The notes under the pieces: model-generated | What the model was told of the DNA's origin: nothing | Seen by the model: only the letters and a program-made list of their open reading frames with translations | Database searches by the model: none | Source: Deltaproteobacteria bacterium | Lineage (GTDB): Bacteria; Desulfobacterota; Dissulfuribacteria; Dissulfuribacterales; QOAL01 | Assembly (NCBI GenBank): GCA_027003115.1 | Contig: JALWYS010000173.1 | Location: 1-40,831, forward strand | Length of the DNA stretch: 40,831 nt | Direction of reading: 5' to 3' | Position numbers and translations under genes: made by a program | In this document: one piece after another, positions 1 to 40,831 of the stretch | How the letters are laid out: each line of letters opens with the position of its first letter | Position numbering within the stretch: position 1 is the first letter of the stretch

Positions 1-69
1 AAGCATAGGCTGAACCAGTTTTTTTTTCAAGAAATTTGGAAAGATGTGAGGAGGGGCGTTTTTCTGCCT
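1..69. other. window edge, no gene seen
   Basis: This short stretch lies downstream of the minus-strand SAM hydrolase gene. It holds a T run near its left end but no convincing hairpin, so I do not call a terminator. No coding region is supported. Confidence 0.5.
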
Positions 70-915
70 TTAGGCCCTTTTCGCTTTGCAAAGGATTCTA
101 ACCTTTTGACCCTCAAAAAGTCCAAGCTCCTTCTTTGCATCTGCCATATTTACTGCAATCTCAAGGAATCCAAAACTGTTAATAAAGGCAACGGGCATTC
201 CTGGCTCAACCATGGAGAATGTTTTCTTTAGGGGAATGGAGAGCCTCTTTCCTTCCCTGGAGCAAAGCTCAACCACCATATCTTTCCTTGAACAGGACAG
301 AAGTGAAAGATGGCTGGATTTGATATTGGTGGCACCATTTCCAAAGTGATCGAAATAGAGGATGGCACCTTCTGCCCTTTTTCGGGATATGTCTGGCTCT
401 GGAATATTGAGTGTAAGGGGCCTTCTTGTCAGCATTGAACAGAACCTTTCTGGCGCAATTCCAAGGGACAGAAGGGCTGCTGCTGGAGAAAAAATGTCTC
501 TGCCGTGAAAGGTTGAGCTCGTCCCTGTTTTTATGCCCCTTTCAGCAAGAAGTTCATTGAGTAGACCTTTTTCTATCACGTACGTGCAAGCTTTTGAGCT
601 GTCTGTTGCCAGTGAAAACAAGCCGTTATCCGGGCCCACGAAGGTCCTTGAGCCGTCTTTAATGACAAGACAGGCACGCTCGCTTCCTACTCCCGGGTCC
701 ACAACGGACAAAAATATGGTCTTTTGGGGAAAGTAGGGCACACTTGCCTCAAGATAGATGGCGGCCTGAAGGACGTTTTGCGGGGAGATAAGGTGAGTGA
801 TATCCGTTACAACGGCCTCCGGATTAATAGAGGCGACAACACCCTTACATATACCTACATAGGGGTCTTTAATGCCGAAATCTGAGAGAAAGGCGATTAT
901 TGGGCGGCTTTTCAC
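70..915 (-). CDS. S-adenosyl-L-methionine hydrolase (adenosine-forming), DUF62 family
   Basis: 281 aa, a full-length member of the family related to fluorinase/chlorinase that uses hydroxide to split SAM into adenosine and methionine. The N-terminus has the FLSDFG motif with the Asp that binds the SAM ribose. The middle has VVDPGVGSER and FHGRDIFSP, which carry the Asp, Arg and His that activate water in characterised archaeal homologues. The start is a GTG directly after the TAA of the spermidine synthase gene, so translation is probably coupled and the operon reads speD-like, speE, SAM hydrolase. A cytoplasmic role in SAM removal or methionine/adenosine recycling beside a SAM-consuming pathway is inferred. 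Family assignment is firm; the physiological role is not. Confidence 0.93.
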   Translation of the reverse strand: MKSRPIIAFLSDFGIKDPYVGICKGVVASINPEAVVTDITHLISPQNVLQAAIYLEASVPYFPQKTIFLSVVDPGVGSERACLVIKDGSRTFVGPDNGLFSLATDSSKACTYVIEKGLLNELLAERGIKTGTSSTFHGRDIFSPAAALLSLGIAPERFCSMLTRRPLTLNIPEPDISRKRAEGAILYFDHFGNGATNIKSSHLSLLSCSRKDMVVELCSREGKRLSIPLKKTFSMVEPGMPVAFINSFGFLEIAVNMADAKKELGLFEGQKVRILCKAKRA

Positions 916-1794
916 TTACCAGTACGAGGGTGTTTCAATGGGAATTGTGCCGTCATCCACATACTCTTCAATCAATTTTTTCCACCAGCCTGGAAGGCAG
1001 AAAGACGCTTTGTGGATGGAGGGGTTGTAATAGCGGCCTTCATATTCCCTTTGGGGCACACTGATTGATCCCTCCTTGTTTCTTGATCCTGCAACAAAGG
1101 CTATCTCTCCTCCGTAGGTGGGCATTGGGGCGAGATAAACCTCCACCTTTTCGAACACGTCCTGGAATCTTTTCCTTATAAAGGGCATAACAGCCGGCAT
1201 GGTCACGGGAAGTCCGGACTGGCGTACCACTACACCGGTATCAGTCAGGCATGCGGAAAGGTCCTCGTGAAAGGGCCTTTGGAAAAGGACAATGGCCGGC
1301 CCTATGGGGTCTGTGGAGTCAAGGATGATGACATCGAATTTTTTGCCCCTCTCCCTGGCCTCTTTTACATATTTGGCCCCGTCGCCAATTATGAGTTCAA
1401 CCCTTGGGTCCTTCCAATCTCCGCATATTTCAGGAATGTACTTTCTGCAGGCAACGATTACCGCCTCGTCAAGTTCAACCTGCACAACCCTCTTTACGGA
1501 TTCGTACTTCAGAACCTCCCTCAGAACACCTCCATCGCCTCCCCCGATTATAAGGACAGACTCTGTTGGCTCCTTCCTGCCAAGGATGGGAACATGCGTC
1601 ATCATCTCGTGGTAGATGAATTCATCTCCCACTGTAGTCTGGACAATGCCATCAAGGACGAGCCCTTTACCCCATTGGGGATTGTCAAAAATCAGCAGAC
1701 GTTGAAAGGGAGTGCGCTGCTCAAAGAGGGGCTCAATCTCATAACCGTGGGTAAAACCTGGTCCGATTCTCTCAGACCACCAGTAGCGAGTCAA
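916..1794 (-). CDS. speE: spermidine synthase (polyamine aminopropyltransferase)
   Basis: 292 aa. It transfers an aminopropyl group from decarboxylated SAM to putrescine or a related amine. The substrate-side motif DEFIYHEMMTHVP is near residues 58-70, the glycine-rich IIGGGDGGVLREV nucleotide loop is near 84-96, and the catalytic LDSTDP acid motif is near 158-163, so the enzyme looks intact. The C-terminal YYNPSIHKASFCLP segment is also typical. The start is TTG, overlapping the TGA of the preceding gene as TTGA, with GGAGG a few bases upstream; no nearby ATG fits. It is the middle gene of a three-gene SAM/polyamine operon. The upstream SpeD-like protein appears catalytically dead, so the source of decarboxylated SAM is an open question. 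Confidence 0.95.
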   Translation of the reverse strand: MTRYWWSERIGPGFTHGYEIEPLFEQRTPFQRLLIFDNPQWGKGLVLDGIVQTTVGDEFIYHEMMTHVPILGRKEPTESVLIIGGGDGGVLREVLKYESVKRVVQVELDEAVIVACRKYIPEICGDWKDPRVELIIGDGAKYVKEARERGKKFDVIILDSTDPIGPAIVLFQRPFHEDLSACLTDTGVVVRQSGLPVTMPAVMPFIRKRFQDVFEKVEVYLAPMPTYGGEIAFVAGSRNKEGSISVPQREYEGRYYNPSIHKASFCLPGWWKKLIEEYVDDGTIPIETPSYW

Positions 1795-2243
1795 GTGTCC
1801 TCCATTTCAAGCAGTTGACCCCTGGTCAGCTCTATCACTGCAACCTGACCAGGATTAAGGGTGGACTTGAGGCTCTCCAGTATCTTGTGGGCCTGGACCT
1901 GATCCCTGGCAAAAATGTCAAGGGCGGCATATTCCTTTTCAGGCCAGGTATGAATGAGAACGTGGATTGCTGAATTTGAAACAGTGGCTGATACGCCGTA
2001 CGGGTCAAACTGGTAGGTATTTACCTTTATATCATGGGAGCCATCAAAATCGTTGCAGCTAGAGGCCGCCTTTTCCAGAATCGAGCCGATTACGTCCGCA
2101 CTTGCCAGGGATGAAAAGGGGGCCTGCCACATTTCCACAAGCAGGTGGGTATTTAGGCCGCATGCAAAGGAGCTGTTAAGCATGTCTGCCTTCTGCTTGG
2201 TCTGACCAACGTCTTTTTGAAGTACAGGGGTTGCTGTAGCCAT
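1791..2243 (-). CDS. S-adenosylmethionine decarboxylase-like protein lacking catalytic residues
   Basis: 150 aa, about 20-30 residues longer at the N-terminus than usual bacterial class 1B AdoMet decarboxylases. The fold signature is clear: QFDPYGVS (78-85), then IHTWPE (97-102) and an LDIF strand (108-111). Active enzymes have a Ser-Glu-Ser-His stretch before IHTWPE, where the second Ser becomes the pyruvoyl group. Ungapped alignment against the Bacillus/Thermotoga pattern puts Ile93 at that Ser, Ala92 at the preceding Glu, and Arg113 at the Cys proton donor. His98 and His94 are kept. The ATG start has AAGGAGG six bases upstream. It is the first gene of the operon and overlaps speE by 4 bp. 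It may be a regulatory partner, as the trypanosome AdoMetDC prozyme is; the fold is firm and loss of activity is inferred. Confidence 0.85.
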   Translation of the reverse strand: MATATPVLQKDVGQTKQKADMLNSSFACGLNTHLLVEMWQAPFSSLASADVIGSILEKAASSCNDFDGSHDIKVNTYQFDPYGVSATVSNSAIHVLIHTWPEKEYAALDIFARDQVQAHKILESLKSTLNPGQVAVIELTRGQLLEMEDT

Positions 2244-2504
2244 AGGCAGCCTCCTTTTGGTACGCTCTTCTGCATGCAGTCTGCAGCCGGCAGATGTTAA
2301 ATGGCTAAAAAATCAAGTTTACACTGTCGCTTCTGTTACCGCTAGAAAAATAGAAGCTTTTTCCGAAACGGCGAAAAATCTAACCACTTTCAATCTTTTT
2401 TGTCAATATTATGGTGAAAAAACATGGCCTTTAGAAGGCGTGTTCCTTTAATTTTTCTAACTTCCTCTTGCTCAAAATCCAAGGCAGGCATAAGTTGTCT
2501 TGTC
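2244..2504. promoter_or_regulatory. divergent intergenic region between speD-like and phosphodiesterase genes
   Basis: This divergent gap must hold the promoter of the minus-strand SAM operon and probably that of the plus-strand phosphodiesterase. A strong ribosome site for the speD-like gene (AAGGAGG on the minus strand) lies at about 2250-2256. A perfect 10-bp palindrome, CTGCATGCAG, lies at 2270-2279. I could not identify a convincing -35/-10 pair by eye. An in-frame ATG at 2424 would extend the phosphodiesterase but has no ribosome site. Confidence 0.4.
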
Positions 2505-2957
2505 ATGAATATAGCCGTTTTGTCAGATACCCACGGAAATCTGTCTGAAAAGGCCCTGGATGTCATAAAGGGAGCAGATTCCATATTCCATGCAGGTGAT
2601 ATTGGTTCGTTGTGGATTGTAGAGGCCCTTGAATCCATTGCCCCAGTTTTTGCTGTTAGCGGCAATATGGATACCACTGAAATAAGAAGACGTTTTCCAA
2701 GAAAGGATTTCATAGAACTTGACGGATGCTGTTTTTATCTCATCCACGAACCTTATCTTCTGGATATAGATCCGGCTGCTGCAGGGGTAGACTGTGTCGT
2801 TTTTGGACACACCCACCGTCCTTTGATAGATGAAAGGGATGGAGTCCTTTTTGTAAACCCTGGAAGTGTCAGCCTGCCTGGGTATAAGAACCCCCCAACA
2901 CTTGCCCTTTTAAGGATAGATGATCACAAAATCAAACCTCAAATCGTAACGCTCTAG
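2505..2957 (+). CDS. YfcE/MJ0936-type metallophosphoesterase
   Basis: 150 aa from the chosen start. The N-terminus MNIAVLSDTHGN carries the DxH metal motif, followed by FHAGDIGS (GDxxx), SGNMD (the GNxD motif), a conserved IHEP and the C-terminal FGHTHRP (GHxH) near residues 102-108. This is a complete binuclear-metal phosphodiesterase site of the small YfcE/MJ0936 class, with a final NPGS motif. Such enzymes hydrolyse phosphodiesters in vitro and their physiological substrates are mostly unknown. Translation could start at an in-frame ATG at 2424, but family members begin at this MNIAVLSD position and the extra 27 residues show no conserved feature. A terminator-like hairpin follows at 3044-3076, so the gene is probably its own transcription unit. 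Confidence 0.9.
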   Translation: MNIAVLSDTHGNLSEKALDVIKGADSIFHAGDIGSLWIVEALESIAPVFAVSGNMDTTEIRRRFPRKDFIELDGCCFYLIHEPYLLDIDPAAAGVDCVVFGHTHRPLIDERDGVLFVNPGSVSLPGYKNPPTLALLRIDDHKIKPQIVTL

Positions 2958-3043
2958 GTTCTAAAAAAACAAAAAGATAAAAAGTTCATGGTTACTATGA
3001 AGGTTTCCAAGGCTTCTTTGTGAGCCCTGCTGGATTTTTAAGC

Positions 3044-3076
3044 TCCTGTGCTTATTTTTAAGCAGAGGAATTTTTT
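3044..3076 (+). terminator. probable rho-independent terminator after the phosphodiesterase gene
   Basis: The 10-base arms TCCTGTGCTT and AAGCAGAGGA pair with a single mismatch around a loop of ATTTTT. A run of six T follows at about 3071-3076. It ends 15 bases before the next gene's ATG and lies within its leader, so it could also act as an attenuator for the HTH-KaiC pair. Confidence 0.55.
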
Positions 3077-3091
3077 CGGTCAGGAGATGAC

Positions 3092-3505
3092 ATGGTCACC
3101 ATACTCAGGGACATTTCTCCAAAAATCCAGGAAGCTGAGCTTGATAAGAGGGCCATGTCCGTTTTCATGAAGGTTCTTGAGATATTGGGTGGTCCAAGAA
3201 GGCTTTTTGAATACAGGAATCTTACCTGGCTCCCTTCCATAATGGAGGCTTCCTACGTTGTGGTGCTGGCAAGTGATTATTCAAAATCAAGGGATGAGAT
3301 AGCCTCAAAGCTTGGGCTTTCCAAGGCCACTGTTACCAATATCCTGAGAGCCAACCCTGATGAGGCAGAGTCTGTAATCAGGGAGGGGTTTCTGGCAGGG
3401 GCTAAAAGACCAAGACACATGGCAGGCGCCTTGGCAAAACTTGCCTACAGGGAGCTAAAGAGGGAAGCAGGAAATAAAGATCATGGAAGAGAAATGGAAC
3501 AATAG
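3092..3505 (+). CDS. helix-turn-helix protein of the 'near-KaiC' regulatory type
   Basis: 137 aa. The C-terminal half contains a helix-turn-helix: SRDEIASKLGLSKATVTNIL, at about residues 69-88. The N-terminal half is predicted helical with no motif I recognise. A domain of this kind, encoded regularly next to KaiC-like ATPases, is known mainly from archaea (the 'near_KaiC' family as I recall it). The gene overlaps the following KaiC-like gene by 23 bp, fitting a functional pair. The ATG has AGGAG five bases upstream. It probably binds DNA, or transmits the state of the ATPase, but its targets are unknown. Family placement is by motif and context, without a search. Confidence 0.7.
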   Translation: MVTILRDISPKIQEAELDKRAMSVFMKVLEILGGPRRLFEYRNLTWLPSIMEASYVVVLASDYSKSRDEIASKLGLSKATVTNILRANPDEAESVIREGFLAGAKRPRHMAGALAKLAYRELKREAGNKDHGREMEQ

Positions 3506-4343
3506 TGGTGTTAGGCTTGCCAGGGAAATAGGCAAGGATCTGCCTGAGCTTAAAGGGATTGCCACTGGTGTGGAAGGCCTTGATGAGCTTTTTTTTACCA
3601 CCATTTTCAAGGGTGGAAAGGTCAAGGTGAAACCCCTTGGAGGATACCCGGAAGGTGGGGTAATCCAGATAACAGGGGTGCCTGACACCGGAAAGAGCTT
3701 AATGGCTGAACAGTTTCTTATCACCCAGGCTAGGTTTGGAAATTATGTGTGCCTTGTAACTGTGGAACAGCCAGCAGCATTTTATGTGGCTTCCCTTAAA
3801 CAGAGGGCAGCGGCAATGTCTGTTAAGTGGGAGCGCATTGATGACAAGATAGTAATTGTGGATGCAGCTTCAGATCAGGACCTAAGGGATGACATACCCC
3901 GTTTAATGCACGTACTTGATGGTGGCCTTGAGAAGTATCCTGCAAAAGTCTTGGTTATAGACTCTGTCACCGGACTTTACGAGGCCAAGGAGATGGCGGC
4001 AAGAAATGTGGTCAGGCAGTTTTATGGCTTTTCCAAGAAAAGAAGGCTTACTTCCCTTTTTATCTCCCAGAAAAGAAGTGGACACCAGGAGCTAAGTTCG
4101 GAGGCAGCAGGCGGATACGGCGTGGGCCATATTGTTGACGCCACCATTGTGCTTGCAAAAAAAGAGATCATGTCAAGATACGATCAAAGCCTGTACGCAA
4201 TGCCAATGGGGGAGCTCATAAGGTTGTTCCGGATAGACGGTTGCAGGCTTTGTGGCCATGATACAAAGACGAGATTCATGGAAATAACCGATTCAGGCAT
4301 TGTGAAAATAGGTGAGCCGGTATCAAGCAAATTGAACCGTTAA
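3483..4343 (+). CDS. single-domain KaiC-like RecA-fold ATPase (archaeal type)
   Basis: 286 aa with one KaiC/RadA-like domain. The Walker A motif GVPDTGKS is near residues 64-71. A VTVEQP segment follows at the place of the KaiC catalytic glutamate pair, with only the first Glu kept. The Walker B-like strand VLVIDSVTGL lies near 158-167, and FISQKRS resembles the RecA L1/sensor region. A C-terminal CRLCGHDTKTR segment contains a C-x2-C pair. Stand-alone one-domain KaiC proteins of this layout are mostly archaeal (the AF_0351-like group, from memory). The ATG lies inside the end of the HTH gene, and no second KaiC domain or KaiA/KaiB is nearby, so a circadian role is unlikely. A nucleotide-driven regulatory switch is inferred. 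Confidence 0.82.
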   Translation: MEEKWNNSGVRLAREIGKDLPELKGIATGVEGLDELFFTTIFKGGKVKVKPLGGYPEGGVIQITGVPDTGKSLMAEQFLITQARFGNYVCLVTVEQPAAFYVASLKQRAAAMSVKWERIDDKIVIVDAASDQDLRDDIPRLMHVLDGGLEKYPAKVLVIDSVTGLYEAKEMAARNVVRQFYGFSKKRRLTSLFISQKRSGHQELSSEAAGGYGVGHIVDATIVLAKKEIMSRYDQSLYAMPMGELIRLFRIDGCRLCGHDTKTRFMEITDSGIVKIGEPVSSKLNR

Positions 4344-4412
4344 AAAATTAAAGCGTGTCTCTTCACGGCCCTGTTTTCTCACAAAAAGAAATCGCTCTCA
4401 TCAAGCAGGTCA

Positions 4413-5117
4413 TTGACATCCATTACCCAAAAATTTTGGGTATGCCCTGATTTTTTGGCAGATGTGACACATTTCCACCAAACGTGTCCGAGCTCCTTCT
4501 TTAAAAGGGTGTTGCCTGCAATTTTTTCAAATCGTATACTCTGGTCACTCTATGACTTGGCATGCAAAGGGAATCAACTTTTGAGTGAAGAATTACTAGA
4601 AGTAGAAAAAAGGGTCCAGTTGGCAAAAAGGCTTTATTCAGCACATGCCAGCAAGCTTCTTTTAGACAAAGGATTTTGTTCCCTTCTTAACGCATATTCC
4701 AGGGAGATAGAGAAAAGCAAGCGTCTTATGGTGGAAGTTGGCCTGCCAGGGCTTTGTTCATACTGCGCAACAAAGATTCCAGGTGGCGGTTGCTGCGGAA
4801 GTCACATAGCCACCTGGTATGACCCCCTGGTTCTGCTTTTGAATCTTTTCATGGATGTAGAAATTCCAGATAAAAGTTACTATAAAGACTCGTGCAGGTT
4901 TTTGGGAAAAGAAGGATGTGCGCTCAAGGCAAGATATCACTTTTGTGTAAACTATCTCTGTAAGAGAATCCATGAGCATTTGGACGAAGAGAAGGTATCA
5001 TGGCTTAAGGCCCAGTCAGGGGCGGAGCTTTTTCTTGCCTGGAAACTCGAACTGTACCTGATGGACTTTTTCTCTAAAGAGGGCTTAATCTTTAGCAATT
5101 TTGATATTCCTTCATGA
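4413..5117 (+). CDS. cysteine-rich protein resembling the YkgJ metal-binding domain
   Basis: 234 aa. The N-terminal half has no motif I recognise. The centre has C115-x2-C118-x8-C127-C128, then C161-RFLGKEG-C169 and C178-x4-C183. This order of C-x2-C, CC, C-x-FL-x3-GC and R-x3-C matches the cysteine pattern of YkgJ-type zinc/iron-chelating proteins, though the first part is more spread out. An iron-sulfur or zinc site is likely; the function is unknown. No ATG is available near the N-terminus; the start is probably TTG at 4413 with a weak AGGT upstream and could be slightly further in. Its last codon overlaps the mqnB start (ATGA), so it is translated together with menaquinone genes. Confidence 0.65.
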   Translation: MTSITQKFWVCPDFLADVTHFHQTCPSSFFKRVLPAIFSNRILWSLYDLACKGNQLLSEELLEVEKRVQLAKRLYSAHASKLLLDKGFCSLLNAYSREIEKSKRLMVEVGLPGLCSYCATKIPGGGCCGSHIATWYDPLVLLLNLFMDVEIPDKSYYKDSCRFLGKEGCALKARYHFCVNYLCKRIHEHLDEEKVSWLKAQSGAELFLAWKLELYLMDFFSKEGLIFSNFDIPS

Positions 5118-5764
5118 ATCCGACCCTAATTTGTCCAACCGTCTTTGAAATGGAACCGCTAAGACCGCTTTCTAGAGAGGTCGGCATGGAAAATCTTGTC
5201 TGCGGAGTGGGGCCAGTTCAGGCCGCACACTCGGTTACTCGATATCTGGAAAGAAATCGTGTTCCTCTGGTAATTCTTGCTGGCATAGGCGGGGCATATC
5301 TTGAATCAATACTTTCCTCCAGGAAGGCCTTTATAGCAAAAAGCGAGGTCTTGGCAGACCTTGGAAGGTGCACGGATGCGGGATTTGAGCCAATTGAAAT
5401 AGGCGGAAGACCCCTTGAAACCAGCTACGATCTTCTGAAAGAGGGAGACGATCTGTTTGAGATGGTGAAAGAAAGTTCCCTGCTTGGACTTTCTGCCATG
5501 GCGACGGTATCCTGTGCAAGTGCTAGCAGAAAGCGGGCAGCAAAGATTTCCAGTACTTTTGGTGTTGACATTGAAAACATGGAAGGGGCCGCCGTTGCCC
5601 TGGTGTGTAAAAATTACGGGGTAAGACTCGTAGAACTTCGTTCTGTTAGTAATCTTTCAGGTGACCCCAACAAGGCCAACTGGGACATAAAGGGCGCGCT
5701 TAAAATCCTTCGTGACGGTCTAAGGGAGGTAGTTTATTTGTTAGAGGCATTAGAGAAAAAATAA
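5114..5764 (+). CDS. mqnB: futalosine hydrolase (menaquinone biosynthesis)
   Basis: 216 aa, of the nucleoside phosphorylase/hydrolase fold. It would cleave futalosine to dehypoxanthine futalosine plus hypoxanthine in the alternative (futalosine) menaquinone route. The N-terminus shows CGVGPVQAA and LAGIGGAY glycine-rich turns. ENMEGAAV near residues 154-161 is the ribose-binding Met-Glu motif. SNLSGDP near 178-184 has Asn where MTA/SAH nucleosidases have the purine-binding Asp, typical of MqnB. It overlaps the upstream cysteine-rich gene by 4 bp and shares one base with mqnD (TAATG), so the three are translationally coupled. mqnA, mqnC and mqnE are not in this window. Confidence 0.9.
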   Translation: MNPTLICPTVFEMEPLRPLSREVGMENLVCGVGPVQAAHSVTRYLERNRVPLVILAGIGGAYLESILSSRKAFIAKSEVLADLGRCTDAGFEPIEIGGRPLETSYDLLKEGDDLFEMVKESSLLGLSAMATVSCASASRKRAAKISSTFGVDIENMEGAAVALVCKNYGVRLVELRSVSNLSGDPNKANWDIKGALKILRDGLREVVYLLEALEKK

Positions 5765-6648
5765 TGAAAACTCTTCGGTTAGGTATATCGCCTTGCCCCA
5801 ACGACACGTTCATTTTTTATCATCTTCTAAATAGTCAGGTCCTTCCCTTCAAGATAGAGCCTGTTATAAGGGATGTTGAGGAGTTGAACAGGCTGGTTCT
5901 TTCTGAAGCACTCGATGTGAGTAAGGTATCCTTTGGCCTTGCAGGCAAGGTGCTCGACAGATATATCATCATGGATAGCGGTGCTGCCCTGGGAAGGGGT
6001 TGCGGGCCCCTCATCCTTTCAAAGAAGAAGATTTCCAGAAGGGAACTTTCCCGGGCCCGGATAGCCATCCCTGGCGTTCATACAACAGCTGCCCTTCTCT
6101 TAAGACTTTTTGTACCCCAGGCAGAAGACCTTGTGGAGATGCCTTTTAACGAGATAGTGGGTGCAATTTGCAAAGGGAAGGTTGATGCAGGTTGCGTCAT
6201 ACATGAAACCAGGTTTACTTACAGGGATTTTGGCCTGGAGCTGGTGCAGGATTTGGGTGAGTGGTGGGAAGAGACCACCAAAAGCCCCATTCCCCTTGGC
6301 GGGATAGTGGCAAAGAGATCCATTCCCTTAATGGAGCTTGAGGTCCTAAATGACGCCATCAAAAAAAGCATGAGATTTGCAGAAAGAAACTACCAAGAGG
6401 TATCAGGATTCATACGCAGGCATGCCCAGGAGATTTCTCTAGAGGTTCAGCGAAAACACATAGACCTCTACGTAAATGACTATTCCTATGATCTTGGGGA
6501 AGAAGGAAGACAGGCCGTTTCCTTGCTGTTTGAAAAGGCCAGGCAGGAGGGACTTTATGGCCCTGGAGAATTTGAGGAAAGGCCCTTTTTTCTCAACCAG
6601 GCAGTTGGAGAAGAAGAAAGAAAAAGAGAAAGGAATCGCAGTAGATGA
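5764..6648 (+). CDS. mqnD: 1,4-dihydroxy-6-naphthoate synthase (menaquinone biosynthesis)
   Basis: 294 aa, a normal length. It converts cyclic dehypoxanthine futalosine to 1,4-dihydroxy-6-naphthoate. It belongs to the periplasmic-binding-protein-like MqnA/MqnD fold. The N-terminal SPCPNDTFIFYHL motif (residues 9-21) is diagnostic for MqnD. Further in are SFGLAGKVLD, a PGVHTTAALLLRLF segment and CVIHETRFTY with the conserved His. It starts inside the mqnB stop codon and its own stop overlaps the tolQ-like start (ATGA), so the mqn genes and the envelope motor genes are probably co-transcribed. That link looks like operon packing rather than shared biochemistry. Confidence 0.95.
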   Translation: MKTLRLGISPCPNDTFIFYHLLNSQVLPFKIEPVIRDVEELNRLVLSEALDVSKVSFGLAGKVLDRYIIMDSGAALGRGCGPLILSKKKISRRELSRARIAIPGVHTTAALLLRLFVPQAEDLVEMPFNEIVGAICKGKVDAGCVIHETRFTYRDFGLELVQDLGEWWEETTKSPIPLGGIVAKRSIPLMELEVLNDAIKKSMRFAERNYQEVSGFIRRHAQEISLEVQRKHIDLYVNDYSYDLGEEGRQAVSLLFEKARQEGLYGPGEFEERPFFLNQAVGEEERKRERNRSR

Positions 6649-7361
6649 TCCATAATTCAAGTGTATTGACCATGATACTGGGTGCAGGCCCGGTGGTACA
6701 AATGGTTTTGGTCTTGCTCGTACTTATGTCTGTTCTTAGCTGGACCATCATAATTTTAAAGAGCAGGCTCTTTAAAAAGGCCTCAAGCCTGGATGAAGAG
6801 TTTGATATCTTTTTTTCTGAAAGCCAAAGCCTCTCTCAGGTGGCTGGAAGGGCAAAAAGGATGCGGTTTTCCCCCATGGCAAACGTCTTTTCTACCGCCT
6901 TTGAGGAATATCAAAGGCTTAGAAGGGATGTTAAGCTTGAAAACGCTCCCCTTGACAGGGAAGTATGGATAGACGTGCTTTCACGGGCAATCTCCAAGGG
7001 CATAAAGGTGGAGATCCACGAGCTTGAAGCCGCCCTTCCAATACTGGCAACTATAGGCAACTCCGCCCCCTTTATAGGTCTTTTTGGCACGGTGTGGGGC
7101 ATAATGAGAAGCTTTCATGACATAGGGCTTAAGGGGAGCGCAAGCCTTGCAACAGTGGCTCCTGGCATTTCAGAGGCCCTCATTGCAACTGCCATTGGCC
7201 TTGCTGCAGCCATCCCAGCAGTGATTGCATACAACGTGTTCATGAGTCAGTCAGGGGCGAAACAGAAGGAGCTCGAGGCCTTTGGAGCAGATTTTCTAAA
7301 TGAAGTGGAAAGGGAGCTTCTTTTAAGAAGGGCAGGCGCCCGTAATCACGATTATCAATAA
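6645..7361 (+). CDS. tolQ: TolQ/ExbB-type proton channel subunit
   Basis: 238 aa, an inner-membrane subunit of the MotA/TolQ/ExbB family that with TolR forms a proton-driven motor. A first membrane helix is near residues 12-33. A cytoplasmic domain follows, then helices near 130-155 and 175-200, with the family signature LATIGNSAPFIGLFGTVWGI. Together with the next two genes it forms a Q-R-A/TonB set. The TolQ name is preferred over ExbB because the partner is a long, lysine-rich TolA-like protein, but neither tolB nor pal is visible here. Confidence 0.9.
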   Translation: MIHNSSVLTMILGAGPVVQMVLVLLVLMSVLSWTIIILKSRLFKKASSLDEEFDIFFSESQSLSQVAGRAKRMRFSPMANVFSTAFEEYQRLRRDVKLENAPLDREVWIDVLSRAISKGIKVEIHELEAALPILATIGNSAPFIGLFGTVWGIMRSFHDIGLKGSASLATVAPGISEALIATAIGLAAAIPAVIAYNVFMSQSGAKQKELEAFGADFLNEVERELLLRRAGARNHDYQ

Positions 7362-7377
7362 CAGGAGATGTTTTGAC

Positions 7378-7809
7378 ATGGCCATGTCTTCTAATGGTAA
7401 CAAGGGGCTTCTTTCAGACATAAACGTTACTCCACTTGTAGATGTCATGCTGGTTTTGCTCATCATCTTCATGGTAACAGCCCCTATGATGACAAGGGGA
7501 ATTGATGTTAAGCTTCCGGAAACCACCGCAAAGCCCCTTCCCCAGAAAAAGGAGCATATCCAGATTAGTATCTCAAAGAAAGGAGAAATATGGCTGGACA
7601 ACCTTCCTGTGGATGTGGGCTCCTTAAAGGCCGAGCTTGTAAATCTCAAAAAAAGCGGTAAGGCAGCCCAGGTGATACTAAGAGCCGACAGGGATGTCCC
7701 CTACGGCGTGGTTGCCAAGGTGATGGCAGCCGCCAAGGAGGCGGGCATAGACAACCTTGGACTTGTGACTGCACCTGAAAAGGTGGAGCCACCAGGTAGC
7801 GGCAGGTAG
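7378..7809 (+). CDS. tolR: TolR/ExbD-type motor subunit
   Basis: 143 aa, the partner of the preceding TolQ-like subunit. The N-terminus has the family signature LSDINVTPLVDVMLVLLIIF, in which the membrane helix (about residues 22-42) carries the conserved proton-coupling Asp. A periplasmic domain follows and ends with an ILRADRDVPYG strand typical of ExbD/TolR. Two ATGs lie close together (7378 and 7384). AGGAG is upstream of both. It sits 16 bp after tolQ and 10 bp before the tolA-like gene. Confidence 0.92.
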   Translation: MAMSSNGNKGLLSDINVTPLVDVMLVLLIIFMVTAPMMTRGIDVKLPETTAKPLPQKKEHIQISISKKGEIWLDNLPVDVGSLKAELVNLKKSGKAAQVILRADRDVPYGVVAKVMAAAKEAGIDNLGLVTAPEKVEPPGSGR

Positions 7810-7819
7810 TCTTTTATAA

Positions 7820-8707
7820 ATGAAAAATCATTTTCCAAACAGGCTCTGGAAACAGGCCCTGATTCTTGCCCTTCTTTTTCATCTTGCCGTTGTTGGCGGC
7901 TTTGTATTTGGCCCCACTCTTTTTAATGAAAAAAAGCAGACACAGATTCCTTACACAGTAAGGCTTTTTGAGCCCCAAAGACTGGTGAACCATTCTGCCC
8001 AAAAGGCACAGAAGGTCCTTGAGAAACCATCAAGTGAAAAGAAATCAGTTTCTTCAATAAAGAAGGAACAACCGCCTCCAAGACCTCAGAAAAATATTGA
8101 GAAACCAAGGCCCAAGGTGGCCAAACAAAAACCCAAGGCCAAAAAGAAGGCAGTTTCCTTAAATCCGAAAAAGTCCAAGAAGGTGAAGAAAGCTGCCAAG
8201 AAAAAGGAAACAAAGAAAAAGGTTGCAAAGTCAAATAACAGGACAAGGCTCAAGGAAGAGAAAGTTGCCGAAAAGATAAAGGAAATTCAAAATCGCCTTA
8301 AGGAAAAAAGGGAGGAGGAATATCTCAAGAAACGACTAAGTGAGCTTGCAAGGAAAGCCAAGGGTCAAGGGGCCTCAGGAAAAGTGGGCGCTGGCAGCAC
8401 TCAAAATCAACAGGCCATGATTTATGGAAATTTTGTAAAGGCAAAGATATGGCGGAACTGGCACTTTCCAAAGGCTCTTGCCAACAGAAAGGACCTTGAG
8501 GCCGTGGTAACCATTATTATCACCAAGAACGGCAGAATTCTTGACATGAGGGTAAAGAAGTATTCGGGATTTTCCGCCTTTGATAGATCCGTAATAAAGG
8601 CCATAAAGGATTCAGCGCCCCTACCTCCTCTTCCGCCCTCTCTTGGTCAGGGACCAGAGGAGATAGACATAAGGTTTGATCTTTCAAAGGTTGAAAATTC
8701 GGCCTGA
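7820..8707 (+). CDS. TolA/TonB-like energy-transducing protein
   Basis: 295 aa. An N-terminal membrane helix (about residues 11-31) is followed by a long Lys/Pro-rich stretch (about 65-180, many KK and KPK units, turning into charged helix), then a C-terminal TonB-type domain (about 205-292). That domain has VVTIIITKNGRILDMRV and AIKDSAPLPPLPPSL, the usual TonB_C signatures. The layout matches a periplasm-spanning TolA or TonB protein driven by the preceding two gene products. The charged helical stalk favours TolA; the C-terminal domain type alone does not separate the two. There is no good ribosome site before the ATG, so coupling with tolR is likely. Confidence 0.87.
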   Translation: MKNHFPNRLWKQALILALLFHLAVVGGFVFGPTLFNEKKQTQIPYTVRLFEPQRLVNHSAQKAQKVLEKPSSEKKSVSSIKKEQPPPRPQKNIEKPRPKVAKQKPKAKKKAVSLNPKKSKKVKKAAKKKETKKKVAKSNNRTRLKEEKVAEKIKEIQNRLKEKREEEYLKKRLSELARKAKGQGASGKVGAGSTQNQQAMIYGNFVKAKIWRNWHFPKALANRKDLEAVVTIIITKNGRILDMRVKKYSGFSAFDRSVIKAIKDSAPLPPLPPSLGQGPEEIDIRFDLSKVENSA

Positions 8708-8713
8708 GCTTCC

Positions 8714-10426
8714 ATGAATCCTTCCTTTTATCTTAGGCTCCTTTTCGTCCTGTCCCTATCCTCAATACTGCTTTTTTCAGGCCTGGGATCCTTTCCCCTT
8801 ACGGACCGGGATGAGGGTGAGTATGCCACAAGCGCATCCGAGATGATAAGAAGCGGGGACTATGTGGTCCCTACACTTAACGGCAGGCCATACCTTGAAA
8901 AGCCAATCCTCTTTTTCTGGCTGCTGTCTGCATCCTTCAATATTTTCGGGCAAAACGAGATGGCCGCAAGGCTCCCTTCTGCACTTTCGGCCACGTTCTT
9001 AATTTTAAGTCTGTTTTTCCTCTATTATTTTTTTAATGAAAGAGCAGTTTCAAACAAAAGAGGTCTTTTTGCCAGATCCACCTTGGTGTTACTGTCGTGT
9101 CCTCTCTTTCTTCTGGTTGCCAGGGCCTGTCTTACCGACATGCTTCTTACTCTTTTTATCTGGCTGTCCATGATGTTTTTCTTCTTGTTCATTGAAAAGG
9201 GACATGTTAAGTGGCTCATGCTGCTATCCTGGCTGTTTCTCGCCCTTGGTTTTCTCACAAAGGGGCCTGTGGCCGTGGCCATTTGCATCCCTGTGTTTTT
9301 TATTTACTCTCTTCTTCTAAGGGATTTTCACTGGCTTAGACCGGTGAATTTATTTATTGGAGTTGCCATCTTTCTTTTCATAAATCTTCCTTGGTACCTG
9401 GCAATCTATGACAGGATGGGACAGAGTTTCATTGAGACATTTTTTTTAACCCAGAACCTTGAGCGTTTTTCAAGGACTCTACTTGGCCACGGCGGCGGCC
9501 CTTTCTTTTATGTGGCAGTTCTTGGTGTTGGCATGTTCCCCTTTTCCGTATTCATTCCAAAGGTTCTGAAGAGGGACTTTTTAATCCTTAAAAAGGCATT
9601 TCGTAATAAAGATCTTAAAGCCGGCCACAGACTCCACCTTTTCTGTTTTATAGCAAGTGTTTGGACTTTTCTCATTCTCACGGTTTCAGCAACAAAGCAA
9701 ATTAATTACGTAGCGCCTATTCTTCCATTTCTTTCAATATCCATTTCTGGCCTTCTTTTAGAGACAAAAGAGTGGCACACACTTTTTTCAAGGTGCCTGT
9801 TTTTTATTCTCCTGACCCCTTTTATGGTCTTTTCTCTGGTGATGGCCTTTGGTCTTAAGTTTTTGTGGCCTCATCTTCAGACCCTTGTGCGTTTTGATAG
9901 CACCGAGTACGCCTTTTCCATTACACCTCCAACTGAAATTATTCCCTGGGCCTTTGGATTTTTCCTCGTAACTGCCTTTTGCGCCTACCTCTTTTTGGGC
10001 AAGAAGGGGGGTGAGCTCTCCAAGCATTCTGCAGGGATATTGCTTGCAGGGTTTTTGGTTGTTCTTTTTCTTCCTGCCATTTGCCGCGTTGTTCAGCTTC
10101 CTGCAAAGGAGATGGCTCTAGAGGTGCGAAGGGTAGTGAAAAAGGTTGAAACAAAAGACGATGGCGTTCTTCTCACCTTCTTTGGGCTTTGGAAGCCCTC
10201 CATGATTTTTTATACGAGCCATCCCATAAAAAGGATAAAGACAAGGCATCCAGAAAGGCTTGCCAGGGCGCTTTCAGCAAGGGGGCCCTGTCTTGTTTTT
10301 ACCAGGGTAAGGCTTGAGGATGAGCTAAAAGACATCCCTGGATTTTTCCCTGTGAAAGAGAAGGCTGGGTACCTTCTTGGTGGCAACAGGGAAGGATATT
10401 TGCTGATGAAAAAGGACAGAAATTAG
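8714..10426 (+). CDS. ArnT-like integral membrane glycosyltransferase (GT39/GT83 type)
   Basis: 570 aa with roughly a dozen hydrophobic helices. The first periplasmic loop contains TDRDEGEYATSA (about residues 31-42), the acidic motif used by ArnT/PMT-type glycosyltransferases that take a lipid-phosphate-linked sugar. Also typical are RPYLEKPILFFWL (about 59-71) and ARACLTDMLLTLF. The C-terminal ~100 residues form a soluble domain. It probably transfers a sugar onto a lipid or protein on the periplasmic face; the substrate cannot be told from sequence, so I do not assign arnT. It begins 6 bp after the tolA-like gene and ends 3 bp before the convergent cvpA-like gene. Confidence 0.85.
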   Translation: MNPSFYLRLLFVLSLSSILLFSGLGSFPLTDRDEGEYATSASEMIRSGDYVVPTLNGRPYLEKPILFFWLLSASFNIFGQNEMAARLPSALSATFLILSLFFLYYFFNERAVSNKRGLFARSTLVLLSCPLFLLVARACLTDMLLTLFIWLSMMFFFLFIEKGHVKWLMLLSWLFLALGFLTKGPVAVAICIPVFFIYSLLLRDFHWLRPVNLFIGVAIFLFINLPWYLAIYDRMGQSFIETFFLTQNLERFSRTLLGHGGGPFFYVAVLGVGMFPFSVFIPKVLKRDFLILKKAFRNKDLKAGHRLHLFCFIASVWTFLILTVSATKQINYVAPILPFLSISISGLLLETKEWHTLFSRCLFFILLTPFMVFSLVMAFGLKFLWPHLQTLVRFDSTEYAFSITPPTEIIPWAFGFFLVTAFCAYLFLGKKGGELSKHSAGILLAGFLVVLFLPAICRVVQLPAKEMALEVRRVVKKVETKDDGVLLTFFGLWKPSMIFYTSHPIKRIKTRHPERLARALSARGPCLVFTRVRLEDELKDIPGFFPVKEKAGYLLGGNREGYLLMKKDRN

Positions 10427-10429
10427 TCT

Positions 10430-11002
10430 CTAGATTGCCTGTTTCCTTCCCCTTTGAAACTGAAGTTCGATTTTTCTCCACTTCCACATGAATCGGGCCT
10501 TTAGGTTTTCAGGCACAAAATCCGTCATGACTCGGGTCATGGCACTAATTTTGGGATAGAGGTAGGACCTTTTTAGCAAAGGACTGTTTGCAGGAAGGGT
10601 AAGGGTAAGGATAAAGAGGATGACTGCCGAGATGGCCAAGGCCTTAAGAAATCCAAAGGCTGCACCGAGTATTCTGTCCACAAGAGAAAGGTGAAGCACC
10701 TGGAAAAGCCCCCTGAAAAGGATTCCTGCAATGGCAAAGGCAAGATATACCACCAAAAAGAGCAAAAAGAAGGACACAAGCCCCCGCCACATGTCTGTTT
10801 TTATGAGAAAGGAAAGTCTTTGAGCCAGATACTGGTAGTAGTTGGCCGCAACCCAGAAGCCTGCAAGTGCACCAAGAAGGCCGGATACCGCCCTGCTAAA
10901 GCCTGTAAAGAGGCCTCTTATGATTATTACAACGAATAAAAGCCCTACGGCTATGTCCAACCAGTTTATGTTTATGGAAGATATTGTCTGCAAGGGATTC
11001 AT
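10430..11002 (-). CDS. CvpA family membrane protein
   Basis: 190 aa from the ATG at 11002. Four hydrophobic helices fill the first two thirds, starting with NWLDIAVGLLFVVIIIRGLF, the usual CvpA opening, and RGLFTGFSRAVSGLLG just after. The C-terminal part is short and basic. CvpA proteins are inner-membrane proteins tied to colicin V production and envelope homeostasis; their molecular role is unclear. An upstream in-frame TTG at 11038 would overlap the preceding small gene and add 12 residues; I prefer the ATG. It is the last gene of an eight-gene minus-strand cluster and ends 3 bp from the convergent glycosyltransferase gene. Confidence 0.82.
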   Translation of the reverse strand: MNPLQTISSININWLDIAVGLLFVVIIIRGLFTGFSRAVSGLLGALAGFWVAANYYQYLAQRLSFLIKTDMWRGLVSFFLLFLVVYLAFAIAGILFRGLFQVLHLSLVDRILGAAFGFLKALAISAVILFILTLTLPANSPLLKRSYLYPKISAMTRVMTDFVPENLKARFMWKWRKIELQFQRGRKQAI

Positions 11003-11015
11003 TGCAGCTAATAAA

Positions 11016-11306
11016 TCAGACCAGGCCCTTTCTTGCAAGGAATCTAAGCTCTTTTTCCGCCTGTTTTGTGATTTGATAGTAGGTATGATTCATGTGTTTT
11101 GGCCTCTTAAAACCCCGCTTGAAAAGAAATGTTCCCTGCACCCTTTTAAGCCATCCGGCCCTTTCAAGTCCAGCAAGAAGTTTCATGGTATCGCCAAGCT
11201 CCATATTTATTCTACGCGACAAGAATTTAGCACAATCAGGGCCTTTTTCCCTCAGGTCCAGCAGGGCCTGCCTTTCACTAGATGAAAGTTCCGACCACTT
11301 TTTCAT
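11016..11306 (-). CDS. small winged-helix-like protein, function unknown
   Basis: 96 aa from ATG at 11306. The sequence reads as helix-turn-helix-wing: SSSERQALLDLREKGP, then KLLAGLERAGWLKRVQGTFL, then a basic wing and YYQITKQAEKELRFLARK. It resembles small archaeal/bacterial winged-helix proteins such as the DUF2250 type, but I do not recognise a specific family. A GTG two codons earlier (11312) directly follows the upstream stop but is too close to the AAGGAT ribosome site; the ATG has the better spacing. It lies between a DUF374 acyltransferase and cvpA in a compact operon. It may regulate its own operon; nothing in the sequence proves DNA binding. Confidence 0.6.
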   Translation of the reverse strand: MKKWSELSSSERQALLDLREKGPDCAKFLSRRINMELGDTMKLLAGLERAGWLKRVQGTFLFKRGFKRPKHMNHTYYQITKQAEKELRFLARKGLV

Positions 11307-11312
11307 GGGCAC

Positions 11313-11975
11313 TTATCCTTTTGATCGTGCAAGCCTTTTTGCCCTTACAGATGCCTTGATAAGCTCCTTTTCAAGGTGAAGACGGGCCTCTTCCATCCTT
11401 GGGCCTCTCGTATTTTCCTCTACGTAAAAGGGTGCGCCGTAGACAACTGACACCCTGGAAAATGGAAGTGGAAGCATGAGCCTGTCCCAACTGTTGAAAT
11501 GGTAGGCAGGCCTTGCACAAACCCCCACAGGAATCAAGGGAAATCCGGTGTCACGGGCAAGGACAATGGGTCCTTTCTGGGCGATACAAGGCGGCCCCTT
11601 GGAGCCGTCTGCCACAATACCAGCATTTATTTTCTTTTCCCTAAGTAGCTTTGTCATCTCCCTGATTGCCAAAAGGCCTCCCTTAAGCTTGGAACCCCTT
11701 ACAGGATGTTGGCCCCAAAGTTCAAGGGCCCTGGCAACCCACTCGCCATCCTTGCTGCCGCTAACCATTATGGCGGCTGGATAACTTCTGAAATGAAAGA
11801 GACAGTATATGAGGGCAGAGTGCCAAAGGGCTACTATGAACTGTTTATCCTGGCTGATAAGCTCTTTTGAGAGAGGGTGTACATCCAGGGCTGGACGACA
11901 TGAAGACAGCCATATTTCGACGGTTCTCAAAAGGAACCTAAGCCAACGTTCCTCCCTGTTATGGGTGTTGCTCAT
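11313..11975 (-). CDS. DUF374 family lysophospholipid acyltransferase-like protein
   Basis: 220 aa. The short sequence IVALWHSALI (about residues 47-56) contains the conserved WH of DUF374, related to lipid A and phospholipid acyltransferases. SGSKDGEWVARALELWGQ follows, then GSKLKGGLLAIREM and the very typical ADGSKGPPCIAQKGPIVLA (about 122-140). DUF374 proteins lack the full HX4D of classical PlsC enzymes, as here. It is likely an inner-membrane or peripheral enzyme acylating a lipid or lipopolysaccharide precursor. It lies 4 bp downstream of the nucleotidyltransferase gene in the minus-strand operon. Confidence 0.85.
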   Translation of the reverse strand: MSNTHNREERWLRFLLRTVEIWLSSCRPALDVHPLSKELISQDKQFIVALWHSALIYCLFHFRSYPAAIMVSGSKDGEWVARALELWGQHPVRGSKLKGGLLAIREMTKLLREKKINAGIVADGSKGPPCIAQKGPIVLARDTGFPLIPVGVCARPAYHFNSWDRLMLPLPFSRVSVVYGAPFYVEENTRGPRMEEARLHLEKELIKASVRAKRLARSKG

Positions 11976-11979
11976 CAGG

Positions 11980-12894
11980 CTAACTCCCGTCCTTCAGGAT
12001 ATGAAAGGGCGTAACAATTGCGTCCGAAAGTTCACCATCCATATATAGGATAGTTTCAGGCCAGACAACAACGTTTTCAAGAAATAAGTTCCCAGAAAGC
12101 CTGCTGTTTTTACCGATTATTGCATGTTCGCCAATTGTAACAGTATTTGAAATAAGGTCTGTGTCTATAAGGCGTTTCTTTCTTTTTTGCGCAAGCAGTG
12201 AAAAATTAGCCTTTAAATAGCCCCTTGGAGTGCCGATGTCGTGCCACATCCACTTTTCTTCATGTACAATTTCTTCTGCCCTGCATGCGCAAATTTCTGT
12301 GCCCTGGTCAATTAGCTCCTGAATAAAAGGGATCAAGGGGAAAGGATCAGATGGTGAAGTCCTGAAGCATTCAGGCCTAAAGAGCGAGATCCCTGTATAG
12401 GCCAAAAGGTCCTGGCCATGGCCCTTGAAAGAGATGATTTTTGCTCCTTCGCATCTTATCTTGTTGTAAGAGGGACAGTCGTGAAGGCAGAAGAGAGCTA
12501 GTGACTCTGGCTGCTCTTCAAATCGGGCAAGAAGATCGCCAATTGAAACGTTTGAAATGATGTCTGCATTGTAAACCAGTAGTGGTTTATCGTATCCAAG
12601 CCTCTCGAAGAGATTTTTTATTGCGCCACCTGTATCAAGAAGTACTTCCTCCTCCAGGAAGGTGACATATCTTCCCCAGGGACTCGTCTTTTTCCATGCA
12701 GTCATTTTTTCTGCGAGATGGTGGCAGTTTATGACAATATCGTTTATGCCCTCAGATCTAAGCTTCATGATGAGCCTGTCAAGGGCTGGCATTTCGAGAA
12801 CAGGGAAGAGGGGTTTGGGGACCTTTTTGGTCAAGGGCAAAAGTCTAGTGCCCTTGCCTGCTGCCAGGATGAGACAGCGGCAGTGGGTACTCAT
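11980..12894 (-). CDS. sugar-1-phosphate nucleotidyltransferase
   Basis: 304 aa. The N-terminal motif LILAAGKGTRLLPLT (residues 8-22), followed by KKVPKPL, is the nucleotide-binding signature of sugar nucleotidyltransferases. LLVYNADIISN carries the metal-binding Asp. The last ~60 residues have hexapeptide-like turns such as IGEHAIIGKNSRLSGN, suggesting a short left-handed beta-helix. The overall shape fits mannose-1-phosphate guanylyltransferase- or MurNAc-1-phosphate uridylyltransferase-like enzymes, but the sugar and nucleotide cannot be assigned. It supplies an activated sugar, probably for surface glycans. The ATG has no clear ribosome site and lies 11 bp after tatA. Confidence 0.85.
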   Translation of the reverse strand: MSTHCRCLILAAGKGTRLLPLTKKVPKPLFPVLEMPALDRLIMKLRSEGINDIVINCHHLAEKMTAWKKTSPWGRYVTFLEEEVLLDTGGAIKNLFERLGYDKPLLVYNADIISNVSIGDLLARFEEQPESLALFCLHDCPSYNKIRCEGAKIISFKGHGQDLLAYTGISLFRPECFRTSPSDPFPLIPFIQELIDQGTEICACRAEEIVHEEKWMWHDIGTPRGYLKANFSLLAQKRKKRLIDTDLISNTVTIGEHAIIGKNSRLSGNLFLENVVVWPETILYMDGELSDAIVTPFHILKDGS

Positions 12895-12905
12895 TTAAAG
12901 GGGTG

Positions 12906-13127
12906 TCAGGAGGCTGTTGTCTTTTCTCGTGCCGTCTCTTCTATTTCTGCCGTCTTTTTTTCAGCCGGTTCCTTCTGTACCCCTTCGTCTATTTCACTAA
13001 GCCCCTTTTTAAAGGCCCTTAGACCCTTTCCAAGGCCTGCCCCGATTTCAGGAAGCTTTTTGCCACCAAACAAGAAAAGGGCAATAATCAGAATTACCAA
13101 AAGTTCCTGCGTTCCTAATCCAAACAT
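12906..13127 (-). CDS. tatA: twin-arginine translocase subunit TatA (copy 1)
   Basis: 73 aa. [20 protein letters not shown] gives the short N-terminal membrane helix, followed by the [22 protein letters not shown]-type hinge and amphipathic helix, then an acidic, Glu/Lys-rich tail. This is the TatA/TatE pattern. An upstream in-frame TTG (13139) overlaps the GGAGG ribosome site itself, so the real start is the ATG at 13127, five bases after GGAGG. It lies directly downstream of resC. A second tatA lies at the head of the same cluster; tatC is not in the window. Confidence 0.92.
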
Positions 13128-13148
13128 GGTTTCCTCCAACGACTGCTT

Positions 13149-13997
13149 TTAACTTGATCCGTAACTGTGCAGCCCCGATAAAAGAAAGTTTACACCAAAA
13201 TAGGTGAAAATGACAGAAACAAAACCGATTATGGACAGATAGGCGATCTTTTTGCCTGCCCAGCCGCGGACGAACCGTGCATGAAGGGCCGTGGCGTAAA
13301 CGAACCAGGTTATGAGGGACCAGGTCTCCTTTGGGTCCCAGCTCCAGTATGTCCCCCAGGCCTGATTTGCCCACACTGCGCCGGTTATGATGCCAACTGT
13401 GAGCCACAGGAAACCAAAGATTATGGTTTGATGCATGAGCTCATCTAGGGTTCGGCGCGAGGGCAGGGCATCCAGCAGGTACGAGGAGGAGCCCCTGCCG
13501 TCACCCCTTATGAGGTACATGATGCCAAAACCACAGGCCACGGCAAAGGAGGCATAACCCAGGAAACAGGTTATTACATGGGCCAGGAGCCAGTTGCTTT
13601 GAAGGGCAGGGATAAGCGGCTGGATGGCGTCCTGTACGTTGGGGCTGAAGGACGCATAGGCCATAGCAAGGCAAGCAAAGGGCGTTGAAAAGGCCCCTAT
13701 TACCCGGTTTTTTGTCTTAAATTCCACAACAAGGTAAACTAAAATGGTAACCCAGGAAAAGAATACCAAGGATTCGTAAAGGTTTGAAAGGGGAGCATGT
13801 CCGTAACCCATGAGGTAAGATTCCCGCCAGCGCATGGCAATTCCTGCTGTCTGCATCAAAAATCCAGCGACTGTCACTACGGTCCCGAGGATTCCCACCT
13901 TTTCCAGCCTGAAAATCCAGTAGAGGAGATAGATGGCAGTGGCTCCAAGGTAAACAAATGTGGTAAGACTAAGTATGTAAGAGCTGCTTAAATGCAT
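13149..13997 (-). CDS. resC: cytochrome c biogenesis protein ResC/CcsA (system II)
   Basis: 282 aa with about eight membrane helices. The WWD haem-handling motif WGTYWSWDPKETWSLI is near residues 210-226, and conserved His residues occur in neighbouring helices, as in CcsA/ResC haem exporters and ligation subunits. Together with ResB it delivers haem across the inner membrane and attaches it to apocytochromes c in the periplasm. The ATG overlaps the resB stop codon as TGATG, with AGGAG seven bases upstream, so the two are translationally coupled. A GTG one codon earlier is possible but fits the ribosome site less well. Confidence 0.94.
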   Translation of the reverse strand: MHLSSSYILSLTTFVYLGATAIYLLYWIFRLEKVGILGTVVTVAGFLMQTAGIAMRWRESYLMGYGHAPLSNLYESLVFFSWVTILVYLVVEFKTKNRVIGAFSTPFACLAMAYASFSPNVQDAIQPLIPALQSNWLLAHVITCFLGYASFAVACGFGIMYLIRGDGRGSSSYLLDALPSRRTLDELMHQTIIFGFLWLTVGIITGAVWANQAWGTYWSWDPKETWSLITWFVYATALHARFVRGWAGKKIAYLSIIGFVSVIFTYFGVNFLLSGLHSYGSS

Positions 13998-15370
13998 CAC
14001 TTTTCTCCTATTTGTGTATCTATAGCCTTTTTGACCTTTTCAAACTCCTTCTCGAAGGAAACCTTGTTCTTGTTTGTTTGCCCTGCAAGTATAACGTGGA
14101 GTTTTTCTCCATCCTTTCCCATCCAAAGCCACAATCTGCGGTGACCAACCCAGAAGACAATTGCAAAGCCTATTATCATCATGGCGCATCCAAGCCACAC
14201 TACCCAGACACCTGGGTCTTTTTTGACCTGGAGCCCTGTCATGTATTTTTCCTTGGCGGAGACCAGGGAAAGACGGAAGGTGTTGTCTCCCAGACTTACC
14301 TCCCTGTCATGGCCCTCAAGCAGCCAGATGGCATCTCCGTTGTTGCCGGAAGGGTCCCCTACGTAAACCCTGGCAGCAGGGGCTCCGTGGACGTTTGGCA
14401 GGTATTTGATTATGCCAACAAGGAGTTTCTTTTCAGGCCACAGGCCTTTGTCAAAGGCAGACAGATCCAGAACCTTCTGTTTCCCGTCACTAGAAACTAT
14501 CCGTATCTTCAGATCAGGAACAGACTGGTAAGAAGACTGGTAAAAGGTAACGCCTTTATAGGTAAGCGGCGAGTTAACCACAATGGACCTTTTGAGAACC
14601 TCCTTGCCACCGTCGATGACGGTGAGGTCCGATTTGAATAACTTGGGTGCCCCGTTTCGATAGAAATCCACCTTGAATTTGTCACATCGAAGGGAAAAAC
14701 CCAGGGGAATTTTCTTCATATTTCCACTGGAATCCATTTGGACAGCATGGTCTGTACTTTCCCCCTCAAGGAGCATCATTCTGCCCTTAAAGCCAGTGAG
14801 CGAGCCAAAAATGGCCCCTGCAAAGATGACTAAAACGCTTAGGTGAATGAGGTAAACACCCCAGTAGCTCCATTTGCCCTTGTCTGAAAGATAAAGCTGG
14901 CCTCCATCCACGTTTTCCCTGGCCTCAGGTTTACCAGCAAGGCTTGAAAAGGTTTCTACAAGACTGGCCCGTAGATCCGAAGGATTTGTTTTTTCAGCGG
15001 TTTTCCACTGGGTCTTAAATGGGCGTCTTAAAAGGTCGTCCCTTCCCATTTCCAGATAGTTGCGTTTGAAGAGGCGTAAGGTGTATGGAAATCTCTTTAC
15101 CGTACAGACAATCAGGTTCACACTGAAAAGGCCCATGAGTGCCAGATACCACCACGCATGATAGGTGTCGTAGAGCCGAAGGGTTCTTATGATCTTGAAA
15201 TAAAATGGACCATAGTTTTCCAGATAAAATTGAAGGCTTTCTCCCTGTGGGAGAACTGTTCCGATGATGGATGTAAGTGCCAGAATGATGAAAAGAAATA
15301 TGGCAAGCTTAACGGAGGAAAAAAATCGTACCACTATATTGGACTGGGAATGAACGTTTTTCGTTGTCAT
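13997..15370 (-). CDS. resB: cytochrome c biogenesis protein ResB/Ccs1 (system II)
   Basis: 457 aa, a typical length. Membrane helices lie near residues 18-38, 65-90 and 170-190, with a fourth near 395-415. A large periplasmic domain sits between the third and fourth. Recognisable ResB segments are SSVKLAIFLFIILALTSIIG at the first helix, YLALMGLFSVNLIVCT at the second and SPLTYKGVTFYQSSY in the periplasmic domain. ResB works with ResC as the system II haem ligation complex. The gene is first after the second tatA and couples to resC by TGATG. Confidence 0.93.
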   Translation of the reverse strand: MTTKNVHSQSNIVVRFFSSVKLAIFLFIILALTSIIGTVLPQGESLQFYLENYGPFYFKIIRTLRLYDTYHAWWYLALMGLFSVNLIVCTVKRFPYTLRLFKRNYLEMGRDDLLRRPFKTQWKTAEKTNPSDLRASLVETFSSLAGKPEARENVDGGQLYLSDKGKWSYWGVYLIHLSVLVIFAGAIFGSLTGFKGRMMLLEGESTDHAVQMDSSGNMKKIPLGFSLRCDKFKVDFYRNGAPKLFKSDLTVIDGGKEVLKRSIVVNSPLTYKGVTFYQSSYQSVPDLKIRIVSSDGKQKVLDLSAFDKGLWPEKKLLVGIIKYLPNVHGAPAARVYVGDPSGNNGDAIWLLEGHDREVSLGDNTFRLSLVSAKEKYMTGLQVKKDPGVWVVWLGCAMMIIGFAIVFWVGHRRLWLWMGKDGEKLHVILAGQTNKNKVSFEKEFEKVKKAIDTQIGEK

Positions 15371-15420
15371 AGGCTTAATCTCTGGAATCTTGCTGGGGAT
15401 AAATGAGACAGAAGGGTCTG

Positions 15421-15606
15421 TTATGGATCTTGCTTGTCCGGTTCCTTGTTTGGGCTGTCTTTATCTTCATCTTGTTTCAGGGACCTTTTAAAATTACTTA
15501 TGCCTTTACCAAGGCCTTCTCCTATCTGGGGAAGTTTTCCTGCCCCAAATATGATGAGAATTATAAAAAGAATTATTAAAAGCTCCGGCAATCCCAGCCC
15601 AAACAT
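15421..15606 (-). CDS. tatA: twin-arginine translocase subunit TatA (copy 2)
   Basis: 61 aa. [20 protein letters not shown] gives the N-terminal helix, then [20 protein letters not shown] and a very acidic/lysine tail. This is a standard TatA, slightly shorter than copy 1. I start it at the ATG at 15606, five bases after GGGGAG; an in-frame upstream start at 15630 would add residues atypical of the family. It heads the minus-strand cluster that continues with resB and resC. Confidence 0.9.
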
Positions 15607-15782
15607 ATGTTCTCCCCAGGCAGCAGACAAAGGAGATGTCTGCGGAAGTCTTGTTAAATAAAATACACTTGCAGGTCAGTTTAATGCCCACTCAGTCCAC
15701 TGTCAATGAAACGCTTTAAAAGACTGTGATGGTCCTAAAAGGGGGCCTTGATGAAGAAGGTCACTCCTTATAACCTTGTCTC
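15607..15782. promoter_or_regulatory. divergent intergenic region between tatA and ppx
   Basis: This 176-base gap separates the minus-strand tatA-resBC cluster from the plus-strand ppx/guaB unit, so promoters for both directions should lie here. The first bases hold the tatA ribosome site. I see no clear hairpin and no strong -35/-10 pair; the ppx start has no obvious Shine-Dalgarno. Confidence 0.35.
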
Positions 15783-18186
<2,404 letters not shown>

Positions 18187-18195
18187 CTAAAAAGC

Positions 18196-19629
18196 ATGAA
18201 GCACAAAAACAGCCAGCAGAGCCTGCTTATAGTGGATGACAAGCAGGACATGCTGAAGCTTTTAAAACAGGTAATAGGCTCCAAGCTCGACTGCCAGGTG
18301 GATGTGGCAGAATCTGGTTATGAAGCCGTTGACCGGGTGAAAAAAAAGGGTCACGATGTGGTTCTTACAGACATCAAGATGCCGGATCTTGACGGTCTTT
18401 CCCTAATGAAGGAGATTCTAGCATTTGATCCAACCATCTCTGTAATAATTATGACCGGTTACGCCACGGTGGAAGGGGCAGTTGAGGCCCTCAAGGAAGG
18501 GGCCTTGGACTTTTTCCAAAAGCCCTTTGATAACGACATGGTGATTCATGCCGTCAAGAAGGGTTTTGAGAGGACAAACCTGCTCAGGGAAAACAGGCGT
18601 CTTCAGGAACAACTTCATTCGGTGAAGGAGCAGTACGGTTTTGTTGGAGAGTCTACTAAGCTCAAAAAGGTGCTGGAGCTCATGTCCAGGGTGGCAGACA
18701 CTGACGTTACTGTCCTTATTCGCGGTGAAAGCGGCACAGGTAAGGAGGTGGCTGCAAGGGCCCTTCACCAGATGAGCAGAAGGCGGAACAAGAAGATGAT
18801 AACCGTCAATTGTCCTGCCCTTCCTGAGCACATCCTTGAAAGCGAGCTCTTTGGTTACGTAAAAGGTGCCTTTACCGGCGCTGACACAGACAAGGAGGGG
18901 CTTTTTCTAGCAGCAAACGGATCCACCATTCTCCTTGATGAAATTGCAGACATACCCCTTTCCATACAGACAAAGCTTTTACGTGTGCTCCAGGAAAAGG
19001 AGATCCGGCCCCTTGGAACCACAAAGTCAATCAAGGTGGATGTCAGAGTGATTGCCTCCACAAATCAGGACCTTGAAAAAAAGATAGAAGAGGGCACCTT
19101 CAGGGAGGATCTTTTTTACAGGTTGAACGTTGTCACAGTAACCATGCCTTCCCTTAAAGAGATTGCCGAGGACATACCACTTCTTGCCCAAAGCTTCCTT
19201 GAAAAATATTCCAAGGAATATGGAAAGGAGGGTCTGGAATTTGCCCCTGAAAGCATCAGGTGTCTGATGCAGAGGGAATGGAAGGGAAACGTAAGGCAGC
19301 TTCAGAATGCGGTTAAAAGGGCAGTGCTTCTTGCATCAAGTAATGTCATCTGGCCTTCTGACATACCAACGGATAATGGCAAGGATTCTGGAATGCAGAT
19401 GCTCACCATGCCATGTGTTTCTCATCTGCCATATAAACAGGCAAAGGAAGAGGTCATGAGCCGTTTTTCTGTTGCCTACCTAACCAAGGTCCTTCAGGAA
19501 TCAAAGGGAAACGTAACCCTTGCTGCCAAGAAATGCGGCCTTGAAAGGCAAAGCCTTCAGCGTCTGCTAAGAAGGTACAAGGTAGATCCTGCCGGCTTCA
19601 GGGTGAAAACAGACGGTCAAAAGGCGTAA
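18196..19629 (+). CDS. sigma-54-dependent NtrC-family response regulator
   Basis: 477 aa with three modules. A receiver domain (about 8-125) has the phosphoacceptor Asp59 in VVLTDIKMPD and a Lys in FFQKPF. An AAA+ domain (about 150-390) has Walker A GESGTGKE near 177-184 and the sigma-54-contacting GAFTGAD at about 224-230. A C-terminal Fis-type helix-turn-helix (about 430-465) includes ESKGNVTLAAKKCGLERQSL. It should activate sigma-54 promoters when phosphorylated. No histidine kinase gene is adjacent, so the partner is unknown. Its last 32 bases overlap the convergent NUDIX gene. Confidence 0.94.
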   Translation: MKHKNSQQSLLIVDDKQDMLKLLKQVIGSKLDCQVDVAESGYEAVDRVKKKGHDVVLTDIKMPDLDGLSLMKEILAFDPTISVIIMTGYATVEGAVEALKEGALDFFQKPFDNDMVIHAVKKGFERTNLLRENRRLQEQLHSVKEQYGFVGESTKLKKVLELMSRVADTDVTVLIRGESGTGKEVAARALHQMSRRRNKKMITVNCPALPEHILESELFGYVKGAFTGADTDKEGLFLAANGSTILLDEIADIPLSIQTKLLRVLQEKEIRPLGTTKSIKVDVRVIASTNQDLEKKIEEGTFREDLFYRLNVVTVTMPSLKEIAEDIPLLAQSFLEKYSKEYGKEGLEFAPESIRCLMQREWKGNVRQLQNAVKRAVLLASSNVIWPSDIPTDNGKDSGMQMLTMPCVSHLPYKQAKEEVMSRFSVAYLTKVLQESKGNVTLAAKKCGLERQSLQRLLRRYKVDPAGFRVKTDGQKA

Positions 19630-20131
19630 CCGCCTCCTCCTTGATAACTTTCATCAAAAAGTAACTGTCCGGAGTAAATCTTTCAGTATTAATAAGCCTT
19701 GCCAGGATTTCCTTGTCTGCAAAAATGGCCTCCTGTACCTCCTCCTCTTGTGGGTGGATATCTCCCTTGTGGGTGCATGAAAAAAGCCTGCCCCAAAGCC
19801 TGTTCACATCGTCTTCGTAATAAAAGTCAAGGTGTCTTTTGAGGTTCGGGGTTTTTATGCCTGTTTCTTCCTCAAGCTCCCTCATTGCAGACTCACGGTA
19901 TCCCTCACCGTATGCAACTACCCCCCCTGCGGCTATTTCCCAAAGGCCTGGATAGACATCCTTTGAAAGGGTGCGCTTTTGCAAAAGCAGTCTTCCTTTT
20001 GGATCAGTGACCATGACGTAAGTAGACCTGTGGATGAGTCTTTTTGCGCGCATAATGGCACGGGTTGTGCCGCCAAGGGGCCTGTTTTTTTCATCAACTA
20101 TCCAAACCAGTTCGTCTTTTGGAGAAGTCAT
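19598..20131 (-). CDS. NUDIX hydrolase, YfcD-like
   Basis: 177 aa. A complete Nudix box, from GVVAYGE through RELEEETGI, lies near residues 70-91 and fits GX5EX7REUXEEXGU. The layout before it (VWIVDEKNRPLGGTTRAIMR, then RLIHRSTYVMV and LLLQKRT) matches the YfcD/isopentenyl-diphosphate-isomerase-like subgroup whose substrates are poorly known. The ATG is at 20131. It converges on the NtrC-type regulator gene and overlaps its 3' end by 32 bp, so the two messengers are partly complementary. Confidence 0.9.
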   Translation of the reverse strand: MTSPKDELVWIVDEKNRPLGGTTRAIMRAKRLIHRSTYVMVTDPKGRLLLQKRTLSKDVYPGLWEIAAGGVVAYGEGYRESAMRELEEETGIKTPNLKRHLDFYYEDDVNRLWGRLFSCTHKGDIHPQEEEVQEAIFADKEILARLINTERFTPDSYFLMKVIKEEAVTPFDRLFSP

Positions 20132-20258
20132 GGTCCTTTTGTGAAAAAAGTGTTAACCCATGTTGCATGAAGGAGCTTTTGTGATACCTTAAATCCAGCC
20201 TGAATGGTAATTCATTTCTCCACGCTCCTTTATATTACTTCACAGGAGGAAAAGTCAA

Positions 20259-21983
20259 ATGTCACAAAAGATTGTCGTAATAGGCGCTGTGGCGGCAGGT
20301 CCAAAGGCGGCCTGCAGGGTAAAAAGACTCTTGCCGGATGCCGAGGTGACCCTTATAGACCAGGATAATCTCATTTCCTATGGAGGGTGCGGCATACCCT
20401 ACTTTGTTTCAGGGGATGTGCCCGATGAAAAAGAGCTTCGTTCAACGAGTTTTCACATGGTCAGGGACGAGAGGTTTTTCAAAGAGGCCAAGGGGGTTGA
20501 TGTAAGAACACTTACAAGGGCCGTATCCATAGATAGGAAGGAAAAAATTGTACACCTGGAGCACGTAAGAACAGGGGAGAAGGACACCATTTCCTATGAC
20601 AAGCTGGTGATAGCAACGGGAAGTCGCCCCAACGTGATCCCAGTTCCTGGGCATGATCTAAAGGGCATATTTACCATAAGCAGCCTTCACAAGGCCATTG
20701 ATATAAAGGGGCTTCTGGCACAGGGAAAGGTTGAACGCGCAGTGGTCATTGGGGGAGGCGCCATTGGCATTGAGATGGCAGAGTCCCTGGCAGATCTGTG
20801 GGGCGTTGAGACAAAGATCGTTGAGTTCATGCCCCAGGTTCTTCCAAGGATAGTTGACAGGACCATTGCATCCATGGTGGAGCAGCATCTTAGGGAAAAC
20901 AATGTGGAGGTCTTCACCAACGAGTCGGCCCAGCGTTTTGAGGGAAATCATGAGGGATGGGTTAAAAAGGTGGTCACAAACAACAGGGAGCTTCCCTGTG
21001 ATCTTGTGATTATGGCGGCAGGAGTGAGGCCCAGGGGAGAACTGGCAAGGGAGGCGGGCCTTGAGGTATCTCCCTACGGGGCAATAGTTGTGAATCAGAG
21101 GATGCAGACATCTGATCCCGACATCTATGCAGCAGGGGACTGCGTGGAAACCTACAATCTCGTCACCGGTAAAAAGGCCTACGCCCCCCTTGGTTCGGTG
21201 GCCAACCGGCAGGGCAGGGTGGTTGCCGACAACATTGCCGGGATCCCTAGCAGGTTTGATGGCGTAGTTGGAAGTTTCATAATGAAGGTCTTTGAGATAT
21301 GCGTCGGGTCAACAGGCATAAGTACGGAAGTTGCCAAGGCAGAGGGGTTTGAAGCGGTTTCTGCCATGGCTGTTCAGTCAGACAGGGCGCATTTTTTCCC
21401 AACCCAGGCACTTATGTTCAACAATCTCATTGTGAACAGGACGGACAGGCGGGTCCTCGGGCTCCAGGGGTTTGCCAAGATGGGGGATGGGCTCCTTGCA
21501 AGGTTGAACGCCGCAGCCGGAATGATAGCAAGGCGAGCCGTGATAGAGGATTTCAGCAACCTTGAGCTTGCCTATGCACCCCCCTTCTCCACTGCAGTGG
21601 ACGTGTTAAATGCAGCAGCAAACGTGGCCGATAACCTAGTCTCTGGCAGGCTCAAGACAGTGTCTACTGAGGAGTTCGTTGCATGGATGGACGGTAAGGC
21701 GGATCATCCCGACTGGATGGCCCTTGACCTTCGCCACCCCAAGGAGGCAGAGCCGTGGGTCAAGGCGTTTCCTGAAAAGTGGTATGCCCTTGTCTACGAT
21801 GAGGTAAGAGAAAACTATGAAAAGCTTCCCAAGGATAAGACCTTAATCATAATATGTAATGCAGGCACACGTTCCTACGAGATACAGGTATTTCTACGTT
21901 CAATGGGCATGGATAATACCCTTGTGCTTCCAGGTGGGTTAAATGTTATAAGACGACTTGGCGTAAGCTGGTGGCAGCAGTAG
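20259..21983 (+). CDS. CoA-disulfide/polysulfide reductase with C-terminal rhodanese domain
   Basis: 574 aa. Residues 1-450 form a pyridine nucleotide-disulfide oxidoreductase: FAD loop VVIGAVAAGPKAA, active-site SYGGCGIPYF with Cys44 (the single redox Cys of CoA-disulfide reductases), ATGSRP, NAD loop VVIGGGAIGIEMAESL and second FAD motif DIYAAGDCVE. Residues about 470-574 form a rhodanese domain with Cys533 in ICNAGTRSYE. This fusion is known from NAD(P)H-dependent polysulfide/persulfide reductases (Nsr/Npsr-like). It probably reduces sulfur compounds or CoA-persulfides in the cytoplasm, in line with a sulfur-based metabolism. The ATG has AGGAGG at good spacing. The DsbC-like gene follows at once. 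Confidence 0.92.
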   Translation: MSQKIVVIGAVAAGPKAACRVKRLLPDAEVTLIDQDNLISYGGCGIPYFVSGDVPDEKELRSTSFHMVRDERFFKEAKGVDVRTLTRAVSIDRKEKIVHLEHVRTGEKDTISYDKLVIATGSRPNVIPVPGHDLKGIFTISSLHKAIDIKGLLAQGKVERAVVIGGGAIGIEMAESLADLWGVETKIVEFMPQVLPRIVDRTIASMVEQHLRENNVEVFTNESAQRFEGNHEGWVKKVVTNNRELPCDLVIMAAGVRPRGELAREAGLEVSPYGAIVVNQRMQTSDPDIYAAGDCVETYNLVTGKKAYAPLGSVANRQGRVVADNIAGIPSRFDGVVGSFIMKVFEICVGSTGISTEVAKAEGFEAVSAMAVQSDRAHFFPTQALMFNNLIVNRTDRRVLGLQGFAKMGDGLLARLNAAAGMIARRAVIEDFSNLELAYAPPFSTAVDVLNAAANVADNLVSGRLKTVSTEEFVAWMDGKADHPDWMALDLRHPKEAEPWVKAFPEKWYALVYDEVRENYEKLPKDKTLIIICNAGTRSYEIQVFLRSMGMDNTLVLPGGLNVIRRLGVSWWQQ

Positions 21984-22032
21984 ATTCTTTGTGGTAGCCT
22001 TAGCAAAAATCGAATCGGGAGTGTGCAATTCT

Positions 22033-22794
22033 ATGAAGCATTATTTCAAGACAGTATCAGGTCTTTTTTCACTGGTTTTTCTCTGTTCATTTTTATTGGT
22101 TCACATTGTATCAGCCGCATCCTCTTGCCCTTCAAAGGAGAGGCTTTCTGCTGCCATACAAAAGACCTTCAGGCAGCGTCTTGAAATCGTAAATGTAAAG
22201 CCAGCAGGTTCATCCGGCCTTTGCCAGATACAGATACGATTCAGGAATCAGAACAGGCTCATTTACTCTGATGCAAAGGGCGACTATCTCATTGCCGGCC
22301 AGCTTTTTAGCACCAAGGATGGCAGAAATCTCACCAGGGAGGCAATGACAGAGATAAATCGTCTGACAAAGGATGAGTTACAGAAACTTGACAGTCTCGT
22401 TGCCTTTACCGTGGGAAAAAAGGGACCTGTCATTTACTTTGTCACCGATCCCCATTGCCCATACTGCAAAAAGGCCGAGCAAGTAATAGAGCCCATGGCC
22501 AAGAAAGGAAAGCTTCAGGTAAAGTATATACTTTTTCCTCTAAAATTTCACAAGGGCGCAAAGGAGGAGTGCATCTCCATAATTTGTGACAAGAAGGGTC
22601 TTGAGGGTTTCAGGAACAGGTACAGGTCAGAGAACCAGTGTGAAAAGGGCAAAAAGCAAATAAACGATTCCATTAACTTCCTTATGGGTAAGGGAATAAC
22701 TGGCACTCCCACATACATATTCCCGGATGGAAGGTATCATTCTGGCGTTATGGATAAAAATGCCCTGGAGGCAAAAATTTTCAAGACAAAGTAG
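22033..22794 (+). CDS. periplasmic DsbC/DsbG-like thiol:disulfide interchange protein
   Basis: 253 aa from the ATG at 22033. A signal peptide is evident: basic start, hydrophobic core LFSLVFLCSFLLVHIVSA and likely cleavage near residue 30. The middle contains the thioredoxin-type redox motif C142-PY-C145 in TDPHCPYCKK, and the C-terminus has the cis-Pro motif TGTPTYIF. The ~90 residues before the thioredoxin fold fit a DsbC-type N-terminal region. It may isomerise or reduce periplasmic disulfides, for example on c-type cytochromes. A GTG 14 codons upstream (21991) would break the signal peptide layout. It lies between the sulfur reductase and the AICAR transformylase; a shared role with the reductase is possible but unproven. 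Confidence 0.85.
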   Translation: MKHYFKTVSGLFSLVFLCSFLLVHIVSAASSCPSKERLSAAIQKTFRQRLEIVNVKPAGSSGLCQIQIRFRNQNRLIYSDAKGDYLIAGQLFSTKDGRNLTREAMTEINRLTKDELQKLDSLVAFTVGKKGPVIYFVTDPHCPYCKKAEQVIEPMAKKGKLQVKYILFPLKFHKGAKEECISIICDKKGLEGFRNRYRSENQCEKGKKQINDSINFLMGKGITGTPTYIFPDGRYHSGVMDKNALEAKIFKTK

Positions 22795-22804
22795 GAGAAG
22801 AGCC

Positions 22805-24097
22805 ATGGCTGACATGAAACAGATGTACAAAACGATACTGGGTGACCACTTTCCAATGGAGATGAAGATTTCTTTTGGTGACCAGGAGCTTGTTTACAGA
22901 AAAAGGACCTGGAAGATACCAAATCCTGCAACAGGCGAAATAGAGGAAAGGGGCCTAAGATACGGCGAAAATCCCGACCAGGAGGCTGCCCTCTATGAGC
23001 TGGTAAATGGCAATCTCGTCCTTGGAGATTGCGCCTTTATAACCCCGGGCAAGGGGCTGGTGAGTGCAATTACCGAAGAGGACATGATTCAGGCAGGGAA
23101 ACATCCAGGGAAAATAAATTTAACCGACGTGGATAACTCCCTTAACATATTGAAGTTTCTTATGAAGACACCGGCATGCGTCATTGTCAAACACAATAAC
23201 CCCTGTGGTGTTGCCAAGTCAGATTCCATTTCAGATGCCTTCATCAAGGCACTTAGGGCAGACAGGGTAGCTGCCTTTGGAGGTTGTGTTGCCTTGAACA
23301 GGCCCGTTGACAAGGAGACAGCCGAGGCCATCAGCCAGCAGTACGTGGAAGTGGTGGCTGCGCCTGAGTATGAAGAGGGCACCGTGGATATCCTTTCCCA
23401 GAGAAAAAACCTGAGGATCATAAAGATTCAGCGAATAGAACAGCTTGAATCATACTGGGACCTCCGTTTCGTGGATTTTAAAAGTCTAATTGACGGGGGT
23501 ATCATTGTGCAGCAGTCTCCTGTCAACAAGATCCGCTCCAAGGATGACCTTAAGCCGGCAGAGTGTGAATACCAGGGCAAGGTCTACAGGATAAAGAGGC
23601 TACCAACCGAGCAGGAATACGAAGACATAATCTTCGGCTGGGCAGTGGAGCAGGGTGTTACCTCAAACTCCATTATCTACGTGAAAAACGGTGTTACCGT
23701 TGGAATAGGCACTGGAGAACAGGACAGGGTAGGGGTTGCCGAAATAGCAGTTTACAAGGCCTATACCAAGTATGCTGACATACTCTGCTGGGACAAGCAT
23801 GGCATACCATACAAGCAGCTTGAGCTAGAGGTGGAAAAGGGCCAAAGGGACAAGGCGCAAAAGGAGGAGATAGACGAGCAGGTAAAGCGTGACAGGGGTA
23901 ACATACCGGGCTCCACCATGGTCTCAGATGCCTTCTTTCCCTTCAGGGATGGAGTTGACGTTGGCATAAGGCAGGGGGTTACTGCCATTGTCCATCCAGG
24001 AGGCTCGGTCAGGGACTGGGAGTCCATAGAGGCATGCAACGAGGCCGACCCCCCTGTGACAATGGTCTTTACAGGCCAGCGGGCATTCAAACATTAA
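22805..24097 (+). CDS. stand-alone AICAR transformylase (PurH C-terminal type)
   Basis: 430 aa from the ATG at 22805, seven bases after AGGAG. It carries AICARFT motifs: LRYGENPDQEAALYE near the N-terminus, VIVKHNNPCGVAKS with the catalytic Lys-His, VGIGTGEQDRVGVAEIA, SDAFFPFRDGVDVG and the terminal VHPGGSVRDWESIEA plus FTGQRAFKH. The N-terminal MGS-like IMP cyclohydrolase domain of bifunctional PurH is absent. It should formylate AICAR to FAICAR with 10-formyl-THF; ring closure must be done by another protein. Mono-functional AICAR transformylases of this type are known in some clostridia and Deltaproteobacteria. Upstream ATGs inside the DsbC-like gene are less plausible. Confidence 0.88.
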   Translation: MADMKQMYKTILGDHFPMEMKISFGDQELVYRKRTWKIPNPATGEIEERGLRYGENPDQEAALYELVNGNLVLGDCAFITPGKGLVSAITEEDMIQAGKHPGKINLTDVDNSLNILKFLMKTPACVIVKHNNPCGVAKSDSISDAFIKALRADRVAAFGGCVALNRPVDKETAEAISQQYVEVVAAPEYEEGTVDILSQRKNLRIIKIQRIEQLESYWDLRFVDFKSLIDGGIIVQQSPVNKIRSKDDLKPAECEYQGKVYRIKRLPTEQEYEDIIFGWAVEQGVTSNSIIYVKNGVTVGIGTGEQDRVGVAEIAVYKAYTKYADILCWDKHGIPYKQLELEVEKGQRDKAQKEEIDEQVKRDRGNIPGSTMVSDAFFPFRDGVDVGIRQGVTAIVHPGGSVRDWESIEACNEADPPVTMVFTGQRAFKH

Positions 24098-24145
24098 AGA
24101 CTACTGGGCACCAAACAGATTCCTCGGAATTTGAGGTGCACTGCC

Positions 24146-24541
24146 ATGAACTGGGAAAAGAAGATGATCGAAGAGATAAGGCTTGAAAATGGCCTAAAGG
24201 TAGAATTTTATGACTACTCCCGCAAGGTGGCCGGGGATAGGTGGCTCATTGGGCTTCTTGTCAAGATACCCATGAAGGTTGAAAAATCAGATTTCAGCGC
24301 CTTTGAAGACGCAGATTCCCTCTACAATCAGTTCCTGGAGCAAAATGGGCCAGAGATATCCTTCCAGCTCCAAAAGGAGCGAAACTTTATAGACGAGAGG
24401 GAAAAGTCAGAGGTGTTCAGCGCCCTTCTTTCAAATTTGAAAAAACATGCCTTGAGCTACATGGGCCACCCTGAATTTTCCTCAAATTTCAAGAAGAAAA
24501 AGATAGAGGAGTTCAAGGAAAGGCTTTCGTGGTGGCAGTAG
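24146..24541 (+). CDS. conserved-looking hypothetical protein
   Basis: 131 aa from an ATG with GAGG nine bases upstream; a TTG five codons earlier is the alternative. It is rich in charged residues with little hydrophobic content, so it is probably a soluble cytoplasmic protein. Segments such as EIRLENGLKVEFYDYSRKVA and VSGDRWLIGLLV-like strands suggest a small alpha/beta fold with a helical, lysine-rich C-terminus ending in SWW. I do not recognise a family. Its 3' end overlaps the following hydrolase-fold gene by 13 bp, which suggests co-translation. Confidence 0.6.
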   Translation: MNWEKKMIEEIRLENGLKVEFYDYSRKVAGDRWLIGLLVKIPMKVEKSDFSAFEDADSLYNQFLEQNGPEISFQLQKERNFIDEREKSEVFSALLSNLKKHALSYMGHPEFSSNFKKKKIEEFKERLSWWQ

Positions 24542-25344
24542 AGTCCCTTAAGGCCCTTGATAAGAGCGGGGTAGCAAGGACTCTTTTCAGGGAGGCAGGC
24601 CTTAAAAGGGCAGAGCCTCCCTCTTGTACCTTGGATTTTTCAGACAGTTCAGGTCAAAGGCTTTGTGCCAGGATTTATAAAGGGCCGCCAGAAAATCCCC
24701 ACATCTTCTTTTTTCCTGCAGAATACGAAACGGATTCGACCCTGCATCTTCTTGGAACCGGGCTCGTCTCTGTCGGTTTTACCTTGATTGCCTTTGAGTA
24801 CAAGGAAATGGGGCAGAGCCAGGGTGATTTTTCCTTTACACAGGTTTTTGAAGACGCCGAACTCTTCTACCTGGCTTCAAGGCTTTGGATGCAGGAGCAG
24901 GGAAGAGGCGGACACGTGGCCCTTATGGGGCGGTCCTTTGGTTCGGCAGTGTCCCTTGATCTTGCCGTAAGAAAGGAAAAGGAACTCTTGTGCCTGATAA
25001 TGGAAAGCGCATTTGACTCGGCTCGGGTATTTCTTGAACGCTCTGGTATTGACCCTTCGCTCATTCCAGAAGGCCCGCTATTTGAAAACCGGTCAAAGAT
25101 GGCAAGGTTTAAAAAGCCTGTGCTCTTCATCCACAGCCCCAGGGATACCATACAGAGCCTTACGGAGGTGGAATGGCTCGTTTGTGAAAGTCGTTCAAAG
25201 GCCACTCAGTTTCAGATAGCACCTTCCGGGACAAGGCAAGAGCTTGCAGGCCAGGTTGGTGAACTCTATCTCGAAGCGGTGCAGCAGTGGGTGAATCTTA
25301 GGCGCGGGGTGAGACCCCAGCGCAAAAGAAGGCCCGAATCCTAG
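24529..25344 (+). CDS. alpha/beta-hydrolase-fold protein, catalytic His not found
   Basis: 271 aa from a GTG with AGGAAAGG upstream (a second GTG follows directly). The fold is seen in FAEYETDSTLH and the oxyanion region IAFEYKEMGQSQG. The nucleophile elbow GRSFGS has Ser136, and FIHSPRDTIQS carries the expected acid, Asp206. After Asp206 no His occurs up to the C-terminus; the place where GAGHND-like motifs normally sit reads SGTRQEL. The protein may therefore be inactive as an esterase, or use other chemistry. The extreme C-terminus is strongly basic. It overlaps the preceding hypothetical gene by 13 bp and ends 3 bp before the convergent radical SAM gene. Fold is firm, function unknown. 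Confidence 0.78.
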   Translation: MVAVESLKALDKSGVARTLFREAGLKRAEPPSCTLDFSDSSGQRLCARIYKGPPENPHIFFFPAEYETDSTLHLLGTGLVSVGFTLIAFEYKEMGQSQGDFSFTQVFEDAELFYLASRLWMQEQGRGGHVALMGRSFGSAVSLDLAVRKEKELLCLIMESAFDSARVFLERSGIDPSLIPEGPLFENRSKMARFKKPVLFIHSPRDTIQSLTEVEWLVCESRSKATQFQIAPSGTRQELAGQVGELYLEAVQQWVNLRRGVRPQRKRRPES

Positions 25345-25347
25345 CTC

Positions 25348-26361
25348 TTACTCCCAAACCCCGTCAATGGGCTCACCGCACTTCGGGCACTTGCCGTTGT
25401 CCAGCTTGTTTTCAAGGATGCTGAAACCGTATCTTGCAATTACCTTTTCTCCGCAGGATGGACAGTAGGTGTTCTCTCCCCCTTCTCCTGGGATGTTGCC
25501 CTCGTAGACGTATTTCAGCCCTTCTTCAAGTCCTATTTCCCTTGCCCTTCTAAGGGTCTCAACGGGCGTTGGGGGCCTGTCCAGCATCTTGTAGGTTGGA
25601 TGAAAGGCCGTTACGTGCCAGGGAATAGATTCTGACACGCCCTTTATGAATTTGGCAATTTCCCTTAGCTCTGCGTCTGTATCGTTCCAGCCTGGGATAA
25701 TGAGGGTGGTAACCTCTACCCACATCCCCAACTCATGCATGAGTTTTATTGAGTCAAGCACAGGTTCAAGCCTAGCCTTGCAGACTTCCTTGTAGAATTT
25801 GTCAGTAAAGGCCTTAAGATCGATGTTTATGGCGTCAAGAAACTCAGCGCTGTGTTTGCACGTCTCCGGTGTCATGTAACCGTTACTTACAAAGACGTTC
25901 TTGAGCCCCTTTTGTCTGGCCTTGACCCCTGTGTCATAGGCGAACTCGTAGAAAATGGTAGGTTCCACATAGGTGTAGCTTATGCTTTTTGAACCACTCG
26001 CCATGGCATCTTGCACCACCTGACCTGAAGTGGCATCCTGGCCGGTTATGGCTCCGTTGTTGAGCCTGGGATATTGGCTTATCTGCCAGTTTTGACAGTG
26101 TAGGCACTGAAAATTGCACCCAACAGTCGATATGGAGTAGGAACGAGTGCCGGGAAGAAAGTGAAACAGGGGCTTTTTCTCTATGGGGTCAACGTTTTGA
26201 GAGATGAGCTTTCCATAGACCAGGCTTTCAAGCGTACCGTCCCTGTTTTCCCGAACCTGGCAGATTCCACGTTTCGCAGGCTTTATCTTGCATCTATGGG
26301 AGCAGAGATTGCATGTAACACTTTTTTCTTCCTTTTTTTCATAAAGATACGCCTCCTTCAT
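25348..26361 (-). CDS. amrS: AmmeMemoRadiSam system radical SAM enzyme
   Basis: 337 aa. An N-terminal zinc-ribbon-like CNLCSHRC is followed by GICQVREN, then the radical SAM cluster motif CNFQCLHC (CxxxCxxC, about residues 83-90) in the context HCQNWQISQ, typical of the pyruvate formate-lyase activase-like AmrS group. The last ~45 residues hold two C-x2-C pairs (CPSC and CPKC), an extra zinc ribbon. The family usually occurs with AMMECR1 and Memo homologues; neither is in this window. Of two in-frame ATGs, the second (26361) lies seven bases after AGGAGG and is preferred. It ends 3 bp from the convergent hydrolase-fold gene. Confidence 0.9.
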   Translation of the reverse strand: MKEAYLYEKKEEKSVTCNLCSHRCKIKPAKRGICQVRENRDGTLESLVYGKLISQNVDPIEKKPLFHFLPGTRSYSISTVGCNFQCLHCQNWQISQYPRLNNGAITGQDATSGQVVQDAMASGSKSISYTYVEPTIFYEFAYDTGVKARQKGLKNVFVSNGYMTPETCKHSAEFLDAINIDLKAFTDKFYKEVCKARLEPVLDSIKLMHELGMWVEVTTLIIPGWNDTDAELREIAKFIKGVSESIPWHVTAFHPTYKMLDRPPTPVETLRRAREIGLEEGLKYVYEGNIPGEGGENTYCPSCGEKVIARYGFSILENKLDNGKCPKCGEPIDGVWE

Positions 26362-26458
26362 GGCCATCCCTCCTTAATTTTTTTACTCTTTATTGAATAT
26401 AAACATCAATAGCCCTGTGTCTAAATCAGAAACGAAAAAAATCTTTTTGAGCGAGCTT

Positions 26459-26485
26459 TTATCTTTTTGTCCCATCTTCCGATAA
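26459..26485 (+). promoter_or_regulatory. possible sigma-28-like promoter upstream of the cheD-like gene
   Basis: TCCGATAA at 26478-26485 matches seven of eight bases of the flagellar/chemotaxis sigma-28 -10 box GCCGATAA. At exactly 11 bases upstream, TTATCTTT (26459-26466) matches five of eight bases of the -35 box TAAAGTTT. The distance to the cheD-like ATG is about 57 bases. The -35 match is modest, so this is only a candidate. Confidence 0.35.
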
Positions 26486-26542
26486 AGTAAACAGCCAGGT
26501 TGCCCTTGCAGGCAGCCTAGAGAAACACCAGGAGAAGCTTCC

Positions 26543-27010
26543 ATGCAAGAAGTCATAGTTGAAAGGGCATCAATAGCCGTGAGCAGCAGACCTTCAACCG
26601 TCATAACTGCCAGGAGTCTCGGCTCTACCTTGGCGGTAATCGCAACAGACCCATGTGCAGGGGTTGCAGGCATAGGGCACTGCGTGCTTCCAGGAACATC
26701 GGGGGAAAATCCCGTGACTCCCACTGTACTTGAACAGATGAGGGAGCTTTTCAAGCACATGCTTCAAGAAGGCGCCTCTGCCAAGGACATGAAGGTGCTC
26801 TTGTGTGGAGCCGCAACCTTTCTGCACGAACCGAAGGAGATGGCCCTTGGGGTAAAGCTCTATAAGAAGGCCGTCAAGGCCCTTAAGAAAAATGGCCTTT
26901 CCGCAAGTGGAGAGCATGTGGGAGGCCCCATAAACAGAAGCGTCTCCGTGGAGGTAGGTTCTCCAAATGCCCGCGTTATTCTGCCAGATAAGAAGGAGAT
27001 TCTGATATGA
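26543..27010 (+). CDS. CheD-like protein lacking the catalytic Cys
   Basis: 155 aa. CheD proteins deamidate glutamines on chemoreceptors and bind CheC. The fold signatures are present: ARSLGSTLAV (about residues 23-32), GIGHCVLPG (43-51) with the conserved His46, an LLCGAATFL segment in place of the usual GGA motif, and a GGPINRSVSVEV ending. In active CheD the GLGS motif is followed by Cys; here Thr29 stands in that position. Cys38 and Cys47 lie nearby but not at the aligned site. AGGAG lies eight bases before the ATG. The gene overlaps the HDOD gene by 4 bp (ATGA), so it probably acts with it. A non-catalytic binding role is inferred. Confidence 0.75.
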   Translation: MQEVIVERASIAVSSRPSTVITARSLGSTLAVIATDPCAGVAGIGHCVLPGTSGENPVTPTVLEQMRELFKHMLQEGASAKDMKVLLCGAATFLHEPKEMALGVKLYKKAVKALKKNGLSASGEHVGGPINRSVSVEVGSPNARVILPDKKEILI

Positions 27011-27879
27011 ACACAGCCCTGTGTCCTGACTTTACCCTTGAGGCAGTATATGAATCCATGGCCTCGCTTCCTGTTTTTCCGAAGATTGTCCACGAGGCAC
27101 TTCGCGTTCTGGATGATCCAGAGAAAAACATTTCCGATGTGGCAAAGATAATCAGGCTGGACCACGGGCTTGTTGCCAACATTTTAAAACTTACGAACTC
27201 TGCCATGTTTGGCCTTAGCCAGCAGGTTTCTGACCTTGAAACTGCCCTGGCCCTTCTTGGACAAAACAGGATAAGGGAGGTCCTCATAGCAAGCGCTGCA
27301 ATGCCCTATCTTTCAAGGGACCTTCATGGTTACGAGATGTCACCGCAGGACCTTTGTTTCCATTCCATCGGCTGCGCCATGATTTCCGAGGTGGTGAGCC
27401 AAAGACTTGGTTTTGGCCATTCCACAGAACTTTTTACTGCGGCGATCCTCCACGACGTAGGAAAGATCGTTCTTGATATCTACGTTGGTCCAAGGCTTAT
27501 GGAGGTGCTTGAGCGTTCAAGGCGCGATGAGAGTGATTTTTCCGTTGCAGAGTGGGAGGTCATAGGGACGGATCACGCGGTCGCTGGCTCCTCCATCCTT
27601 CAGCAGTGGGAATTCCCAAGAGACATCTGCAGGGCCGTTCGTGCCCACCATGATCCGGATCTTTACATTCAAGACAGGCTCTCAGCCATGCTTGCCTTTT
27701 GTAATATCCTGGCCGTTCAGCTTGGCCTTGGCGTGGGTGCAGATGGTTTCAGGTACAGGATATCTGATGAGCTACTCTACGTACTGGGATGCAATGAGAA
27801 AGACTACTTTGACTGTTTGGAGCTTTCTTTAAGGGCCCTTGAAGATGCTCAAGAGGTGATTCGTCTTATATTCGCCTGA
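27007..27879 (+). CDS. HDOD domain protein
   Basis: 290 aa. The HDOD domain covers about residues 15-230: SLPVFPKIVHEALRVLDDP, then IIRLDHGLVANILKLTNSAMFG, ALALLGQNRI and AAILHDVGKIVL with the His-Asp pair, later RAHHDP. HDOD proteins are mostly non-enzymatic signalling or regulatory proteins related to HD-GYP phosphodiesterases. No extra sensory or output domain is obvious, apart from a helical C-terminal tail. It overlaps the CheD-like gene by 4 bp, which suggests a chemotaxis- or motility-linked two-gene unit. A minus-strand glycosylase gene converges on it. Confidence 0.9.
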   Translation: MNTALCPDFTLEAVYESMASLPVFPKIVHEALRVLDDPEKNISDVAKIIRLDHGLVANILKLTNSAMFGLSQQVSDLETALALLGQNRIREVLIASAAMPYLSRDLHGYEMSPQDLCFHSIGCAMISEVVSQRLGFGHSTELFTAAILHDVGKIVLDIYVGPRLMEVLERSRRDESDFSVAEWEVIGTDHAVAGSSILQQWEFPRDICRAVRAHHDPDLYIQDRLSAMLAFCNILAVQLGLGVGADGFRYRISDELLYVLGCNEKDYFDCLELSLRALEDAQEVIRLIFA

Positions 27880-27945
27880 TTGTTTTTTCATTAAGATTTG
27901 AAGATTTGGCCCTTTCTCTTTGAGGCCTTTTTTCCGAAAGTTTTC

Positions 27946-28566
27946 CTAGAAGTTTTCCAGGGGGCACTTTTGGCAAACAGGCCTTCTTTTTTTGCAAAAG
28001 TCCTTTCCCAATCTCACAAAGAGGGCGTGATATTCGTTAAAGAGACAGGTATCAACGGGAAGGTTATTCATGAAGAGTTCCTGTATATCATGATAGTCTG
28101 CCGATTCGGGATCAATCAGTTCATGGCTTGAAAGGGCTCGAACCGTGTAGGCATCCACCACAAAGACAGGTTTTTCTAGTGCATACAAGAGGATACTGTC
28201 TGCAGTTTCAGGTCCGATTCCGTGGATTTCAAGGAGCATCCTACGAAGCTCGGCGGTTTCCGCCTCTGCCATTAGCTCCATGCTGCCTTGAAAGACGTCT
28301 TCAAGAAATTTGACAAAGCATTTGACTCTCTTCGCTTTTATGTTGTAGTAGCCAGCGGGCTTTATGAGTTCTGCAAGCAAGGAGGGTGGAAGCTCTAGTA
28401 TTGCCCTTGGTTCAAGGAGTTTATGCTTTTTAAGGTTACAAATGGCCTTTTCCACATTTTGCCAGTTGGTGTTTTGGGTAAGTATGGCACCAACTGCAAT
28501 CTCAAAGGGAGTCTGTCCGGGCCACCAGTACTGCGGGCCAAAATGGTCAAAGAGTCGCCAGAACAT
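27946..28566 (-). CDS. endonuclease III-related HhH-GPD DNA glycosylase (MagIII-like)
   Basis: About 206 aa from the ATG at 28566, which has GAGGTG upstream; a TTG at 28656 would add 30 residues and overlap the HDOD gene. HFGPQYWWPGQTPFE and GAILTQNTNWQNVEKAI are characteristic of the COG2231 group. The helix-hairpin-helix IHGIGPETADSILLYAL is followed by VFVVDAYTVR with the catalytic Asp. The Lys that makes endonuclease III bifunctional is Glu here, so a mono-functional glycosylase such as the 3-methyladenine glycosylase MagIII is likely. The C-terminus has C-x6-C-x2-C, then ends five residues later without the fourth cluster Cys. It lies in the minus-strand group of the membrane HDOD gene. 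Confidence 0.82.
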   Translation of the reverse strand: MFWRLFDHFGPQYWWPGQTPFEIAVGAILTQNTNWQNVEKAICNLKKHKLLEPRAILELPPSLLAELIKPAGYYNIKAKRVKCFVKFLEDVFQGSMELMAEAETAELRRMLLEIHGIGPETADSILLYALEKPVFVVDAYTVRALSSHELIDPESADYHDIQELFMNNLPVDTCLFNEYHALFVRLGKDFCKKRRPVCQKCPLENF

Positions 28567-28633
28567 ATCCAGCAACACCTCAGAGGCCCGTGATGGCCTG
28601 AATTTAGTGGTTATGGCCTCAAGATGTGATCTT

Positions 28634-29761
28634 TTACAAGCTGGCTGCCGTTTCAATTAGTCTCTCGGTATCTTTAAGGTCCTGAATCAAGTCCTTTGTC
28701 AGGAGCCTATTAGGAGACCAATTTTTGTCAAGCCCTATGGATTCAAGAAATTCTGGATGGATGGCCATGGTGCAAGGTTTGGAATCCCAGTAACCTGCCA
28801 CATTGGCCAGTTGATCGCTAAGGGCAACGAGGGCCGTTGGAAGTTTTGCATGGGTGGGGATGTCCTCCCAGTTGGAAAAGGAAGGATGGTGGTGATAGGA
28901 AATGGTTGTGCAAAGGATTTCAGGGAGCTTCCAGTACGTGGTGAGGAGATAAGCCATACGGCAGTGGTCTATGCCGTATGCCTGATCTTCCTTGACCACT
29001 GAAACCAATGAGCATTGCTCCTCCTCCGAATCTTCATCCTGGCCATGTTCAGGACTTAGGCCCCGTAAGAGAAACTTCCCAACATCGTGAAGCAGGGAAC
29101 AGGTGATGACAGTTGGACCGATCTCATTTGCCTTGCTTCCCATCTTAAAGAGCACATGTTTGGCGCATGTGGCAGTTGCTGCTGCGTGCCGCCAAAGGGC
29201 CTTGATTTCAGAGTGTGATATTTCTGCAAGAGACCTCAAGGCAGAATGGGCAAGGAGCTGGTTTACAAGTATCCAAAGCTCATTAAAACCCAGGATGACC
29301 ACCGCGTGCTGAAGGGAGGTGATTCTCTGGGTGCAAAAGGCCGCAGAGTTTACAACCCTTAGCACCTTTGATGAAAGTACGGGGTCTGTTGATACAAGCT
29401 GGACGATCCTCTTGATGCTCGTTTCAGGATCGCTTAGAAGATGTGAGAGTTCCATTATGGCACTGGGAAGTTCCGGGCTCTGTCTTATTATGTCAATAAG
29501 GGCTGCATCTTCGTCGGTGATTGGTCTTTCCGGGCTTGGTCTTGAATTCTCCAGGTAATTTGCAAACTCAACACCTTCAAGTTCCTCTTCCTGATTTGTG
29601 GAATGTTTGAGGATGCTAAGAGATTCATCTTCCGTATCAGAGTAAGTAGAACTGCTGAAGCCGGAATGACCCTTGCTGTTGCCGGCCTTTTTGAAAATCA
29701 GCAAGAGGATGACAATTATGGCAGCCGAAGAAACAGATGCGATTACAAGTGCAAGGGCCAA
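28634..29761 (-). CDS. membrane-anchored HDOD domain protein
   Basis: 375 aa. An N-terminal hydrophobic helix (about residues 3-23) is followed by a Ser/Glu-rich linker (about 30-80) and then an HDOD domain (about 90-310). The HDOD features are LSTDPVLSSKVLRVVNSAAF-like helices, ITSLQHAVVILGF, CSLLHDVGKFLL with the His-Asp pair and ISYHHHP. The topology places the HDOD domain in the cytoplasm. The start is TTG, six bases after GGGAGGA and just after the stop of the small membrane protein gene; no ATG lies nearby. It is co-oriented with that gene and with the glycosylase. A membrane-tethered signalling role is likely but no partner is certain. Confidence 0.87.
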   Translation of the reverse strand: MALALVIASVSSAAIIVILLLIFKKAGNSKGHSGFSSSTYSDTEDESLSILKHSTNQEEELEGVEFANYLENSRPSPERPITDEDAALIDIIRQSPELPSAIMELSHLLSDPETSIKRIVQLVSTDPVLSSKVLRVVNSAAFCTQRITSLQHAVVILGFNELWILVNQLLAHSALRSLAEISHSEIKALWRHAAATATCAKHVLFKMGSKANEIGPTVITCSLLHDVGKFLLRGLSPEHGQDEDSEEEQCSLVSVVKEDQAYGIDHCRMAYLLTTYWKLPEILCTTISYHHHPSFSNWEDIPTHAKLPTALVALSDQLANVAGYWDSKPCTMAIHPEFLESIGLDKNWSPNRLLTKDLIQDLKDTERLIETAASL

Positions 29762-29775
29762 AGGGTGTCCTCCCT

Positions 29776-30111
29776 CTACTCCTCACGAATGAAAAAGAAA
29801 TAGATCCATGTGCCTAAAACCGCCACACAAGTAGTGCCAAAAGAGGCAATGTTGTGCAGTTTGAGTTCACCATTTTTGGGGAGCATGTGGACACAGGCAT
29901 ACCAGAACACTATGCAGCCAAGTAGAAACACAAGGGTTTTCCTGAACTTGAGTGCAAAAAGTGCAAAGGCGATTATTATGGATGGTATGAGATAATGGGG
30001 GTCTGACATCATCTGTACAGGGTCAATGCTAGAGACCTGTTTGATGATGTTCTCGCTCTTGAGCATTTCAAGCACACTTTCCCACTGGATATTTATGAAT
30101 TTGAAGGTCAT
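29776..30111 (-). CDS. small inner-membrane protein, unknown
   Basis: 111 aa with two or three hydrophobic segments: HYLIPSIIIAFALFALKF (about residues 39-56), TLVFLLGCIVFWYACVHML (about 59-77) and a weaker C-terminal one ending TWIYFFFIREE. The ATG has AGGAGG five bases upstream. Fifteen bases separate it from the membrane-anchored HDOD gene, so the two are probably co-translated. I do not recognise a family. It may form a membrane partner for the HDOD protein. Confidence 0.65.
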   Translation of the reverse strand: MTFKFINIQWESVLEMLKSENIIKQVSSIDPVQMMSDPHYLIPSIIIAFALFALKFRKTLVFLLGCIVFWYACVHMLPKNGELKLHNIASFGTTCVAVLGTWIYFFFIREE

Positions 30112-30222
30112 AACATCCTCCTTTCCATTTTATCGGATTTAATGGCGCAGGCCTAAAGGCGCACGGTCAATTTTTTGCTGTTTTTGGCTGAAAGAAGGTG
30201 GCTGCAATGATACAATCCTGTC

Positions 30223-32064
30223 ATGCCCTACGGACAGATAATAGAACTCATGGTTGCACTCATACTTTTGGAGAGTGCACCAGAGACTTCAGCCACACAC
30301 TATGGCGGCTTTGTCCTCTTTTTCCTCTTTTTTCTAAAGACGGTTGCATGGTTCCTTTTTTGCCTATGGAACAACAAACGTTCTCTTTTGGGGAAAAGGG
30401 CCATAAGGCCTGATGCATTGGATTGGCTGGCCCTCATCCCCTTGGCGGCTGATTTTTATTTTCTGGGTCTTGGTGCCATTTTAAGGCCCTTTGCAATGGG
30501 TGTACATCTGCCTTCTTTGGTTGATTTAGCAGGCCTTGGGCTATTCATTCTTTATCTTGCCATATCGTGGGGCACCCAGCGTCTGTACCCTGGCAAGACG
30601 GCAGGCAGGGCCGCTCGTTATCGTCTTATCTTCCAAAGGGTGAGCCTCCTTTTGCCCATCCTTCTGCCCTATGTAATAATTACTATTGTTATTGATATCC
30701 TTGTCCAACTGCCGATTCCACGGCTTCATAGGGTATTTACTGGTCCAAATGCCCCTCTGTATATTTTTGCGGTTCTCATCACCTTTTTCCTGTTTTTTCT
30801 CCCCTTTCTTGTAAAGCTGATTTGGAGATGCAGGCCCCTTCCTTCCTGTGCTCTTCGTGACAAAATAGAGGCAGGGCTCAAAAGACAGGGAATCAGTTTT
30901 TCTGATATCCTTATCTGGCCAGCAGGCGAGGCAATGGCGTGTACTGCAGCAGTTATCGGCATTGTGCCTCGATTCCGATACGTGCTTTTAACACCTTGTC
31001 TTGTTCAAAATCTCCTGCCAGAAGAGATTGAGGCAGTCATAGCCCATGAGGCTGAACACGTAAGACGCAGGCACCTTGTTTGGTACCTGTTTTTTCTCAT
31101 CTCCTATTCTCTAGTTCTTTTCAGGCTTACAGATCCGATTGTAAGTTTCGTGATGTCCAACCCGTCGGCGCTTAAGTATCTCATGGAAATGGACAGCCTG
31201 CCCAAATCGGCAACGGCCCTGATAATGGCTGCGATCCTGGGCCTTCTGACCTTTTTGTTCTTCCGATTTGTTCTTGGCTATTTTATGAGAAACTTCGAAA
31301 GGCAGGCAGACATGGCGGTTTTCAGGGTGCAAGGCCATCCCTTTTTCCTGATAAGCGCCCTTAGGAAGGTTGCGTTTCTTTCAGGCATAGACCCGGCAAG
31401 GCCCAACTGGCACCATTTCAGTATTGAAGAAAGGATTCGCTTCCTTGAAGAGGCCTATAGTGACGGCGGTCTGCTCAGGCGCCATGAAAAAAGACTCATT
31501 TTTTCAAAGGGCATATTTGTTTCGCTTTCCGTGCTCTTAGTATTGCTGCCAAATTTTTTGCCCATACAGTCGTGGCAGCAAAAGGCCAGGGTCAACTCTG
31601 CCCTTTTTGTTTACAATCAGTTCATTAAGCAAAACAGAAAGGATCCGGAATGGCTTACTCGGGCTGGGAGTGTCTTTTTTGAAAACAAGATGTACGATCT
31701 TGCTGAAAAGGCCTATAAGAGCGCTCTGCAGATAGATCCTGATAACCCGGAGGTTATGAATAATCTGGCGTGGCTCTATGTTAAGGCAAAAGACAAGCGC
31801 TTCTATCATCCGCGTCAGGCTCTTCTTCTTGCAATGTCAGCAGCTGGCGAGAAGCCGGAAAGCTACATTCTTGATACCCTTGCAGAATGTTTTTATGCCA
31901 ATGGTTACATAAAAAGGGCCATTGAGACAGAAAAACAGGCACTAAAGAAGGCAAAGCAGAACAGAAAATATTATAAAAAACAATTAGAAAGGTTTATTTT
32001 GGCCCTTAAGAGGCAGGGAATCAATCAAGGAACAAATGGGGATATCAGCATCAAAGACCATTGA
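30223..32064 (+). CDS. multi-pass M48-type zinc metalloprotease with C-terminal TPRs
   Basis: 613 aa. Five or more membrane helices span about residues 1-205. The peptidase domain contains the zinc motif HEAEH (275-279) in IEAVIAHEAEHVRRRHL, and the third-ligand region E359-RQAD is typical of M48 (HtpX/Ste24-like). Membrane helices lie between these motifs and after the peptidase domain (about 420-445). The last ~160 residues form TPR-like helices such as YDLAEKAYKSALQIDPDNPE. M48-TPR proteins act in envelope protein quality control. The start has no clear ribosome site. The 3' end overlaps the convergent histidine kinase gene by 14 bp. Confidence 0.87.
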   Translation: MPYGQIIELMVALILLESAPETSATHYGGFVLFFLFFLKTVAWFLFCLWNNKRSLLGKRAIRPDALDWLALIPLAADFYFLGLGAILRPFAMGVHLPSLVDLAGLGLFILYLAISWGTQRLYPGKTAGRAARYRLIFQRVSLLLPILLPYVIITIVIDILVQLPIPRLHRVFTGPNAPLYIFAVLITFFLFFLPFLVKLIWRCRPLPSCALRDKIEAGLKRQGISFSDILIWPAGEAMACTAAVIGIVPRFRYVLLTPCLVQNLLPEEIEAVIAHEAEHVRRRHLVWYLFFLISYSLVLFRLTDPIVSFVMSNPSALKYLMEMDSLPKSATALIMAAILGLLTFLFFRFVLGYFMRNFERQADMAVFRVQGHPFFLISALRKVAFLSGIDPARPNWHHFSIEERIRFLEEAYSDGGLLRRHEKRLIFSKGIFVSLSVLLVLLPNFLPIQSWQQKARVNSALFVYNQFIKQNRKDPEWLTRAGSVFFENKMYDLAEKAYKSALQIDPDNPEVMNNLAWLYVKAKDKRFYHPRQALLLAMSAAGEKPESYILDTLAECFYANGYIKRAIETEKQALKKAKQNRKYYKKQLERFILALKRQGINQGTNGDISIKDH

Positions 32065-33934
32065 TGTTGGCCTTCTTTTCATCGCCTTCGAGTACGGAAT
32101 TGACCACCTTGAATAACTCGTTCATTTTGAACGGCTTTCTAAGGTAGGGAAGGTTGTATTTTTTCAAGAAGTTGATGGTTTCAAGATCGGACACGATACC
32201 TGTGGTGAAAACAACCCTTTTCTCATACTGAGGGAACTCCTCAAGGAGCCTTTCATAGAGCTCCATTCCGTTGATTTCCGGCATCTTTAGATCAGATATT
32301 ATGATATCCACCTTTTGCCTTCTAAGCTTTTCAAGGGCCTCTCTGCCATTGGAAGCCCTAAGCGCATTAAATCTCTGGGAGAAGACCTCAATTAGCAATT
32401 CAGATATCTCATGTTCATCATCTACCACCATGACCCAGGGTCTTTTGGTAAAGTCAAGCTCTACGATGTTGTTGTCTTTGGTGCTTATTTCCATGGAGTT
32501 GGAAGAGTGGGCTGGCAATTTTATCATGAATTCGGTTTCACCGGGTCTGGAATTTACAGTGATGTCTCCCCCATGCTCCTTTATAATTCCATGGCAGATA
32601 CTGAGGCCAAGACCGGTCCCGTTTTTTTGGGATTTGGTGCTGAAAAAGGGATCAAAGATTTTTTTAATGATGTCCTTGGAGATACCAGGGCCGTTGTCTG
32701 TGATTTTTACAGTTACGTAGTTCCCTTCCGTTTCAGTGCTGACAGTGATTTTTCCACCCTTTTCAGCCAGGGCATCCACGGCATTTTTCATAACGTTTGT
32801 TACCACCTGCTCGATCTGGTGCGGATCAGCCATGACATAAGATATGGATGGATCCAGCTTTTTCTCTATTCCAATGGGTGTTCCACCACTTATGCATGTG
32901 AAAACAAGGTTACATGAGTTTTCAACGATTTCGTTGATATTGCATTCTATCTTGGTGGGTTTCTCCCGCCTTGAGAACAGAAGAAGTGAGTTGACGATCT
33001 TTTTGGCTCCCTCTGACGCTGAACGAATTCCTTCGATGGCCTTTTCCAGTTGCTCACTGTTCATGTCAGATGAAAGGATTTCTGCATACCCCAGGATGGG
33101 TGTGAGCTTGTTGTTAAGCTCATGAGCAACAGAAGCCATCATTTCCCCAATGGTGGCAAGTCTTTCTGCCCTGACCAGTCTGTTCCAGAGGATATCACGC
33201 TCGGTAATCTCCCTGCATATAAAAATGACGCCGTTTTCAATGTGCTCACCCAGGGTGTTAGCAAGCCGCAGCTCCACTGGTACCGTGTTGCCCTTGCAAT
33301 CGCGAAATACAACCTCTTCCATGAAAAAGGCCCCTGGGTAGCGGTGAAGTAGTTCGATTTTTGACTGCAACTGTTCCTGGAAACTGAAGTCCACAAAATC
33401 GAGTATGGACTTTTTTAGTAGGTCTTTCATGGGGCAATTCAAGATGGAGGCCATCTTTGGGTTTGCATACTGTATGATTCCGTCTTTAACAATGAGATAG
33501 CCCTCGTTCATGTCTTCAATAAGGGCCCTGTAACGTTCCTTTGCCAGGGCGATCTCGTCCATCATGGAGATATGCTCAAGGGCCCTTTGGAGAGAGTGGT
33601 AAAGGAGATCGAACTCAAAGGGCTTCATCACATAGTCAAAGGCACCGTTTCTAAGGGCATCTACTGCGTTATCCAGGGAGGCGTGCCCTGTCATGACTAT
33701 GACACGTGTTTTGGGACAGTATTCACGGCAATATTTCAGTATGTTCGAGCCGGTCCCGTCCTCCAGATAATAATCCGTTACAACAATGTCAAAAAATTGC
33801 TTGGACAGCAGTGAAAGGCCCTCGGTAACACCTTCGCAAACTGTTGTCCGAAAACCGGAATGATCGAGCAGAAGTTTGAGGGTGTCCCTCATCTCCTTTT
33901 CGTCGTCAACTACCAGGACCGTCCCAGAATTCAT
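32051..33934 (-). CDS. hybrid sensor kinase: REC-PAS-HisKA-HATPase-REC
   Basis: 627 aa, soluble. The N-terminal receiver (about 1-120) has phosphoacceptor Asp54 in VVTDYYLEDG. A PAS domain lies near 135-245. HisKA has His271 in SVAHELNNKLTPI. The HATPase domain (about 365-475) has the N-box NVMKNAVDAL, DNGPGIS and GTGLGLS. A second receiver (about 500-620) has Asp548 in IISDLKMPEING. The enzyme could take phosphate at its first receiver and pass it on through its own second receiver. It starts one base inside the stop of the HDOD kinase gene (TAATG) with a strong GGGAGG site, so the two kinases are made together. It has no DNA-binding domain. Confidence 0.93.
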   Translation of the reverse strand: MNSGTVLVVDDEKEMRDTLKLLLDHSGFRTTVCEGVTEGLSLLSKQFFDIVVTDYYLEDGTGSNILKYCREYCPKTRVIVMTGHASLDNAVDALRNGAFDYVMKPFEFDLLYHSLQRALEHISMMDEIALAKERYRALIEDMNEGYLIVKDGIIQYANPKMASILNCPMKDLLKKSILDFVDFSFQEQLQSKIELLHRYPGAFFMEEVVFRDCKGNTVPVELRLANTLGEHIENGVIFICREITERDILWNRLVRAERLATIGEMMASVAHELNNKLTPILGYAEILSSDMNSEQLEKAIEGIRSASEGAKKIVNSLLLFSRREKPTKIECNINEIVENSCNLVFTCISGGTPIGIEKKLDPSISYVMADPHQIEQVVTNVMKNAVDALAEKGGKITVSTETEGNYVTVKITDNGPGISKDIIKKIFDPFFSTKSQKNGTGLGLSICHGIIKEHGGDITVNSRPGETEFMIKLPAHSSNSMEISTKDNNIVELDFTKRPWVMVVDDEHEISELLIEVFSQRFNALRASNGREALEKLRRQKVDIIISDLKMPEINGMELYERLLEEFPQYEKRVVFTTGIVSDLETINFLKKYNLPYLRKPFKMNELFKVVNSVLEGDEKKANINGL

Positions 33935-36498
33935 TAAGTTCCCTCCCCTTGTGAGTCATATTGACTTGCTACTGGGATCCTGATCAAGAAAAGTGCCCCA
34001 AACCCTTCTCTCTCAGTCAAGGATATGTCTCCTCCACAGGCCTTTAGAAGACCGTAACAGACCGACAAACCAAGACCTGAGTTTTCTTTCCCCTTGGTGG
34101 TTACAAAGGGAGAAAATATCTTTTCCCGTACATCTTCACTCACGCCTGGCCCAGTGTCGCCGAACTCTATAACGACCTCTCCATCCTGTTCATGGGCTTT
34201 GATATGGATTTCCCCTTTCTCCCCTATGGCCTCCTCGGAGTTTTTTATGAGATTTAAGAATATCTGTTTCAGCTCATCCTTGGGCATGGCTATTTTGGGC
34301 AGGTCTTCCGGAATTTCCTTTATGAGACCTATTTTTTTCTGAGAAAGTCCAGGACCTACCAGTGCCTCTAACTCACTGAGTACCTCCTCTAGTCTAGTAG
34401 CAGATTTGGGTGATGACTGGGAAGTTGTACCTTTCTGCCTGGAAAAATCGCTTAACTTTCTTATTATACGTGCCACCCGGTCTATTTCTGAACCAATGGC
34501 ATCTATTGTTTTGTCTTCAATTTTGCCGGTTTCCTTCTGTATCTTTAGTATCTTCAGCAGGTTTTTGATGATTCCAAGGGGGTTGTTTACCTCATGCACC
34601 ACCTTTCTTGCCACTTCACTGGCTGCACCGATTCTCTCTGCCTGTATGAGTTTTTCCTGTGCCTTTTTAAGTTCCTGCGTCTTCTTCACAAGTTCTTTTT
34701 CAAGCCACAGGGCCTTTTTCTGTCTTTCAGATTCAAGCAAAACGGAATCTGTGACGTCCCTGATGAAATAAAGTACCTTTTCGGCTCCACCCACCTTGAA
34801 GGGCGCAATTTGTACGTCCAGCCATACGCTCTTGCCCCCAGGGAATTTTATCTTTTTTCTGGCAAGCTGAGTGATTTCTGACCCATCACATACGCGAATA
34901 TGGTCAGGTGCGACATCTTCACCAAGTAGTGTGGAAATGCTGTCCTGCACCAGCATCTTTGAATCAAGTCCGAGCAGCTTCTTGCCTTGGGGATTTATGT
35001 AACTGACTGCCCCAGCCTTGTCCGTTATGATTATCCCGATGGGACACTTCTTTACAAGGGCCTCATTGATTACATGTTCTTTTTCCCATAACTGCCTGTA
35101 CGAAATCCCCTTTAAGACGTGGGCAACTTCCCTGGCAAGAAGCCGTATGAGGCCAAGGCCCTGTTTGATCTCGGGCCACTGCTCGGTTTCGATTCTAAGG
35201 GCAAGGGCCCCGGCCTTGTCTCGTCCTGCAATCAAGGGGACAGCAAGGAAATCTCCATGCAGATATTCCTTAAGCTGTTTGTCTATTATACGGGCTGGCT
35301 CTTTCTGGAAGTATTCTCCACTAAAAACTGGCTCGTCTTTCTCAAAGGCGCGACTCCATATGGAGTCCTTGAGATTTATTACGTGAATTTGATTGGCAAG
35401 GGAGTCATCTTCAGAGCCCCTCGCACACACACCTTTGAGACACTGTTTGTAATAGCGGAATAGAAGCCCGCTTTTTATTTCCGTGAGACTTGCAAAGGCA
35501 GTAAAAAGGGCATCATGGAAATCTTTTTGAGACCTAATGTCCAGCAGGGATTCCAGAACCCCGATAAGCGTGGCAAGATCCACACTTTTTTCCCTGAGCA
35601 GGCTAGTTGAGGTAGGCGGCTCCTCAAGCCGGGTTGTTTCTTGCTCCTTCAGGTTCAGGCCAAGTTCTGCAGCTGTTTTCTTTAGTAGTGTCTTGGCCTC
35701 CATGAAAACGTGCTGGAGTTCATGCTCCTTGATGTGGAAGCCCAGGAGTTCGAACTGACCAAGGAGTTCCGAAATGGAGATGCTGTTTCTGCCGTTTAGG
35801 TAGTGGGCTGAAATATCCGAGAGATAAACAATGCGCAGAAATGGGGTAGATTCAGCCAATTCTGCAGGATCTTCGTGATGAAAACGGACAGCTGTGCGAA
35901 TACTGATTGGCAGATTCCATTGCTTGACTAGTTCATAACCCTCCAGAGTGTGGTCCCATCCCGAAATTTTTGCCTCTGACTCCAGTATGGTCTGGCCTGT
36001 CCTGGGGTTTTGAACGATTTTGTCAAAGATCTCTGGCTGTCTCATAATGAGAGAGAGTTGTCCTATGTCATGCAGGAGTCCAGCCAGGAACGCCTCTTCT
36101 TGAGAGAATGAAAGTTCAAGAGATTCCACTAGCTCCTTGCATATGATGCCGCAACAAAGGCTGTGGTTCCAGAATTCTGCCAGGGAGAAATTTTCCGGGA
36201 CATTTATGGAAGAAAGGGTCTGACAGACACCAGCAGTTATTGCAACATGTCTCAAAGTGGAAATACCCAAATTTAAGGCGGCCTGGGTCATGGATTTGAC
36301 TGGCTGGCCTGGGTTCACAAGGGCTGAGTTCGCTATCTTAAGTATCTGAGTACAAAGGGAGGGGTCCTTGCTGGCAAGCTCCGCCAATTCCTTGACGGAT
36401 TTTTTTTCATCATCGGTAGCTTCAATTAATTTGAGGATAACTGTAGGGAGGGATGGAAGTACAGGCCTTGGTAGTGTTTTTGGACACGTCTTGGTCAT
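33934..36498 (-). CDS. HDOD-GAF-PAS histidine kinase
   Basis: 854 aa. The N-terminal HDOD domain (about 10-220) begins LPSLPTVILKLIEATDD and has the His143-Asp144 pair in AGLLHDIGQLSL. A GAF-like domain (about 310-470), a PAS domain (about 480-590) and a short coiled coil follow. HisKA has His635 in KVVHEVNNPLGII and the HATPase has NLIKNSEEAI, GDTGPGVS and SGLGLSVC. No membrane helix is seen, so it is a cytoplasmic sensor. The ATG lacks a ribosome site and lies beside a long A/T-rich non-coding stretch. It is first in a two-gene unit with the hybrid kinase. The HDOD fusion suggests control by, or reading of, a nucleotide or protein state; the signal is unknown. Confidence 0.92.
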   Translation of the reverse strand: MTKTCPKTLPRPVLPSLPTVILKLIEATDDEKKSVKELAELASKDPSLCTQILKIANSALVNPGQPVKSMTQAALNLGISTLRHVAITAGVCQTLSSINVPENFSLAEFWNHSLCCGIICKELVESLELSFSQEEAFLAGLLHDIGQLSLIMRQPEIFDKIVQNPRTGQTILESEAKISGWDHTLEGYELVKQWNLPISIRTAVRFHHEDPAELAESTPFLRIVYLSDISAHYLNGRNSISISELLGQFELLGFHIKEHELQHVFMEAKTLLKKTAAELGLNLKEQETTRLEEPPTSTSLLREKSVDLATLIGVLESLLDIRSQKDFHDALFTAFASLTEIKSGLLFRYYKQCLKGVCARGSEDDSLANQIHVINLKDSIWSRAFEKDEPVFSGEYFQKEPARIIDKQLKEYLHGDFLAVPLIAGRDKAGALALRIETEQWPEIKQGLGLIRLLAREVAHVLKGISYRQLWEKEHVINEALVKKCPIGIIITDKAGAVSYINPQGKKLLGLDSKMLVQDSISTLLGEDVAPDHIRVCDGSEITQLARKKIKFPGGKSVWLDVQIAPFKVGGAEKVLYFIRDVTDSVLLESERQKKALWLEKELVKKTQELKKAQEKLIQAERIGAASEVARKVVHEVNNPLGIIKNLLKILKIQKETGKIEDKTIDAIGSEIDRVARIIRKLSDFSRQKGTTSQSSPKSATRLEEVLSELEALVGPGLSQKKIGLIKEIPEDLPKIAMPKDELKQIFLNLIKNSEEAIGEKGEIHIKAHEQDGEVVIEFGDTGPGVSEDVREKIFSPFVTTKGKENSGLGLSVCYGLLKACGGDISLTEREGFGALFLIRIPVASQYDSQGEGT

Positions 36499-36821
36499 TT
36501 ATTTTATATGAAAAATTGATAAAATACTGATAGCATATTGTTAGTATATTAACTAACTTTTTTAATAAGTTTTTTCAAGTAAAATCATTATTTTTTTATG
36601 TTTTTAACAAAGTGTTAACAAAATTTTCAGGCTTCTGTTAAATTTTTATCTTCTCTCTCCAGGGTTTTTTCCAAATTATACAACAACTTGATGTTTGTTA
36701 AATACAAAAAACTAAATTTTGTGGTTCAGTGGCCTTTACAAAGTTTGAAAATTGAGTTTAATCTAAATAGTTGTAATAGATATATCGACACTTTGACCGT
36801 TTCTTAAAAATGGGGAGGATT
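36499..36821. promoter_or_regulatory. A/T-rich divergent intergenic region
   Basis: This 323-base gap between two divergent genes is the only long non-coding stretch in the window and is visibly richer in A and T than its surroundings. It holds an inverted repeat GTTAGT-6-ACTAAC at 36540-36557, a palindrome TGTTAACA at 36613-36620 flanked by two copies of TTAACAAA (36604 and 36615), and more TGTTAAA-type words at about 36636 and 36695. A possible weak promoter towards yjbQ is TTGAGT (36752) with TAATAG (36774), spacing 16. No coding region or known RNA is recognised. Confidence 0.55.
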
Positions 36822-37226
36822 ATGTCAGGATTGTTGGAGGTCGAGGTCAACACTAGTGCCCAGACTGAATTCCTCGATATTACAGACAAGGTGAGGCAGG
36901 CTGCAAAGCAGTTGGGAATCAGCTCCGGAATCCTTGCTGTCTACTGCCCACACACCACCGGCGCAATTACTATTAACGAAGGTGCAGATCCTGCTGTTCG
37001 CAGGGATGTGGTTTCGGTCTTGAATCACATGGTGCCTTGGAAATTTGATTATAGACATCTTGAGGGCAATTCTCCTGCCCACGTCAAATCATCCCTTATA
37101 GGTGCGTCAGAACTAATAATTGTCGAAAATGGAAAACTCCTACTGGGGACCTGGCAGAAGATATTCTTTTGCGAGTTTGATGGCCCAAGAAGAAGGCGCA
37201 TCTGGATAAAGATGATTTCGGCATGA
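36822..37226 (+). CDS. YjbQ family (UPF0047) protein
   Basis: 134 aa from the ATG at 36822. Family motifs are complete: VYCPHTTGAITINEGADP (about residues 41-58) with the metal-binding His, GNSPAHVKSSLIGASE (about 85-100) and LGTWQKIFFCEFDGPRRRR near the end. YjbQ forms trimers, and some members have weak thiamine-phosphate synthase activity; the real role is unclear. An ATG four codons earlier has no ribosome site, whereas GGGGAGG lies just before 36822, though close. The gene stands alone between the A/T-rich region and the M23 peptidase gene. Confidence 0.93.
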   Translation: MSGLLEVEVNTSAQTEFLDITDKVRQAAKQLGISSGILAVYCPHTTGAITINEGADPAVRRDVVSVLNHMVPWKFDYRHLEGNSPAHVKSSLIGASELIIVENGKLLLGTWQKIFFCEFDGPRRRRIWIKMISA

Positions 37227-37360
37227 TTTTTTCTAAAGCAGGTGCCATTCATTGGCACATCTTTGGACTCGCTTTATCAGATTCTGCGCGTTTTGAGATT
37301 TATTGAATAAAGGGCCAATGGCTCATGTCCTGAATTGTTACAATAGTAAGGAGGAAAAGG

Positions 37361-38806
37361 GTGTCAAACCGGAAGCCAAATGTACACAAGGGGTTTGTTC
37401 TCTCTGAGCTTTTCTTGGCTATCATGGCAATAATTGTTTCTTTGACTTTCTTGAATGACTTGTGTCAGGAATATGACGAGGCCATTTTGGTGCGTGAGGC
37501 ACAGTTGCCTGAGGGTCCTGCTTCAGCCCTTTACGATTTTAACGAGACCTATTTTACCGAGCCTTTTCTGGTTACTGAAGAATTTTCGGACAACATGTTA
37601 GAGCCCACGTCCTGTTCCATAGAACCTCCAGCAGGAGAAGAGGTTGCCGGGCCGGAACTTATGCAGGTAAAGGGGGTGCTCAAGAAAGGGGAATCTTTGG
37701 CTTCTTGTCTTAGACGATACAATATTGACACCAAGACAAGGTACAGGCTTCTCAAGGCTTTAGGAAAGGCCATTGACCTTCGCCGGTGTCTTCCAGGCGA
37801 AAGATTTACAATCACCCTTTCCCAGGAAGGTCAGGTAGTGGCTCTTAACTGGGAAAAGGGGCCTTTTGAGGAATACCAAGTGGTCTTTGAAGGAGATGCC
37901 TATAAGCTTTCGAAATCCCCCCTTGTAATAGAAAACAGGGTGGTCAAGGTAAGCGGTCGTATAACAAGCGGCCTTTACGATTCCTTTGCCAATTATGGCC
38001 TTGGTGCAAAGATTGCCAGCAAATTTACAGAGATTTTTTCTACCAGGGTGGATTTCAACTCGGATATCCGTGTGGGTGATTCCTTTTCTGTTATTTTCAA
38101 CAAATACTATAAAAATGGCCAATGTATTGGTACAGGCAGGATACTTGCCGCAAAGTACTGTCCTCTTGGGGGTGGCTGCCTGGAGGCCTACTATTTTAAT
38201 GACCAGGGCAAAAGTGGCAGGGCAGGCTATTTTGGTCCGGATGGAAGCTCCCTTTCAAGGTCATTTCTTCGCTCGCCGCTTAAGGTTTACAAGATTACCT
38301 CCCGTTTTACATCCCGACGTTTTCATCCATTGCTTAAGGTTTACAGGCCGCATTATGGTGTGGATCTTGCTGCTCCAATTGGTACGCCCATAATGGCAGT
38401 TGCAGACGGAACGGTTACCTTTACAGGCTGGCAGCGAGGTTATGGCCGTATTGTGGTGTTGAGGCACAAGGGCGGTTACAAGACCTACTATGGTCACCTG
38501 TCCAGGTTTGCCAGGGGGCTCAGGAAAGGAAAAAGGGTCCACCAGAAACAGATCATAGGATACGTGGGAAGAAGCGGATATGCCACAGGCCCTCATCTTG
38601 ATTACCGTGTCTGGCACAACGGCCGCTTCGTGGATCCAATGAAAATGCGATTTGCTATTACGGAAAAACTTGAAGGGCAAAGGCTTGAGAAATTTCTGGT
38701 CAAGTATAAGGCCTTTCAGGCCCTTCTTAGAGATAACGTATCTCCAGGTATCATCTCTGTTAAAAAGGAGACTATACACAAGAAGCCAAATGATTTTACA
38801 GGGTAG
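37361..38806 (+). CDS. M23 (LytM/MepM-like) envelope metallopeptidase
   Basis: 481 aa. An N-terminal membrane helix or uncleaved signal (about residues 11-32) leads to an OapA/LysM-like region beginning VKGVLKKGESLASCLRRYNI (about 104-190), then a linker domain rich in aromatic residues. The C-terminal M23 domain (about 310-430) has H331-YGV-D335 in HYGVDLAAPIGTPI, YYGHLSRF and GYVGRSGYATGPHLDYRVW. In most M23 enzymes the last motif is HxH; here it is H412-L-D414. It probably cuts peptidoglycan cross-links or regulates that process. The start is GTG, six bases after AAGGAGG. The lytic transglycosylase gene follows after 5 bp, giving a cell-wall remodelling pair. Confidence 0.9.
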   Translation: MSNRKPNVHKGFVLSELFLAIMAIIVSLTFLNDLCQEYDEAILVREAQLPEGPASALYDFNETYFTEPFLVTEEFSDNMLEPTSCSIEPPAGEEVAGPELMQVKGVLKKGESLASCLRRYNIDTKTRYRLLKALGKAIDLRRCLPGERFTITLSQEGQVVALNWEKGPFEEYQVVFEGDAYKLSKSPLVIENRVVKVSGRITSGLYDSFANYGLGAKIASKFTEIFSTRVDFNSDIRVGDSFSVIFNKYYKNGQCIGTGRILAAKYCPLGGGCLEAYYFNDQGKSGRAGYFGPDGSSLSRSFLRSPLKVYKITSRFTSRRFHPLLKVYRPHYGVDLAAPIGTPIMAVADGTVTFTGWQRGYGRIVVLRHKGGYKTYYGHLSRFARGLRKGKRVHQKQIIGYVGRSGYATGPHLDYRVWHNGRFVDPMKMRFAITEKLEGQRLEKFLVKYKAFQALLRDNVSPGIISVKKETIHKKPNDFTG

Positions 38807-38811
38807 CAAAA

Positions 38812-39711
38812 ATGAATAAATCTCTTCCGATTCTATTTGTCTCTGTCTTGATTTCCCTGGCCATGTCAACCACCCTTTTGGCAGCAGACTCAGTAAATGA
38901 TTCGCTTAGTGGCTGCAAGGGCATAGATCCTGTATTCAGGCAACTTGCAGGGTCTTTGATAGAAGATGGCTTTCAGGCCTCGGAGGTATGTCTCATATTT
39001 TCAAACCCAGCGGTTAAATTCAATCCAAGGGTCATGCCCAGAAAGATTGCACACAGGGAGGCATCCTTGCACTATGATGTATTTCTGGAAAAAAAACGCA
39101 TCGAACGAGCAAGGAAATACCTTGAAAGCAAAAGAGATATTTTTGCCTCTGTTGAAAAGGAGTACGGGATTCCCAAGGAAGTGAAGGTCGCCATCTTACT
39201 GGTGGAGACGGATCTGGGAAGGTACCTTGGCTCGGACCTGGCACTTAACAATCTTGCAAGCATGGCTGTGGCATCAGATTTCAACAAGATAAGGGCCTAC
39301 CTTCCTGATTCTTACAAAAAGCTCAGTAAAAGGGAAAGGAAAAGGATCCAGAGAAAACTCGAGGCAAAATCCAAGTGGGCCTACTCGGAACTAAAAAGTC
39401 TGATTATCTATTCAAATCTCAATGGACTTGATATCCACAAGATAAAGGGCTCCATTTTTGGAGCCATTGGTCTTTGTCAGTTCATGCCATCAAATGCCCT
39501 GAAGTTCGGCGTGGATTTCAACAAGGATGGCAAGGTTGATCTCTTTGACCCAGCAGACGCGGTTGCCAGCATGGCAAATTATCTCCAGTTTTACGGCTGG
39601 AAATCTGACCTTTGTGAAAAGGTGCAGATCAGGGTAATAAAGCACTATAATCACAGTACCCCCTATGCCAGAACGGTTTTGAAGGTGGCTGAAAAGGTCA
39701 GACAGATCTGA
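38812..39711 (+). CDS. MltB-type lytic murein transglycosylase
   Basis: 299 aa with a cleavable signal peptide (about residues 1-25, ending TTLLAADS). The SLT/MltB domain has the catalytic Glu132 in LLVETDLGRYLG and the family motif GAIGLCQFMPSNALKFGVDFNKDG-like, the latter resembling the usual DxNxDG calcium-loop region. The segment DPADAVASMANYLQFYGW and KHYNHSTPYA complete the domain. It would cleave glycan strands to 1,6-anhydro-muropeptides in the periplasm. No lipobox Cys is apparent, so it is probably soluble. It lies 5 bp after the M23 peptidase gene. Confidence 0.92.
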   Translation: MNKSLPILFVSVLISLAMSTTLLAADSVNDSLSGCKGIDPVFRQLAGSLIEDGFQASEVCLIFSNPAVKFNPRVMPRKIAHREASLHYDVFLEKKRIERARKYLESKRDIFASVEKEYGIPKEVKVAILLVETDLGRYLGSDLALNNLASMAVASDFNKIRAYLPDSYKKLSKRERKRIQRKLEAKSKWAYSELKSLIIYSNLNGLDIHKIKGSIFGAIGLCQFMPSNALKFGVDFNKDGKVDLFDPADAVASMANYLQFYGWKSDLCEKVQIRVIKHYNHSTPYARTVLKVAEKVRQI

Positions 39712-39717
39712 TATTCC

Positions 39718-40831
39718 TTGGCTGGTCAAGACGCTTATATCAGTCGGATAGAAGCCCTTCAGGCGGAAATGCGCTCCGAAGGCATTGAGGTTGCCCTTTT
39801 AAGGCAAAACGGTGATCTCTTTTATTTTACCGGAACGGTTCAAGATGCTCATCTTCTAATTCCCTCGCAAGGATCCCCTTTTTTCCTTGTATGGAGAAGC
39901 TTTGAGAGGGCCTTGAGGGAAAGCCCCTTATCTGACCTTGGCTTTACAAAGCCCCTTAGGGGACTTAGTCATTTCCTGGAGATGTTGGAGACCTTGGGGC
40001 TTAAAGGAGCTAGGAGCATTGGTCTTGAACTCGATGTTCTTCCTGCCTCCCTTTTTCTTTTTTACACCAAGAAGGCCTGGCCGCGGGCGCGATTTTCAGA
40101 CATATCTCCCCTTATCAGAAGACTTAGAAGCATAAAGGATTCCTATGAAGTGAAGTGCGTAAAGGGGGCGTGCAGGCAGGCCCACAATGCCCTTAAAAAA
40201 GTGCCAGAGACCTTAAAGCCCGGGATGACTGAGCTAGAGCTTGCCTCCACTATAGAGGCAGAGCTGAGACGTCAGGGTCACTGCGGGCTTATGCGCATGA
40301 GGATATGGAATCAGGAGATGGGCATGGACCAAGTGGTGTCTGGAAGCTCTGGTGCCATACCTTCCTGGACCAACACCCCGGTTGGAGGTAGTGGTCCCCA
40401 TCCGGCATTTGGGATGGGCGCCTCCTTTAAGAAAATCAGGGAGAAGGAGGTGGTAAGTGTCGATCTTGGGGGTTGGCATAAGGGTTACAGTTGCGACATC
40501 ACAAGGCCGTTTTTCATTGGAAGACCTCCGGAAATGGTCCTTGATGCATTTAATATAGTGAAGGAGCTTATCTCACTGCTCCAGTCGAGGATTTTACCTG
40601 GTGTGTCTGCCGGAGAGATCTACGATATTGCTGTGGATTACATGGAAAAGGCGGGAATGTCTCAAAACTTTATGGGAGCAGGATCAGGCCGTGTTAGCTT
40701 CATTGGTCACGGCCTTGGCATAGAGCTTGACGAGTATCCCTTTTTCTCCAAGGGAAACAAGATGGTGCTTGAACCGGGTATGGTGTTTGCGCTTGAACCA
40801 AAGATAATCCTGCCAGATTATGGGGTAATCG
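39718..40831 (+). CDS. M24 family metallopeptidase (Xaa-Pro aminopeptidase-like), truncated by window end
   Basis: At least 371 codons are open to the window edge. The N-terminal creatinase-like domain (about residues 1-140) starts YISRIEALQAEMRSEGIEVA, as usual for this family. The catalytic pita-bread domain follows: VSVDLGGWHKGYSCDITRPF carries both metal-binding Asp residues, GHGLGIELDEYPF the His, and FALEPKI the first Glu. The second Glu would lie beyond the window. It should remove N-terminal residues before proline or act on related peptides in the cytoplasm. The start is probably the TTG six bases after the transglycosylase stop; it has no ribosome site, and the ATG at 39769 is the alternative. 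Confidence 0.88.
   Translation, partial: MAGQDAYISRIEALQAEMRSEGIEVALLRQNGDLFYFTGTVQDAHLLIPSQGSPFFLVWRSFERALRESPLSDLGFTKPLRGLSHFLEMLETLGLKGARSIGLELDVLPASLFLFYTKKAWPRARFSDISPLIRRLRSIKDSYEVKCVKGACRQAHNALKKVPETLKPGMTELELASTIEAELRRQGHCGLMRMRIWNQEMGMDQVVSGSSGAIPSWTNTPVGGSGPHPAFGMGASFKKIREKEVVSVDLGGWHKGYSCDITRPFFIGRPPEMVLDAFNIVKELISLLQSRILPGVSAGEIYDIAVDYMEKAGMSQNFMGAGSGRVSFIGHGLGIELDEYPFFSKGNKMVLEPGMVFALEPKIILPDYGVI

Follow-up and report, generated by a model that had tools for sequence, protein, structure and literature searches.

The window, a stretch of 40,831 nucleotides from a Deltaproteobacteria bacterium of the order Dissulfuribacterales, carries a speD-like gene whose product has lost the residues needed to form and use a pyruvoyl cofactor; with a probability of roughly 0.55, this protein would be the subunit that binds AdoMet in an AdoMet decarboxylase (AdoMetDC) built from two genes and working for SpeE, the pyruvoyl group coming from another SpeD of the genome (type A). 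The dead protein (type B) is predicted to bind AdoMet through its counterparts of Phe49, Ser55, His68, Trp70, and Glu72 (Thermotoga maritima SpeD numbering, used hereafter unless window residues are named) and to act on the active site of its partner; type A, encoded on contig C199, would bring the pyruvoyl and Cys83, and the pair would make decarboxylated AdoMet for SpeE. At about even odds, type A would be a homodimer for arginine and a heterodimer with dead B for AdoMet, giving from two unlinked genes a split site like that of the class 2 enzymes and without their fusion; one pyruvoyl subunit would then serve two enzymes, the dead subunit redirecting it from arginine to AdoMet.

Regarding its sequence and fold, the window protein scored 79.7 bits with Pfam AdoMet_dc and 77.9 bits with TIGR03330, passing the cut-off of the latter (75.65) by 2 bits, so that a pipeline would annotate it as an active AdoMet decarboxylase. 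Its AlphaFold model had a pLDDT of 81, with low confidence for the N-terminal 27 residues, and the best PDB matches by Foldseek were SpeD structures (E 2e-11 to 4e-10), followed by human, potato, and trypanosome AdoMetDC; the protein has, then, both the SpeD fold and the family profile. A profile alignment with T. maritima SpeD (PDB 1vr7, 1tmi, and 1tlu) contained no gap from FDPYGVS to IHTWPE, which places Ile93 at the Ser63 site, Ala92 at Glu62, and His98 at His68; Arg113 aligned to Cys83, and Phe49, Ser55, Trp70, and Glu72 corresponded to Phe79, Ser85, Trp100, and Glu102. The pyruvoyl-forming Ser preceded by Glu is replaced by Ala92-Ile93 and the catalytic Cys by Arg113, and the window protein is without two of the three residues (Ser63, His68, and Cys83) that make up the SpeDA/SpeDC set. 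These substitutions and the retained His had been read in an initial annotation made from the letters alone, and the numbering given there was right.

The losses extend to a whole group of proteins. In a maximum-likelihood tree, the dead SpeD sequences formed one clade of 39 members (support 100/100), placed on the canonical AdoMet decarboxylase side and spanning most sampled families of the window's order together with the Thermodesulfobacteria. Among 60 sampled relatives, homologues with 40-96% identity to the window SpeD occurred in 27 other genomes of its order or family; a scan of named genomes added members from Thermodesulfatator and Thermosulfurimonas MAGs (L048-L056), and families f39, f72, and f97 contributed others in the phylum sample. 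Cys83 is retained in 0/39, and Ser63 in three members (one from f97 and two from f39, all without Cys83), the remaining 36 having A/I/V/L/M/T at this site; Phe49, Pro51, Ser55, His68, Trp70, Pro71, and Glu72, which include the substrate-binding Phe and Glu, are each present in 39/39. Aligning homologues, a check proposed in the initial annotation, thus finds the loss at the Ile93 and Arg113 sites across the clade, and supports its reading of the window protein as a pseudoenzyme, one that by its residues cannot self-process by the known route. As a side observation, the members with Ser63 (L210/L222 of G314, and L215 and L216 of G082 and G118) have Ser or Glu in place of Cys83, as if the loss of the Cys had preceded that of the Ser.

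What the clade has kept matches one half of a known active site. In the human class 2 AdoMetDC, the first half of the chain contributes Ser68 and Cys82, and the second Phe223, Ser229, His243, and Glu247. Class 2 enzymes are two fused class 1B units (PMC5201418, PMC10407285), and by homology this split between the halves implies that, in a face-to-face class 1B dimer, Ser63 and Cys83 of one chain meet Phe49, Ser55, His68, and Glu72 of the other. The dead clade, with Glu62, Ser63, and Cys83 lost and Phe49, Ser55, His68, Trp70, and Glu72 kept, looks like a C-terminal half, and this points to an active site shared between subunits and not to allostery alone. The processing of human Ser68 is aided by Ser229 and His243, and Ser55 of T. 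maritima is the counterpart of Ser229; it should be kept in mind, as a point against the heteromer, that the T. maritima S55A mutant still self-processes (PMC3975893).

As for the putative partner, the genome of the window has one other SpeD, type A, on contig C199 (L142:4206-4640:-; L001), with Glu-Ser-His and the Cys intact and followed by a gene for an arginase-family (agmatinase-type) ureohydrolase; the search for a second speD suggested in the initial annotation was therefore successful. Type A accompanies the dead type in nearly every genome, the exceptions being G010 (88% complete) and G018 (55% complete). It has Ser63 and Cys83 in 36 of 36 sequences, retains Ser55 and His68 alongside them, and carries Tyr and Phe at positions F49 and W70. 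The tree places it with a Vampirovibrionales protein, the second SpeD of its genome and a homologue of Vampirovibrio SpeD2, which is a proven arginine decarboxylase (PMC10407285); in genomes lacking SpeE, its relatives cluster with speB and with speY, of the deoxyhypusine synthase family, the published neighborhood of speDA genes (PMC10407285). Among the 60 relatives, no genome had an OKR decarboxylase (OKR_DC) above the cut-off, the only genome of the order with PvlArgDC had no dead SpeD, and PF02784 was mostly a single copy of LysA size, which makes type A the likely source of agmatine. On the basis of homology and gene context, a homodimer of type A is probably an arginine decarboxylase of SpeD descent; besides it, nothing that looked suitable as another pyruvoyl source for AdoMet decarboxylation was found in these genomes. 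Two features of type A count against the heteromer: its gene and that of the dead type are not neighbors, and in genomes with dead B it has a complete residue set of its own, with which it might decarboxylate AdoMet alone. In several families, the type A speD is immediately preceded, and in some cases overlapped, by a gene for an XRE-like regulator, named by sequence only (L143:8175-8717, L147:8888-9427, L236:3373-3900, L246:3770-4312, and L249:3966-4505), which possibly encodes a polyamine-responsive repressor.

The distribution of these genes links the second SpeD to SpeE. In a phyletic table of 297 genomes of the phylum, 65 of them with type A, SpeE was found in 42 of the 43 genomes that have type A and a second SpeD, live or dead (22/23 in the subset with dead B, dead by sequence or by family), and in at most 2/22 of those with type A and no second SpeD; the table was compiled by hand and the Fisher test applied to it ignores relatedness, so that the contrasts within families are the safer evidence. 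Families f17 and f60 hold both states, and inside each of them SpeE tracks the second SpeD. In f47, f77, and f70 the second SpeD is live, and its gene lies next to SpeE in the same position. From this pattern, the dead gene occupies the place taken elsewhere by a live AdoMet decarboxylase. The presence of a second SpeD and the co-occurrence of dead and live forms, both with SpeE, lend indirect support to the earlier proposal that the dead protein is a partner of another SpeD.

Exceptions go in both directions and are counted against the heteromer: G320 has type A and SpeE with no B, and in G028, with type A and dead B, no SpeE was found. In G012 and G015, two genomes of the window's own family, neither type A nor dead B was found, and a canonical, Pseudomonadota-like SpeD is clustered with SpeE and a PF02784 decarboxylase (L153:7612-10586 and L154:7851-10535); this cluster was probably acquired by horizontal transfer, and A and dead B appear to have been displaced together. 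In the SpeD scans of the phylum, Thermodesulfobacterium (f39, G152) had type A and dead B only. T. thermophilum, a congener of the f39 genomes, contains norspermine and two active aminopropyltransferases (PMC11107197), so that decarboxylated AdoMet must be made in that genus. Other SpeD homologues were met along the way: L229, L230, L231, and L232, from f17 and f60, have Gln62 (AQSH) and Thr55, with type A alongside and in genomes with SpeE; L175, on contig C134 of G027/G067, is a third homologue near a PF02784 gene and seems to bear the Gln/Thr/Phe/Tyr residues typical of SpeDC ornithine decarboxylases; and L247:3471-3920 of G071, a genome without SpeE, is very divergent (LVESGIQLHTLSE), with a branch length of 2.9.

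In family f48, the decay affects the type A protein (A'). The three sequences keep Glu62, Ser63, His64, and Cys83 (3/3) and have lost Ser55 and Glu72 (3/3) and mostly His68 (2/3); His68 is missing from A' in precisely the two genomes in which B has lost Cys83. The operon has the order PLP decarboxylase, SpeE, A' (L241 of G158, L251 of G186, and L252 of G126), and the presence of the PLP decarboxylase makes an arginine activity of A' dispensable, yet A' is kept. Canonical and type A proteins share 20 conserved columns; six of these are lost in dead B and seven in A', with no overlap (one-sided p = 0.04). Dead B and A' come from different lineages and are not partners; they would represent two one-sided decays, each in the direction that the heteromer model predicts. 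The reciprocal loss in f48 may be one event, which is counted against the heteromer.

The best of the other explanations, improbable on balance though to be taken seriously, is that type A decarboxylates AdoMet (and perhaps arginine) by itself, the dead protein being an allosteric or assembly activator that contributes no active-site residues. The retention of Ser55, His68, Ser63, and Cys83 in type A is in its favor, as are the precedent of the trypanosomatid prozyme (PMC5201418) and the SpeE of G320, which has type A only. Against it, type A has Tyr and Phe where the dead protein keeps the canonical Phe49 and Trp70 in 39/39, it is almost never found alongside SpeE when a second SpeD is missing, and the A subunit of f48 is itself devoid of Ser55 and, in most cases, of His68. 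The prozyme analogy drawn in the initial annotation stands in part: there is a dead paralogue beside a competent one, and the half-site residues that it retains speak against allostery alone.

The operon in which the dead gene resides bears on a different proposal. The features of the window are collected in Table 1; AAAGGAGG lies upstream of the ATG, and direct reading confirmed that the frame is intact and has a ribosome-binding site, as first annotated. Its coupling to an intact speE is likewise real: the SpeE motifs GGGDGG and DSTDP are intact, the stop of speD and the start of speE overlap in TTGA, and the final codons of speD contain the ribosome site of speE, in a 3′ end (GGAGGA(C/T)ACTTGA) present in most members of the clade.

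Table 1. Features of the dead speD operon in the window
Feature	Position	Strand	Remarks
speD-like gene, putative pseudoenzyme (type B, dead)	1791..2243	-	150 aa, ATG start
Ribosome-binding site of dead speD, GGAGG	2250..2254	-	direct reading
Codon of Ile93, aligned with T. maritima SpeD Ser63 (pyruvoyl-forming)	1965..1967	-	ungapped profile alignment to 1vr7/1tmi
Codon of Arg113, site of the catalytic Cys83	1905..1907	-	profile alignment; Cys in 0/39 of the clade
Codons of Phe79, Ser85, His98, Trp100, and Glu102, retained AdoMet-binding/processing set	1938..2009	-	each in 39/39
speE (aminopropyltransferase)	916..1794	-	TTG start; NF002010 and TIGR00417 above cut-off
Ribosome-binding site of speE, GGAGG	1799..1803	-	within the Met-Glu-Asp codons of the MEDT tail, which is conserved
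SAM hydroxide adenosyltransferase / (R)-SAM hydrolase family gene	70..915	-	profile matches

The conserved C-terminal (M)EDT at first resembled a peptide motif, but is for the most part accounted for by the TTGA overlap and by the ribosome site that it encloses; its survival in lineages without this speE copy (speE-b) leaves some weight with the motif reading. The gene at 70..915 is the third of the operon in the window's family and in some others; genes of this kind lie behind the dead speD operon in the window and at L045, L047, and L148, and follow the dead speD directly where speE-b is lost. A second aminopropyltransferase gene is present elsewhere in the window's genome (G000:C182:27405-27941; L155:7265-8113), and its product has 36% identity to the window SpeE.

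This translational coupling, together with the retained ligand-binding residues, would fit a protein that binds AdoMet, decarboxylated AdoMet, or methylthioadenosine and acts on SpeE as a subunit, channel, or sensor, with type A as the sole AdoMetDC. We consider this unlikely, because the coupling is not universal across the clade: the dead gene is retained without an adjacent speE at L045, L047, and L144, and is kept in G028, where no SpeE was found. A dedicated subunit of SpeE was discarded on the first of these grounds, and the idea of a SAM or decarboxylated-SAM sensor for the operon, also raised in the initial annotation, is disfavored by both. Moreover, in f47, f77, and f70 a live B holds the same position beside SpeE, and this position therefore marks the role of an AdoMetDC.

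It is less probable still that the dead protein is an AdoMet decarboxylase in its own right, through a shifted processing Ser or another cofactor. The substrate-binding set is there, and Ser89 and Ser91, the alternative processing residues named in the initial annotation, are close by in the window protein; at the sequence level these positions are not conserved, the clade shows no conserved Ser or Thr at the place of processing, Cys83 is missing in 39/39, and the alignment to solved structures is ungapped, so that a shifted Ser was rejected. Finally, the dead speD is under strong purifying selection: within the genus, dN/dS is about 0.07-0.12, with dN of 0.02-0.18 and dS mostly >1 and in many cases near saturation, and the closest pair, the window and G003, gave dN/dS values of 0.018/0.277. 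These values, and the sharing of the loss by independent genomes, rule out a sequencing error, a pseudogene, or chance. A functionless, decaying copy, kept by its position in the operon and by the GGAGGA and TTGA overlap inside its coding end, is hardly credible given this selection, the residues invariant across two lineages, and its persistence where speE is lost.

With respect to earlier work, fused SpeD proteins with a degraded second domain are known in Lentisphaerota and Desulfobacteria, and the prozyme is stated to be exclusive to trypanosomatids (PMC10407285, PMC5201418). In the literature searched, which included few subscription journals, neither a stand-alone bacterial pseudo-SpeD, shared by two lineages and paired with a SpeD of the arginine decarboxylase type, nor a paper on a bacterial heterodimeric SpeD was found. 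A search for class 2 AdoMetDC genes gave no match in 21 genomes, a negative of little weight given that the control genomes gave none either. If the heteromer is real, the AdoMetDC of two Thermodesulfobacteriota lineages is a two-gene enzyme, annotation pipelines give the name of AdoMet decarboxylase to an enzyme unable to work alone, and two decarboxylases share one pyruvoyl cofactor; bacteria would have a stand-alone equivalent of the prozyme and a living model of the half-site specialization preceding class 2 AdoMetDC, a step for which fused genes have been the only argument until now. As some hosts are in culture (Thermodesulfobacterium geofontis), this reading can be tested directly.

Compared with the known systems, the window protein shares with the class 1B SpeD of T. 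maritima and B. subtilis the fold (1vr7 and 1tmi), the AdoMet_dc family, the position before speE, and Phe49, Ser55, His68, Trp70, and Glu72, and differs by the absence of Glu62, Ser63, and Cys83. It resembles the trypanosomatid prozyme in that it is a dead paralogue and its genome encodes one relative that is competent, and its model matches a chain of the AdoMetDC/prozyme heterodimer 5tvm by Foldseek; however, it is bacterial, half the size (150 aa), and class 1B, the only profile matched. The partner of the prozyme is a class 2 AdoMetDC whose own active site is complete (PMC5201418); the window protein, by contrast, keeps the residues of the trans-acting site, its putative partner is a SpeD of the arginine decarboxylase type, and the activation is predicted by analogy. 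In the SpeD-SpeDC fusions of Victivallis vadensis and Desulfobacter latus, a processing-dead SpeD domain works beside a competent one, and the V. vadensis fusion, with its dead second domain, is an active AdoMetDC (PMC10407285); there, one chain joins a live AdoMetDC domain to a dead one derived from ornithine decarboxylase, whereas here two unlinked genes are found, which the tree assigns to the AdoMetDC side (dead) and the arginine decarboxylase side (live). SpeDA, from Vampirovibrio and others (PMC10407285), is where type A groups, sharing with it speB and, in some genomes, speY; the window protein, without the pyruvoyl Ser, is not SpeDA. Lastly, the eukaryotic class 2 AdoMetDC has the same division into a Ser/Cys half and a Phe/Ser/His/Glu half, the dead SpeD having the pattern of the C-terminal one, with the difference that the eukaryotic enzyme is a single fused chain and its putative bacterial likeness is encoded by two genes.
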